Below are positions 1-35,730 of a stretch of DNA of 35,730 bases, one piece after another. Made by a program: the position numbers and the translations under genes. Under the pieces are notes generated by a model, which was given only the letters and a program-made list of their open reading frames with translations, searched no databases and was not told the DNA's origin. Positions within the stretch are counted from its first letter, which is position 1. Every line of letters starts with the position of its first letter. The stretch is from the IMG/VR virus record IMGVR_UViG_3300029981_000034, positions 1 through 35,730 of that record; one strand, written 5' to 3'. This DNA is from a virus.

Positions 1-972
1 TAAGGTTTTTGTCTTACAACCTTTTTCAGTTTTTCTAGTGCAACGATAATAAATGTAATCACCACTATTACTGGCTCCATGTTTTAACTCAGGAGACAAC
101 ACACCGCCGCAGTGAGAACATCTAATCATACCTCTATATAAGAAGTCACTTGTTTTACTTCTTGGACAACCTGTGCCCTCACGTTGCTCTTTGGCCGTAT
201 AAAAAAGCTCTTTTGAGATTAAAGGCTCGTGTTGTGCTTTAGTATATCTTCTGCCACCATGGTCAAATTCACCCATATAAAACGGATTTTTCAAAATCTT
301 TTCAATCATTATTTTAGAACAGGGTGCTTTATAAGGGTAAAATCCATCTGTTGTCATTTTTTTAGCAAGACCTCTTAATGAATAATTGCCAGAAGCATAG
401 AGTTTAAAAACCTTTTTAACAAAAGGTGATGTGTCATTATCAACAACAATATAACTGTGTTTTTTTGATTCTCTGATGTTTTTATACCCAATTGGTGCTC
501 TTGCCGGATAAAAGCCGAGTTCAGCTTTCTCTGCCATTCCCTTTTTAACTTCGTTTGATAAATTACGAGGATATAAAGCCGACATAGCAGAAAACATAGT
601 AAAAATAAAAACTTCATGTGGTGTTGATTTTTTACTTAAAATCATATTATCCTTAACAACGTGAAAATTTAGATCAGAAGTTGTTGCCATTTTTACAATT
701 TTTGCACTGTCAAAATCGTTTCTTAGTAGTCTGTCATTTTTTTCGACAATTATATTTGTAATGTCTTTGTGTTTTTTTAAGAAACTAAACATTGCATCAA
801 ACTCTATACGACCTTCATCCTTTGCCGACATACTTTCAGAAAATATTTTAACAATTTCTAAACCCTGTTTAGTCGCATAATCAGATAAAAATCTTATTTG
901 AGCAGGAATAGAAAAACCACTTTGCTCTTGTTCCTTACTACTGACTCTTGCATAAATTACCGCTTTTGCCAT
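1..972 (-). CDS. Large serine recombinase (integrase), C-terminus cut by window edge
   Basis: Site-specific recombinase expected to integrate and excise the phage through a 5'-phosphoserine DNA intermediate. Reading from ATG at 972, the N-terminal resolvase domain opens with Y7-A-R-V-S11-S, where S11 is the likely nucleophile, and an arginine-rich catalytic segment (NDRLLRNDF) follows. The middle matches a recombinase domain (RAPIGYKNIRES, then ILKNPFYMGEF). Near the cut end is a zinc-ribbon half, CSHCGG, with two more Cys downstream (YRCTRKTEKGC). 324 codons are present, and the family usually has about 450-550 residues, so the coiled-coil end lies outside. It reads outward, away from the early genes, as expected for an integrase at a prophage edge. 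The attachment site is not visible. Confidence 0.93.
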   Translation of the reverse strand, partial: MAKAVIYARVSSKEQEQSGFSIPAQIRFLSDYATKQGLEIVKIFSESMSAKDEGRIEFDAMFSFLKKHKDITNIIVEKNDRLLRNDFDSAKIVKMATTSDLNFHVVKDNMILSKKSTPHEVFIFTMFSAMSALYPRNLSNEVKKGMAEKAELGFYPARAPIGYKNIRESKKHSYIVVDNDTSPFVKKVFKLYASGNYSLRGLAKKMTTDGFYPYKAPCSKIMIEKILKNPFYMGEFDHGGRRYTKAQHEPLISKELFYTAKEQREGTGCPRSKTSDFLYRGMIRCSHCGGVLSPELKHGASNSGDYIYYRCTRKTEKGCKTKTL

Positions 973-1044
973 AATAAATTACCTTACCCTATATAATCGC
1001 ATTATAGACAAAGACAACTAAAAAGGCAAGATATGTAAACTAAA

Positions 1045-1254
1045 TTAATAACCTTCGTACAATTCGACTAGTTTAAACTCAAGAGCCTTGCAAATCTTAT
1101 ACAGACTGTCAGTCTTTACATATACATTACCATTCTCAATTAAACTAATGGCATTTACAGTTAAACCTGTAATGTCCGACACTTTTTCTTGTGTAAATTC
1201 AAGGTCTTTGCGTTTTTCTGCTATTCTTTTACCTATTTTTTTCCTGATGCTCAT
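1045..1254 (-). CDS. Small XRE-family helix-turn-helix regulator
   Basis: A 69-residue protein that is almost entirely one Cro/C1-type DNA-binding domain: IGKRIAEKRKDLEFTQEKVSD, then a recognition region around LTVNAISLIENGN. There is no oligomerisation domain, so it resembles a small Cro-like or accessory repressor. It lies between the recombinase and the divergent 41-residue gene at 1430, so it may control either. An inverted repeat at 1333-1361 in the upstream gap is a possible operator. Family assignment is firm, but the regulated genes are inferred. Confidence 0.85.
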   Translation of the reverse strand: MSIRKKIGKRIAEKRKDLEFTQEKVSDITGLTVNAISLIENGNVYVKTDSLYKICKALEFKLVELYEGY

Positions 1255-1332
1255 TCCCTAATTTTATAGGTAATACCGCAAAAGGCCACCAAATTGATTT
1301 GGAATAAATTGTCAAGATGTACTATGCACGTA

Positions 1333-1361
1333 TTTGTTAATCAGTCAGTCGGGCTAACAAA
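1333..1361. promoter_or_regulatory. Operator-like inverted repeat in divergent gap
   Basis: Arms TTTGTTA (1333-1339) and TAACAAA (1355-1361) are perfect inverted repeats separated by 15 bases. They sit in the 175-bp gap between the divergent XRE gene (1254) and the small gene at 1430. The arm TTTGTTAAT recurs at 3221 in the main repressor/Cro gap, which suggests a shared binding protein. No convincing -35/-10 pair was found here, only a lone TATACT at 1383. Confidence 0.35.
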
Positions 1362-1429
1362 AAATATATTTACACCCATGCCTATACTATCGTGAGTTGC
1401 ACGAATAGCTGAATATAGGAATTAAGAAA

Positions 1430-1555
1430 ATGACAAAAGAAATTAAGATGACTGGTGAAGAACTTAGATTTATTTTAGAAGGAATATTAAACCTAGACAA
1501 AAAAAGAGGGGAGCGAATATTTAAAAAGCTTTTGAGAGAATTAGGCTTAATTTGA
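1430..1555 (+). CDS. 41-residue hypothetical protein
   Basis: A short, basic, probably helical protein (MTKEIKMTGEELRFILEGIL, then a KKRGERIFKKLLRELGL end). AGGA at 1417-1420 is spaced 9 bases from the ATG. It is divergent from the XRE gene at 1045-1254 and convergent with the nuclease-like gene, with a hairpin terminator just after it. No family is recognised. Its isolated position between two regulatory genes would suit a small antirepressor or a lysogeny-expressed peptide, but nothing in the sequence proves that. Confidence 0.55.
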   Translation: MTKEIKMTGEELRFILEGILNLDKKRGERIFKKLLRELGLI

Positions 1556-1577
1556 TTGACGTAAACAACTTTTTACC

Positions 1578-1604
1578 CCCTCTATTTAGTTAGAGAGGGA
1601 TTTT
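1578..1604 (+). terminator. Hairpin terminator between convergent genes
   Basis: CCCTCT (1578-1583) pairs with AGAGGG (1594-1599) around a 10-base loop, followed by ATTTT on the plus strand. It ends the 41-residue gene. The stop codon of the opposing nuclease-like gene (1582-1584) lies inside the stem. The T run favours plus-strand termination. Confidence 0.55.
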
Positions 1605-2778
1605 GTTGTGCCAAACTACTTAGATTATTTGACAAATAGCCCTCGAGTCTGCTCGTTACCAATTCTTCGGTCAGATTCTCATCGTGATTAAAATAAATAA
1701 GGTCAACACTATTTTCTTTACACAACTTTTTTTTTAATTTATCCCGTTCCTGTGTCTTTTTAAAGGCTTTTTCACCTCCGAAATGTTTAACAGGCTCAAA
1801 GTGTTGCTTTCCCTGATATTCGATTGCTAGATTTAATTCTTGAACATAAATATCTATTCTCAATCGCTCTAGCCATTTAGGTGAATATTCCCTTAGTACC
1901 GTATATTCAGAGAACAACATTACAATTATTTTATACAAAAGAGTTTCGTTAATCCACTTCTCGCCTATTAAGGGGTAGTCTAGATGTTTTCTTATTATAT
2001 TTTCAGCACTTCTAGTAATCGTAGAATATTCGTCTGACCTTTTTTTATTTTCTTCGGAAGTTAATTCACGATTACACAATGGATAACCTTGAAACATTAT
2101 TATTGCTGTCAAATCAATATATCCTCCGTAAAGCTGTGAAAATTTACCACTATATAAATAACCAGTTTCCTTTGGTATTTCTTTTGTACACAAATGACAT
2201 ATATTATCTAGAAATAATGCATTATTACAAATTAAGTGATAGTCCCCCAGCAAACTTCCCATATTGTTATAATTTTTTAAAAGAAGTTTCATTATAGAAT
2301 GAGCTTCTCTCTGACAAGAACACAAATAAAGTTGGCCGCAAATACTACATTGGAACGTAGGGGGTAATTGATATTCGTGTAAAAAATACTTTATATTTTC
2401 TTTTTTACATCCACACTTACATATGTCCCTCTTGGTTGCAATTTTTTTACGGAGTGCCTTTTGCCTTTTTTCACTTTCTGTTATTAATACTGGGTTGCCC
2501 CCAAAAACTTGTATCATTTTGTTATGAGCATCTTCACAACAACAACGAAGAATAAAGCCCCTAACTTTTTGTTGAAGACCACTTGGCAAATATCGAATTA
2601 ATCTAGCGGGCGTTATTTTTTCTTTCAACAAATCAAATAATCCTGACTTGGGAAACAATTCCTTTTCCTTTAATTCTAAATAATCCCAAAAACTAATCAA
2701 TGCACCACAAACAACAAGTACAAAGAACCCAAAGATTAATAATTCCATTGAAATTTTAATAAAGAAAACTAACCCCAT
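1582..2778 (-). CDS. Membrane-anchored zinc-binding protein with PD-(D/E)XK-like nuclease end
   Basis: 398 residues. Residues about 5-32 form one hydrophobic membrane segment. The middle is Cys/His-rich: CKCGC near 120, CSICGQLYLCSC near 145, and later CHLC, consistent with zinc-ribbon or treble-clef folds. The C-terminal 92 residues carry R-I-D309-I-Y and A-I-E320-Y-Q-G-K324-Q-H, then HFGG and an R-D-K-L-K-K segment. That spacing matches restriction-endonuclease-like folds (D, then E-x-Q/G-K). The gene starts 2 bp after the repressor stop, with AAGGA in the repressor tail, so it is probably transcribed with the repressor in lysogens. A role in superinfection exclusion or defence is inferred. 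The nuclease fold is fairly convincing, the function is unknown. Confidence 0.72.
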   Translation of the reverse strand: MGLVFFIKISMELLIFGFFVLVVCGALISFWDYLELKEKELFPKSGLFDLLKEKITPARLIRYLPSGLQQKVRGFILRCCCEDAHNKMIQVFGGNPVLITESEKRQKALRKKIATKRDICKCGCKKENIKYFLHEYQLPPTFQCSICGQLYLCSCQREAHSIMKLLLKNYNNMGSLLGDYHLICNNALFLDNICHLCTKEIPKETGYLYSGKFSQLYGGYIDLTAIIMFQGYPLCNRELTSEENKKRSDEYSTITRSAENIIRKHLDYPLIGEKWINETLLYKIIVMLFSEYTVLREYSPKWLERLRIDIYVQELNLAIEYQGKQHFEPVKHFGGEKAFKKTQERDKLKKKLCKENSVDLIYFNHDENLTEELVTSRLEGYLSNNLSSLAQQNPSLTK

Positions 2779-2780
2779 TG

Positions 2781-3092
2781 TTATTTTTTCCTTCTAACAA
2801 TTCCATCTTCATCCTCAAAATAATCATCCTTGCTTAAAAATTTATCATATATTTTGTCGGACTCTTCTTTGGTAGTAATAAGCATAGAGCCTATGCCTTC
2901 AAGAATATAATTGACGTTTACATTGTATGTAACCAATAGGAAGTGTAAACGTTCCCTACTCAATTTTTTATTATTATTTTCTACATTTCCAATATAAGTG
3001 TCAGAAACACCAAAAAGTGCACCAAATTCTTTTCGACTCATACCATTTAATGCTTTTCTTATTGCTTTTATTCTTTCACCCTCTGACGGCAT
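2781..3092 (-). CDS. XRE-family phage repressor (CI-like, short)
   Basis: A 103-residue protein with an N-terminal Cro/C1 helix-turn-helix (ERIKAIRKALNGMSRKEFGA, then FGVSDTYIGNVENNNKKLSR) followed by LHFLLVTYNVNVNYIL, the usual end of this domain. The tail is short and acidic (DDYFEDEDG). It has no peptidase domain, so RecA-stimulated self-cleavage is unlikely. It is divergent from the Cro-like gene at 3251 and directly upstream of the nuclease-like cargo gene. This is the standard position of a lysogeny repressor. Confidence 0.85.
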   Translation of the reverse strand: MPSEGERIKAIRKALNGMSRKEFGALFGVSDTYIGNVENNNKKLSRERLHFLLVTYNVNVNYILEGIGSMLITTKEESDKIYDKFLSKDDYFEDEDGIVRRKK

Positions 3093-3250
3093 TTTAGACC
3101 CCTTTTGTAAACTTATGTAAATTATATGGGGGATATATCATCCCCTTGGGTTGTATTTTTAATACCTATATGTTACACTACATATATAGATTAGATTTTA
3201 TTTTATAGATTAGCATAATATTTGTTAATTTACAAGAAAAGGAAAACAGA
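3093..3250. promoter_or_regulatory. Divergent repressor/Cro control region with operator-like repeats
   Basis: This 158-bp AT-rich gap separates the repressor and Cro-like genes. TTTGTAAAC (3104-3112) is followed by a second TGTAAA half ten bases on, about one helical turn. At 3222-3235 lies TTGTTAATTTACAA, a near-palindrome (TTGT..ACAA). A third palindrome, GGGGATATATCATCCCC, lies near 3132-3148. The repeats near both gene starts fit repressor binding at two promoters. Several TATA-like boxes exist, but I could not choose one confident -35/-10 pair. Confidence 0.55.
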
Positions 3251-3454
3251 ATGATACAAGAAAAAAGAGCAAACTATATTAAGTCTGAAATGGCGTTGGC
3301 TGGTTTAACACAAGCCAAGGCTGCTGAGGAGCTTGGTATTAAACCACAATCAATTTGTTACTGGATTAGTGGTCGTTTTTCTTCAAAGCGTATCGGAGAT
3401 TACTTTGGTGAAAAATTCGGTTCGGCTTTTCTTGAACAAATCGAAATCCACTAA
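3251..3454 (+). CDS. Cro-like helix-turn-helix protein
   Basis: 67 residues: IKSEMALAGLTQAKAAEELG followed by KPQSICYWISG, a compact DNA-binding helix-turn-helix of the Cro or YdaS type. AAAGGAAAA precedes the ATG. It is the first gene of the rightward early operon, divergent from the repressor, the usual position of Cro. It probably shuts off repressor transcription during lytic growth. The role is inferred from fold and position. Confidence 0.8.
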   Translation: MIQEKRANYIKSEMALAGLTQAKAAEELGIKPQSICYWISGRFSSKRIGDYFGEKFGSAFLEQIEIH

Positions 3455-3517
3455 TCACTATAAAACATTTTTTTTAAAATACAAGTCAACAAATGAATGA
3501 ATAAATAAAGCTCAGGC

Positions 3518-3532
3518 GAAAGCTAAAGGCTC
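3518..3532 (+). ncRNA. Possible decayed 3' half of a hammerhead ribozyme
   Basis: GAA (3518-3520), stem AGC/GCT (3521-3523 with 3529-3531), loop TAAAG and C3532 followed by TA reproduce the 3' core of the ribozymes at 3807 and 4831. The stem bases differ but still pair. No CTGANGA core lies upstream, so it cannot be an intact hammerhead. It lies 40 bases before the next ATG, the same kind of position as the two intact copies. Confidence 0.25.
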
Positions 3533-3572
3533 TAATTGGCATAGAAAATTTACAAAAAGAAAGGCAGACAAG

Positions 3573-3806
3573 ATGAAAACAAAAGAACAATTACAAACAA
3601 TGTATGACATTGCAAAAACTAAATACGAAATAGCTAAAGATGAATTTAAAAAAATAACATCAGATGATAAATGCCTTTGGGTAGATGTTAGAACTGCAAA
3701 AGAAAATTTAGATTTTCGTTCTACCCAACTAAGAATGTTAGAGGCTATTCTAGAGGTTCCAGTGGAATATAGAATATTAAATTCAAATCCCTTAAGTGTT
3801 GAATAA
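3573..3806 (+). CDS. 77-residue helical hypothetical protein
   Basis: A charged, probably coiled-coil early protein (YDIAKTKYEIAKDEFKKI). AGAAAGG lies upstream of the ATG. Its last codons and stop, GTT GAA TAA, are identical to the end of the gene at 4759, and a hammerhead ribozyme begins at the next base in both places. No family is recognised. Confidence 0.65.
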   Translation: MKTKEQLQTMYDIAKTKYEIAKDEFKKITSDDKCLWVDVRTAKENLDFRSTQLRMLEAILEVPVEYRILNSNPLSVE

Positions 3807-3857
3807 ACCTACTGACGAGTCTTTGAAAATTAAGACGAAACCCTAAAGGGTCTAGGT
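3807..3857 (+). ncRNA. Type I hammerhead ribozyme, copy 1
   Basis: All required core positions are present. Stem I is ACCTA (3807-3811) with TAGGT (3853-3857). The core is CTGACGA (3812-3818). Stem II is GTCTT (3819-3823) with AAGAC (3832-3836), closed by an 8-base loop. GAA follows at 3837-3839. Stem III is ACCC (3840-3843) with GGGT (3848-3851), loop TAAA, and the cleavage base is C3852. Predicted self-cleavage is between 3852 and 3853, leaving a 26-nt leader before the ATG at 3879. Stem I is open, hence type I. It starts immediately after the upstream stop codon. Hammerheads are known in other phage genomes. Activity here is predicted, not shown. Confidence 0.9.
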
Positions 3858-3878
3858 AAATAAAAGGAGATACCAAAA

Positions 3879-4022
3879 ATGACAGAGCAAGCAAAAAATT
3901 TCAATCCTGAATGTATGCCGATTTTCGACCAAGAGGGATATTGCTACAACTGTGAACACTGCGAAAACACAAATTGTGAATGTTGGGCAGAATATAACAA
4001 AGATTTAGGCTTAACGGCTTAA
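3879..4022 (+). CDS. 47-residue Cys-rich small protein
   Basis: AAGGAG at 3864-3869 is well placed before the ATG. The protein holds C12 and a dense cluster (CYNCEHCENTNCECW), a pattern that suggests metal binding. It is the first gene downstream of ribozyme 1, so cleavage would give its messenger a defined short 5' leader. Its stop codon is the first base of a predicted pseudoknot RNA. No family is recognised. Confidence 0.6.
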   Translation: MTEQAKNFNPECMPIFDQEGYCYNCEHCENTNCECWAEYNKDLGLTA

Positions 4023-4195
4023 AGGTCAGTTTGCACTCAGCTACCAAGACCTTAAGAAGAAGCTGAGAGCCTTTATGGGCATATACAGACGGTTCAGCAA
4101 CGTTCAAAACCGATAAAAGCGAAGCGACAGCACGGAAAGACGGCATTATGGGGCTAAGAAATCTCCTACGGGAGCTGTGAGAGTCGGCAAAGCCC
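4022..4195 (+). ncRNA. GC-rich structured RNA with H-type pseudoknot (unknown class)
   Basis: By hand count 87 of 180 bases at 4021-4200 are G or C (48%), far above the AT-rich surroundings. AAGGTC (4022-4027) pairs with GACCTT (4048-4053), while GC-A-CTCAGCT (4033-4042) pairs with AGCTGAG-A-GC (4061-4070). The two helices interleave as an H-type pseudoknot. Further helices: CGGTT/AACCG (4090-4094 with 4108-4112), GGGCT/AGCCC (4151-4155 with 4191-4195), and inside the latter CTCC-TACG-GGAG (4163-4174) with a UNCG-type tetraloop. No open frame with a start crosses the region. It matches no RNA class I know. It could be a regulatory RNA, a stop-codon-associated element or an antisense target. 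Confidence 0.6.
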
Positions 4196-4219
4196 ACAAA
4201 CTTTAAAAGGAATACTAAA

Positions 4220-4369
4220 ATGAAAAACCAAGAAAAAGGAAAACCAAATTTTATTTTAACAGTTAGCAAAGAAAAACTAACGCCTGAACAGGATAGAGAG
4301 CTTTTGGCAGAGTTTGTTTTTATGCTGATTAACTGGCAAGAAACAGAAGAAAGGCAAGCAATATGTTGA
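4220..4369 (+). CDS. 49-residue hypothetical protein
   Basis: An early small protein preceded by AAAAGGA. It is charged and probably helical (SKEKLTPEQDRELLAEFVFM). It ends in an ATGTTGA overlap with the next gene, which indicates translational coupling. It lies within the ribozyme-bounded segment. No family is recognised. Confidence 0.6.
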   Translation: MKNQEKGKPNFILTVSKEKLTPEQDRELLAEFVFMLINWQETEERQAIC

Positions 4370-4590
4370 GTAAAAACAGAATAAAAAGTATGAGACGAAT
4401 GAGAGGCGTTAACTACAGATGCCTAAGAAATATGGTAGCTAAATACTACAAAGACTATGCAGATATATATAGCTTTGTTTGTATCCCTGATTTTATGGAT
4501 GCTGATGCCGTTATAAGTGCAAGAGAAATAATTCAATTTAAAAAACAAGCAGGACAACTGGACGAATTATATCAACTAAAAAGAGCATAA
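4363..4590 (+). CDS. 75-residue basic hypothetical protein
   Basis: It starts inside the end of the preceding gene. The N-terminal third is strongly basic (NRIKSMRRMRGVNYRCLRNM), which may mean nucleic-acid binding. The rest looks helical. There is no recognisable family. It lies inside the segment between the two ribozymes. Confidence 0.6.
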   Translation: MLSKNRIKSMRRMRGVNYRCLRNMVAKYYKDYADIYSFVCIPDFMDADAVISAREIIQFKKQAGQLDELYQLKRA

Positions 4591-4604
4591 AGGAAAACTA
4601 AAAA

Positions 4605-4754
4605 ATGAATATGAAAATAGAAAACTTATTACACGTAATTATTGGACTTGCCAACGGGGCAAAAATGAACAATAGAGTAGCACAATTAAATAGCATAATT
4701 GCATTGTGTGAATTAGCACTTGAAAGCTTAGATGAACAAAATATAAAGGAGTAA
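4605..4754 (+). CDS. 49-residue hypothetical protein
   Basis: AAAGGAAAA lies before the ATG. It is a mildly hydrophobic helical protein (ENLLHVIIGLANGAK, then LNSIIALCELALESLDEQN). Its final codons AAG GAG provide the ribosome-binding site for the next gene. No family is recognised. Confidence 0.55.
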   Translation: MNMKIENLLHVIIGLANGAKMNNRVAQLNSIIALCELALESLDEQNIKE

Positions 4755-4758
4755 AACC

Positions 4759-4830
4759 ATGGAAAACGATATTTTAACAGAAGGATTTGAAGTAGACGAA
4801 TTCGATTATGACGAATTTGAAGTTGAATAA
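4759..4830 (+). CDS. 23-residue acidic peptide
   Basis: A very acidic peptide, roughly half Asp and Glu (DEFDYDEFEVE at the end). AAAGGAG is spaced 7 bases from the ATG. It ends GTT GAA TAA exactly where ribozyme 2 begins, mirroring the gene at 3573 and ribozyme 1. It may act as a short DNA mimic, or simply be a translated spacer controlling ribozyme folding. Both ideas are inference. Confidence 0.5.
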   Translation: MENDILTEGFEVDEFDYDEFEVE

Positions 4831-4880
4831 ACCTACTGATGAGCTAGTGAAACTCTAGCGAAACCCTCAAGGGTCTAGGT
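4831..4880 (+). ncRNA. Type I hammerhead ribozyme, copy 2
   Basis: Stem I is ACCTA (4831-4835) with TAGGT (4876-4880), and the core is CTGATGA (4836-4842). Stem II is GCTAG (4843-4847) with CTAGC (4855-4859), loop TGAAACT, then GAA (4860-4862). Stem III is ACCC (4863-4866) with GGGT (4871-4874), loop TCAA, and the cleavage base is C4875. Cleavage is predicted between 4875 and 4876, leaving a 39-nt leader before the Sak4-like gene. Compared with copy 1, all stem II pairs are kept although both strands differ (covariation), while stem I and the flanks GTTGAATAA and AAATAAA are identical. Confidence 0.92.
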
Positions 4881-4914
4881 AAATAAAGCAAATGGTAAGA
4901 AAGGACAATTAATT

Positions 4915-5874
4915 ATGACAATGCAAATTAGAAAAGCAACAAAGGCTCAAAAAAAACTAAGAATGCTTGTGTCAGGACAAACCGCAGCCGGTAAAACTTA
5001 TTCAAGTTTATTAATCTCAAAAGGTTTATCAGAGAATGCGAAAGTTTTAGTATTTGACACGGAATCAGGTAGAGCAAGCTTAAAATCAGACAGATTTAAT
5101 TTTGATGTAGTTGAATGGGATGAACATACACAAGGTCGTTCAGTTTGTTGGAGTGATTACATTGAGGCTATTTATACGGCTGAAAAAAATGGTTATGAAG
5201 TTTTAATACTTGATAGTATAACCGCTGAATGGGAAGAAATAAAAGACAGACACTCAAAAATGCCTGGTAACTCTTTCCAAAATTGGGGAAAAGTTAAGCC
5301 TGACCATAACAAATTTATAAATGCTATTTTGCACAGCAAAATACATATTATTTGCACTGCCCGTTCAAAAATGGAATATGTACTTGAAGAAACTACAAAC
5401 GCACAAGGTAAAAAGGTACAAGCCCCGAAACGAGTTGGATTAGGAGCAGAGCAACAAAACGACTTACCATATTTTATGGATTTTATTTTTAACATTATTG
5501 ATAGAGAACACAATTGTGAAGCTGAAAAAGATGAAACAGAAATTTACCTTAATAAAGGCTATTTCGTAATTAACGAATCTGTTGGCAAAAGAATATCTGA
5601 CTGGTTAAAAGACGGTGTGGAAACATTACCACCAGCACCCTCTGCACAATTAAAAGATGACACCGATATCTACATTGCCCTTGCTGATATTGGAACGGTA
5701 GAGGAGTTAACGGCATTCTGCACAGCAAATAAAGGTAATGTTAATAATATCAAAGATTTTGTTGACGTCTTTAACCTTAGGAAAAAAGCAATTTTGGAGC
5801 AGCAAGAACAAAAAGACTTGCCTCCTGTTACAGATATTGAACAAAAAGCACCCAAGAAAAAGGGGGCTGCGTAA
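4915..5874 (+). CDS. Sak4-like / AAA_24 RecA-fold ATPase (recombination)
   Basis: 319 residues. The Walker A motif is G21-Q-T-A-A-G-K27-T28 and Walker B is V-L-I-L-D100-S. Both fit the RecA-fold phage ATPases (AAA_24, Sak4 group) that promote single-strand annealing together with SSB. The C-terminus is Lys- and Pro-rich and variable. ATG 4915 is used with AAGGA at 4901-4905, though ATG 4921 is also possible. The Gam-like, NinB-like and SSB genes follow, forming a recombination operon. Ribozyme 2 sits directly upstream, so RNA cleavage would separate this operon's messenger from the small early genes. Family is well supported, exact activity inferred. Confidence 0.85.
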   Translation: MTMQIRKATKAQKKLRMLVSGQTAAGKTYSSLLISKGLSENAKVLVFDTESGRASLKSDRFNFDVVEWDEHTQGRSVCWSDYIEAIYTAEKNGYEVLILDSITAEWEEIKDRHSKMPGNSFQNWGKVKPDHNKFINAILHSKIHIICTARSKMEYVLEETTNAQGKKVQAPKRVGLGAEQQNDLPYFMDFIFNIIDREHNCEAEKDETEIYLNKGYFVINESVGKRISDWLKDGVETLPPAPSAQLKDDTDIYIALADIGTVEELTAFCTANKGNVNNIKDFVDVFNLRKKAILEQQEQKDLPPVTDIEQKAPKKKGAA

Positions 5875-6098
5875 TGGAATTTACCAACCAAAATAGAACA
5901 AGGCACTACGGCCTAAGGGTAGGCGATGAAGTTATTGAAGAGGCTTTTGGTATGGAAACAAAAGGAATAGTTGAGAGACTTAGCCATGACAACAATAGAG
6001 CTTGGCTAAAACTTGAAGACGGTAGTACTTACGGTGCCGTATGTGAATGGTGCAAGATAATTACAAAAATAGAAGATAAGGAGAAAAACCATGAATAA
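5874..6098 (+). CDS. 74-residue hypothetical protein
   Basis: Overlaps the previous stop as TAATG, so it is translationally coupled. Its predicted beta-rich middle (GLRVGDEVIEEAFGMETKGIVERLSHD) has the look of a small KOW or SH3-like barrel. It lies between the ATPase and the Gam-like gene in the recombination operon. No family can be named with confidence. Confidence 0.65.
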   Translation: MEFTNQNRTRHYGLRVGDEVIEEAFGMETKGIVERLSHDNNRAWLKLEDGSTYGAVCEWCKIITKIEDKEKNHE

Positions 6099-6600
6099 TT
6101 TAGAAGAAATTTACAGCATCGATGATGTGGCAGAAATTGAAACCACAGAGTTTACAATCACGGATGACTTGAAAGCTGATTGGGCTATTAAAATAATTAA
6201 GCAAGAAGAGGCACAATCCATCAGGTTAGTTGAAACTATTAACCAAGAAATAGAAATACTAAAAGCAAAAGCCGATAAGTTAAAAGAGTCTGCAAATTGT
6301 GGATTTTTAAAAGGTAAATTAGCAGATTATTTTGATACCTTAGATGGGGTAAAGGTAGATAAAACACAAATTAGTTATAAATTACCTAGTGGTTCTTTGG
6401 TGCTTAAAAGACCTAGCGTTGAATATGTTAAGGATGAAGAAAAGATTTTGAACTATTTGACGGCTAATGATCGTTTTGAGTTTATAAAAACCAACCCTAA
6501 AGTTGACTGGGGCAATCTTAAAAAGTTGGGTGATGACGAGTTGACAAAAATTGACGGTATAACTATTCAACAAAAACCTGCAAGTTTTAACGTAAAGTAG
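6091..6600 (+). CDS. Gam / Gp157-like host-nuclease inhibitor
   Basis: 169 residues with the layout of phage Gam/Gp157-type proteins: an N-terminal 'DDLKADWAIKIIKQEEAQ' helix, a long coiled coil, GFLKGKLADYFDTL, then a beta-rich end with YKLPSGSLVLKRP. Gam proteins coat DNA ends and block host exonucleases such as RecBCD, so recombination intermediates survive. AAGGAG precedes the ATG. It lies between the Sak4-like ATPase and SSB, which supports a recombination role. The alternative is a structural homologue with another DNA-binding role. Confidence 0.75.
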   Translation: MNNLEEIYSIDDVAEIETTEFTITDDLKADWAIKIIKQEEAQSIRLVETINQEIEILKAKADKLKESANCGFLKGKLADYFDTLDGVKVDKTQISYKLPSGSLVLKRPSVEYVKDEEKILNYLTANDRFEFIKTNPKVDWGNLKKLGDDELTKIDGITIQQKPASFNVK

Positions 6601-6607
6601 GCAAACA

Positions 6608-7071
6608 ATGCGGATTAATAGCAAATTATTAACATCAAAAAACGGTTTACTTGTATTTGAGCCTTTTGGGTACAGACAAGATATAGAACCTGACAAACTA
6701 TACTCTTTAGACATTAAAGAATACAAGTCAAACCGCTCTCTTGAACAAAACAGAATGATGTGGGGCATCATCCAACAAATAGCAACCGTAACAGGTAATG
6801 ACGAAATGAGCATTTATATCTCGGGGCTTGAACATGCAAATGCTAAATATGATTTTATAGCAGCGTTGCCGGAAGCAGAAACAAGCTTAAAAAAGTATTT
6901 AGGGCTATAAGTCCATTAGGTACATTAATTACACCAAAAGGCGTTGAGCTAATAACTTATAAATGTTTTATCGGTTCAAGCAAATTTGACACAAAAGAAA
7001 TGACTCTGCTTATAGACTACTTTATCAGAAAAGCAGCAGAATACGGAATTTACATAGAAGGAGAAAATTAA
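6608..7071 (+). CDS. NinB-like recombination protein with internal -1 frameshift
   Basis: Frame 0 from 6608 reads about 100 residues, with the family-like segment SLEQNRMMWGIIQQIATVTG, and stops at 6908-6910. The -1 frame then continues without a stop to 7071 and encodes the expected family end (KCFIGSSKFDTKEMTLLIDY, then AAEYGIYIEG). The frames join at A_AAA_AAG (6889-6894 plus G6895), the best-known -1 slippery heptamer. A GGAAG sequence lies 13 bases upstream. Either ribosomes shift here, giving a product of about 154 residues, or one A has been lost and the gene is broken. NinB-type proteins bind single-stranded DNA in phage recombination. Family assignment is moderate. Confidence 0.65.
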
Positions 7072-7072
7072 C

Positions 7073-7501
7073 ATGAATAACGTAAATTTAATTGGAAATC
7101 TTGGACAAGACCCAGAAATAACTTGGAAAAATTTTACAAATGCAGAAGGTAAAGAAGAGGCATTCTGCACTGTTTTATTTAGTGTGGCAGTTCCTGAATG
7201 GAGCAAAAAAGAAAAAAAGAATATCCCTAACTGGATAAAATGCAAAGCAGCAGGAAAAACAGCAGAGAATATAGGTAATTTTTTCAAAAAAGGTTCAAGT
7301 ATTGCAATTGAAGGAAAAATAAAAACTGATACTTGGAAAAACGAAGCAGATGAGAATCGTTCAATGACTTATGTTTCGGTTAATAAGTTTGATTTTTTAA
7401 CTAAAAAAGATGATGCAAATAGTCAACAACAGACACAAGCACAACAAGAATATGGCGAAACAGAATTAACACAGGAAGAACTAGACGTAATACCATTTTA
7501 A
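7073..7501 (+). CDS. ssb: Single-stranded DNA-binding protein
   Basis: 142 residues. The OB-fold start NNVNLIGNLGQDPE, the WIKCKAAGKTAENIGNFFKK segment and the KGSSIAIEGKI strand are typical of bacterial-type SSB. A Gln-rich linker leads to the acidic tail ending D-V-I-P-F, the peptide that recruits partner proteins. AAGGAG lies before the ATG. It coats single-stranded DNA during replication and is the natural partner of the Sak4-like ATPase upstream. Confidence 0.95.
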   Translation: MNNVNLIGNLGQDPEITWKNFTNAEGKEEAFCTVLFSVAVPEWSKKEKKNIPNWIKCKAAGKTAENIGNFFKKGSSIAIEGKIKTDTWKNEADENRSMTYVSVNKFDFLTKKDDANSQQQTQAQQEYGETELTQEELDVIPF

Positions 7502-7543
7502 ACCCTTAACACAGCCCCTTACTAGGGGTTGACTTAAGGGTTT
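7500..7543 (+). terminator. Nested two-tier hairpin after ssb
   Basis: Outer stem AAACCCTTAA (7500-7509) with TTAAGGGTTT (7534-7543), 10 perfect pairs. Inner stem CCCCT (7515-7519) with AGGGG (7524-7528), loop TACT. The internal loops are CACAG and TTGAC. Only TTT, followed by A residues, comes next on the plus strand, so it is a weak terminator and may instead be an RNA-stability or regulatory hairpin. Confidence 0.5.
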
Positions 7544-7564
7544 AAAAAAACAAAGGAAAACATC

Positions 7565-7756
7565 ATGGACAACTTACAAGAACAAATAGACATAGATTTT
7601 TTAAAGACTCTTTCTTATGAAGAGATATATGAAAATTTAAAAATACAAAAGAAGTCAATTGAGTTGATGGCTGAAAAGCTTAAACAAGACAGTTTCTTAG
7701 AAAATACAACCGATGAAATTATAAAACACTATAGGGAGTTAGCAAACGAAGTTTAG
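7565..7756 (+). CDS. 63-residue hypothetical protein
   Basis: A charged, helical small protein (DFLKTLSYEEIYENLKIQKK). AAAGGAAAA lies before the ATG. It follows the nested hairpin and precedes the replication genes. No family is recognised. Confidence 0.6.
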   Translation: MDNLQEQIDIDFLKTLSYEEIYENLKIQKKSIELMAEKLKQDSFLENTTDEIIKHYRELANEV

Positions 7757-7793
7757 GGACTTATTAAACAGTATTAGAGATATGTTGGGGAAT

Positions 7794-7922
7794 ATGAAAA
7801 TGAAAAAGTGTAAATTTGAAGGCGTTAAATGCCGTGGGTGTGATTATTTTAAATTATGCCTTGTAAATGACTCTATAAAAAGGAAAATACGCATTGCCGA
7901 TAGAAAAGCGGGGCAAGTGTAG
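7794..7922 (+). CDS. 42-residue Cys-rich basic peptide
   Basis: C6, C13, C16 and C22 (KCKFEGVKCRGCDYFKLC) suggest a small metal-binding knuckle, followed by a basic tail. Its stop ends one base before the ATG of the replication initiator, so the two are probably coupled. No good ribosome-binding site is seen, so the start is uncertain. Confidence 0.45.
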   Translation: MKMKKCKFEGVKCRGCDYFKLCLVNDSIKRKIRIADRKAGQV

Positions 7923-7923
7923 T

Positions 7924-8679
7924 ATGTCAAAAAGATTTACGGATACTGAAATTTGGAAAAAGAAATGGTTCCAAAAATTAACTACAAAACAAAGAATGTT
8001 ATTTATATTTATTAAGGATAATTGCGATTGTGCCGGTGTTTATGAGCCTGATTCTATAATGCTGTCTTTTTTCTTTAAAACAGAAGATATTGAAAAAGAA
8101 ATTGAGGCAATAAATAAATCAAAATTACAAATTATAAAATTGGAAAACGGTCGCTTTTTTGTGATTGATTTTATCGAATTTCAAAACAAAGTTAAAATTG
8201 AAAATTTAAACCCGAATTTTAACCCGCATAAAGGTATACTCGCAAGCCTCAATAAAAATAATGTTCTTTCAACTCTTGTCCAACCCTTGGGTAACCCTTC
8301 CGAAGGGTTACAAGGTAAGGGTATGGGTAAGGGTATAGATAAAGATAAGAGTATAGATATATATTTAAGTCCTGAAATTGAAAAAGTTTTTGAGATTTAC
8401 AAATCTGAATGCCCTGATCTGATTGCATTAACTTTTGAAAGAAAAAATGGAAAGGTAAGAGAAAGCATTGGAGAATTTTTAAATGTGCTTGATTATGACC
8501 TTGAAGAGGTAAAGGAAATATGTAAAAAGGCTAATGCACTTGTAACAATAGCGACTAATAAAATTGACCTGCAAAGCATTTTGAACAATTACACAGGTAT
8601 TAAAAGCGGTAAATATTTAAACAAAACAGCTAAAAAGGGATTAACACAAAACGATATAGACAAAATATTTGAGGATTAG
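7924..8679 (+). CDS. Phage replication initiator (replisome organizer-like)
   Basis: 251 residues from ATG 7924 (SKRFTDTEIWKKKWFQKLTT). This N-terminal signature and the winged-helix-like start are common to phage replication initiation or DnaD-like proteins. A Gly/Lys-rich linker (GKGMGKGIDKDKS) separates it from a helical C-terminal domain (FEIYKSECPDLIALTFERKN, then EEVKEICKKANALVT). A longer TTG start at 7894 is possible but lacks the conserved opening. It probably melts or marks the origin and recruits the helicase system, with the next gene as loader. Family is likely, mechanism inferred. Confidence 0.72.
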   Translation: MSKRFTDTEIWKKKWFQKLTTKQRMLFIFIKDNCDCAGVYEPDSIMLSFFFKTEDIEKEIEAINKSKLQIIKLENGRFFVIDFIEFQNKVKIENLNPNFNPHKGILASLNKNNVLSTLVQPLGNPSEGLQGKGMGKGIDKDKSIDIYLSPEIEKVFEIYKSECPDLIALTFERKNGKVRESIGEFLNVLDYDLEEVKEICKKANALVTIATNKIDLQSILNNYTGIKSGKYLNKTAKKGLTQNDIDKIFED

Positions 8680-8682
8680 AAA

Positions 8683-9063
8683 ATGAACAGAAAAGATTTT
8701 TTAAAAAGACTATTTGCAATGTATCCAAATACTTTTACCACTGGTGAAAACGGAAACGGAAAAGTATGGAGAGAGGCATATGAAGAAGTGCTAAAAGAAA
8801 AATGGGATTACGATAAATTGTTTTCTAAAATGGTAACAAAATATCAACACACTCATATTGCACCTGCACCTGCATTCTTTGTTGATTTTATAGAAGATAT
8901 TAAACCTCAAAACAAATGTGATGCGTTAAAAAATATTGATATTCTTAAAGGAATTGAGCACCAAGACCCATCACCAGAAACACAACAAAAAATTGCAGAA
9001 TTTAAACAAAAAATAAATTCTAATTCAGAAAAGTTCCAAGTATATGGCGGTAAGTACGATTAA
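8683..9063 (+). CDS. Possible helicase loader (G39P-like)
   Basis: 126 residues, the same length class as phage SPP1-type helicase loader G39P. WREAYEEVLKEKWDYDKLFS followed by AFFVDFIED resembles the helical N-terminal domain of such loaders, and the C-terminus looks disordered. It directly follows the replication initiator with a 3-bp gap. The match is by general pattern only, so the name is tentative. Confidence 0.5.
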   Translation: MNRKDFLKRLFAMYPNTFTTGENGNGKVWREAYEEVLKEKWDYDKLFSKMVTKYQHTHIAPAPAFFVDFIEDIKPQNKCDALKNIDILKGIEHQDPSPETQQKIAEFKQKINSNSEKFQVYGGKYD

Positions 9064-9082
9064 TAAAGAGGAGATTAGGGAT

Positions 9083-9397
9083 ATGTCAAATGAAAAAGAA
9101 CAATTGAATTTATTTAAGCCAGTAGTTGATGAAAAGAAAATCAACGAAGTGCTGAATATGGGAACGCACGAAAGTATCATCTTAAGGGATATTTTGTTAA
9201 ACGGCTCTACAACCGTACGTGACTTATTGTCAAAAATGAATTGCCCTTACAGTGCGATCAGAGATTTACAAAAGTCTTTCGGAATACCGCTTGAATTTAC
9301 AACTGAGAAAAGAGTTGAAAAGGTTATGAAAAAAGGTAAGGAAATTGAAGTTACAAAACCTTATAGACGCTATTTCTTAGCGAAAATGGAGTGCTAA
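9083..9397 (+). CDS. Helix-turn-helix-like early protein
   Basis: 104 residues from ATG 9083, which follows AGGAG. A start 13 codons upstream overlaps the previous gene and is less likely. The segment HESIILRDILLNGSTTVRDL followed by NCPYSAIRDLQKSFGIP looks like a winged helix, so DNA binding is likely. The C-terminus is basic. Such proteins often accompany phage replication genes. Confidence 0.6.
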   Translation: MSNEKEQLNLFKPVVDEKKINEVLNMGTHESIILRDILLNGSTTVRDLLSKMNCPYSAIRDLQKSFGIPLEFTTEKRVEKVMKKGKEIEVTKPYRRYFLAKMEC

Positions 9398-9586
9398 ATG
9401 AGATTAAGTATTCCAAATGATGGAAAATCTTGCTTTGATTGCCCCGATACAGACCAGTCAACTAAAGGTCAAATGTCAATCTATTGTAAGAAAAAAGGTA
9501 TAAGCGTTTTTGCAAGTAATGATACATATATGCGGTGTAAATATCAACAAAAACGTGATGAATTATACAAACAAGGATTTATTTAA
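9398..9586 (+). CDS. 62-residue Cys-containing hypothetical protein
   Basis: It starts at the base after the previous stop (TAAATG junction). It contains Cys residues in SCFDCPDTD, YCKKK and RCKYQ, consistent with one zinc site. No family is recognised. Confidence 0.6.
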   Translation: MRLSIPNDGKSCFDCPDTDQSTKGQMSIYCKKKGISVFASNDTYMRCKYQQKRDELYKQGFI

Positions 9587-9628
9587 GCACACCCAAGTGC
9601 AGTTTACAAAAAGAAAAGGAGAAAACAC

Positions 9629-10231
9629 ATGTCAAAAAAAACAAAGTATGAAAAGTACACAGAAGCAGAGGAAACAATTGAAAACAATCTTGAAGAAATT
9701 ACACAAGAGAGTGATGGTATTGACGAAGCTCTTGGCTTTGTAGAAGAGCCGCAAAAGGAAAAATCTTTAGCAGAAGAAGCTGACGACGAATTTATGGACA
9801 CCATCAGTGAAACACCAAAAAAGCTAACAGCTAAGGAAAGAGCTAAAAAAATAGCGGAATTGGAAGAAGACATTGCCAATGCAACCGCTAGAATGACTGA
9901 AATTGAACCAATAGCCGAACTTTCAAAAAATGCTGGTTTTAGGGTTTTGGTTGAAGAAGTTAAAGGCAGTGTATGCAAAAGTGTTCATGCTGAGGAAATA
10001 AAAGAATTCAAAGACGGTGGAAAGGTGCTAGAGGCAGTTTTATTAACTGAAAAAACAGTTAATAGATATAACTTTGCCTATGACGAAAGAAAAGCATCTA
10101 TCAAGGGCTTTGAGGCCTCAATTGTTGAACTTAAAGCTGGTCAATTAACAATCTTTGACGGTGGAAAAACAGACAATGAAGTTGAAGAAAACAAGGTCAT
10201 TGTACCGGAAAAAATAGCAGTAGGGAAGTAA
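9629..10231 (+). CDS. 200-residue acidic coiled-coil protein
   Basis: The N-terminal third is very acidic and probably disordered. Residues about 65-95 form a coiled coil (KERAKKIAELEEDIANATAR). A more ordered C-terminal part follows (NAGFRVLVEEVKGSVCKSVH). AAAGGAG precedes the ATG. It ends just before a G/C hairpin and the DUF5131 gene. No function can be assigned. Confidence 0.65.
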   Translation: MSKKTKYEKYTEAEETIENNLEEITQESDGIDEALGFVEEPQKEKSLAEEADDEFMDTISETPKKLTAKERAKKIAELEEDIANATARMTEIEPIAELSKNAGFRVLVEEVKGSVCKSVHAEEIKEFKDGGKVLEAVLLTEKTVNRYNFAYDERKASIKGFEASIVELKAGQLTIFDGGKTDNEVEENKVIVPEKIAVGK

Positions 10232-10243
10232 CACAAAGTAAGT

Positions 10244-10270
10244 GGTCAGGGGCTTAATCGCCCCTTTACC
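10244..10270 (+). terminator. G/C hairpin, weak terminator
   Basis: GGGGC (10249-10253) pairs with GCCCC (10260-10264) around TTAATC. GGT (10244-10246) and ACC (10268-10270) can extend the stem across an internal loop. Only TTT follows the core stem, so termination would be partial. Confidence 0.4.
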
Positions 10271-10288
10271 AAAAAATTGGAGTAAAAA

Positions 10289-11155
10289 ATGAGTAAATCA
10301 AACATAGAATGGACACAAGAAACTTGGAACCCTATCACTGGGTGTACAAAATATTCAGAAGGTTGTAAAAATTGTTACGCTGAAAAAATGACAAAACGCT
10401 TATGTGCAATGGGTCAAATGAAATATGCGAATGGTTTTAATAATGTTACTTTTCACCCAAGAGAATTAAACAGAAATTTAGCAGTAAAACCCAGTATGAT
10501 TTTTGTTAACTCAATGTCCGATACTTTTCACAAAGATATTACAAATCGTCAAATTACAGATATTTTAAATGTAGCTTGCGATTATAAACAACATATTTTC
10601 CAAATACTTACCAAACGCTCACACCGGATTAATGATTGGAGTTATTATCCAAAAAATGTTTGGCTTGGGGTTACGGTTGAACACGCTGATTATAAATTTA
10701 GAATCAATGACCTAAAGAAAACGGATGCTAAAGTAAAATTCTTATCCTGTGAGCCGTTACTTGGAAATTTAGGCGAACTTAATTTAAACGGAATTGATTG
10801 GGTAATCTGTGGTGGTGAATCCGGTCATAAAGCTCGCCCTATGCACCCTGATTGGGTAGAAAATATCCAAATACAATGCAAAGAGCAGGGTGTTCCATTT
10901 TTCTTTAAACAATGGGGAGAATGGCAAAACGGATCGGATAAAAATAAACCCTCTTTTGCTATTTTTAATAACGGTGATTTTATCCCGTTCACAAAAAAAG
11001 ATACGGAAGCATATCAAAAGAAAATTTACTTATCCGGTGATGATTGGAACAGTTTAAATCCTTATGTTATAGCAAAAACAGGCAAGAAAAAAGCCGGAAG
11101 TTTACTTAATGGAAAACAATACAAAGAATTTCCAAAAGGCGGTACCGGTGAGTAA
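10289..11155 (+). CDS. DUF5131 (phage Gp37/Gp68) family protein
   Basis: 288 residues opening with the family signature NIEWTQETWNPITGCTKYSE and three cysteines, C19, C26 and C29 (GCKNCYAEKM). Other conserved blocks are FVNSMSDTFH, QILTKRSHR, VWLGVTVEH, FLSCEPLLG, WVICGGESG and PFFFKQWGEW. The Cys cluster is compatible with an iron-sulphur or metal site, and radical-SAM-like chemistry has been suggested for the family, but its reaction is not established to my knowledge. It commonly occurs in phage early regions. Here it is coupled to rusA. Confidence 0.9.
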   Translation: MSKSNIEWTQETWNPITGCTKYSEGCKNCYAEKMTKRLCAMGQMKYANGFNNVTFHPRELNRNLAVKPSMIFVNSMSDTFHKDITNRQITDILNVACDYKQHIFQILTKRSHRINDWSYYPKNVWLGVTVEHADYKFRINDLKKTDAKVKFLSCEPLLGNLGELNLNGIDWVICGGESGHKARPMHPDWVENIQIQCKEQGVPFFFKQWGEWQNGSDKNKPSFAIFNNGDFIPFTKKDTEAYQKKIYLSGDDWNSLNPYVIAKTGKKKAGSLLNGKQYKEFPKGGTGE

Positions 11156-11600
11156 ATTAACATTTTCAATAGAAGGCAAAGCAAAAGCAAAACAGAGTAT
11201 GAGACAAGCAAAATGGGGCAACTATATGACCTCTTTAGATGTTGTTGAATATGCTAACTGGGTAAAACTCAACTTTCGAATGGTCTATCCTCAGCATGAT
11301 TGCAAGGTTTTTGAAGATAAACCGCTTCAAATAATCGTAGATGAATACAGAGAAGTACCAAAGACAAAACCGAAATGGTGTAAAGAAAAGAATTATAAAG
11401 CATTCGTGGATAAGGCACTGGCAGATAAAATTAGACCGATTGTAAAGCCTGATACTGATAATATATCTAAGAACATCAAAGACGCTTTAAATAAGCTTGC
11501 ATATCCTGATGACAGTCAAGTTGTAACGGAAGTAATTAGAAAATGGTATGCGAACAAATCAATGGTCAGAGTGAGCATAAGTGAATTGGAACAAGCATGA
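11148..11600 (+). CDS. rusA: RusA-type Holliday junction resolvase
   Basis: 150 residues from GTG 11148, which overlaps the previous stop as GTGAGTAA and has AAGGCGG upstream. A longer ATG frame at 11109 would overlap by 47 bp and adds no conserved sequence. The catalytic pattern is K-P-D102-T-D104-N, K-D112-A-L-N and then P-D121-D122-S-Q-V, as in RusA, which cuts four-way junctions using acidic residues that hold magnesium. It resolves recombination or packaging intermediates. Confidence 0.9.
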   Translation: MSKLTFSIEGKAKAKQSMRQAKWGNYMTSLDVVEYANWVKLNFRMVYPQHDCKVFEDKPLQIIVDEYREVPKTKPKWCKEKNYKAFVDKALADKIRPIVKPDTDNISKNIKDALNKLAYPDDSQVVTEVIRKWYANKSMVRVSISELEQA

Positions 11601-11851
11601 ACAATTATAAAAGCAGAGATATGGGTAAAAGCGTAAGTGTAAGACGGTGGACAATAACATCTATTGACTGCTATGAGCGTGGTTGTGTTTGTGAAGGGTG
11701 CTTTTATAACGAGTTTTTCAGCCCACAGGAATATAAAACACTATTAGAAACAAATACCAAATGCCAAATGAAAGCATCAGTATTAGAACTAGTACGATTA
11801 TTTGGTATACCTGAAGGAATGACAGTAAAAACAATAATTGAGGAAAACTAA
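11597..11851 (+). CDS. 84-residue Cys-rich hypothetical protein
   Basis: ATGA overlap with rusA. The middle holds C-Y-E-R-G-C-V-C-E-G-C-F and a later TKCQMK, a likely zinc site. The C-terminal part (LELVRLFGIPEGMTVKTI) looks helical, as in short DNA-binding domains. It sits between rusA and the cytosine methyltransferase. No named family. Confidence 0.65.
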   Translation: MNNYKSRDMGKSVSVRRWTITSIDCYERGCVCEGCFYNEFFSPQEYKTLLETNTKCQMKASVLELVRLFGIPEGMTVKTIIEEN

Positions 11852-11853
11852 AG

Positions 11854-12728
11854 ATGGGTATTAATGTACTAAGCTTATTTGATGGTATTTCTTGTGGACA
11901 ACTAGCCTTAGAAAGATCAGAAATTAAAATAAATAATTATTTCGCTTGTGAGATAAAAAAAGATGCTATAGCCGTCACAATGGATAATTTCCCAAACACA
12001 ATTCAGTTAGGTGACGTTCGAGAAGTTGATTTTACTAAACTACCCAAAATTGACTTGTTAATCGGTGGTAGTCCTTGTCAAGATTTATCGCAAGCACATT
12101 CAGAGCGTAAGGGTTTAGAGGGTAACAAAAGTTCTTTGTTTTGGGAATATGTCCGAGCGTTAAATGAAACTAACCCAAAATACTTTTTACTTGAAAATGT
12201 TGAAATGCCGAAAAACGATTATCAAATAATTTCAAAAACTGTTGGAACTTATCCAATCAACATTAATAGTGAGCTTGTTTCGCCACAATTAAGAAATCGC
12301 TATTATTGGACAAATATCGGCCCAGGTGATTACGATTTATTCGGTTTTAGGACTTGTGCAATATCACAACCAAAAAATAAGAAAATATATTTACAAGACA
12401 TTTTAACAAGTGGTAAGGCCGACAGATTAAAAGCTAGGTGCTTGCTTGAAAGTGATAGCAGACCACTCAAAAATCAAGAAAAAATGAGGCATAGATATTT
12501 TGATACGGGATTTACTACTTTAGTCTTTGAGGATGACGGCAGTTGCAGATACCTGAATCAAATGGAACTAGAACAATGCCAAACCCTTGGGGGGGGTATA
12601 CAAAAATATTGAACCGCAATCAGGCGGCAGGGGTAATTGGCGATGCTTGGACTGTGGACGTAATAGTACATATATTCAAAGAACTAAAAGTCGAATTGGG
12701 AAACAAAGAATTACAACAAGTCAGTTAA
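11854..12728 (+). CDS. C5-cytosine DNA methyltransferase, split by a -1 shift at a G8 run
   Basis: S-adenosylmethionine-dependent cytosine-C5 methylase. Motif I is LSLFDGISCGQ, catalytic motif IV is G-G-S-P-C75-Q, motif VI is E114-N-V, and motif VIII is QLRNRYYW. Frame 0 stops at 12610-12612 after 252 residues. The last conserved block (QAAGVIGDAWTVDVIVHIF, motif X, part of the SAM pocket) continues in the -1 frame to 12728. The frames meet at eight G (12589-12596). Nine G would restore a 291-residue enzyme with normal spacing (QTL-GGG-YT). The gene is therefore off as written unless the ribosome or polymerase slips. It is probably an orphan methylase that guards phage DNA from host restriction. 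Confidence 0.85.
12589..12596 (+). repeat. Poly-G tract (G8) in the methyltransferase gene
   Basis: This is the longest G run seen in the window. Homopolymeric G runs of this length gain and lose bases during replication and serve as phase-variation switches in many bacteria. Here the run lies exactly where the methyltransferase reading frame changes. Confidence 0.85.
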
Positions 12729-12747
12729 TAAAATAAGGAGATAAACC

Positions 12748-12957
12748 ATGGGTGAATTAGAAAAAATAGAAAGTTTAGATGTAAATAAAATAAATCAATT
12801 AGTCGGACTTTATAACGGATTAATTGACCAGTGCAGAGAGTTACAGCAAGAAAAAAATTACTGGAAAAAAGAATACAATCAAGCCTCCACTTTTAATAAC
12901 AAGTGGATAAAAAAAGTAGAAGAACTCGAAAAAGAATTAAAAGGGTTAAAATCTTGA
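12748..12957 (+). CDS. 69-residue coiled-coil protein
   Basis: AAGGAG precedes the ATG. Nearly the whole length is heptad-like helix (GLYNGLIDQCRELQQEKNYW, then KKVEELEKELKGLK). It overlaps the next gene at TTGA. It could be a small structural or regulatory partner. No family is recognised. Confidence 0.6.
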   Translation: MGELEKIESLDVNKINQLVGLYNGLIDQCRELQQEKNYWKKEYNQASTFNNKWIKKVEELEKELKGLKS

Positions 12958-13268
12958 AACTAAACGATGTTGACAAATACCCAAAATTTATATTGAGGCA
13001 CGGGCGGTTAATACCCGTAGAGCTTTGGGAAGTTGAGGGAATGACTTTTGACAAGCCTATGGAATGGCATCACTTTGTAGAAAAACAGATTAGAAAAAAC
13101 AGCCCAAAGAGATATGCAGAGCTTGAGGATAAACAAAAAATGATTTTACTTGAAAAAGATTTTCACCACAGCTTACCAAATATGAGCGACAAGCGAGTAA
13201 AAGAACAAACAGGATTACACAAATACGAACTAATTTACTTAAGAAACCATGATTATAGAAAGGATTAA
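12954..13268 (+). CDS. HNH-like small protein
   Basis: 104 residues from TTG 12954, which overlaps the previous stop as TTGA and has AAAGG upstream. A longer ATG frame (12903) would lie inside the previous gene. MEWHHFVEKQIRKNSPKRYA followed by ILLEKDFHHSLPNMSDKR has the His-rich spacing of phage HNH endonuclease-like proteins. It may nick DNA in replication or packaging. A non-catalytic fold cannot be excluded. Confidence 0.6.
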   Translation: MKLNDVDKYPKFILRHGRLIPVELWEVEGMTFDKPMEWHHFVEKQIRKNSPKRYAELEDKQKMILLEKDFHHSLPNMSDKRVKEQTGLHKYELIYLRNHDYRKD

Positions 13269-13478
13269 ATGAAAAGAGGCAGACCTAAAAGCAAACAGCT
13301 TGTAAAAGTAAAATGTTTCAGATGCGGAAAAGAATTTGACAAAGATAAAAGAAATGTAGACCTCTGCACAAACCATTATTGCAGTGACACATGTAGACAT
13401 AGCGGAACTAAACCAAGAAAAACATATAAAGGTGAAGAAATTACAACTTGCAGGAGTGAATATGCAACAAATAGTTAA
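13269..13478 (+). CDS. Zinc-ribbon small protein (paralogue of 14343 gene)
   Basis: 69 residues. RGRPKSKQLVKVKCFRCGKEF is followed by C-TNHYC-SDTC, a CxxC...CxxxC zinc ribbon. Its opening resembles the gene at 14343 (PRPKSGKLLNLICPYCGKEF), so the two look like duplicates flanking the methyltransferase. Its end overlaps the methyltransferase start. Probably a DNA-binding accessory protein. Confidence 0.65.
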   Translation: MKRGRPKSKQLVKVKCFRCGKEFDKDKRNVDLCTNHYCSDTCRHSGTKPRKTYKGEEITTCRSEYATNS

Positions 13479-14310
13479 ACCAAATATTGATAGAGATTCT
13501 ATTAAAAACGAACAAATCTATTTAATTAATGATAGTTTTCAAAACAGAAAGCAATATAATATTCCAAAAGCCCAATTAGTGCTAACGGATATTCCATATA
13601 ATGTTGGAAAAAATGCTTATGGAAGTAACCCTAAATGGTATGTTGATGGTGATAATAAAAATGGAGAGAGTGAACTTGCAGGAAAACAATTTTTTGATAC
13701 TGATAATAATTTTAATTTAGTTGAATTTTTCCATTTTTGCTCAAAATTATTAAAACCTGAACCAAAAGAAAAAAATAAAGCAGGTTGTATAATAGTATTT
13801 TGTGCTTTTGAACAACAATTCAGTTTAATTGAAGAAGCAAAAAAACATGGATTTTTAAATTATATTTCACTGTCATTTTATAAAAATTATAGCCCGCAAG
13901 TTTTAAAAGCAAATATGCGAATTGTTGGGAATACTGAATATGCCCTCTTATTTTATCGTGATAAACTTCCTAAATTTAATAATAACGGGAAAATGATTTT
14001 CAATTCAATGTTTATGCCACGTGATACAAAAAGTATTAAAATTCATCCTACGCAAAAACCTAAACAATTAATGGCCGAATTAATTAAAATTTTTACAGAT
14101 GTTGACGAGGTGGTAATCGACCCATGTGCGGGTAGTGGAATAACTTTAATCGCTGCGAAAGAACTAAATAGAAAAGCATACGGTTTTGAAATAAAAAAGG
14201 AATATGTTAATGATTTTAGACAAAAATTGAATATAAATATTCAATGTGATTTATTTACTGATTTTCAAAAACAAGAAATTATAAAATCACAGCAAAAACT
14301 ATTTACATAA
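13462..14310 (+). CDS. N6-adenine/N4-cytosine DNA methyltransferase
   Basis: 282 residues from ATG 13462, which follows AGGAG. A frame open from 13384 lies inside the previous gene. Catalytic motif IV is D43-I-P-Y, the DPPY variant, and SAM-binding motif I lies near the C-terminus (D220-P-C-A-G-S-G). This order, motif IV before motif I, marks the beta class of exocyclic amino methylases. IHPTQKPKQLMAELI is another family block. No endonuclease neighbour is seen, so it is an orphan enzyme, likely for protection or regulation. Confidence 0.88.
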   Translation: MQQIVKPNIDRDSIKNEQIYLINDSFQNRKQYNIPKAQLVLTDIPYNVGKNAYGSNPKWYVDGDNKNGESELAGKQFFDTDNNFNLVEFFHFCSKLLKPEPKEKNKAGCIIVFCAFEQQFSLIEEAKKHGFLNYISLSFYKNYSPQVLKANMRIVGNTEYALLFYRDKLPKFNNNGKMIFNSMFMPRDTKSIKIHPTQKPKQLMAELIKIFTDVDEVVIDPCAGSGITLIAAKELNRKAYGFEIKKEYVNDFRQKLNINIQCDLFTDFQKQEIIKSQQKLFT

Positions 14311-14342
14311 GCCAGTTAATTACAATAAAGAATGGAGGAAAG

Positions 14343-14498
14343 ATGCCAAGACCTAAAAGTGGAAAATTATTAAATTTAATTTGTCCTTATTGTGGAAAGG
14401 AATTTAAACGGTATTTATCAGCAGCAGAAAATAGGAATTCTGTTTGTTGTTGCGGATTACATAGTGGCAAGTATAGAAAATTAAAGAAAGCAAGTTAA
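14343..14498 (+). CDS. Zinc-ribbon small protein (paralogue of 13269 gene)
   Basis: 51 residues with PRPKSGK, ICPYCGKEF and SVCCCGLHSG, giving a likely CxxC...CxC zinc site, and a basic tail. GGAGG precedes the ATG. It shares its start and zinc-ribbon layout with the gene at 13269, on the other side of the methyltransferase. Confidence 0.6.
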   Translation: MPRPKSGKLLNLICPYCGKEFKRYLSAAENRNSVCCCGLHSGKYRKLKKAS

Positions 14499-14606
14499 AC
14501 AATAGCCTCACCAAACATGATTTGCTCATGATTGTAGCTAGGTTAATTGTATTTTAGGTACAAAGTATTACAAAAAGAAAAAAGGGAGAGTTAAGAGGGT
14601 GAGAAA

Positions 14607-14693
14607 ATGATTTTAACAATTATGATACTAACATTCTTTACAATGGCCATTATTGGCTGGGTCGATGATTTTAAAGTAGACGAGGAGGATTAG
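14607..14693 (+). CDS. 28-residue single-pass membrane peptide
   Basis: Residues 1-18 are hydrophobic (ILTIMILTFFTMAIIGW) and form one membrane span, followed by an acidic tail (DDFKVDEED). The tail codons contain GAGGAGG, the ribosome-binding site of the next gene, which starts right after the stop. It is too small for a usual holin. A membrane-acting early peptide is possible. Confidence 0.5.
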   Translation: MILTIMILTFFTMAIIGWVDDFKVDEED

Positions 14694-15077
14694 ATGAAAG
14701 AGTTTTTTGAAGCGTTTGGGATAGAACCAACACGTAAAAGTTATTTTTGCAGTTTTGATTATGGGGATTGTCCTTTTGATGACCGCGAATGTGAAACTTG
14801 TAGTCATTATATTTATCAAACAACTGCAAAACCCATCACACCTGAAATAGTGTTGGAGTTGGAAGAGATAATTTTAGACAAATACCACGAACTTTCTATA
14901 CAAAAAAGTAGTTTTATAAGTGGTAAATATAAAGCCTGCACTAAGTGGAATAAGTCGACTATTGAGTTTGATAAATATGCTTTTGGAAAAACAAAAGAAA
15001 AGGCGGTTTTATCTCTTTGCATCCAACTACAACCCGAAATACAAACCCAAGTAAAGGAGCTATTCAATGACAAATAA
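14694..15077 (+). CDS. 127-residue Cys-containing hypothetical protein
   Basis: The N-terminal third carries a Cys cluster (SYFCSFDYGDCPFDD, then CETC), probably zinc-binding. The rest is helical with two further Cys. It is coupled to the peptide upstream and to the next gene by an overlap. No family is recognised. Confidence 0.65.
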   Translation: MKEFFEAFGIEPTRKSYFCSFDYGDCPFDDRECETCSHYIYQTTAKPITPEIVLELEEIILDKYHELSIQKSSFISGKYKACTKWNKSTIEFDKYAFGKTKEKAVLSLCIQLQPEIQTQVKELFNDK

Positions 15078-15258
15078 AAGCGAAGAAACATTCACGGTTA
15101 ATGAAATAATTAAAAAATTGCACGATATAAATTATTGCGAGGATTGCGAATTTGACCATTGTACAACATATGGCGAAGGGTGCCCATTGGATAATATTAT
15201 AAATAAAATCGAAAAAGAATTTGAGAATGGAACTACTAAGAAAGGAATTGAAAAATGA
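15067..15258 (+). CDS. 63-residue Cys-rich hypothetical protein
   Basis: It overlaps both neighbours. CEDCEFDHCTTYGEGC is a four-Cys cluster typical of small zinc proteins, framed by acidic helices. Function unknown. Confidence 0.6.
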   Translation: MTNKSEETFTVNEIIKKLHDINYCEDCEFDHCTTYGEGCPLDNIINKIEKEFENGTTKKGIEK

Positions 15259-15560
15259 ACACAGAAAACGAAGAAAGAGAAATTGATAAAGAAAAAACAC
15301 AAACATATTGCTTAACCTTTGACGAGATTACAAATCTCTATAATGAAACTCAAAAAGTAATCAAAAAAAATGATTACGGCTTTGCTCCAGTAATGATGAT
15401 AAAAATTGAATTTGATGTTGAATGGGAAGAAAAAGAATATATCAGCACTATGTGTATGCACGAATTAACTAAGGCTATAAATGCACAAAAAAATGAGGAT
15501 AAAAAGATAAATCTCCCTTGGGTTGATATTACAGACGAACAAAAATTTGATTTTATATAG
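15255..15560 (+). CDS. 101-residue acidic hypothetical protein
   Basis: ATGA overlap with the previous gene and AAAGGA upstream. The N-terminus is highly charged, followed by a predicted mixed alpha/beta part (PVMMIKIEFDVEWEEKEY). Acidic overall. No family is recognised. Confidence 0.6.
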   Translation: MNTENEEREIDKEKTQTYCLTFDEITNLYNETQKVIKKNDYGFAPVMMIKIEFDVEWEEKEYISTMCMHELTKAINAQKNEDKKINLPWVDITDEQKFDFI

Positions 15561-15573
15561 AAAGGAATTGAAG

Positions 15574-15999
15574 ATGGAAATAGAGGAAAATAAAACGGAT
15601 TATACTTTAATTACTGAATATGACTGTTTAGACCCTGTTCACGTTTGGACACAGGATATAGCTAAAAATCAAGGTCGAATAGTTATAGTTTGTTATGGTT
15701 GTGCATTAAATGCTTATTGGGGTTCAATGGGTGGAACAATTAAAGAATTTTTTGCAAAAGCTTCCGTGAGTTATATTTTTAATATTTTTGAGCATAATAT
15801 CCGAGATAGTTATGACGTTGAAAATTATGAATGTTATGAAGATAAAGAAGAGGGAAATATTAAAACAAGGTCTATTGAAGTTGGCAATAAAATGTCAGAA
15901 CATCAAAAAGACTATATTTGCAGAATTATAAAATGTGTTAAAGAAGCATTCGCTAAACAATTAGACCAATCCCCCGAACTACTGGAGGTGGAAGCGTGA
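15574..15999 (+). CDS. 141-residue acidic hypothetical protein
   Basis: ATG 15574 follows AAAGGA. A frame open 17 codons further upstream overlaps the previous gene and is rejected. It looks like one alpha/beta domain (GRIVIVCYGCALNAYWGSMG). Function unknown. It lies in the variable accessory block, where anti-host proteins are common. Confidence 0.65.
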   Translation: MEIEENKTDYTLITEYDCLDPVHVWTQDIAKNQGRIVIVCYGCALNAYWGSMGGTIKEFFAKASVSYIFNIFEHNIRDSYDVENYECYEDKEEGNIKTRSIEVGNKMSEHQKDYICRIIKCVKEAFAKQLDQSPELLEVEA

Positions 16000-16313
16000 C
16001 TTTTTATTCAAACGAATTTGATTATATAAGAAGTTGGTACCACGTCCCTGCAAAGCGTAGGATGAGAATAAGTGTCAATGGAAAAATGGGGACAATAACT
16101 TGCGGTAGAGGACAATACTTAAGGGTTAGATTTGACGGAGATAAAACATCATACGTGTGTCACCCTACTTGGGAAACTATTTATTACGATAAAGATGGCA
16201 AAGTCTTGATGAACAATTGTGACCCTACCAACAACGTTGTGAAGAAGTATGAAAACTTGATTAACCAACCCAACAAAGAAAGTGAGGAGTATGACTATGA
16301 GTTATTATTTTAA
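15996..16313 (+). CDS. 105-residue beta-rich hypothetical protein
   Basis: GTG start overlapping the previous stop (GCGTGA), with GGAGG upstream. Predicted beta strands (RRMRISVNGKMGTITCGRGQ, then YLRVRFDGDKTSYVCH) suggest a small barrel. No family is recognised. Confidence 0.65.
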   Translation: MTFYSNEFDYIRSWYHVPAKRRMRISVNGKMGTITCGRGQYLRVRFDGDKTSYVCHPTWETIYYDKDGKVLMNNCDPTNNVVKKYENLINQPNKESEEYDYELLF

Positions 16314-16545
16314 TGAAGTAAAAAGTGAAGAAGAAATTACAAGTTCAGGTGACACTTATTTTATAGATTGTCCAAAATGTGGCGAACAGGTAGAAACTAA
16401 AGAAATTAATCAAATGCCTTGGGGCGAAGGTGATGAAGATGAATTTACCTGTGATAAATGCGGAAAGAAATTTAGCATAAGACCTGAATATAAATTTTTA
16501 GGATTTCACACGTATTCTGAATATGAAGATTTGGAGGCCAAATGA
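16297..16545 (+). CDS. Zinc-ribbon hypothetical protein
   Basis: 82 residues from ATG 16297, chosen for its spacing from GAGGAG. ATG 16291 is possible. CPKCGEQ and, 28 residues on, CDKCGKKF form a classic zinc ribbon. It overlaps the ASCH gene by ATGA. It may bind nucleic acid. Confidence 0.65.
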   Translation: MSYYFNEVKSEEEITSSGDTYFIDCPKCGEQVETKEINQMPWGEGDEDEFTCDKCGKKFSIRPEYKFLGFHTYSEYEDLEAK

Positions 16546-16838
16546 GCAGTAAAGACGGAGTATTACATTGCGTACTCAAAAAGCAATGGTTTGAGAAAAT
16601 AAAAAGCGGTGAGAAAACCCACGAGTATAGAGAAGTTAAGCCATATTGGTGCAAAAGAGTAGGCAGATTTTTCAAAAACGAAACTGACAAAATCCGATTT
16701 ACTCTCGGAATGACAAGTGAACCTGAAAAAACAATGGTTTTTGAAATAAAAGCAATAGATATTAAATGGGGTAAAAACACTGATTTAGCAATAGACAAGC
16801 CAGTTTACGACATAGAACTAGGAGAAAGATTAGAATAG
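16542..16838 (+). CDS. ASCH-domain (PUA-like) protein
   Basis: 98 residues. LKKQWFEKIKSGEKTHEYRE followed by VKPYWCKRV is the ASCH hallmark, in which a substrate-pocket Lys and the E-Y-R-E-V-K-P block line a PUA-like barrel thought to bind modified nucleotides or RNA. Some family members are nucleoside or RNA hydrolases. It is placed among small accessory genes near two methyltransferases. The exact substrate is unknown. Confidence 0.75.
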   Translation: MSSKDGVLHCVLKKQWFEKIKSGEKTHEYREVKPYWCKRVGRFFKNETDKIRFTLGMTSEPEKTMVFEIKAIDIKWGKNTDLAIDKPVYDIELGERLE

Positions 16839-16848
16839 GAGGAATAAT

Positions 16849-17082
16849 GTGAAATATAAAGCTATCGGATATGACGAAAATAATAACGTAGTTAAAGAAA
16901 TGATACACGAAATAATTTATAACGATTTTGCAGATACCTTCAAAGAAAAATGGCTAGCTGATTTCTATCTTAGATATATTTGTTGGTTAGATGATGTAAC
17001 CGACAAAAGAAGTGACAGAGAAATTCTACTAAAAAGACCTATTCAAGGTATTAAAAGGGTGTTGGCAATAAATTTTGCTTAA
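16849..17082 (+). CDS. 77-residue hypothetical protein
   Basis: GTG start six bases after GGAGG. The overlapping ATG at 16847 meets a stop at once. Mixed alpha/beta composition. No family is recognised. Confidence 0.55.
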   Translation: MKYKAIGYDENNNVVKEMIHEIIYNDFADTFKEKWLADFYLRYICWLDDVTDKRSDREILLKRPIQGIKRVLAINFA

Positions 17083-17108
17083 CCCCCACAAAGTAAAGGA
17101 GAAAGATT

Positions 17109-17570
17109 ATGAGCGAGAATGAAGTAAAAGAGTGTGAGATAAGTACATTTACATTACACAATGATAAAAATGATATTTGGTATGCAATTGATTTAAAAAA
17201 TGGAAAAATTAATCTAAATAAAACGGAAACAGCATTTTATGACAAAAATAGAAATTTAAATAATTACGAATTGAATTATAAAACTGCTGAAATGATGTAT
17301 GAAGTATTCACTTATGCTTTTAATATTCAAAGCCAACTCCAACAGCTAAAAGAAGAAAAACAATCCTTAACCGATGAAAACATATTTTACACTAAAAAAA
17401 TATGCACGCTAACCAATCAAAATGAAATATTGCTTGAATTTGTAAATTATTTTATTCGTCAATACGAATTAAGCACTAAAACAAATGGCAAGACTCAAAC
17501 AAAATTACAATTGGTTGGTAATGCTTATGAAAAAGCCAAGCAAGCACTTGAAAGGATAAAGAATAACTAA
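17109..17570 (+). CDS. 153-residue coiled-coil hypothetical protein
   Basis: GGAG precedes the ATG. A beta-like N-terminus (NDIWYAIDLKNGKINLN) is followed by a long coiled coil (SQLQQLKEEKQSLTDENIFY) and a basic helical end. No family is recognised. Confidence 0.6.
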   Translation: MSENEVKECEISTFTLHNDKNDIWYAIDLKNGKINLNKTETAFYDKNRNLNNYELNYKTAEMMYEVFTYAFNIQSQLQQLKEEKQSLTDENIFYTKKICTLTNQNEILLEFVNYFIRQYELSTKTNGKTQTKLQLVGNAYEKAKQALERIKNN

Positions 17571-17610
17571 ACATATCGAGGGACATTAAAGTAAAAGGAG
17601 ATTTGGGAAT

Positions 17611-17811
17611 ATGGGATTAACTGATGAACAAAAAGAGATTATTAATTTGGTGGTTGATGGGCAGACAAATATCCAAATTGCAGAGGAATTGGGATATTGT
17701 GAAAGAAGCATTAAAAATCGGCTAAAAAAAATTTATAAGCTATTTAATGTAGAAAATAGAGCTGGCTTAATACGAGAAGCTATGGCAATGCATTTTGCGG
17801 ACTTGATTTAA
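17611..17811 (+). CDS. LuxR-type helix-turn-helix regulator 1
   Basis: 66 residues comprising only a GerE/LuxR DNA-binding domain: LTDEQKEIINLVVDGQTNIQ, then IAEELGYCERSIKNRLKKIY. No sensor domain. AAGGAG is upstream. Together with the similar gene at 18510 it lies just before the late operon, so it may activate late transcription. Confidence 0.8.
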   Translation: MGLTDEQKEIINLVVDGQTNIQIAEELGYCERSIKNRLKKIYKLFNVENRAGLIREAMAMHFADLI

Positions 17812-17813
17812 AA

Positions 17814-17834
17814 AGTTTGCCCACAAGGGCAACT
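17814..17834 (+). other. Short RNA hairpin
   Basis: AGTT-T-GCCC pairs with GGGC-AACT around ACAA, with one bulged T. There is no T run, so it is not a clear terminator. It lies between regulator 1 and the following small frames. Confidence 0.35.
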
Positions 17835-17855
17835 ATAAATGTGTTATAAATATAA

Positions 17856-17954
17856 ATGGCAAGTGGCTTTGAGGCTAAAAAGGCGAATTTGTCCAAGAGG
17901 GGCAGTACTATGTGGTTTTGGGGGGATTACAGATTTGAAAATGCGTTGCTGTGA
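17856..17954 (+). CDS. Possible 32-residue peptide overlapping the next gene
   Basis: ATG 17856 reads MASGFEAKKANLSKRGSTMW, then FWGDYRFENALL, and overlaps the start of the next gene (ATG 17941). Its composition looks more natural than the alternative frame over the same bases. A G6 run at 17920-17925 lies inside it. No strong ribosome-binding site, so this is tentative. Confidence 0.35.
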   Translation: MASGFEAKKANLSKRGSTMWFWGDYRFENALL

Positions 17955-18453
17955 AATTACGTATAGTACTACGGATCCAGCAACTTTCAATTGTTTCGAT
18001 AAATATGAAGTTAAACCACTATCAAAAGATTACATTGGAAAAGAAAAAGTTTACACTGAAATAGTATATGTTCTTAATTGTTTTAACAATTGTACAAAGA
18101 TAGAAGTTTTAAGATACGGACGAGTTTTAGGAGTAAAAAAACTCATTAAAGAACCCAATCGAGAACAATATCATGGTAAAGAAGCAATTGATTATCTTGA
18201 AAGAACAATAGCACAAAGAACTTTTAAAGATATTCCTTGTCCCGGTAAAAAACAAATCTATGTTTCAAGTTATATTCCTCTTGCTTTTGGAAAAGCACTT
18301 GACGCTACAACGCAACGACCACGTTACTTGAACGAACAGGATTGGCAAAATAAATGGCAAGAAGGAATATATGAAGACCGCTGGGTGCCTGATATAATCA
18401 AATCACCTGTAAAAGTCATAAGGGTACAAGATTTACAAGAATTAGTAAAATAA
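17941..18453 (+). CDS. 170-residue hypothetical protein
   Basis: ATG 17941 is preferred over an in-frame ATG at 17839, because the extra upstream residues are Cys/Arg-rich and unlike the rest. The protein looks alpha/beta (EKVYTEIVYVLNCFNNCTKI) with a Trp-rich C-terminal part (EQDWQNKWQEGIYEDRWVPD). No family is recognised. It is followed by a strong terminator-like hairpin. Confidence 0.6.
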   Translation: MRCCEITYSTTDPATFNCFDKYEVKPLSKDYIGKEKVYTEIVYVLNCFNNCTKIEVLRYGRVLGVKKLIKEPNREQYHGKEAIDYLERTIAQRTFKDIPCPGKKQIYVSSYIPLAFGKALDATTQRPRYLNEQDWQNKWQEGIYEDRWVPDIIKSPVKVIRVQDLQELVK

Positions 18454-18470
18454 ATTAATATCCAGCTATT

Positions 18471-18501
18471 GTGGGGAGACTTACCATCCCCACTTTTTAT
18501 T
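18471..18501 (+). terminator. Intrinsic terminator
   Basis: GTGGGGA (18471-18477) pairs with TCCCCAC (18487-18493) around a 9-base loop and is followed by TTTTTATT. It ends the gene before it. The LuxR-type gene 2 starts 9 bases later, so its ribosome-binding site lies in the exit of this hairpin and its expression may depend on readthrough. Confidence 0.8.
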
Positions 18502-18509
18502 GAGGATTT

Positions 18510-18773
18510 ATGATTGAAGAAAATAAATATATTTTGACTGAAAGAGAAGCTGAAACGGCTAAACATATAGCAAAAGGTTGTACAGCTAATGAAATAGGAA
18601 CAATTCTTAAAATATCACCAAGAACAGTTCAAATATATACTAAAAGGCTTCTTACCAAAACAAAATCCCGTTCACAAGCTGCGATGATATATCAATTATG
18701 CCAAAAAGGAATGAGAATTTTTAACCATAATAATTCATATAAAATAGGGATAAAAAAGGATTTATGTACATAG
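18510..18773 (+). CDS. LuxR-type helix-turn-helix regulator 2
   Basis: 87 residues. LTEREAETAKHIAKGCTANE followed by IGTILKISPRTVQIYTKRLL is a GerE/LuxR DNA-binding domain with a short basic tail and no sensor domain. It is related in fold to the gene at 17611. Position before the late operon suggests control of late genes. The GAGGA before its ATG follows a terminator. Confidence 0.8.
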   Translation: MIEENKYILTEREAETAKHIAKGCTANEIGTILKISPRTVQIYTKRLLTKTKSRSQAAMIYQLCQKGMRIFNHNNSYKIGIKKDLCT

Positions 18774-18916
18774 AAACAAGATTTTATGATAAAGGTCTTT
18801 TGACCTGTGAACAGATAATGAGTTATAGAGACTCAGAAGAATTAAAAATTTACAAAGAATTTGCGGAAACAATCAAAGCTAAAACAGCTCTATTAAGCTT
18901 AAGCAATGATAATTAA
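18764..18916 (+). CDS. 50-residue hypothetical protein
   Basis: It overlaps the end of LuxR-type gene 2, and AAAAGGA precedes the ATG. Helical and charged (RDSEELKIYKEFAETIKAK). No family is recognised. Confidence 0.5.
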   Translation: MYIETRFYDKGLLTCEQIMSYRDSEELKIYKEFAETIKAKTALLSLSNDN

Positions 18917-18924
18917 AGGATATT

Positions 18925-19098
18925 ATGTTAGACCAAAATATTATTAACGAAATAGACAAACTTTTTAATAAGGTCGGTTACAAAATGAATTATGCGGTTT
19001 TTGACTATGCAACCGAAACAATTAGCATTAAAGCTAAAAATACAGTTAAGCCAGTAAACTTCCCAAGTATGGACGCTTACGCATTACGCAAAGCATAA
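18925..19098 (+). CDS. 57-residue hypothetical protein
   Basis: AAAGGA precedes the ATG. It has a short helix then beta-like segments (MNYAVFDYATETISIKAKNT). It is the last gene before the late-operon control region. No family is recognised. Confidence 0.5.
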   Translation: MLDQNIINEIDKLFNKVGYKMNYAVFDYATETISIKAKNTVKPVNFPSMDAYALRKA

Positions 19099-19123
19099 AG
19101 AGTTACCTCCCCGAGACTATACA

Positions 19124-19150
19124 GGGGTATTTATTTACCCCTTTGCTTTT
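19124..19150 (+). terminator. Intrinsic terminator before the late operon
   Basis: GGGGTA (19124-19129) pairs with TACCCC (19136-19141), loop TTTATT, followed by TTTGCTTTT. CCCC at 19109-19112 can pair with the same GGGG and would compete weakly with the terminator stem. This separates early or middle from late transcription. Confidence 0.7.
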
Positions 19151-19177
19151 AAAAATAGCGTTAAGATATGATTGAGT

Positions 19178-19208
19178 TTGGCACACATTCAGGGGGGTAA
19201 AGTATAAA
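19178..19208 (+). promoter_or_regulatory. Possible late promoter with poly-G spacer
   Basis: TTGGCA (19178-19183) and TATAAA (19203-19208) resemble -35 and -10 boxes, but the spacer is 19 bases, longer than the usual 17. The spacer contains a G6 run (19192-19197). It lies between a terminator and the first late gene. The sigma factor is unknown, and activation by the LuxR-type proteins is possible. Confidence 0.35.
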
Positions 19209-19225
19209 GAATTGAGAGAGTAAAG

Positions 19226-19528
19226 ATGTTAATAAATATACTCGGACAAGACTACGAATTTAAAAAGACAAACGGAATTAATGATAAAGGCTTAAGAGAC
19301 AATAGTGCTTTATGCGGGGAGTGCCGATACTACAAAAAAGAAATAGTTGTTTCAGATGAATACAGCCCGAAAGATTATCAGAATTTTGTTGCAAGACACG
19401 AAATAACCCACGCTTTTTTACACGAGAGTGGCTTGGAAGAATATAAAAACAATGAAGATTTAGTAAATTTCATTGCACTTCAATTTCCTAAGATGTTAAA
19501 AGTATTCAAACAAGTTAAGGCAGTTTAA
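19226..19528 (+). CDS. Zinc metallopeptidase-like protein (HExxH)
   Basis: 100 residues. R-H58-E59-I-T-H62-AFLHESGL is a zincin active-site helix like that of ImmA/IrrE-type or phage metallopeptidases. C30 and C33 (CGEC) may bind another metal. The third zinc ligand is not obvious. It is the first gene after the late control region, directly before the terminase genes. It could process a regulator or a structural protein. Only the zincin motif is firm. Confidence 0.7.
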   Translation: MLINILGQDYEFKKTNGINDKGLRDNSALCGECRYYKKEIVVSDEYSPKDYQNFVARHEITHAFLHESGLEEYKNNEDLVNFIALQFPKMLKVFKQVKAV

Positions 19529-19550
19529 AGGTTAAAAAGAAAAATATACT

Positions 19551-19928
19551 ATGGCAAACAAAAAACCAAAAATAGAAAACTTAAAACCGATTAAAAAAGG
19601 TGATTTAAGTAAAGATGAACTAAAGAAACGACAGTCAAACGGTGGTAAAAAATCGGCCGTAGCTAAAAAACAAAATAAAGCGTTCCGGGAAATAATAATT
19701 GAACGCCTGAAAGTACTTGAGCAAGGCGGAAAAACAACAAAAGAAGTATTGATTTGGAAGTTAATAGATAAAATACAAGATGAAAAAACTGATATCAAAG
19801 ATTTATTAAAGGCGTTGGAATTTTTAAGGGATAGTTCAGGAGAGAAACCAACTGATAAACTAGAAACCTTGACACGCAATATTGTGGTAGGTTCACAAGA
19901 AGACAAAGACTTGCTAGAAAGTATTTAA
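19551..19928 (+). CDS. terS: Terminase small subunit
   Basis: 125 residues. A basic N-terminus (QSNGGKKSAVAKKQNKAFRE) is followed by helices. This pattern and the position 1 bp before terL identify the DNA-recognition subunit of the packaging motor. The ribosome-binding site is weak. Confidence 0.8.
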   Translation: MANKKPKIENLKPIKKGDLSKDELKKRQSNGGKKSAVAKKQNKAFREIIIERLKVLEQGGKTTKEVLIWKLIDKIQDEKTDIKDLLKALEFLRDSSGEKPTDKLETLTRNIVVGSQEDKDLLESI

Positions 19929-19929
19929 T

Positions 19930-21087
19930 ATGCTAATACTCTCCGACGTATTTAAAAAGAATGCAAATGCTTATAAAAAGCTAGTAAGATATGTTATAAA
20001 TCAAGGTGGTACGTCTTCTACAAAGACTTTTTCAATTTTACAATTATTAGTACATATTGCCATTAAATACCCTCTACAAATTGATGTAGTAGGTTTATCT
20101 GTGCCACATTTAAAGGCTGGTGTGTTAAATGATATGCCAAAGGTATGTAAGCAATTCGGCATTAATTTTGACCTACTTTATAATAAAACGGATAAGGTTT
20201 TAAAACTCGATAGTGGAATAATAAATTTTATAGCATTTGACAACTTAGGAAAAGCACACGGTGGCAGACGGGATATTCTTTATTTAAATGAAGCTAATCA
20301 CCTCAATTATAATATCGTTGAACAATTGATGGTTAGAACCCGTAAATCTATTTTTATTGACTACAACCCTACTAATGCGTTTTGGGTGCATAAAAAGATA
20401 TTTAAAGATGAGCCAAAAAAGGCTTTATTAATCAAGTCTACTTATAAAGACAACCCTTGCCTTGAGCAATCAATCATAAATAGTATTGAGAGTAAAAAGG
20501 GTGATGGTAATAACAATTTTTGGCGTGTATATGGGATGGGTGAACTTGGGGTTGCAGAAGGATTAATCTTTAACAACTTTGAACAATCAGATTTTGATAA
20601 GAAACGATTTGCACAATATAGAAACGGTGTAGACTGGGGATTTTCAAATGATCCGTTTGCTTTTATTAGATGTGCTATTGAGAATGATTGTTTATATATC
20701 TGCAATGAAATATATAAAACAGGATTGCTGAACAAAGACTCTGCTCCACAGGTCAAGAATATTGTTGATAAAGAGGTAGTAACTTGTGATAGTTCAGAGC
20801 CTAAAAGTGTATCTGAATTTCAATCTGAATATCATATAAATGCCAAAAGTGCTAAAAAAGGTGCCGGAAGTGTTGAAAGTGGCATTAAATATCTACAATC
20901 GTTTAAAAAGATATATATACACACTGATTGTCCTAATACCTATGATGAATTCTGTAATTACCACTATGAAAAAGATAAAAATGGTGATGATAAAGCAAAG
21001 GCCATTGACGCTTTTAACCACGCAATAGATGCTACCAGATATGCACTTGAAGATGATATGAGCCACTGTAAAATTAGTTTTGCATAA
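19930..21087 (+). CDS. terL: Terminase large subunit
   Basis: 385 residues, packaging ATPase and nuclease. A variant Walker A reads G26-G-T-S-S-T-K32-T33, Walker B is I-L-Y-L-N120-E121, followed by a typical DYNPTN block. The nuclease half has GVDWGFSNDP, TCDSSEPKS and a terminal DAFNHAIDATRYALED. Length and motifs are like PBSX/SPP1-type terminases, and the Asn in place of Asp in Walker B is a mild oddity. It acts with the small subunit and portal. Confidence 0.95.
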   Translation: MLILSDVFKKNANAYKKLVRYVINQGGTSSTKTFSILQLLVHIAIKYPLQIDVVGLSVPHLKAGVLNDMPKVCKQFGINFDLLYNKTDKVLKLDSGIINFIAFDNLGKAHGGRRDILYLNEANHLNYNIVEQLMVRTRKSIFIDYNPTNAFWVHKKIFKDEPKKALLIKSTYKDNPCLEQSIINSIESKKGDGNNNFWRVYGMGELGVAEGLIFNNFEQSDFDKKRFAQYRNGVDWGFSNDPFAFIRCAIENDCLYICNEIYKTGLLNKDSAPQVKNIVDKEVVTCDSSEPKSVSEFQSEYHINAKSAKKGAGSVESGIKYLQSFKKIYIHTDCPNTYDEFCNYHYEKDKNGDDKAKAIDAFNHAIDATRYALEDDMSHCKISFA

Positions 21088-21108
21088 AAAAAAGGAATTT
21101 AAAACAAT

Positions 21109-22542
21109 ATGCTATTTCAAAATGGTTATAATTACAATATCGTTGAAATTTTAGACCCTGATCTAGATAAAGCACGTGCAGAATTCGTCAATATAGAAAT
21201 AGCCCAATGGCGTGCTTCTACTAAGTATTTGACTATGATTGACAGCCATTCATATTATCAAAATGGTAACGACATTAATGGTAGAGTACGTACAATTGCA
21301 GGGGCGGAAACAACTAAACTTGCTAATAATAAAATTGCACATCCATTCTTGCATAAATTAACGGAACAAAAAGTATCATATTTGTTAAGTGAAAAACCCT
21401 CAGTAAAAGTTGATGATGAAGACGCTGTCTATCAAGAACTTTTAGAAGACTTTATAAATGAACGCTTTTGTCAAAGATTACAAGATTGTGGGCGTTATGC
21501 TGTGCTTAACGGCTTAAGTTGGATACAAGTGTTTTATGACGAAACCGGAAACCTTGATACAAAAAGGATACCAAGTGAGCAAATAATTCCATACTGGAAT
21601 GACACAGAACATACAAAACTTGATGCCTTAATAAGATTTTATGAACTATTTAACTCTAGTACCCAAAAAATTACGCTTAAAGCAGAGTTATGGCTCACTA
21701 CTGGTGAAAGAGAACAAGGCGGTGTATATTTCTATGAAATAGTTGACGGAGTAGTTAATATAGATACTACCAGAGGTAAAAATGGCTATATGGCTCATTA
21801 TACTCTTAATGGTACTGATTATATATGGGATAGAATACCATTTGTACCGTTTAAATATAATTCTTTTGAGCTTCCCCTCTTAAATCTTATTAAATCAATG
21901 AATGATGCCTATGACAATACTGTATCGGACATGGTCAATGATTTAGAAGATGTACCAAACAGAATTATAAAAATAAAAAATTGTGGTGGAACAGAGGCAA
22001 AAGACCTAAGAGAAGGTTTAAAAAATAATCATATGATTGCAATTAGTGGTGATGCAGATATTGACACTATTGATATGGAAATTAACGGTACTATAGCAGA
22101 AAACACCCTAAATAGACTGCAAAAAGATATTTATAGTTTTGGTTCAGGTGTAGACCAAGAAGTTGCAAGAATAGGCAATCAATCAGGTGTAGCTCTTAAA
22201 TTTTTATATGCAGGTCTTGATCTTGATTGTAAAACAATGGGGCAAAACTTTAGAGCTAGTTTAGAATGGTTATTATGGTTTTATACTAATCATTTAGCTA
22301 ATATAAAAAAAGGCGACTTTACAGATAAAAATGTTAAAATTACTTTTAATACCAATATGATTGTTAATCAATCTGAAATTATAAAAGACGTTTCATTGTC
22401 AACTGGATTGTTAAGTGAAAAAACACTACTTGAAAATCACCCATTTGTTACAGATGTTTTAACTGAGCTAAAAGAACTGGCAAAGTCAAAGCCGCAACCT
22501 CCTGAGCCCTCAAATGGGAATAATGTAGACTTGAAATTATGA
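21109..22542 (+). CDS. Portal protein (SPP1-type)
   Basis: 477 residues forming the dodecameric ring through which DNA enters. KLTEQKVSYLLSEKPSV, a WIQVFYDETG block, IPFVPFKYN and KSMNDAYDNTVSDMVNDLED are typical of SPP1 gp6-like portals. AAGGAA precedes the ATG. It overlaps the MuF-like gene (ATGA). Confidence 0.93.
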   Translation: MLFQNGYNYNIVEILDPDLDKARAEFVNIEIAQWRASTKYLTMIDSHSYYQNGNDINGRVRTIAGAETTKLANNKIAHPFLHKLTEQKVSYLLSEKPSVKVDDEDAVYQELLEDFINERFCQRLQDCGRYAVLNGLSWIQVFYDETGNLDTKRIPSEQIIPYWNDTEHTKLDALIRFYELFNSSTQKITLKAELWLTTGEREQGGVYFYEIVDGVVNIDTTRGKNGYMAHYTLNGTDYIWDRIPFVPFKYNSFELPLLNLIKSMNDAYDNTVSDMVNDLEDVPNRIIKIKNCGGTEAKDLREGLKNNHMIAISGDADIDTIDMEINGTIAENTLNRLQKDIYSFGSGVDQEVARIGNQSGVALKFLYAGLDLDCKTMGQNFRASLEWLLWFYTNHLANIKKGDFTDKNVKITFNTNMIVNQSEIIKDVSLSTGLLSEKTLLENHPFVTDVLTELKELAKSKPQPPEPSNGNNVDLKL

Positions 22543-23690
22543 ATTTAAAAAATGATATTACAAAAGACATTAAACAAGGTAAGACACCTACTAAACAATT
22601 AACAGACGATATTGATAATGCTTTTGAAGAAGTTCTTTATAGCCCTGATAATAAAACGATTTCAGACTACAAGAAAAAAGAAACTGCTATAATCACTACA
22701 TATCTTGCAACTATGGGGACAATGATATCATCCCAACTAATACTGGCAGCTCAAAACGGCATTGATGGAGCAGATAAAACCTTGTCAGCTAATGGAATAA
22801 CCGAAAAAGTTAAAAACGTTGAGCCAAGCGTTTATAATGATGCGGTAAAATTTCGTTACGACTCAATGATGACGAACCTACAAAAAGTAGGTGCAAGTAT
22901 ATCAAGTAACACGAATAATGCCATTAGTAATATTAAAAACGTTGCAGGGGCTTTAACTCTTGAGGAACAAACAAAGGCCAGTGAGAATATACTAAAGTTA
23001 TTGAAAGATAAAAGTATAACTTCTTTTAAAGATGCTGGTGGCAAAACTTGGACTGTTGAGCGATACGAGAATATGTTGATGACAACAGAGGTAATGAGAG
23101 CAACACGTCAATCATTATTTACAAGATTTTTAGAATATGGGCAAGACTTAGTAATTGTAAGACACATAGGTATATCTCCAGAGTGTCCATTATGTGCAAA
23201 ATGGAACGGTCAGACTTTAAGTATAACTGGTGATAATAAGGACTATGCTAGCCTTGCGGATGCAGAGTTGGAAGGTCTACACCATATTAACTGCGACCAC
23301 GCCGAGTATGAAATACCAAAAGATGTTAATTTATCTAACGAATTAGTTAATTTACCAGTTGAAAATCCTATGATAGATGGTAAAATGGTAAAGGGTGTAT
23401 ATTCCCAAGAGGGCTTACAAAGGCTTGATGATATTAACAATATCTTTAAAAACCTTGGTTATGACCCAAGTGCACACGCAATGGAAATGGCATATAATAG
23501 GACTAATAATGTTAATCAACTTATAAATACTCTTAAAAATGGTGAGATATTTATTGACGATCAAGGAGCTAAAACATATTTTAAGGATAGGCTCGGAATA
23601 CATACAGATGCGGAAACTAAAAGTATTATAACAGTAATTCCAAGAGGCAAAACCTTTAACCCAGCAACAAAATGGAAAAAATATGAATAA
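22539..23690 (+). CDS. MuF-like head morphogenesis protein
   Basis: 383 residues. Residues about 165-265 hold the MuF/SPP1 gp7 domain (MTTEVMRATRQSLFTRF) and a Cys/His cluster (SPECPLCAKWNGQ, then LHHINCDH) that probably binds metal. The last 100 residues are an added domain (IDDQGAKTYFKDRLGI, then SIITVIPRGKTFNPATKW). The extra domain could be an injected effector, as in other MuF fusions, but no toxin motif is clear. Confidence 0.85.
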   Translation: MNLKNDITKDIKQGKTPTKQLTDDIDNAFEEVLYSPDNKTISDYKKKETAIITTYLATMGTMISSQLILAAQNGIDGADKTLSANGITEKVKNVEPSVYNDAVKFRYDSMMTNLQKVGASISSNTNNAISNIKNVAGALTLEEQTKASENILKLLKDKSITSFKDAGGKTWTVERYENMLMTTEVMRATRQSLFTRFLEYGQDLVIVRHIGISPECPLCAKWNGQTLSITGDNKDYASLADAELEGLHHINCDHAEYEIPKDVNLSNELVNLPVENPMIDGKMVKGVYSQEGLQRLDDINNIFKNLGYDPSAHAMEMAYNRTNNVNQLINTLKNGEIFIDDQGAKTYFKDRLGIHTDAETKSIITVIPRGKTFNPATKWKKYE

Positions 23691-23961
23691 TTTTGAAAAA
23701 TTAGTTAATACATTAACCGAATATTCTAAAATAAATCTAACTTTAAGAGAATTAGAAACTGATTTTAATGAATTATATCTTGATTCTGATTATGATTTTA
23801 CTGATGAACAAGTTGATTTTCTTGAAAATATAAATACAGACATCGGATACACAGGAAAAGAGCCATACACGAAAGAAGATAAAGCAGTTGGACTATTTAC
23901 CGAGGATCAACTAAGAGAAAAAATTAAAAATTATCTAAGAGATTTAGCTATTGCAGCATAA
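23683..23961 (+). CDS. 92-residue acidic hypothetical protein
   Basis: It overlaps the MuF-like gene by 8 bp. Acidic and helical (YLDSDYDFTDEQVDFLENIN). The position, tightly coupled to a protein with an extra C-terminal domain, would suit an immunity or chaperone partner, but this is inference. No family is recognised. Confidence 0.6.
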   Translation: MNNFEKLVNTLTEYSKINLTLRELETDFNELYLDSDYDFTDEQVDFLENINTDIGYTGKEPYTKEDKAVGLFTEDQLREKIKNYLRDLAIAA

Positions 23962-23982
23962 TTAATATAAAAGCAGACTTTT

Positions 23983-24012
23983 AAGTGTCACCCCAAAAAA
24001 GGTGACGCTTTT
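23983..24012 (+). terminator. Long-stem terminator-like hairpin
   Basis: AAGTGTCACC (23983-23992) pairs with GGTGACGCTT (24001-24010) over ten pairs, one of them G-U, with loop CCAAAAAA and a run of four T at its end. It separates the portal/MuF genes from the scaffold and capsid genes. Confidence 0.7.
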
Positions 24013-24025
24013 GCATAAAAAGTTT

Positions 24026-24080
24026 AACGCTCGTAGGGCATAATTTGTAATTCGTGGACGACACCCACGTAAAAAAGCGT
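24026..24080 (+). other. Structured leader upstream of the scaffold gene
   Basis: ACGCT (24027-24031) pairs with AGCGT (24076-24080), enclosing CGTGG (24053-24057) with CCACG (24065-24069). TTGCATA is directly repeated at 24011 and 24084. AGGAGG follows and then the scaffold ATG. It may set the high expression of capsid genes. Confidence 0.4.
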
Positions 24081-24100
24081 AAATTGCATAGGAGGCAAGA

Positions 24101-24751
24101 ATGAAAGAACTATTGAAGGATTTAGAATTATCGGATGAACAATTAGGAAAAATTGAAGAAGCCCACAAAGTAAAGGTAGCAGATGTTATCAAGGACAAAT
24201 TTGTTCCTAAGGAAAGATTTGACGAAATTAACGAAACTGCTAAACAACGTCAAACAGAAATTGACAAAAGAGACAAGCAGTTAGAAGACCTTAGCAAATC
24301 TGCAAAAGGAAATGAAGAGCTTACTCAAAAACTCAAAGACCTTGAAACCGCTAACGCAAAAGCTAAAGAAGACTTTGAAGAGCAACTAAAAGAAACAAAG
24401 TTAAACAACGCTTTGAAATTAGCTGTCAACGGAAAAGTTAAAGATATTGATTTGGTTTTAGGGCTGCTAGACAAATCAAAAATTGAACTTGACGAAAACT
24501 GCAATATTAAAATGGGATTTCAAGAGCAATTCGATGAACTAAAAACATCTAAAGATTTTTTATTCGTGCAAGAAAATGATGGCAAACCAGAGATTAAAGG
24601 TTCAAAACCAGCGGATGGGCAAACCCCACCGCCAAAAACAACACTTAAAGAAGAACTTAATAGCTTATTAGCTAAAGATACTTTAACAGGTGCAGAACAA
24701 AAAAGATTAAATGAATTGCCAGCGTTACTAAAAGAAGAAAGTACAAAATAA
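24101..24751 (+). CDS. Scaffolding protein (phage GP20 type)
   Basis: 216 residues. It starts KELLKDLELSDEQLGKIEEA, has VPKERFDEINETAKQRQTEI leading into a long coiled coil, and ends in a Pro-rich linker and helices. This is the usual layout of the minor structural GP20/scaffold family, directly before the capsid gene. Strong AGGAGG upstream. It guides procapsid assembly and then leaves. Confidence 0.88.
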   Translation: MKELLKDLELSDEQLGKIEEAHKVKVADVIKDKFVPKERFDEINETAKQRQTEIDKRDKQLEDLSKSAKGNEELTQKLKDLETANAKAKEDFEEQLKETKLNNALKLAVNGKVKDIDLVLGLLDKSKIELDENCNIKMGFQEQFDELKTSKDFLFVQENDGKPEIKGSKPADGQTPPPKTTLKEELNSLLAKDTLTGAEQKRLNELPALLKEESTK

Positions 24752-24769
24752 CAGAAAAGGAGATTTAAA

Positions 24770-25954
24770 ATGGCATTTACGCTAGGAACAATTACAGAAT
24801 TTGATGATGCTAATACTATTCTAACCCCAGAAGTATTAGTCGCTGCAAAAGCAATCAAATTACCGGCAAACAAAGGGGTATTTTATCAGGCTATGTCTGC
24901 ACCGTCACGTGCAGTAGAACAAAAAGAATTCGAGTTATATACAAGAACATCAACAGGTCTTTCAGGAGTAATCGGTGACGGTGCAGCTGGCGGATGGGAC
25001 GATAACGATACTACATCATTAAAAATGCAAGCAACAGCAATAAACGTGTTGACGGTAGGTTCTGTTATGCAAGTTGCTAATGAAATTGTGATTGTAAAAT
25101 CTGTTAATAGAACTGCAAACACAATAGATGTATTCGCTCGTGGTATGGGTAACACAACTCCTGCAGCACACGCAGATGCGGTAGCATTCACAGTTATCGG
25201 CAACGCTTGCTCTGATGGTGACTTGAAAAATGTAGAAAGCAAAGCAGAAAACACAGTAAAATATAAAAACTTTGCTCAAACAGTATTCGAAACTATTGAT
25301 TACACAAAGTCAGAACAACTATTGGGTAGAAAAGGTCTTGACCCTGCAACAGAAATTGCATTAATGAGACAAGAAGCTATGACAAGAATTGCTAAAAATT
25401 TGGCTTCTTCTTCGTTAAAAGGTGCTAAAAACCAAGGCTCTAAAACAGAACCTTATATGTCAGCAGGTTTATTCGCTCAATTGGCAGATAATAGCGGTGG
25501 TACTAGGGTTGTTAATCGTTATAATGCCAACGGTGCTGCATTCTCCGAAGCTATCTTAAAAGCTGCTTTAGACCAGGTTATTGCAACAGGATCACCTGAT
25601 ACAATCCTTGTATCTCCTGCTAAAAAGAAGTTAATGAATGCTTTCATCTCTTCTAGATTGGTTACAAGAGACGACAAAACTGCTGGTTCAAATGTAGAAT
25701 TTTATGAATACGAAGGTAATATCTACAACATTATGGTTGATGCCGATGTGCCGGAAGACAGAGTAGCAATTCTTAATCTAGGATTTTGCCAAAAAGGGTT
25801 CTTAGACGGCGATGTAATCAGATTTGTTGAAGAACCACCTGCATCATCAAGGGAAAAAAGAGAATCTATTCAAGGTTCTGTTGCTTTTGCTATTGACGGA
25901 GTTGGTTATGAACATTGCGATATCTACGGATTGGCTACTGGGGCAAGTTCTTAA
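24770..25954 (+). CDS. Major capsid protein (SU10 type, HK97 fold)
   Basis: 394 residues preceded by a strong AAGGAG. The sequence has the SU10-like capsid layout (KEFELYTRTSTGLSG, then a beta-rich insert near residues 85-145, and AEITALMRQEAMTRIAK-like helix). A bound Ig-like surface loop is not seen. It is followed by a perfect terminator, as expected for a gene made in large amounts. Confidence 0.88.
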   Translation: MAFTLGTITEFDDANTILTPEVLVAAKAIKLPANKGVFYQAMSAPSRAVEQKEFELYTRTSTGLSGVIGDGAAGGWDDNDTTSLKMQATAINVLTVGSVMQVANEIVIVKSVNRTANTIDVFARGMGNTTPAAHADAVAFTVIGNACSDGDLKNVESKAENTVKYKNFAQTVFETIDYTKSEQLLGRKGLDPATEIALMRQEAMTRIAKNLASSSLKGAKNQGSKTEPYMSAGLFAQLADNSGGTRVVNRYNANGAAFSEAILKAALDQVIATGSPDTILVSPAKKKLMNAFISSRLVTRDDKTAGSNVEFYEYEGNIYNIMVDADVPEDRVAILNLGFCQKGFLDGDVIRFVEEPPASSREKRESIQGSVAFAIDGVGYEHCDIYGLATGASS

Positions 25955-25972
25955 TAGTAAAATATAGTATTT

Positions 25973-26005
25973 GGGTTAGGGGTAAAATCCCTAACCCTCT
26001 TATTT
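25973..26005 (+). terminator. Strong intrinsic terminator after capsid gene
   Basis: GGGTTAGGG (25973-25981) pairs perfectly with CCCTAACCC (25989-25997), loop GTAAAAT, followed by TCTTATTT. It probably reduces transcription of the connector and tail genes relative to capsid. Confidence 0.9.
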
Positions 26006-26025
26006 AAAGAAAGAGAGAGCATAAA

Positions 26026-26301
26026 ATGAAATCATTATATTTTAAAGAGGGTGGATATTGTAGCGAACTTAATATGAGTTATAAACCAGGTTATTATTCA
26101 CCAAAAGATGAACAAGAATATAAAATACTTGCGAAATACGCAGGTGTAGAGATAGAAGAAAAAATAAATAATTATGACGGATTTAAACAGGGTGATTTCG
26201 ATGTCGAATTAGCCAAAAGAGGCATCGACTTTAAGGCACTAGGGATTAAGTCAAACAAAGATAAAAAAGAATTATTGTTAAAAGATGATGCGAGAAATTA
26301 A
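26026..26301 (+). CDS. 91-residue hypothetical head protein
   Basis: GAGAG precedes the ATG. Basic and acidic mixed helices (DVELAKRGIDFKALGIKSNK). Located between capsid and connector genes, like small head-tail joining or capsid-accessory proteins. No family is recognised. Confidence 0.6.
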   Translation: MKSLYFKEGGYCSELNMSYKPGYYSPKDEQEYKILAKYAGVEIEEKINNYDGFKQGDFDVELAKRGIDFKALGIKSNKDKKELLLKDDARN

Positions 26302-26597
26302 TGGAAATATTAGATTTAGTTAAAAATAAGAGCACGGCAGAATTAACAGATGAAAAAATGCAAGAATATATAGACGAAGCAGAAGTAAAGATTTTAAACT
26401 ATTGTAATATATCTGTTATTCCAGAGGCTTTATGTTATACCTGGCGTGATATTACTTTAGAATTTATTAATCATTCAGAAGAATTAGATCAACTAAATAA
26501 TATTAAAGTGGGGGATATCGCAGTCAATTTTAAATCTGATACGTCCTCAACCTTCTCAAACTATCAAGAACAATTAAATAAATTCAGAAAGTTATGA
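26301..26597 (+). CDS. Head-tail connector (gp6-like)
   Basis: 98 residues, mostly helical, with MQEYIDEAEVKILNYCNISV and a family-like pattern of an early helical bundle followed by the linker GDIAVNFKSDTSS. Length and location, right after the capsid block, fit the gp6/gp15-type connector ring. Starts at the base overlapping the previous stop. Confidence 0.65.
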   Translation: MEILDLVKNKSTAELTDEKMQEYIDEAEVKILNYCNISVIPEALCYTWRDITLEFINHSEELDQLNNIKVGDIAVNFKSDTSSTFSNYQEQLNKFRKL

Positions 26598-26598
26598 T

Positions 26599-27162
26599 AT
26601 GGACTGCATTTTAACCTACAAAAAAGGGAACATCAGCAAAGATGATTTAATCAAATACTATAAAGATTTAGAAAAAAAAAGCGTTACTGTTGGGATCCAT
26701 AAAGATAAAGGTAGAAGAGAGATAAGCAAGGGTGGTTTTACCCAAGTGCAAAATGCTTGTTTGCAGGAATTTGGCGGTACTCAAACTATTCAAAAAACCA
26801 GACGGTTTAAAAGTCCAATAACTGATAAATGGTTTGTAATCAAAGCGGGTACAACAATAATAACCCCATCAAGACCTTTTATAAGAATATTTTTAGTTGA
26901 TAGTAAATGCAAAAAACAACTCGAAAATATTTTACAGGAAACTATTGACGAAAAAATAAAAAGATTAAACAACATCGCAGCTACTTCTACTTGGGAACGT
27001 GTAGGAGCTTGGGCTAGTGCAATGCAAGCAGATATGATTTATGACAGTAAAACGCACCCACAAAATGCACCCATGACACAAGAATATAAAGGCCAAGATC
27101 ATCCGTTAATGATTGATGGAAGTTTAGCCAGAGATATTGACTATAAGGTAAGAGGCCGATGA
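26599..27162 (+). CDS. Neck / tail completion protein (HK97 gp10-like)
   Basis: 187 residues. VTVGIHKDKGRREI, QNACLQEFGGTQ and TPSRPFIRIFL are the three landmarks of this family of neck or tail-completion proteins, including the conserved 'PxRPFxR' block. It precedes two further neck genes. Confidence 0.75.
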   Translation: MDCILTYKKGNISKDDLIKYYKDLEKKSVTVGIHKDKGRREISKGGFTQVQNACLQEFGGTQTIQKTRRFKSPITDKWFVIKAGTTIITPSRPFIRIFLVDSKCKKQLENILQETIDEKIKRLNNIAATSTWERVGAWASAMQADMIYDSKTHPQNAPMTQEYKGQDHPLMIDGSLARDIDYKVRGR

Positions 27163-27539
27163 ATAAACTTTTCCCGCAAATTTTAAATAAAATAGACAAT
27201 GAAATGATTGAAGTATATAACATTACTAATTTAGAGGGTGCACGAGGTCAAGATAAGACCACATCGACTTTAATCGGTACATATAAAGCAAATATTCAAT
27301 CAACGGGCTCACAATCAAAAGTACAGGGTCTTACAATCGAATCTAGTGACTCTGGTGACAAGGTAGTTGAGGTTTATAACTCTTATACATACGAAGCACT
27401 GACAATAGGTCAACGTATTAAACGCATTAATAAAGATAACTTATTGTATGAGGTCAGAAGTGTTGAACCTACAGCCCAAGGAATGCCACTAGCACATTAT
27501 AAAAGTTATATAGTAAGGGTTGATAATCAATGGGTATAA
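27159..27539 (+). CDS. Neck/collar protein (hypothetical)
   Basis: 126 residues with beta-rich C-terminal part (VVEVYNSYTYEALTIGQRIK, then LLYEVRSVEPTAQG). Overlaps its neighbours. Position between tail-completion and terminator proteins implies a head-tail joining role. No firm family. Confidence 0.6.
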   Translation: MNKLFPQILNKIDNEMIEVYNITNLEGARGQDKTTSTLIGTYKANIQSTGSQSKVQGLTIESSDSGDKVVEVYNSYTYEALTIGQRIKRINKDNLLYEVRSVEPTAQGMPLAHYKSYIVRVDNQWV

Positions 27540-28087
27540 AATCTAATAAAGAAAATATTTATGACCTTACTTCAAATTGTTTTAAAAATACCTTTGTATC
27601 GGCACCAGTTAATACTATTTTTTGGGCTAGAGAACGAAAAATAGAGCCAGAAAAACCTTACTTAATGCTTACATTATTAAATGATAATGATATTAAGCCC
27701 ACATCTGAACAAGAGGTAGGGGGCAACATTAATGAAGTAACAATGTATCGCAATATGGTAGTTACATTCTCTATTTTTGTTGATGGTGTAGGTGCTGATA
27801 TTGCATCAAATAATGACCTGGCAACCGATATGATAACCCATATTAGACAACAGCTTGAAACAATTGAAAATTCTCAATATTTATACTCAAAAGGATTAAG
27901 TATTGGGAATATTTCAGGCGTTAGAGATTTATCACATAACGTAAATGGCGGTTTTGTTTACCGTTATGAGTTTGAGTGTAATTTTGAATATAACGACACA
28001 ATACAAATAGATGGTGTCGAAGGAAAACAAGTTAATTTAACAACAAATAGTAATGTACAACAAATAATACAGGAGGCAGAAAATTGA
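27530..28087 (+). CDS. Tail/neck terminator protein
   Basis: 185 residues. PEKPYLMLTLLNDNDIKP followed by a beta strand pattern (YRNMVVTFSIFVDGVGADIA) and FVYRYEFECNFEYND is the layout of the phage neck terminator (gp12-like) family that caps the tail tube. AGGAGG in its last codons serves the sheath gene. Confidence 0.72.
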   Translation: MGIKSNKENIYDLTSNCFKNTFVSAPVNTIFWARERKIEPEKPYLMLTLLNDNDIKPTSEQEVGGNINEVTMYRNMVVTFSIFVDGVGADIASNNDLATDMITHIRQQLETIENSQYLYSKGLSIGNISGVRDLSHNVNGGFVYRYEFECNFEYNDTIQIDGVEGKQVNLTTNSNVQQIIQEAEN

Positions 28088-29217
28088 TTAGTATTAACAA
28101 ATTAGTAGAGATAGGATTTACTCTACCAATGGCAACAGACATATCCGCTTTTTTAAGCAACATAGGATATGTAGCAGATTATGACACTGATGACTTGGCG
28201 GTTGGTGCAATAATACCGGGGGATAAAGTCGTAACGATTAGCAGTATTGATGGATTAAAAGCTTATTTTAAGGCTGATACTCAATATTATAAAGATATTG
28301 AAACAATGCTTTTACAAAAAGATAACTCAAAACCAAACCGTTCCAGAGTTAATTCAATTATTGTTTATCAAAAACAAACAGGACAAGCTAATTTTGGTGT
28401 AAGTATTGATGCTTTTGTGGCTATAAACGGTAATTATGCACAAATAACTATCTCAAGTAGAGATATGACAGAAAATGAATTGGCTGCAAATAAGGCATTA
28501 TCAAACAGTAGATTATTTGTAGGCCAAGTATCTGAAATATCTGATAATGTTTCTGAAAACATAGCACTGGTACTAAAAGCATTAAATAATAGCAACTCTA
28601 TGATTGTATTTCATAAAGAAGATACAGAAGCTTTAGGGCATGCACTAGCAGCTGTAATGGCTCAACCAATGTTAGGATCTGATGGTTGCTTATATTCAAC
28701 ACTAACAAACGTAACAGCTCAAACTTATACAGAAAACGAAATGACTAATTTTGACAACCAAAATGTCGGTTATTATTCAAGCATTAACCCTATCTCTGGT
28801 GGAGGGGTAGACCAATATGCAAGTAATATTTTAGTTGGTGGATTTCAAATTAATGGAGAAGACACAAAAAGAAAATATATTACTTTTACACTTGATCTGC
28901 TTTTGAAATTCAAAACAATAGAGTTTTTAAGAAAAAAATTGTCCTATCAGGATTCAAGCTCAAATATTCTTAACGCAATGTTAAAATCCGTTCTTATAGA
29001 AGCACAAAACAATGACTTAATTATAAAAGGTGACTTAGGATTCCAATTGATTGATGTCAAACCTAGTGCCTTGCAATCATCTAATCCTACCCTTTATAAC
29101 GCACAAACATACTCACAGGTTGGTTGGTATGCTGATGCTTTAACAGGGCGTAAGGTCATTATTGATTTAACAGTAGCACCGACAGATGCAGAGAAAGGAG
29201 CAATAAGCAATGTATAA
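28084..29217 (+). CDS. Tail sheath protein (DUF3383 type)
   Basis: 377 residues from TTG 28084, overlapping the previous stop as TTGA with a strong GGAGG. YVADYDTDDLAVGAIIPG, QANFGVSIDAFVAINGNYAQ-like strands and a C-terminal beta block ending TGRKVIIDLTVAPTDA fit the DUF3383 sheath family of contractile tails. It is the main evidence, with tube and baseplate genes, that this is a myovirus. Confidence 0.82.
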   Translation: MISINKLVEIGFTLPMATDISAFLSNIGYVADYDTDDLAVGAIIPGDKVVTISSIDGLKAYFKADTQYYKDIETMLLQKDNSKPNRSRVNSIIVYQKQTGQANFGVSIDAFVAINGNYAQITISSRDMTENELAANKALSNSRLFVGQVSEISDNVSENIALVLKALNNSNSMIVFHKEDTEALGHALAAVMAQPMLGSDGCLYSTLTNVTAQTYTENEMTNFDNQNVGYYSSINPISGGGVDQYASNILVGGFQINGEDTKRKYITFTLDLLLKFKTIEFLRKKLSYQDSSSNILNAMLKSVLIEAQNNDLIIKGDLGFQLIDVKPSALQSSNPTLYNAQTYSQVGWYADALTGRKVIIDLTVAPTDAEKGAISNV

Positions 29218-29575
29218 TACTAAATTAAACTTTTTCACCTTTAACGGTGTTAATTTAACCCACTTTGCAGATGTAAAATGCGACCACTCATACGAGGGTG
29301 ATTTTATAGACGAATACAAGGGTATTGATGGTGATGCAATCACTCATGCTAAAAATGATGTGAAAGAATACTTTAAAGTATCTCAAATATGCACATCACC
29401 ACATTGGGGTTCTTTATTATCAGCCGCCAAAAATCATACTCAATGTGTAATCCAATGGGCTGATAATAACACTGGCGAAACTTTCACTTCTACCACTGCG
29501 TATGTTAAAAATTTAGGCAATAGTGCAGATGGTGGAAACAGAGACGTTACAATCTATTGTGAGGACGTATCATAA
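29210..29575 (+). CDS. Tail tube protein
   Basis: 121 residues, beta-rich (NFFTFNGVNLTHFADVKC, then DVKEYFKVSQICTSPHWGSL). Size, position after the sheath and before the chaperone genes, and the AAGGAG site fit the tail tube of contractile-tail phages (DUF3277-like). Confidence 0.8.
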   Translation: MYNTKLNFFTFNGVNLTHFADVKCDHSYEGDFIDEYKGIDGDAITHAKNDVKEYFKVSQICTSPHWGSLLSAAKNHTQCVIQWADNNTGETFTSTTAYVKNLGNSADGGNRDVTIYCEDVS

Positions 29576-30081
29576 TGAAAGAATACGTAGTTGAATACGG
29601 AAAAGATAAGTATACACGTGAAGCATTACGATATGAAGACCTTAAATACTTTGGCCTAAAAATAGCCCCAAAGTTATTTGGGCTTGCGTCCACAATTGCG
29701 ATTGTCACAGCCAATAAATTTGAGCAGGGCGAGAACTTACTTTCATTTTACCAAACAATAAAAGATGTATTTAACCCCGATGATTGGAGTTGGCTAACTG
29801 AAACATTTTTATGGAATGAAGAATACCCTATAAAGATTAATGATAAATTTGTAAATAAAGATGAAATATCAGACCACTTTGCAGGGGATTTTCTTAAAAT
29901 GTATGTCGTTGTATGGAAGTTCTCGGTATTAAATATGGGAAAGTTAAGTACATTAACAGCGAGTTTGGACGGATTAGCAAAGAGTATAGCGAGTTCCTTG
30001 AACGACCTAGCACAAAAGAGTTTGAAGACTGTAGAAACTGGACTAAAGAAAAATGCGAGCGACACGTCCAAAAAGAGATAA
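29575..30081 (+). CDS. Tail assembly chaperone, short form (gpG-like)
   Basis: 168 residues in frame 0. It overlaps the tube stop (TAATG). The helical N-terminal domain (YEDLKYFGLKIAPKLFGLAS, then DDWSWLTETFLWNE) is typical of the phage tail chaperones. The C-terminal part after residue 123 is Ser/Lys-rich and differs from the long form. It coats the tape measure during tail assembly. Confidence 0.78.
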   Translation: MKEYVVEYGKDKYTREALRYEDLKYFGLKIAPKLFGLASTIAIVTANKFEQGENLLSFYQTIKDVFNPDDWSWLTETFLWNEEYPIKINDKFVNKDEISDHFAGDFLKMYVVVWKFSVLNMGKLSTLTASLDGLAKSIASSLNDLAQKSLKTVETGLKKNASDTSKKR

Positions 30082-30230
30082 TTCAATTATCTATATTTTT
30101 CAACCAATGCAATATCCCATATAAACCTAGTAATATAGGTAAAATGGAAGTTCACGAATTCCTGTTAATGTATGAAATGCTTTTAAAACAAGAAGTGAGT
30201 AAAATAAAAAATGGCTCAATATCTCGATGA
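29575..30230 (+). CDS. Tail assembly chaperone, long form by -1 frameshift (gpGT-like)
   Basis: Frame 0 is read to 29943, then the -1 frame from base 29943 to the stop at 30230, giving 123 + 95 = 218 residues. The second part starts VKYINSEFGRISKEYSEFLE and ends with a helical MEVHEFLLMYEMLLKQEV block like other long-form chaperones. No ribosome-binding site precedes the only nearby ATG in this frame (29913), and the frame is closed by TAA at 29895, so a shift at the slippery site is the natural route. The reading overlaps the tape measure start. Confidence 0.85.
29937..29943 (+). promoter_or_regulatory. Programmed -1 frameshift site GGGAAAG
   Basis: In frame 0 the bases read ATG GGA AAG, giving G_GGA_AAG, the exact heptamer used by phage lambda G/GT. 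The -1 frame opens before it (29898) and runs to 30230, so the site lies where a shift is needed. Confidence 0.88.
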
Positions 30231-31683
30231 ATTAATACAAAAAATAACTACTAAAGCAGATTTGCGTGGATTTAACGAACTCGATAGCAAGCAAACAAGA
30301 GCTGAAAAGAAAAATAAAGTATTATCAAATAGTTTTAAGGTTCTTTTTGGTGCTATTTCAGCAGGTATCGTAGTTAAAGGGCTTATTGATGTTGCTACAA
30401 AGTTGGGTAGTATTGAAGCAAATTTGACAGCGGCCACAGGTTCGGCAAAACTCGCAGGGGTAGAATTTAATTATATTGTAAGTGAAGCAAGTAGACTTGG
30501 GGTTAGTATTGATACAGCTGCAATGTCTTATGCTAAATTTTATGCTGCAGTTGGTAATAAAATGCCATTAAATCAAATTCACGACATTAACAATGCACTA
30601 ATGGAAACATTCACTGTTTTACATACTAACCCAGCACAACAACAACGTGGATATTATGCACTTTTTGAAATGATGTCAGAGGGTAAAATCACAGCTAGAC
30701 GTATTCGGCAACTTGCACTTATCATACCTCAAACTTTTGCCATAACCGAGCAAATACTTGGTAAAAATTATATGGCACAAATCAGAAAAGGTATTGGCGG
30801 GGAGGACTTTTTGCCTAAATTCTTTGCTATTTTGCATAGCAAGATGGCTGGAGGGTTAGAAAAAGCAATGAACAGCCCACAAGCAACATTAAATAGATTG
30901 AAAAACTCAGTATTTATGTTGGGTATGGCAATAGACAAAGCCGGGTTTCAGGATACAGTATTACTATTAGCTAGAGATTTAACAAAAATATCAGAAGTAT
31001 TAGTCAAAATTGCTTCAAGTTCTAGGTTTAAATCTTTTATTGAAGGTATAAACAACGCCTTAAAGGCTATGGAAGAACATTGGAAACTTATGATAGGCTT
31101 AGGTATAGGTATTTGGATTAATAAAATAATCGGGTATTTAACGTTATTAAGATTGGAAGTGCTAACAACTGGTGAAGCACTAGTTGGCGTTAACTTGGCA
31201 ATTCAAATGTTATTCTCTGGCAAAATAGTCCAGGGAATGAAATTACTTGCTCTAACTGCTTGGTCAACCGTTGCACCTTTCTTGGCATGGGGTCTTGCAC
31301 TAGCAGGTATAGTTGAACTATTAGATACAATGGCTGGGAAAAAGACGTTTTTAGGCGAATTAATAAAATCTACTGGCAATGGTGCTGGATTTCAAGGTGG
31401 ATCTACAAAAGATTATATTGAAACAGGCAGATTACCATCAAGAATTAGAGGTATTTTAACCCCAAGGGATACACCCATATTAAAGGATAGTGGGCTTTAT
31501 AATAAAGACGGAAGTTTAAAAACTAATCAGTCCGATACAAATAATAACCAAAACAACAAAACATCAATGTTGGCTCCAGTATTTAATATTTACTCTCTAG
31601 ACCCACAAGCTATAGCCTGTGCAATTGATAATAAATTAAACGGATTATTGACACCGGCAGAATATGCGATAGGAACAGCTTAA
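30211..31683 (+). CDS. Tail tape measure protein
   Basis: 490 residues, helical, with hydrophobic segments near residues 43-65 and again at about 290-315 and 345-370. GISAGIVVKGLIDVATKL-like and the tape-measure N-terminal domain pattern (EASRLGVSIDTAAMSYAKF, then FEMMSEGKITARRIRQLALI) are typical. It spans the tail lumen and sets tail length. By the usual rule of about 0.15 nm per residue the tail would be roughly 70-75 nm. It starts within the long-form chaperone end. Confidence 0.9.
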   Translation: MAQYLDELIQKITTKADLRGFNELDSKQTRAEKKNKVLSNSFKVLFGAISAGIVVKGLIDVATKLGSIEANLTAATGSAKLAGVEFNYIVSEASRLGVSIDTAAMSYAKFYAAVGNKMPLNQIHDINNALMETFTVLHTNPAQQQRGYYALFEMMSEGKITARRIRQLALIIPQTFAITEQILGKNYMAQIRKGIGGEDFLPKFFAILHSKMAGGLEKAMNSPQATLNRLKNSVFMLGMAIDKAGFQDTVLLLARDLTKISEVLVKIASSSRFKSFIEGINNALKAMEEHWKLMIGLGIGIWINKIIGYLTLLRLEVLTTGEALVGVNLAIQMLFSGKIVQGMKLLALTAWSTVAPFLAWGLALAGIVELLDTMAGKKTFLGELIKSTGNGAGFQGGSTKDYIETGRLPSRIRGILTPRDTPILKDSGLYNKDGSLKTNQSDTNNNQNNKTSMLAPVFNIYSLDPQAIACAIDNKLNGLLTPAEYAIGTA

Positions 31684-32703
31684 ATGACATACGCAGCAAT
31701 ACAAATAGATTATGATATAAATACTAAAAAAATATTGCCTGATATGAAGGTTGAACAGCCTATAATGGGTAAACTAACAAGTGCTTTAAAGTCAAGTGGT
31801 AGAATATTAACCAATTCAACATCAACAATTAAATCACTTGCTAGATACATGCAATCCGTGCCTTATAATAAATTAAACGTAGTTGCTTTAACTCAACTAC
31901 TACTCAATGGGGGAATTACAAACAAAGATGCCTTAGACACATTATTCTTAAATTACGCCGTAGTTTTTGATAAATTGGCAATAGCACAAGGATTTGCAAG
32001 TGCGAGTCAACTAAAAACGGCCATGAGTGCAACTAATGGCATCAATGTTGCTAATGCAATAACCGGTTTTCAGGGAACTTTAAAAGCAATAACAGATATT
32101 AAAAATAATAAATTAAATAAAGAAAATTTAAAAAATTATAAACTTATAGAATTTGATGCTACTTTTAATGATAATCGTACTTATCAATCAGAAACGCCAG
32201 ATAGACGTGTTGAAAGTGGCCAGTCATTGAGTGAATATATCCACAATATGCCTGATGTCTTTTCTCTTGACTGTCAACTCCAAGACGGACGTAGATATAA
32301 TAAAAATGAATTTGAAGAAACGCTCAAATTTATAAGAAAGAAAAAAACAACTTTAACACTAGTTATGGGAGACGACAGTCAATATTCAGTAGTATTGCAA
32401 AATTTCTCACCTACTAGGGGTATTAATAATGGTTTGGCTTACAGTTTAGAATTTAAAAGAATAACAGTTGGAACAATTGAGCTTGTACCAATAACTATAA
32501 AACCTTTAACTATAGTATCCGATGCAAATAACACAGGCTCTACAGGTTCAAAAACATCAACAAAAACCAATATTATAAATAACCCTACAAATCCTAGCTT
32601 AACAGGAAAAACAAAAAAAGACAAAGGCATAGGATATGTTGAAAAAGCATATTTTCTGTTTACTAATGTGTTAGGATTCGACACACCAACGGGGTGGAAA
32701 TAA
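31684..32703 (+). CDS. Baseplate/tail protein with DNA-circulation-like core
   Basis: 339 residues. Residues about 155-260 (LIEFDATFNDNRTYQSETPD, RRVESGQSLSEYIH, QDGRRYNKNEFEETLKFI) form a conserved baseplate module found after tape measure genes. The N-terminal 150 residues are helical and the C-terminus is Ser/Thr/Asn-rich. Probably links the tube to the baseplate. The exact family name is uncertain. Confidence 0.65.
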   Translation: MTYAAIQIDYDINTKKILPDMKVEQPIMGKLTSALKSSGRILTNSTSTIKSLARYMQSVPYNKLNVVALTQLLLNGGITNKDALDTLFLNYAVVFDKLAIAQGFASASQLKTAMSATNGINVANAITGFQGTLKAITDIKNNKLNKENLKNYKLIEFDATFNDNRTYQSETPDRRVESGQSLSEYIHNMPDVFSLDCQLQDGRRYNKNEFEETLKFIRKKKTTLTLVMGDDSQYSVVLQNFSPTRGINNGLAYSLEFKRITVGTIELVPITIKPLTIVSDANNTGSTGSKTSTKTNIINNPTNPSLTGKTKKDKGIGYVEKAYFLFTNVLGFDTPTGWK

Positions 32704-33005
32704 TGAGTTATATAATTAAATTACCTGATTTGACCAATAATCCAAAAATTAGTCAGATAACAGATATTGAAAATAAGTTATTTAATTTTACTTTTACCTG
32801 GAATGAATTTTGCCAATGCGTATTTGTTGATATTTATGACGAGTTAAAAACACCTATTATTTTAGGAAGAGCCTTAACCACTAATTCCGTTATTAGAACT
32901 GATTTAAGAAAATTACCAAAAGTATTATATTTTCAAAATTTAATTAGTACATACGAGCCGACACAAGAGAATTTCAATAAGGATTTTATATTAGGGTATG
33001 AGTAA
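32703..33005 (+). CDS. Baseplate plug-type protein
   Basis: 100 residues from ATG 32703, which overlaps the previous stop as TAATG. The in-frame GTG at 32694 is not preferred. NFTFTWNEFCQCVFVDIYDE and PIILGRALTTNSVIRTDL match the small baseplate plug proteins of contractile-tail phages. Overlaps the hub gene by 8 bp. Confidence 0.72.
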   Translation: MSYIIKLPDLTNNPKISQITDIENKLFNFTFTWNEFCQCVFVDIYDELKTPIILGRALTTNSVIRTDLRKLPKVLYFQNLISTYEPTQENFNKDFILGYE

Positions 33006-34005
33006 TAATGTTCAAGTATCTCAAATACAAACCAACTCAAAAAGTAATTTAAATTTTAGATTACGGCTTGATGTGTCAGGTGCTAATTTAAGAATTGGAG
33101 ATAAAATTAATAATCCAGAAAGTGGGTTAGATATTGATTTCGAGATTGCTAAAACGGATACTAATACCCCAAACACAAGCACAATAACAGTTTGGAATAT
33201 GTCTGATGACACTTATAATAACATTTATTCTAATGCTGACGGAGTAGAATTATATGGAGCTTTTGGGGATGATGAATATGCTCTAATGTTCCGTGGGTAC
33301 CCGGAAAAAGTATTAAAATCCAAGCGTGTCAATATGTTAACTGCAAATCAAGGATTTTTACAACAGTCTCCGGGTGCTACACGTTCAGGCCAATCCGACA
33401 ACCCTACGTCTATGACATTAATCGATGGCAAATACCTTTATGAGGATGCTAATATAAGTAAAGGATATAAGGGGAGCATAAACAGTAAGCAAATTATAAA
33501 AGATTGTGTTGAAACTTTCGGCATACCTATAGGTGTTATGAGTGAGAATATTGATTATATAAATATAAACAATCATATTTCAAGAGGTCGTACGGTTGAT
33601 GTTCTTAATCCTATATGCAAAAGATTAAACGCTAATTATACTATAAATAATGGGGTATTTTATCTTTATAGTAAAAATGAAGTGCCTGCAAGTACAGTTT
33701 ATGGCATTCTTTTAGATAGTTCAAATTCAAACACACCCGAACGGCAAGATGATAAATTTAAATTAAAAACCACAACTCTTATTAAAAAGAATAAGAAAAA
33801 GGGTATTGCCGGACTAAAAAAGACAGAAATAATAAAAAACATTAACGGGTTTATGATTGAAACAATGCTTTTACCGTTTTTATTGCCAGGTATGTGGTGC
33901 GAATGTGATTTTGGCATTTTACAGGGATTTAAATATATTTATAAAGTCAAATTATTTGGTAATAATTATGGTACAGAAGGTAAGACACAGGTATTTGTAA
34001 GATGA
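32998..34005 (+). CDS. Baseplate hub protein (Mu gp44 / gpD-like)
   Basis: 335 residues. LNFRLRLDVSGANLRIGD, a DFEIAKTDTNTPNTSTITVW block and the middle LFSGYPEK-like 'GVELYGAFGDDEYALMFRGY' strands match hub proteins that join tube and spike. The C-terminal part carries TKTTLIKKNKKKG-like basic linker and LLPFLLPGMWCECDFG. It overlaps the spike gene. Confidence 0.82.
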   Translation: MSNNVQVSQIQTNSKSNLNFRLRLDVSGANLRIGDKINNPESGLDIDFEIAKTDTNTPNTSTITVWNMSDDTYNNIYSNADGVELYGAFGDDEYALMFRGYPEKVLKSKRVNMLTANQGFLQQSPGATRSGQSDNPTSMTLIDGKYLYEDANISKGYKGSINSKQIIKDCVETFGIPIGVMSENIDYININNHISRGRTVDVLNPICKRLNANYTINNGVFYLYSKNEVPASTVYGILLDSSNSNTPERQDDKFKLKTTTLIKKNKKKGIAGLKKTEIIKNINGFMIETMLLPFLLPGMWCECDFGILQGFKYIYKVKLFGNNYGTEGKTQVFVR

Positions 34006-34628
34006 CAGAAAATAGTGAGCGATTAATATCTTTATTATTAGCAAGTAATAAGCATATTAATAAACAATTACCTTGTGTTGTAAAAACGGTAAACAGCGAT
34101 AATACGGTTGATGTACTGATTATAAAAAATGACGATACACAAAATGTAGTTGCTTGTAATGTGCCAGTAAAACACACCGAAACACAAAGAGCTTTTATAT
34201 TTTTAGGATTATCACGTGGCGACAGAGGTCTTATAAAATTTTTTGATAAATCTATTGAAAGTTATAAACAAACTGGTGATGAAGAATATAACGAAGACCC
34301 TCGCAATCATTCAGACAATGACGGTATATTTGAAATGGGGTTCTACCCTAAATCAGAAGCTTATGTTTTCCCAACTAACAAAAATATAGCAATAGGAAAT
34401 AAGGATGGTAGTGCTGAAATATCAATAGGAACTACAGGGGCAATTATTTTAAACGGTGTTAATGTAACTATTGCAGGTGGAAATACAACAATTACAGGAA
34501 CTAGCAATACTACTATAACAGGTGGGAATGTAAGTATTTCAGGCAACACAAAAATTGATAATAAGATATTTTTAGCACATACACATACGAGTGCCACATC
34601 TGGGAATCCTACAAGTGGAGTTAATTAA
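34002..34628 (+). CDS. Baseplate spike protein (gp138 / gpV-like)
   Basis: 208 residues. After an N-terminal OB-like domain (VKTVNSDNTVDVLIIKNDD) come short repeats of Thr/Gly/Asn strands (TIAGGNTTITGTSNTTIT, then GGNVSISGNTKID), a trimeric beta-helix spike. The tip has A-H-T-H-T, the HxH motif that binds iron at the apex of such spikes. It punctures the outer membrane, which suggests a Gram-negative-type envelope. Confidence 0.85.
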   Translation: MTENSERLISLLLASNKHINKQLPCVVKTVNSDNTVDVLIIKNDDTQNVVACNVPVKHTETQRAFIFLGLSRGDRGLIKFFDKSIESYKQTGDEEYNEDPRNHSDNDGIFEMGFYPKSEAYVFPTNKNIAIGNKDGSAEISIGTTGAIILNGVNVTIAGGNTTITGTSNTTITGGNVSISGNTKIDNKIFLAHTHTSATSGNPTSGVN

Positions 34629-35057
34629 ATGAAAAAAGTTGCAATTTGTGGCATAGGTTCATCATTGGTAGACTTAGACTTTGATGATGATATAGAAATT
34701 TGGGGATTAAATCAATATTATGCAAGCTTTAAGAGATGGGATTTATGGTTTGATGTTCATCGTGATGACATACAAGAAAAACATATTACCAGAGTAAACT
34801 ATCCATATGAAGAGGCTTTTTTATTAAAAGGCAAACAATTTAACTCATCCATAAGCTATATGATTGCTTATGCAATCTTAAAAGGATACGAACAAATAGA
34901 ACTTTACGGCGTTGATTTTAACGACAGCGAAAAAAGATTAAATCAAAAAGAGTGTTGTTTAAGATGGATTGATTTTGCAAAAGGTAGAGGCATTAAAATA
35001 TTGGTTGCATCATCATCTAAGTTAAACAGAGAAGAATTTTTATACGGGGTTGTATGA
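34629..35057 (+). CDS. Rossmann-like protein inserted in the baseplate operon
   Basis: 142 residues. KKVAICGIGSSLVDLDFDDD is a nucleotide-binding-like beta-alpha start (GxGxS), followed by EIWGLNQYYASFKRWDLWFD, VNYPYEE and a C-terminal IELYGVDFND segment, a layout seen in small phage proteins of unknown role. It sits between spike and gp25-like genes, where structural genes are otherwise continuous, so it looks like an inserted extra gene. A sugar- or nucleotide-related role is possible. Not assigned. Confidence 0.6.
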   Translation: MKKVAICGIGSSLVDLDFDDDIEIWGLNQYYASFKRWDLWFDVHRDDIQEKHITRVNYPYEEAFLLKGKQFNSSISYMIAYAILKGYEQIELYGVDFNDSEKRLNQKECCLRWIDFAKGRGIKILVASSSKLNREEFLYGVV

Positions 35058-35398
35058 GTAAAGACATAAAAATAAAAGATAACACCCTTTTTATAGAAAA
35101 TGGTGATTTTGCTCTTGTTGATAAAATAGATAAAATTTTACAGCAATGTAGTATAGGATTGCGTATCCTAATTGGAGAATGGGTTTTAGATTACAGACAA
35201 GGTATTGATTATCCAGGAGGCCTTAAAAAAAATGCCAACATCTTAAAATCTCAGATAAAAAATGCTCTCTTGTCAGTAGATGGAGTAGAGCAAGTATTAA
35301 ATTATGTTTTTGACACTACTAGCAAAAATTATTTAGTTAGTGCAACTTTAGTTATTGGCAACCAAGAAATACAACTAAATGAGGAAATTACATTATGA
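35054..35398 (+). CDS. gp25-like baseplate wedge protein
   Basis: 114 residues. The middle GLRILIGEWVLDYRQGIDYP and the C-terminal LLSVDGVEQVLNYVFDTT match gp25/DUF2634-type wedge proteins, which help nucleate the sheath. It overlaps its neighbours at both ends (ATGA) and precedes the J-like protein. Confidence 0.82.
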   Translation: MSKDIKIKDNTLFIENGDFALVDKIDKILQQCSIGLRILIGEWVLDYRQGIDYPGGLKKNANILKSQIKNALLSVDGVEQVLNYVFDTTSKNYLVSATLVIGNQEIQLNEEITL

Positions 35399-35730
35399 TA
35401 ATAAATAGTACAGGTGCCACCCAAAGTGATTTAACAACAGAATTAACAAACTTTGAGAATTCTTTAAAAACTATTTATGGTAGTGATTTTACTATAAAAA
35501 AAGAGGGTGTAATAGATAATATTGCAGTTACTACCTCACTAAACAAACTTGATATTGAAGACCAAATAATGTTTTTAACTAAACAACTAAATCCATATAC
35601 GGCAGAGGGTGAGTTTCAAGATGCTCTATACGCATTAATTGGATTATTTAGAATATTAGCAAGCTTTACAGTTGTTCAAAGGACAGTGGAAGGAACTCCA
35701 AATACTACTATAATATCTGGTAGTTTAATA
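35395..35730 (+). CDS. Baseplate J-like protein, N-terminal part (cut by window edge)
   Basis: 112 codons are present to the window end. NPYTAEGEFQDALYALIGLF followed by RILASFTVVQRTVEGTPNTT fits the N-terminus of baseplate J-like wedge proteins, just after the gp25-like gene as in other contractile-tail phages. ATGA overlap. The rest lies beyond the edge. Confidence 0.82.
   Translation, partial: MIINSTGATQSDLTTELTNFENSLKTIYGSDFTIKKEGVIDNIAVTTSLNKLDIEDQIMFLTKQLNPYTAEGEFQDALYALIGLFRILASFTVVQRTVEGTPNTTIISGSLI

What the first reader, a model, noticed from the sequence alone, without database searches (positions are those of the whole stretch)
3807..4880. Two type I hammerhead ribozymes 1 kb apart, with covariation
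Seen: both copies have ACCTA/TAGGT stem I, CTGAYGA, GAAA, stem III ACCC/GGGT and a C cleavage base. Stem II is GTCTT/AAGAC in copy 1 and GCTAG/CTAGC in copy 2. Both strands changed while every pair was kept, which is evidence for selection on RNA structure. Known: hammerhead ribozymes cut themselves at this site and occur in some phage genomes. Inference: both are active in the early transcript.
Basis: partly seen in the sequence, partly recalled or inferred. Interest (0 to 1): 0.9.

Follow-up and report, generated by a model that had tools for sequence, protein, structure and literature searches.

The report
Paired hammerhead ribozymes punctuating phage operon
Two small self-cutting RNA motifs (hammerhead ribozymes) sit exactly between genes in the early region of a phage genome, where they very probably cut one long message into separate mRNAs. 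This arrangement was already described in prophages, and here it proves to be widespread among uncultured phages.

Summary
Two complete type I hammerhead ribozymes lie at 3807-3857 and 4831-4880 (+), with predicted cuts at 3852/3853 and 4875/4876. A covariance model built only from relatives, without the window copies, finds both at 65 and 62 bits (E about 1e-23 and 1e-22) and nothing else in the window. Rfam misses both at its curated cut-offs. It also misses 62 of 64 descriptor-called copies in 13 phage contigs, so "no Rfam hit" does not refute. Covariation across 17 relatives is strong. The kind is known: clustered hammerheads flanking genes in prophages were published in 2011 (PMC3088659), with cleavage shown for three clusters. 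My scans found 695 similar type I motifs in 446 loci, up to 10 per locus, always on one strand within a locus. They sit at gene boundaries: a stop codon near the 5' end, the Shine-Dalgarno 13-16 nt and the start codon 22-30 nt after the cut. Most likely they cut polycistronic phage mRNA between cistrons; here they would release a 1023-nt piece. No cleavage was tested. One pattern I did not find in the literature searched: copies in one phage share stem I far more often than copies in different phages, even when stems II and III differ.

The parts
3807..3857 (+). Hammerhead ribozyme copy 1 (HHR1), type I, stem II loop of the UGARAAUU subfamily; predicted cut 3852/3853
   Evidence: sequence; relatives-only CM 65.1 bits; same stem II hairpin in 94 viral contigs
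4831..4880 (+). Hammerhead ribozyme copy 2 (HHR2), type I, stem II loop of the UGAAACU subfamily; predicted cut 4875/4876
   Evidence: sequence; relatives-only CM 62.3 bits; stem II hairpin identical in L038
3573..3806 (+). 77-aa ORF whose TAA stop abuts stem I of HHR1
3853..4875 (+). 1023-nt RNA that would be released by both cuts (5'-OH end, 2',3'-cyclic phosphate end): starts UAGGU, ends with the HHR2 ribozyme
   Evidence: coordinates of the two cuts; release itself is inference
3879..4022 (+). 47-aa Cys-rich ORF, first cistron after cut 1, with AGGAG upstream
   Evidence: no family hit
4220..4369 (+). 49-aa ORF in the released segment
4363..4590 (+). 75-aa ORF in the released segment
   Evidence: no family hit
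4605..4754 (+). 49-aa ORF in the released segment
4759..4830 (+). 23-codon acidic ORF whose TAA stop abuts stem I of HHR2; its last 9 nt (GTTGAATAA) equal those of the ORF before HHR1
4915..5874 (+). AAA_24 / Sak4-like recombination ATPase, first long ORF after cut 2
   Evidence: Pfam PF13479 E 7.6e-21; PHROG 124 and 1366

Best explanation
The two motifs are co-transcribed type I hammerhead ribozymes that cut the rightward polycistronic phage mRNA at gene boundaries. Each begins right after the stop codon of one ORF and ends a short leader before the next, so cutting leaves coding sequences whole. The upstream mRNA would end in the folded ribozyme with a 2',3'-cyclic phosphate. The downstream mRNA would start with 5'-OH-UAGGU and a short leader. 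In the window this yields three pieces: up to 3852, 3853-4875 (1023 nt, five short ORFs), and 4876 onward with the Sak4-like ATPase. The likely benefit is independent stability and abundance of the pieces from one promoter. Shown: the motif, its conservation, and its placement. Inferred: expression, cleavage, and the effect on mRNA levels.
For: The core is invariant and both copies match a relatives-only covariance model. Covariation: 100% of cells paired, 8 of 14 pairs changed on both sides, score 0.592 against 0.148 shuffled (0/500 reach it). Pattern scans that did not ask for stem I found at least 4 bp of stem I in 92-100% of distinct matches, against 8-47% when flanks were re-paired at random. 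88 of 91 distinct occurrences of the exact HHR1 stem II hairpin sit in complete type I hammerheads. Placement: in 281 distinct copies, an ORF of at least 50 codons stops within 12 nt of the stem I start in 76%, against 6% at shifted positions; the Shine-Dalgarno peaks 13-16 nt and the start codon 22-30 nt after the cut. Strand: no locus of 446 carries motifs on both strands. Precedent: three prophage clusters were shown to cut in vitro and one in E. coli (PMC3088659).
Against: No RNA or cleavage data for this phage. Stem I is only 5 bp and no tertiary contact was established. In partition-function folds with wide flanks the stem I probability falls to about 0.3 (HHR1) and 0.03-0.1 (HHR2), so folding may have to be co-transcriptional. 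The 5'-OH stability benefit is untested. A related phage (L037, 72% identical ATPase) has no hammerhead at the same spot, so the element is dispensable in some relatives.
Confidence: 0.8

Rival explanations
1. The cut pieces do not stay linear. Because both copies share stem I, the released 1023-nt RNA can re-pair its 5' UAGGU with the ACCUA of the ribozyme at its own 3' end, giving a panhandle or, after reverse ligation, a circle. The outer pieces could likewise be ligated. This adds to, rather than replaces, cutting between cistrons.
For: Stem I and flanks are identical in the window although stem II belongs to two different subfamilies. Within genomes, pairs that differ in both stems II and III share the inner 5 bp of stem I in 77/228 (34%), against 135/5076 (2.7%) between GC-matched genomes; 36 of 66 eligible loci against a null mean of 9.3, max 17. 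The flank 5' of stem I is barely more similar than background, which argues against plain gene conversion.
Against: Adjacent copies do not share stem I significantly more than non-adjacent ones in loci with three or more copies (p = 0.27). Many arrays carry different stem I sequences. Perreault et al. looked for circular and spliced products in prophage clusters and found none. Hammerhead equilibrium usually favours cleavage (general knowledge).
Confidence: 0.12
2. The shared stem I and flanks are only ancestry: copies spread by duplication or gene conversion inside the phage, and stems II and III drifted by compensatory change. No function beyond separate cleavage. This is a rival only to the shared-stem reading and is compatible with the best explanation.
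For: Stem II is also shared more within genomes (27% against 14% GC-matched). Downstream leaders are somewhat more alike within genomes.
Against: Stem I is enriched about 9-fold within genomes but stem II only about 2-fold and stem III about 1.2-fold. The window copies carry stem II hairpins found separately in unrelated phages.
Confidence: 0.5
3. The motifs are inactive or serve only as mRNA 3'-end structures (a stand-in for a terminator or exonuclease block).
For: The related phage L037 carries a terminator-like hairpin with a T tract just before the same ATPase gene. Stem I is short.
Against: Cores and the C at position 17 are conserved (573 C, 19 A in 592 copies; the scans themselves fixed much of the core), which a mere hairpin would not need. 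No T tract follows either copy on the + strand.
Confidence: 0.06
4. Chance resemblance.
For: Rfam gathering thresholds are not reached.
Against: E about 1e-22 with an independent model; 0 hits in shuffled sequence.
Confidence: 0.005

Closest known systems
Clustered hammerhead ribozymes flanking genes in prophages (Perreault et al. 2011, PMC3088659)
   Same: Several hammerheads on one strand flank single genes or short gene blocks in phage DNA; same proposed role of cutting long phage transcripts; cleavage shown for three clusters.
   Different: The passages read name a triple arrangement; here up to 10 in one locus. The stop-ribozyme-Shine-Dalgarno geometry and the shared stem I are not described in the parts I read.
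Rfam RF00163 Hammerhead_1 (type I)
   Same: Same topology: stem I open, stems II and III closed, same core.
   Different: Window copies do not reach its cut-off; only 2 of 64 descriptor-called copies in 13 related loci do.
RAGATH-1 hammerhead (RF03152)
   Same: Type I-like layout with UAC-UGAUGAG core and GUCUA at the cut; a sub-threshold match covers both copies (25.1 and 23.2 bits).
   Different: The RAGATH-1 model has an upstream hairpin, a long stem III and a reduced stem II; gathering score 56.3 not met.
Retrozymes and viroid-like circular RNAs
   Same: Tandem hammerheads bracket a segment of RNA.
   Different: The segment carries phage ORFs, is not repeated, and sits in a phage operon; no circle has been shown.

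Membership tests
Type I hammerhead ribozyme | Core CUGANGA ... GAA with A15.1-U16.1 and H at 17 | tested here: met
   Exact in both copies
Type I hammerhead ribozyme | Three helices at the junction, stem I open-ended | tested here: met
   5/5/4 bp in both copies; MFE fold agrees
Type I hammerhead ribozyme | Compensatory changes in the helices across relatives | tested here: met
   8 of 14 pairs with both-side changes, 0/500 shuffles reach the covariation score
Type I hammerhead ribozyme | Self-cleavage 3' of position 17 | not testable with these tools
   needs transcription in vitro
Type I hammerhead ribozyme | Tertiary contact between loop II and stem I region | tested here: inconclusive
   A at -1 and +1 of stem I and A/U-rich loops II recur, but no contact was derived
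Rfam RF00163 as a curated model | Score at or above gathering cut-off | tested here: not met
   No match in the window
RAGATH-1 hammerhead (RF03152) | Score at or above gathering cut-off 56.3 | tested here: not met
   25.1 and 23.2 bits
Clustered phage/prophage hammerheads (Perreault 2011) | Two or more on one strand bracketing genes in phage DNA | tested here: met
   Both on +, bracketing five short ORFs; portal, terminase, capsid and tape measure genes downstream
Clustered phage/prophage hammerheads (Perreault 2011) | All copies cut in the native polycistronic RNA | not testable with these tools
   shown by the authors for three other clusters only
Retrozyme / viroid-like circular RNA | Circular RNA product | not testable with these tools
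   circle-closing stem I (5 bp) is possible by sequence only

The most novel reading that the evidence does not exclude
Within a phage genome the hammerheads carry a common, genome-specific stem I that selection keeps the same while stems II and III diverge. The cut ends of all pieces stay interchangeable, so released mRNAs can close on themselves (panhandle or circle) or be re-joined in other orders by the reverse reaction.
Probability: 0.15. Interest if true: 0.75.

Novelty: new member of a known kind. Interest (0 to 1): 0.5.

Why it matters
What phage and bacterial hammerheads are for is called an open question in a review (PMC6155905). Hundreds of phage copies placed precisely between a stop codon and the next Shine-Dalgarno make intercistronic cutting a specific, testable answer. 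Two Agathobaculum phages with a named host carry a close relative of HHR1, so it could be tested by mapping RNA ends in a culture. The genome-specific stem I asks a new question: whether cut ends are meant to find each other. Practically, Rfam's hammerhead models overlook most members of this phage class.

Tried and rejected
Rfam at gathering cut-offs as a yes/no test: rejected as insensitive. A third hammerhead in the window: none; the CTGAGGA...CGAAA matches near 11247-11294 (-) lack the helices. A structured RNA in the ORF-poor stretch 4018-4205: fold z-score only -0.93, no Rfam match, no convincing relatives. Simple recent duplication of one copy from the other: disfavoured, since the stem II hairpins belong to different subfamilies. 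Adjacency as the driver of shared stem I: not significant. Host assignment: the portal protein is nearest to Brevibacillus phages (38% identity) and one Heliophilum contig (38%), too weak to name a host. Strict pattern in bacterial and archaeal genome contigs: no hit, which with one strict pattern does not show absence. Klebsiella phage matches to HHR2 (E = 8): the two regions fetched hold no hammerhead by my descriptor. Literature: I found no paper describing the stop/Shine-Dalgarno geometry or shared stem I, but only the open-access library was searched.

Full report
WHAT IS THERE. The window is a 35,730-base virus record from IMG/VR. At 3807-3857 and 4831-4880 on the + strand it carries two complete type I hammerhead motifs with identical stem I (ACCTA/TAGGT), identical stem III pairs (ACCC/GGGT), consensus cores and a C at the cleavage position. 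Stem II is GTCTT/AAGAC in copy 1 and GCTAG/CTAGC in copy 2, so four of five pairs differ on both sides and stay paired. The predicted cuts are 3852/3853 and 4875/4876, and the piece between them is 1023 nt.

IS IT REAL. A covariance model built from 15 relatives without the window copies finds both at 65.1 and 62.3 bits (E 2.3e-23 and 3e-22; E-values from this tool are rough) and nothing else in the window up to E = 10. On 17 sequences, the two copies included, every cell pairs, 8 of 14 pairs show changes on both sides, and the covariation score is 0.592 against 0.148 in shuffles, reached by 0 of 500. The 17 were picked from hits of a descriptor that requires pairing, so 100% paired cells is partly by construction. 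An independent check is therefore stronger: in scans that fixed the core and stem III but left stem I free, 92-100% of distinct matches had at least 4 bp of stem I, against 8-47% when the two flanks were taken from different copies. A descriptor scan gave 322 hits in 2.19 Mb and none after local shuffling.

WHY RFAM IS SILENT. No Rfam family reaches its gathering score in the window. The best sub-threshold matches are Hammerhead_3 (26.2 bits) and RAGATH-1-hammerhead (25.1 and 23.2 bits). The same models find 0 of 23 descriptor-called copies in 15 loci and 2 of 64 in 13 loci.

RELATIVES. With eight scans of viral contigs (seven of DNA patterns, one of the ATPase protein) the final tally is 695 type I motifs in 446 of 483 loci. 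133 loci hold two or more, up to 10 per locus, and no locus has motifs on both strands. The exact stem II hairpin of copy 1, GTCTTTGARAATTAAGAC, occurs in 94 viral contigs, and 88 of 91 distinct copies examined are complete type I hammerheads with freely varying stems I and III. It is also found in crAss-like phages: cr272_1 has a type I copy and cr53_1 a type III copy. A human gut phage record (MT836189) has it too, and Agathobaculum phages AB434P2 and AB434P3 have a close variant. The stem II hairpin of copy 2 is identical in a 112-kb phage, L038. So the two copies belong to two stem II subfamilies and are unlikely to be recent duplicates of each other.

PLACEMENT. In the window both copies begin directly after a TAA stop (GTTGAATAA), and the next start codon lies 26 nt (3879) and 39 nt (4915) after the cut. 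Over 281 distinct copies, an ORF of at least 50 codons stops within 12 nt of the stem I start in 76%, against 6% at shifted positions; the Shine-Dalgarno peaks 13-16 nt and the start codon 22-30 nt after the cut. Over 550 copies in non-redundant loci, 381 have the stop between -3 and +12. This is the geometry of an intercistronic element that spares both reading frames. The related contig L037, whose ATPase gene is 72% identical, has no hammerhead there but a terminator-like hairpin just before the same gene, consistent with this being a place where mRNA ends are made.

HOW IT PROBABLY WORKS. Shown: motif, conservation, strand and placement. Inferred: the rightward early transcript is cut as it is made, giving mRNAs with a folded, cyclic-phosphate 3' end and a 5'-OH start a short leader before the next gene. 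The region fits an early operon: divergent HTH genes at 2781-3092 (-) and 3251-3454 (+), then Sak4-like ATPase, Mu Gam-like, Orf/NinB-like and SSB genes. Caveat: with wide flanks the predicted stem I probability is about 0.3 for HHR1 and 0.03-0.1 for HHR2, although the MFE fold with 60-nt flanks keeps both hammerheads. Cutting may depend on folding during transcription.

A NEW PATTERN. Within one phage, pairs of copies that differ in both stems II and III still share the inner five pairs of stem I in 77 of 228 cases, against 135 of 5076 between GC-matched phages. By locus it is 36 of 66, against a null mean of 9.3 and maximum 17. Over all pairs, stem I is enriched about 9-fold within genomes, stem II about 2-fold and stem III about 1.2-fold. 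A permutation restricted to equal inner three pairs gave 46 of 69 against a mean of 14.3 and maximum 26. Flanks upstream of stem I are barely more alike than background. Adjacent copies are not significantly more alike than non-adjacent ones in the same array (p = 0.27), so this looks genome-wide rather than neighbour-specific. Shared ancestry is the simplest account. Interchangeable cut ends (panhandle, circle or exchange ligation) is the interesting one. Limits: loci were chosen by patterns that fix parts of stem III or II (and part of stem I), relatedness was controlled only by removing loci with identical motifs and by GC matching, and 'locus' is often a contig fragment.

KNOWN OR NEW. Perreault et al. 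2011 (PMC3088659) already report several hammerheads flanking genes in prophages, propose processing of long phage transcripts, show cleavage for three clusters in vitro and one in E. coli, and found no circular or spliced product. This finding is a new member of that kind. Not found in the papers I could search (open-access library only): the arrays of up to 10, the fixed stop-to-Shine-Dalgarno geometry, and the shared stem I.

Noticed in passing
L376 (10 copies in 11 kb), L366 (9), L062, L284, L375 (7 each): Phage contigs with a hammerhead every few hundred bases, all on one strand; far denser than the window.
   Followed up: partly
L043 around 2030-2085; L468 (-) around 2534: Two type III hammerheads carrying the same stem II hairpin as HHR1; L043 is crAss-like phage cr53_1.
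   Followed up: partly
window 4022-4219: About 200 nt without a + strand ORF inside the segment between the two ribozymes; weak predicted structure, no relatives found.
   Followed up: partly
L037 about 5903-5950: Terminator-like hairpin with T tract directly upstream of the homologous ATPase gene, where the window has HHR2.
   Followed up: no
window 4892-4912: Tiny ORF ATGGTAAGAAAGGACAATTAA (6 codons) in the leader between cut 2 and the ATPase start; could be a leader peptide or chance.
   Followed up: no
window 1582-2778 (-): Homing/HNH endonuclease-like gene (PHROG matches) next to the leftward HTH gene.
   Followed up: no
window 10289-11155 (+): DUF5131 protein (Pfam E 3.6e-93) within the phage.
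   Followed up: no
flanks of stem I across 284 non-redundant loci: A at the position before stem I in 85% and after it in 90%, with loop II often UNAAU; possibly a tertiary contact.
   Followed up: partly
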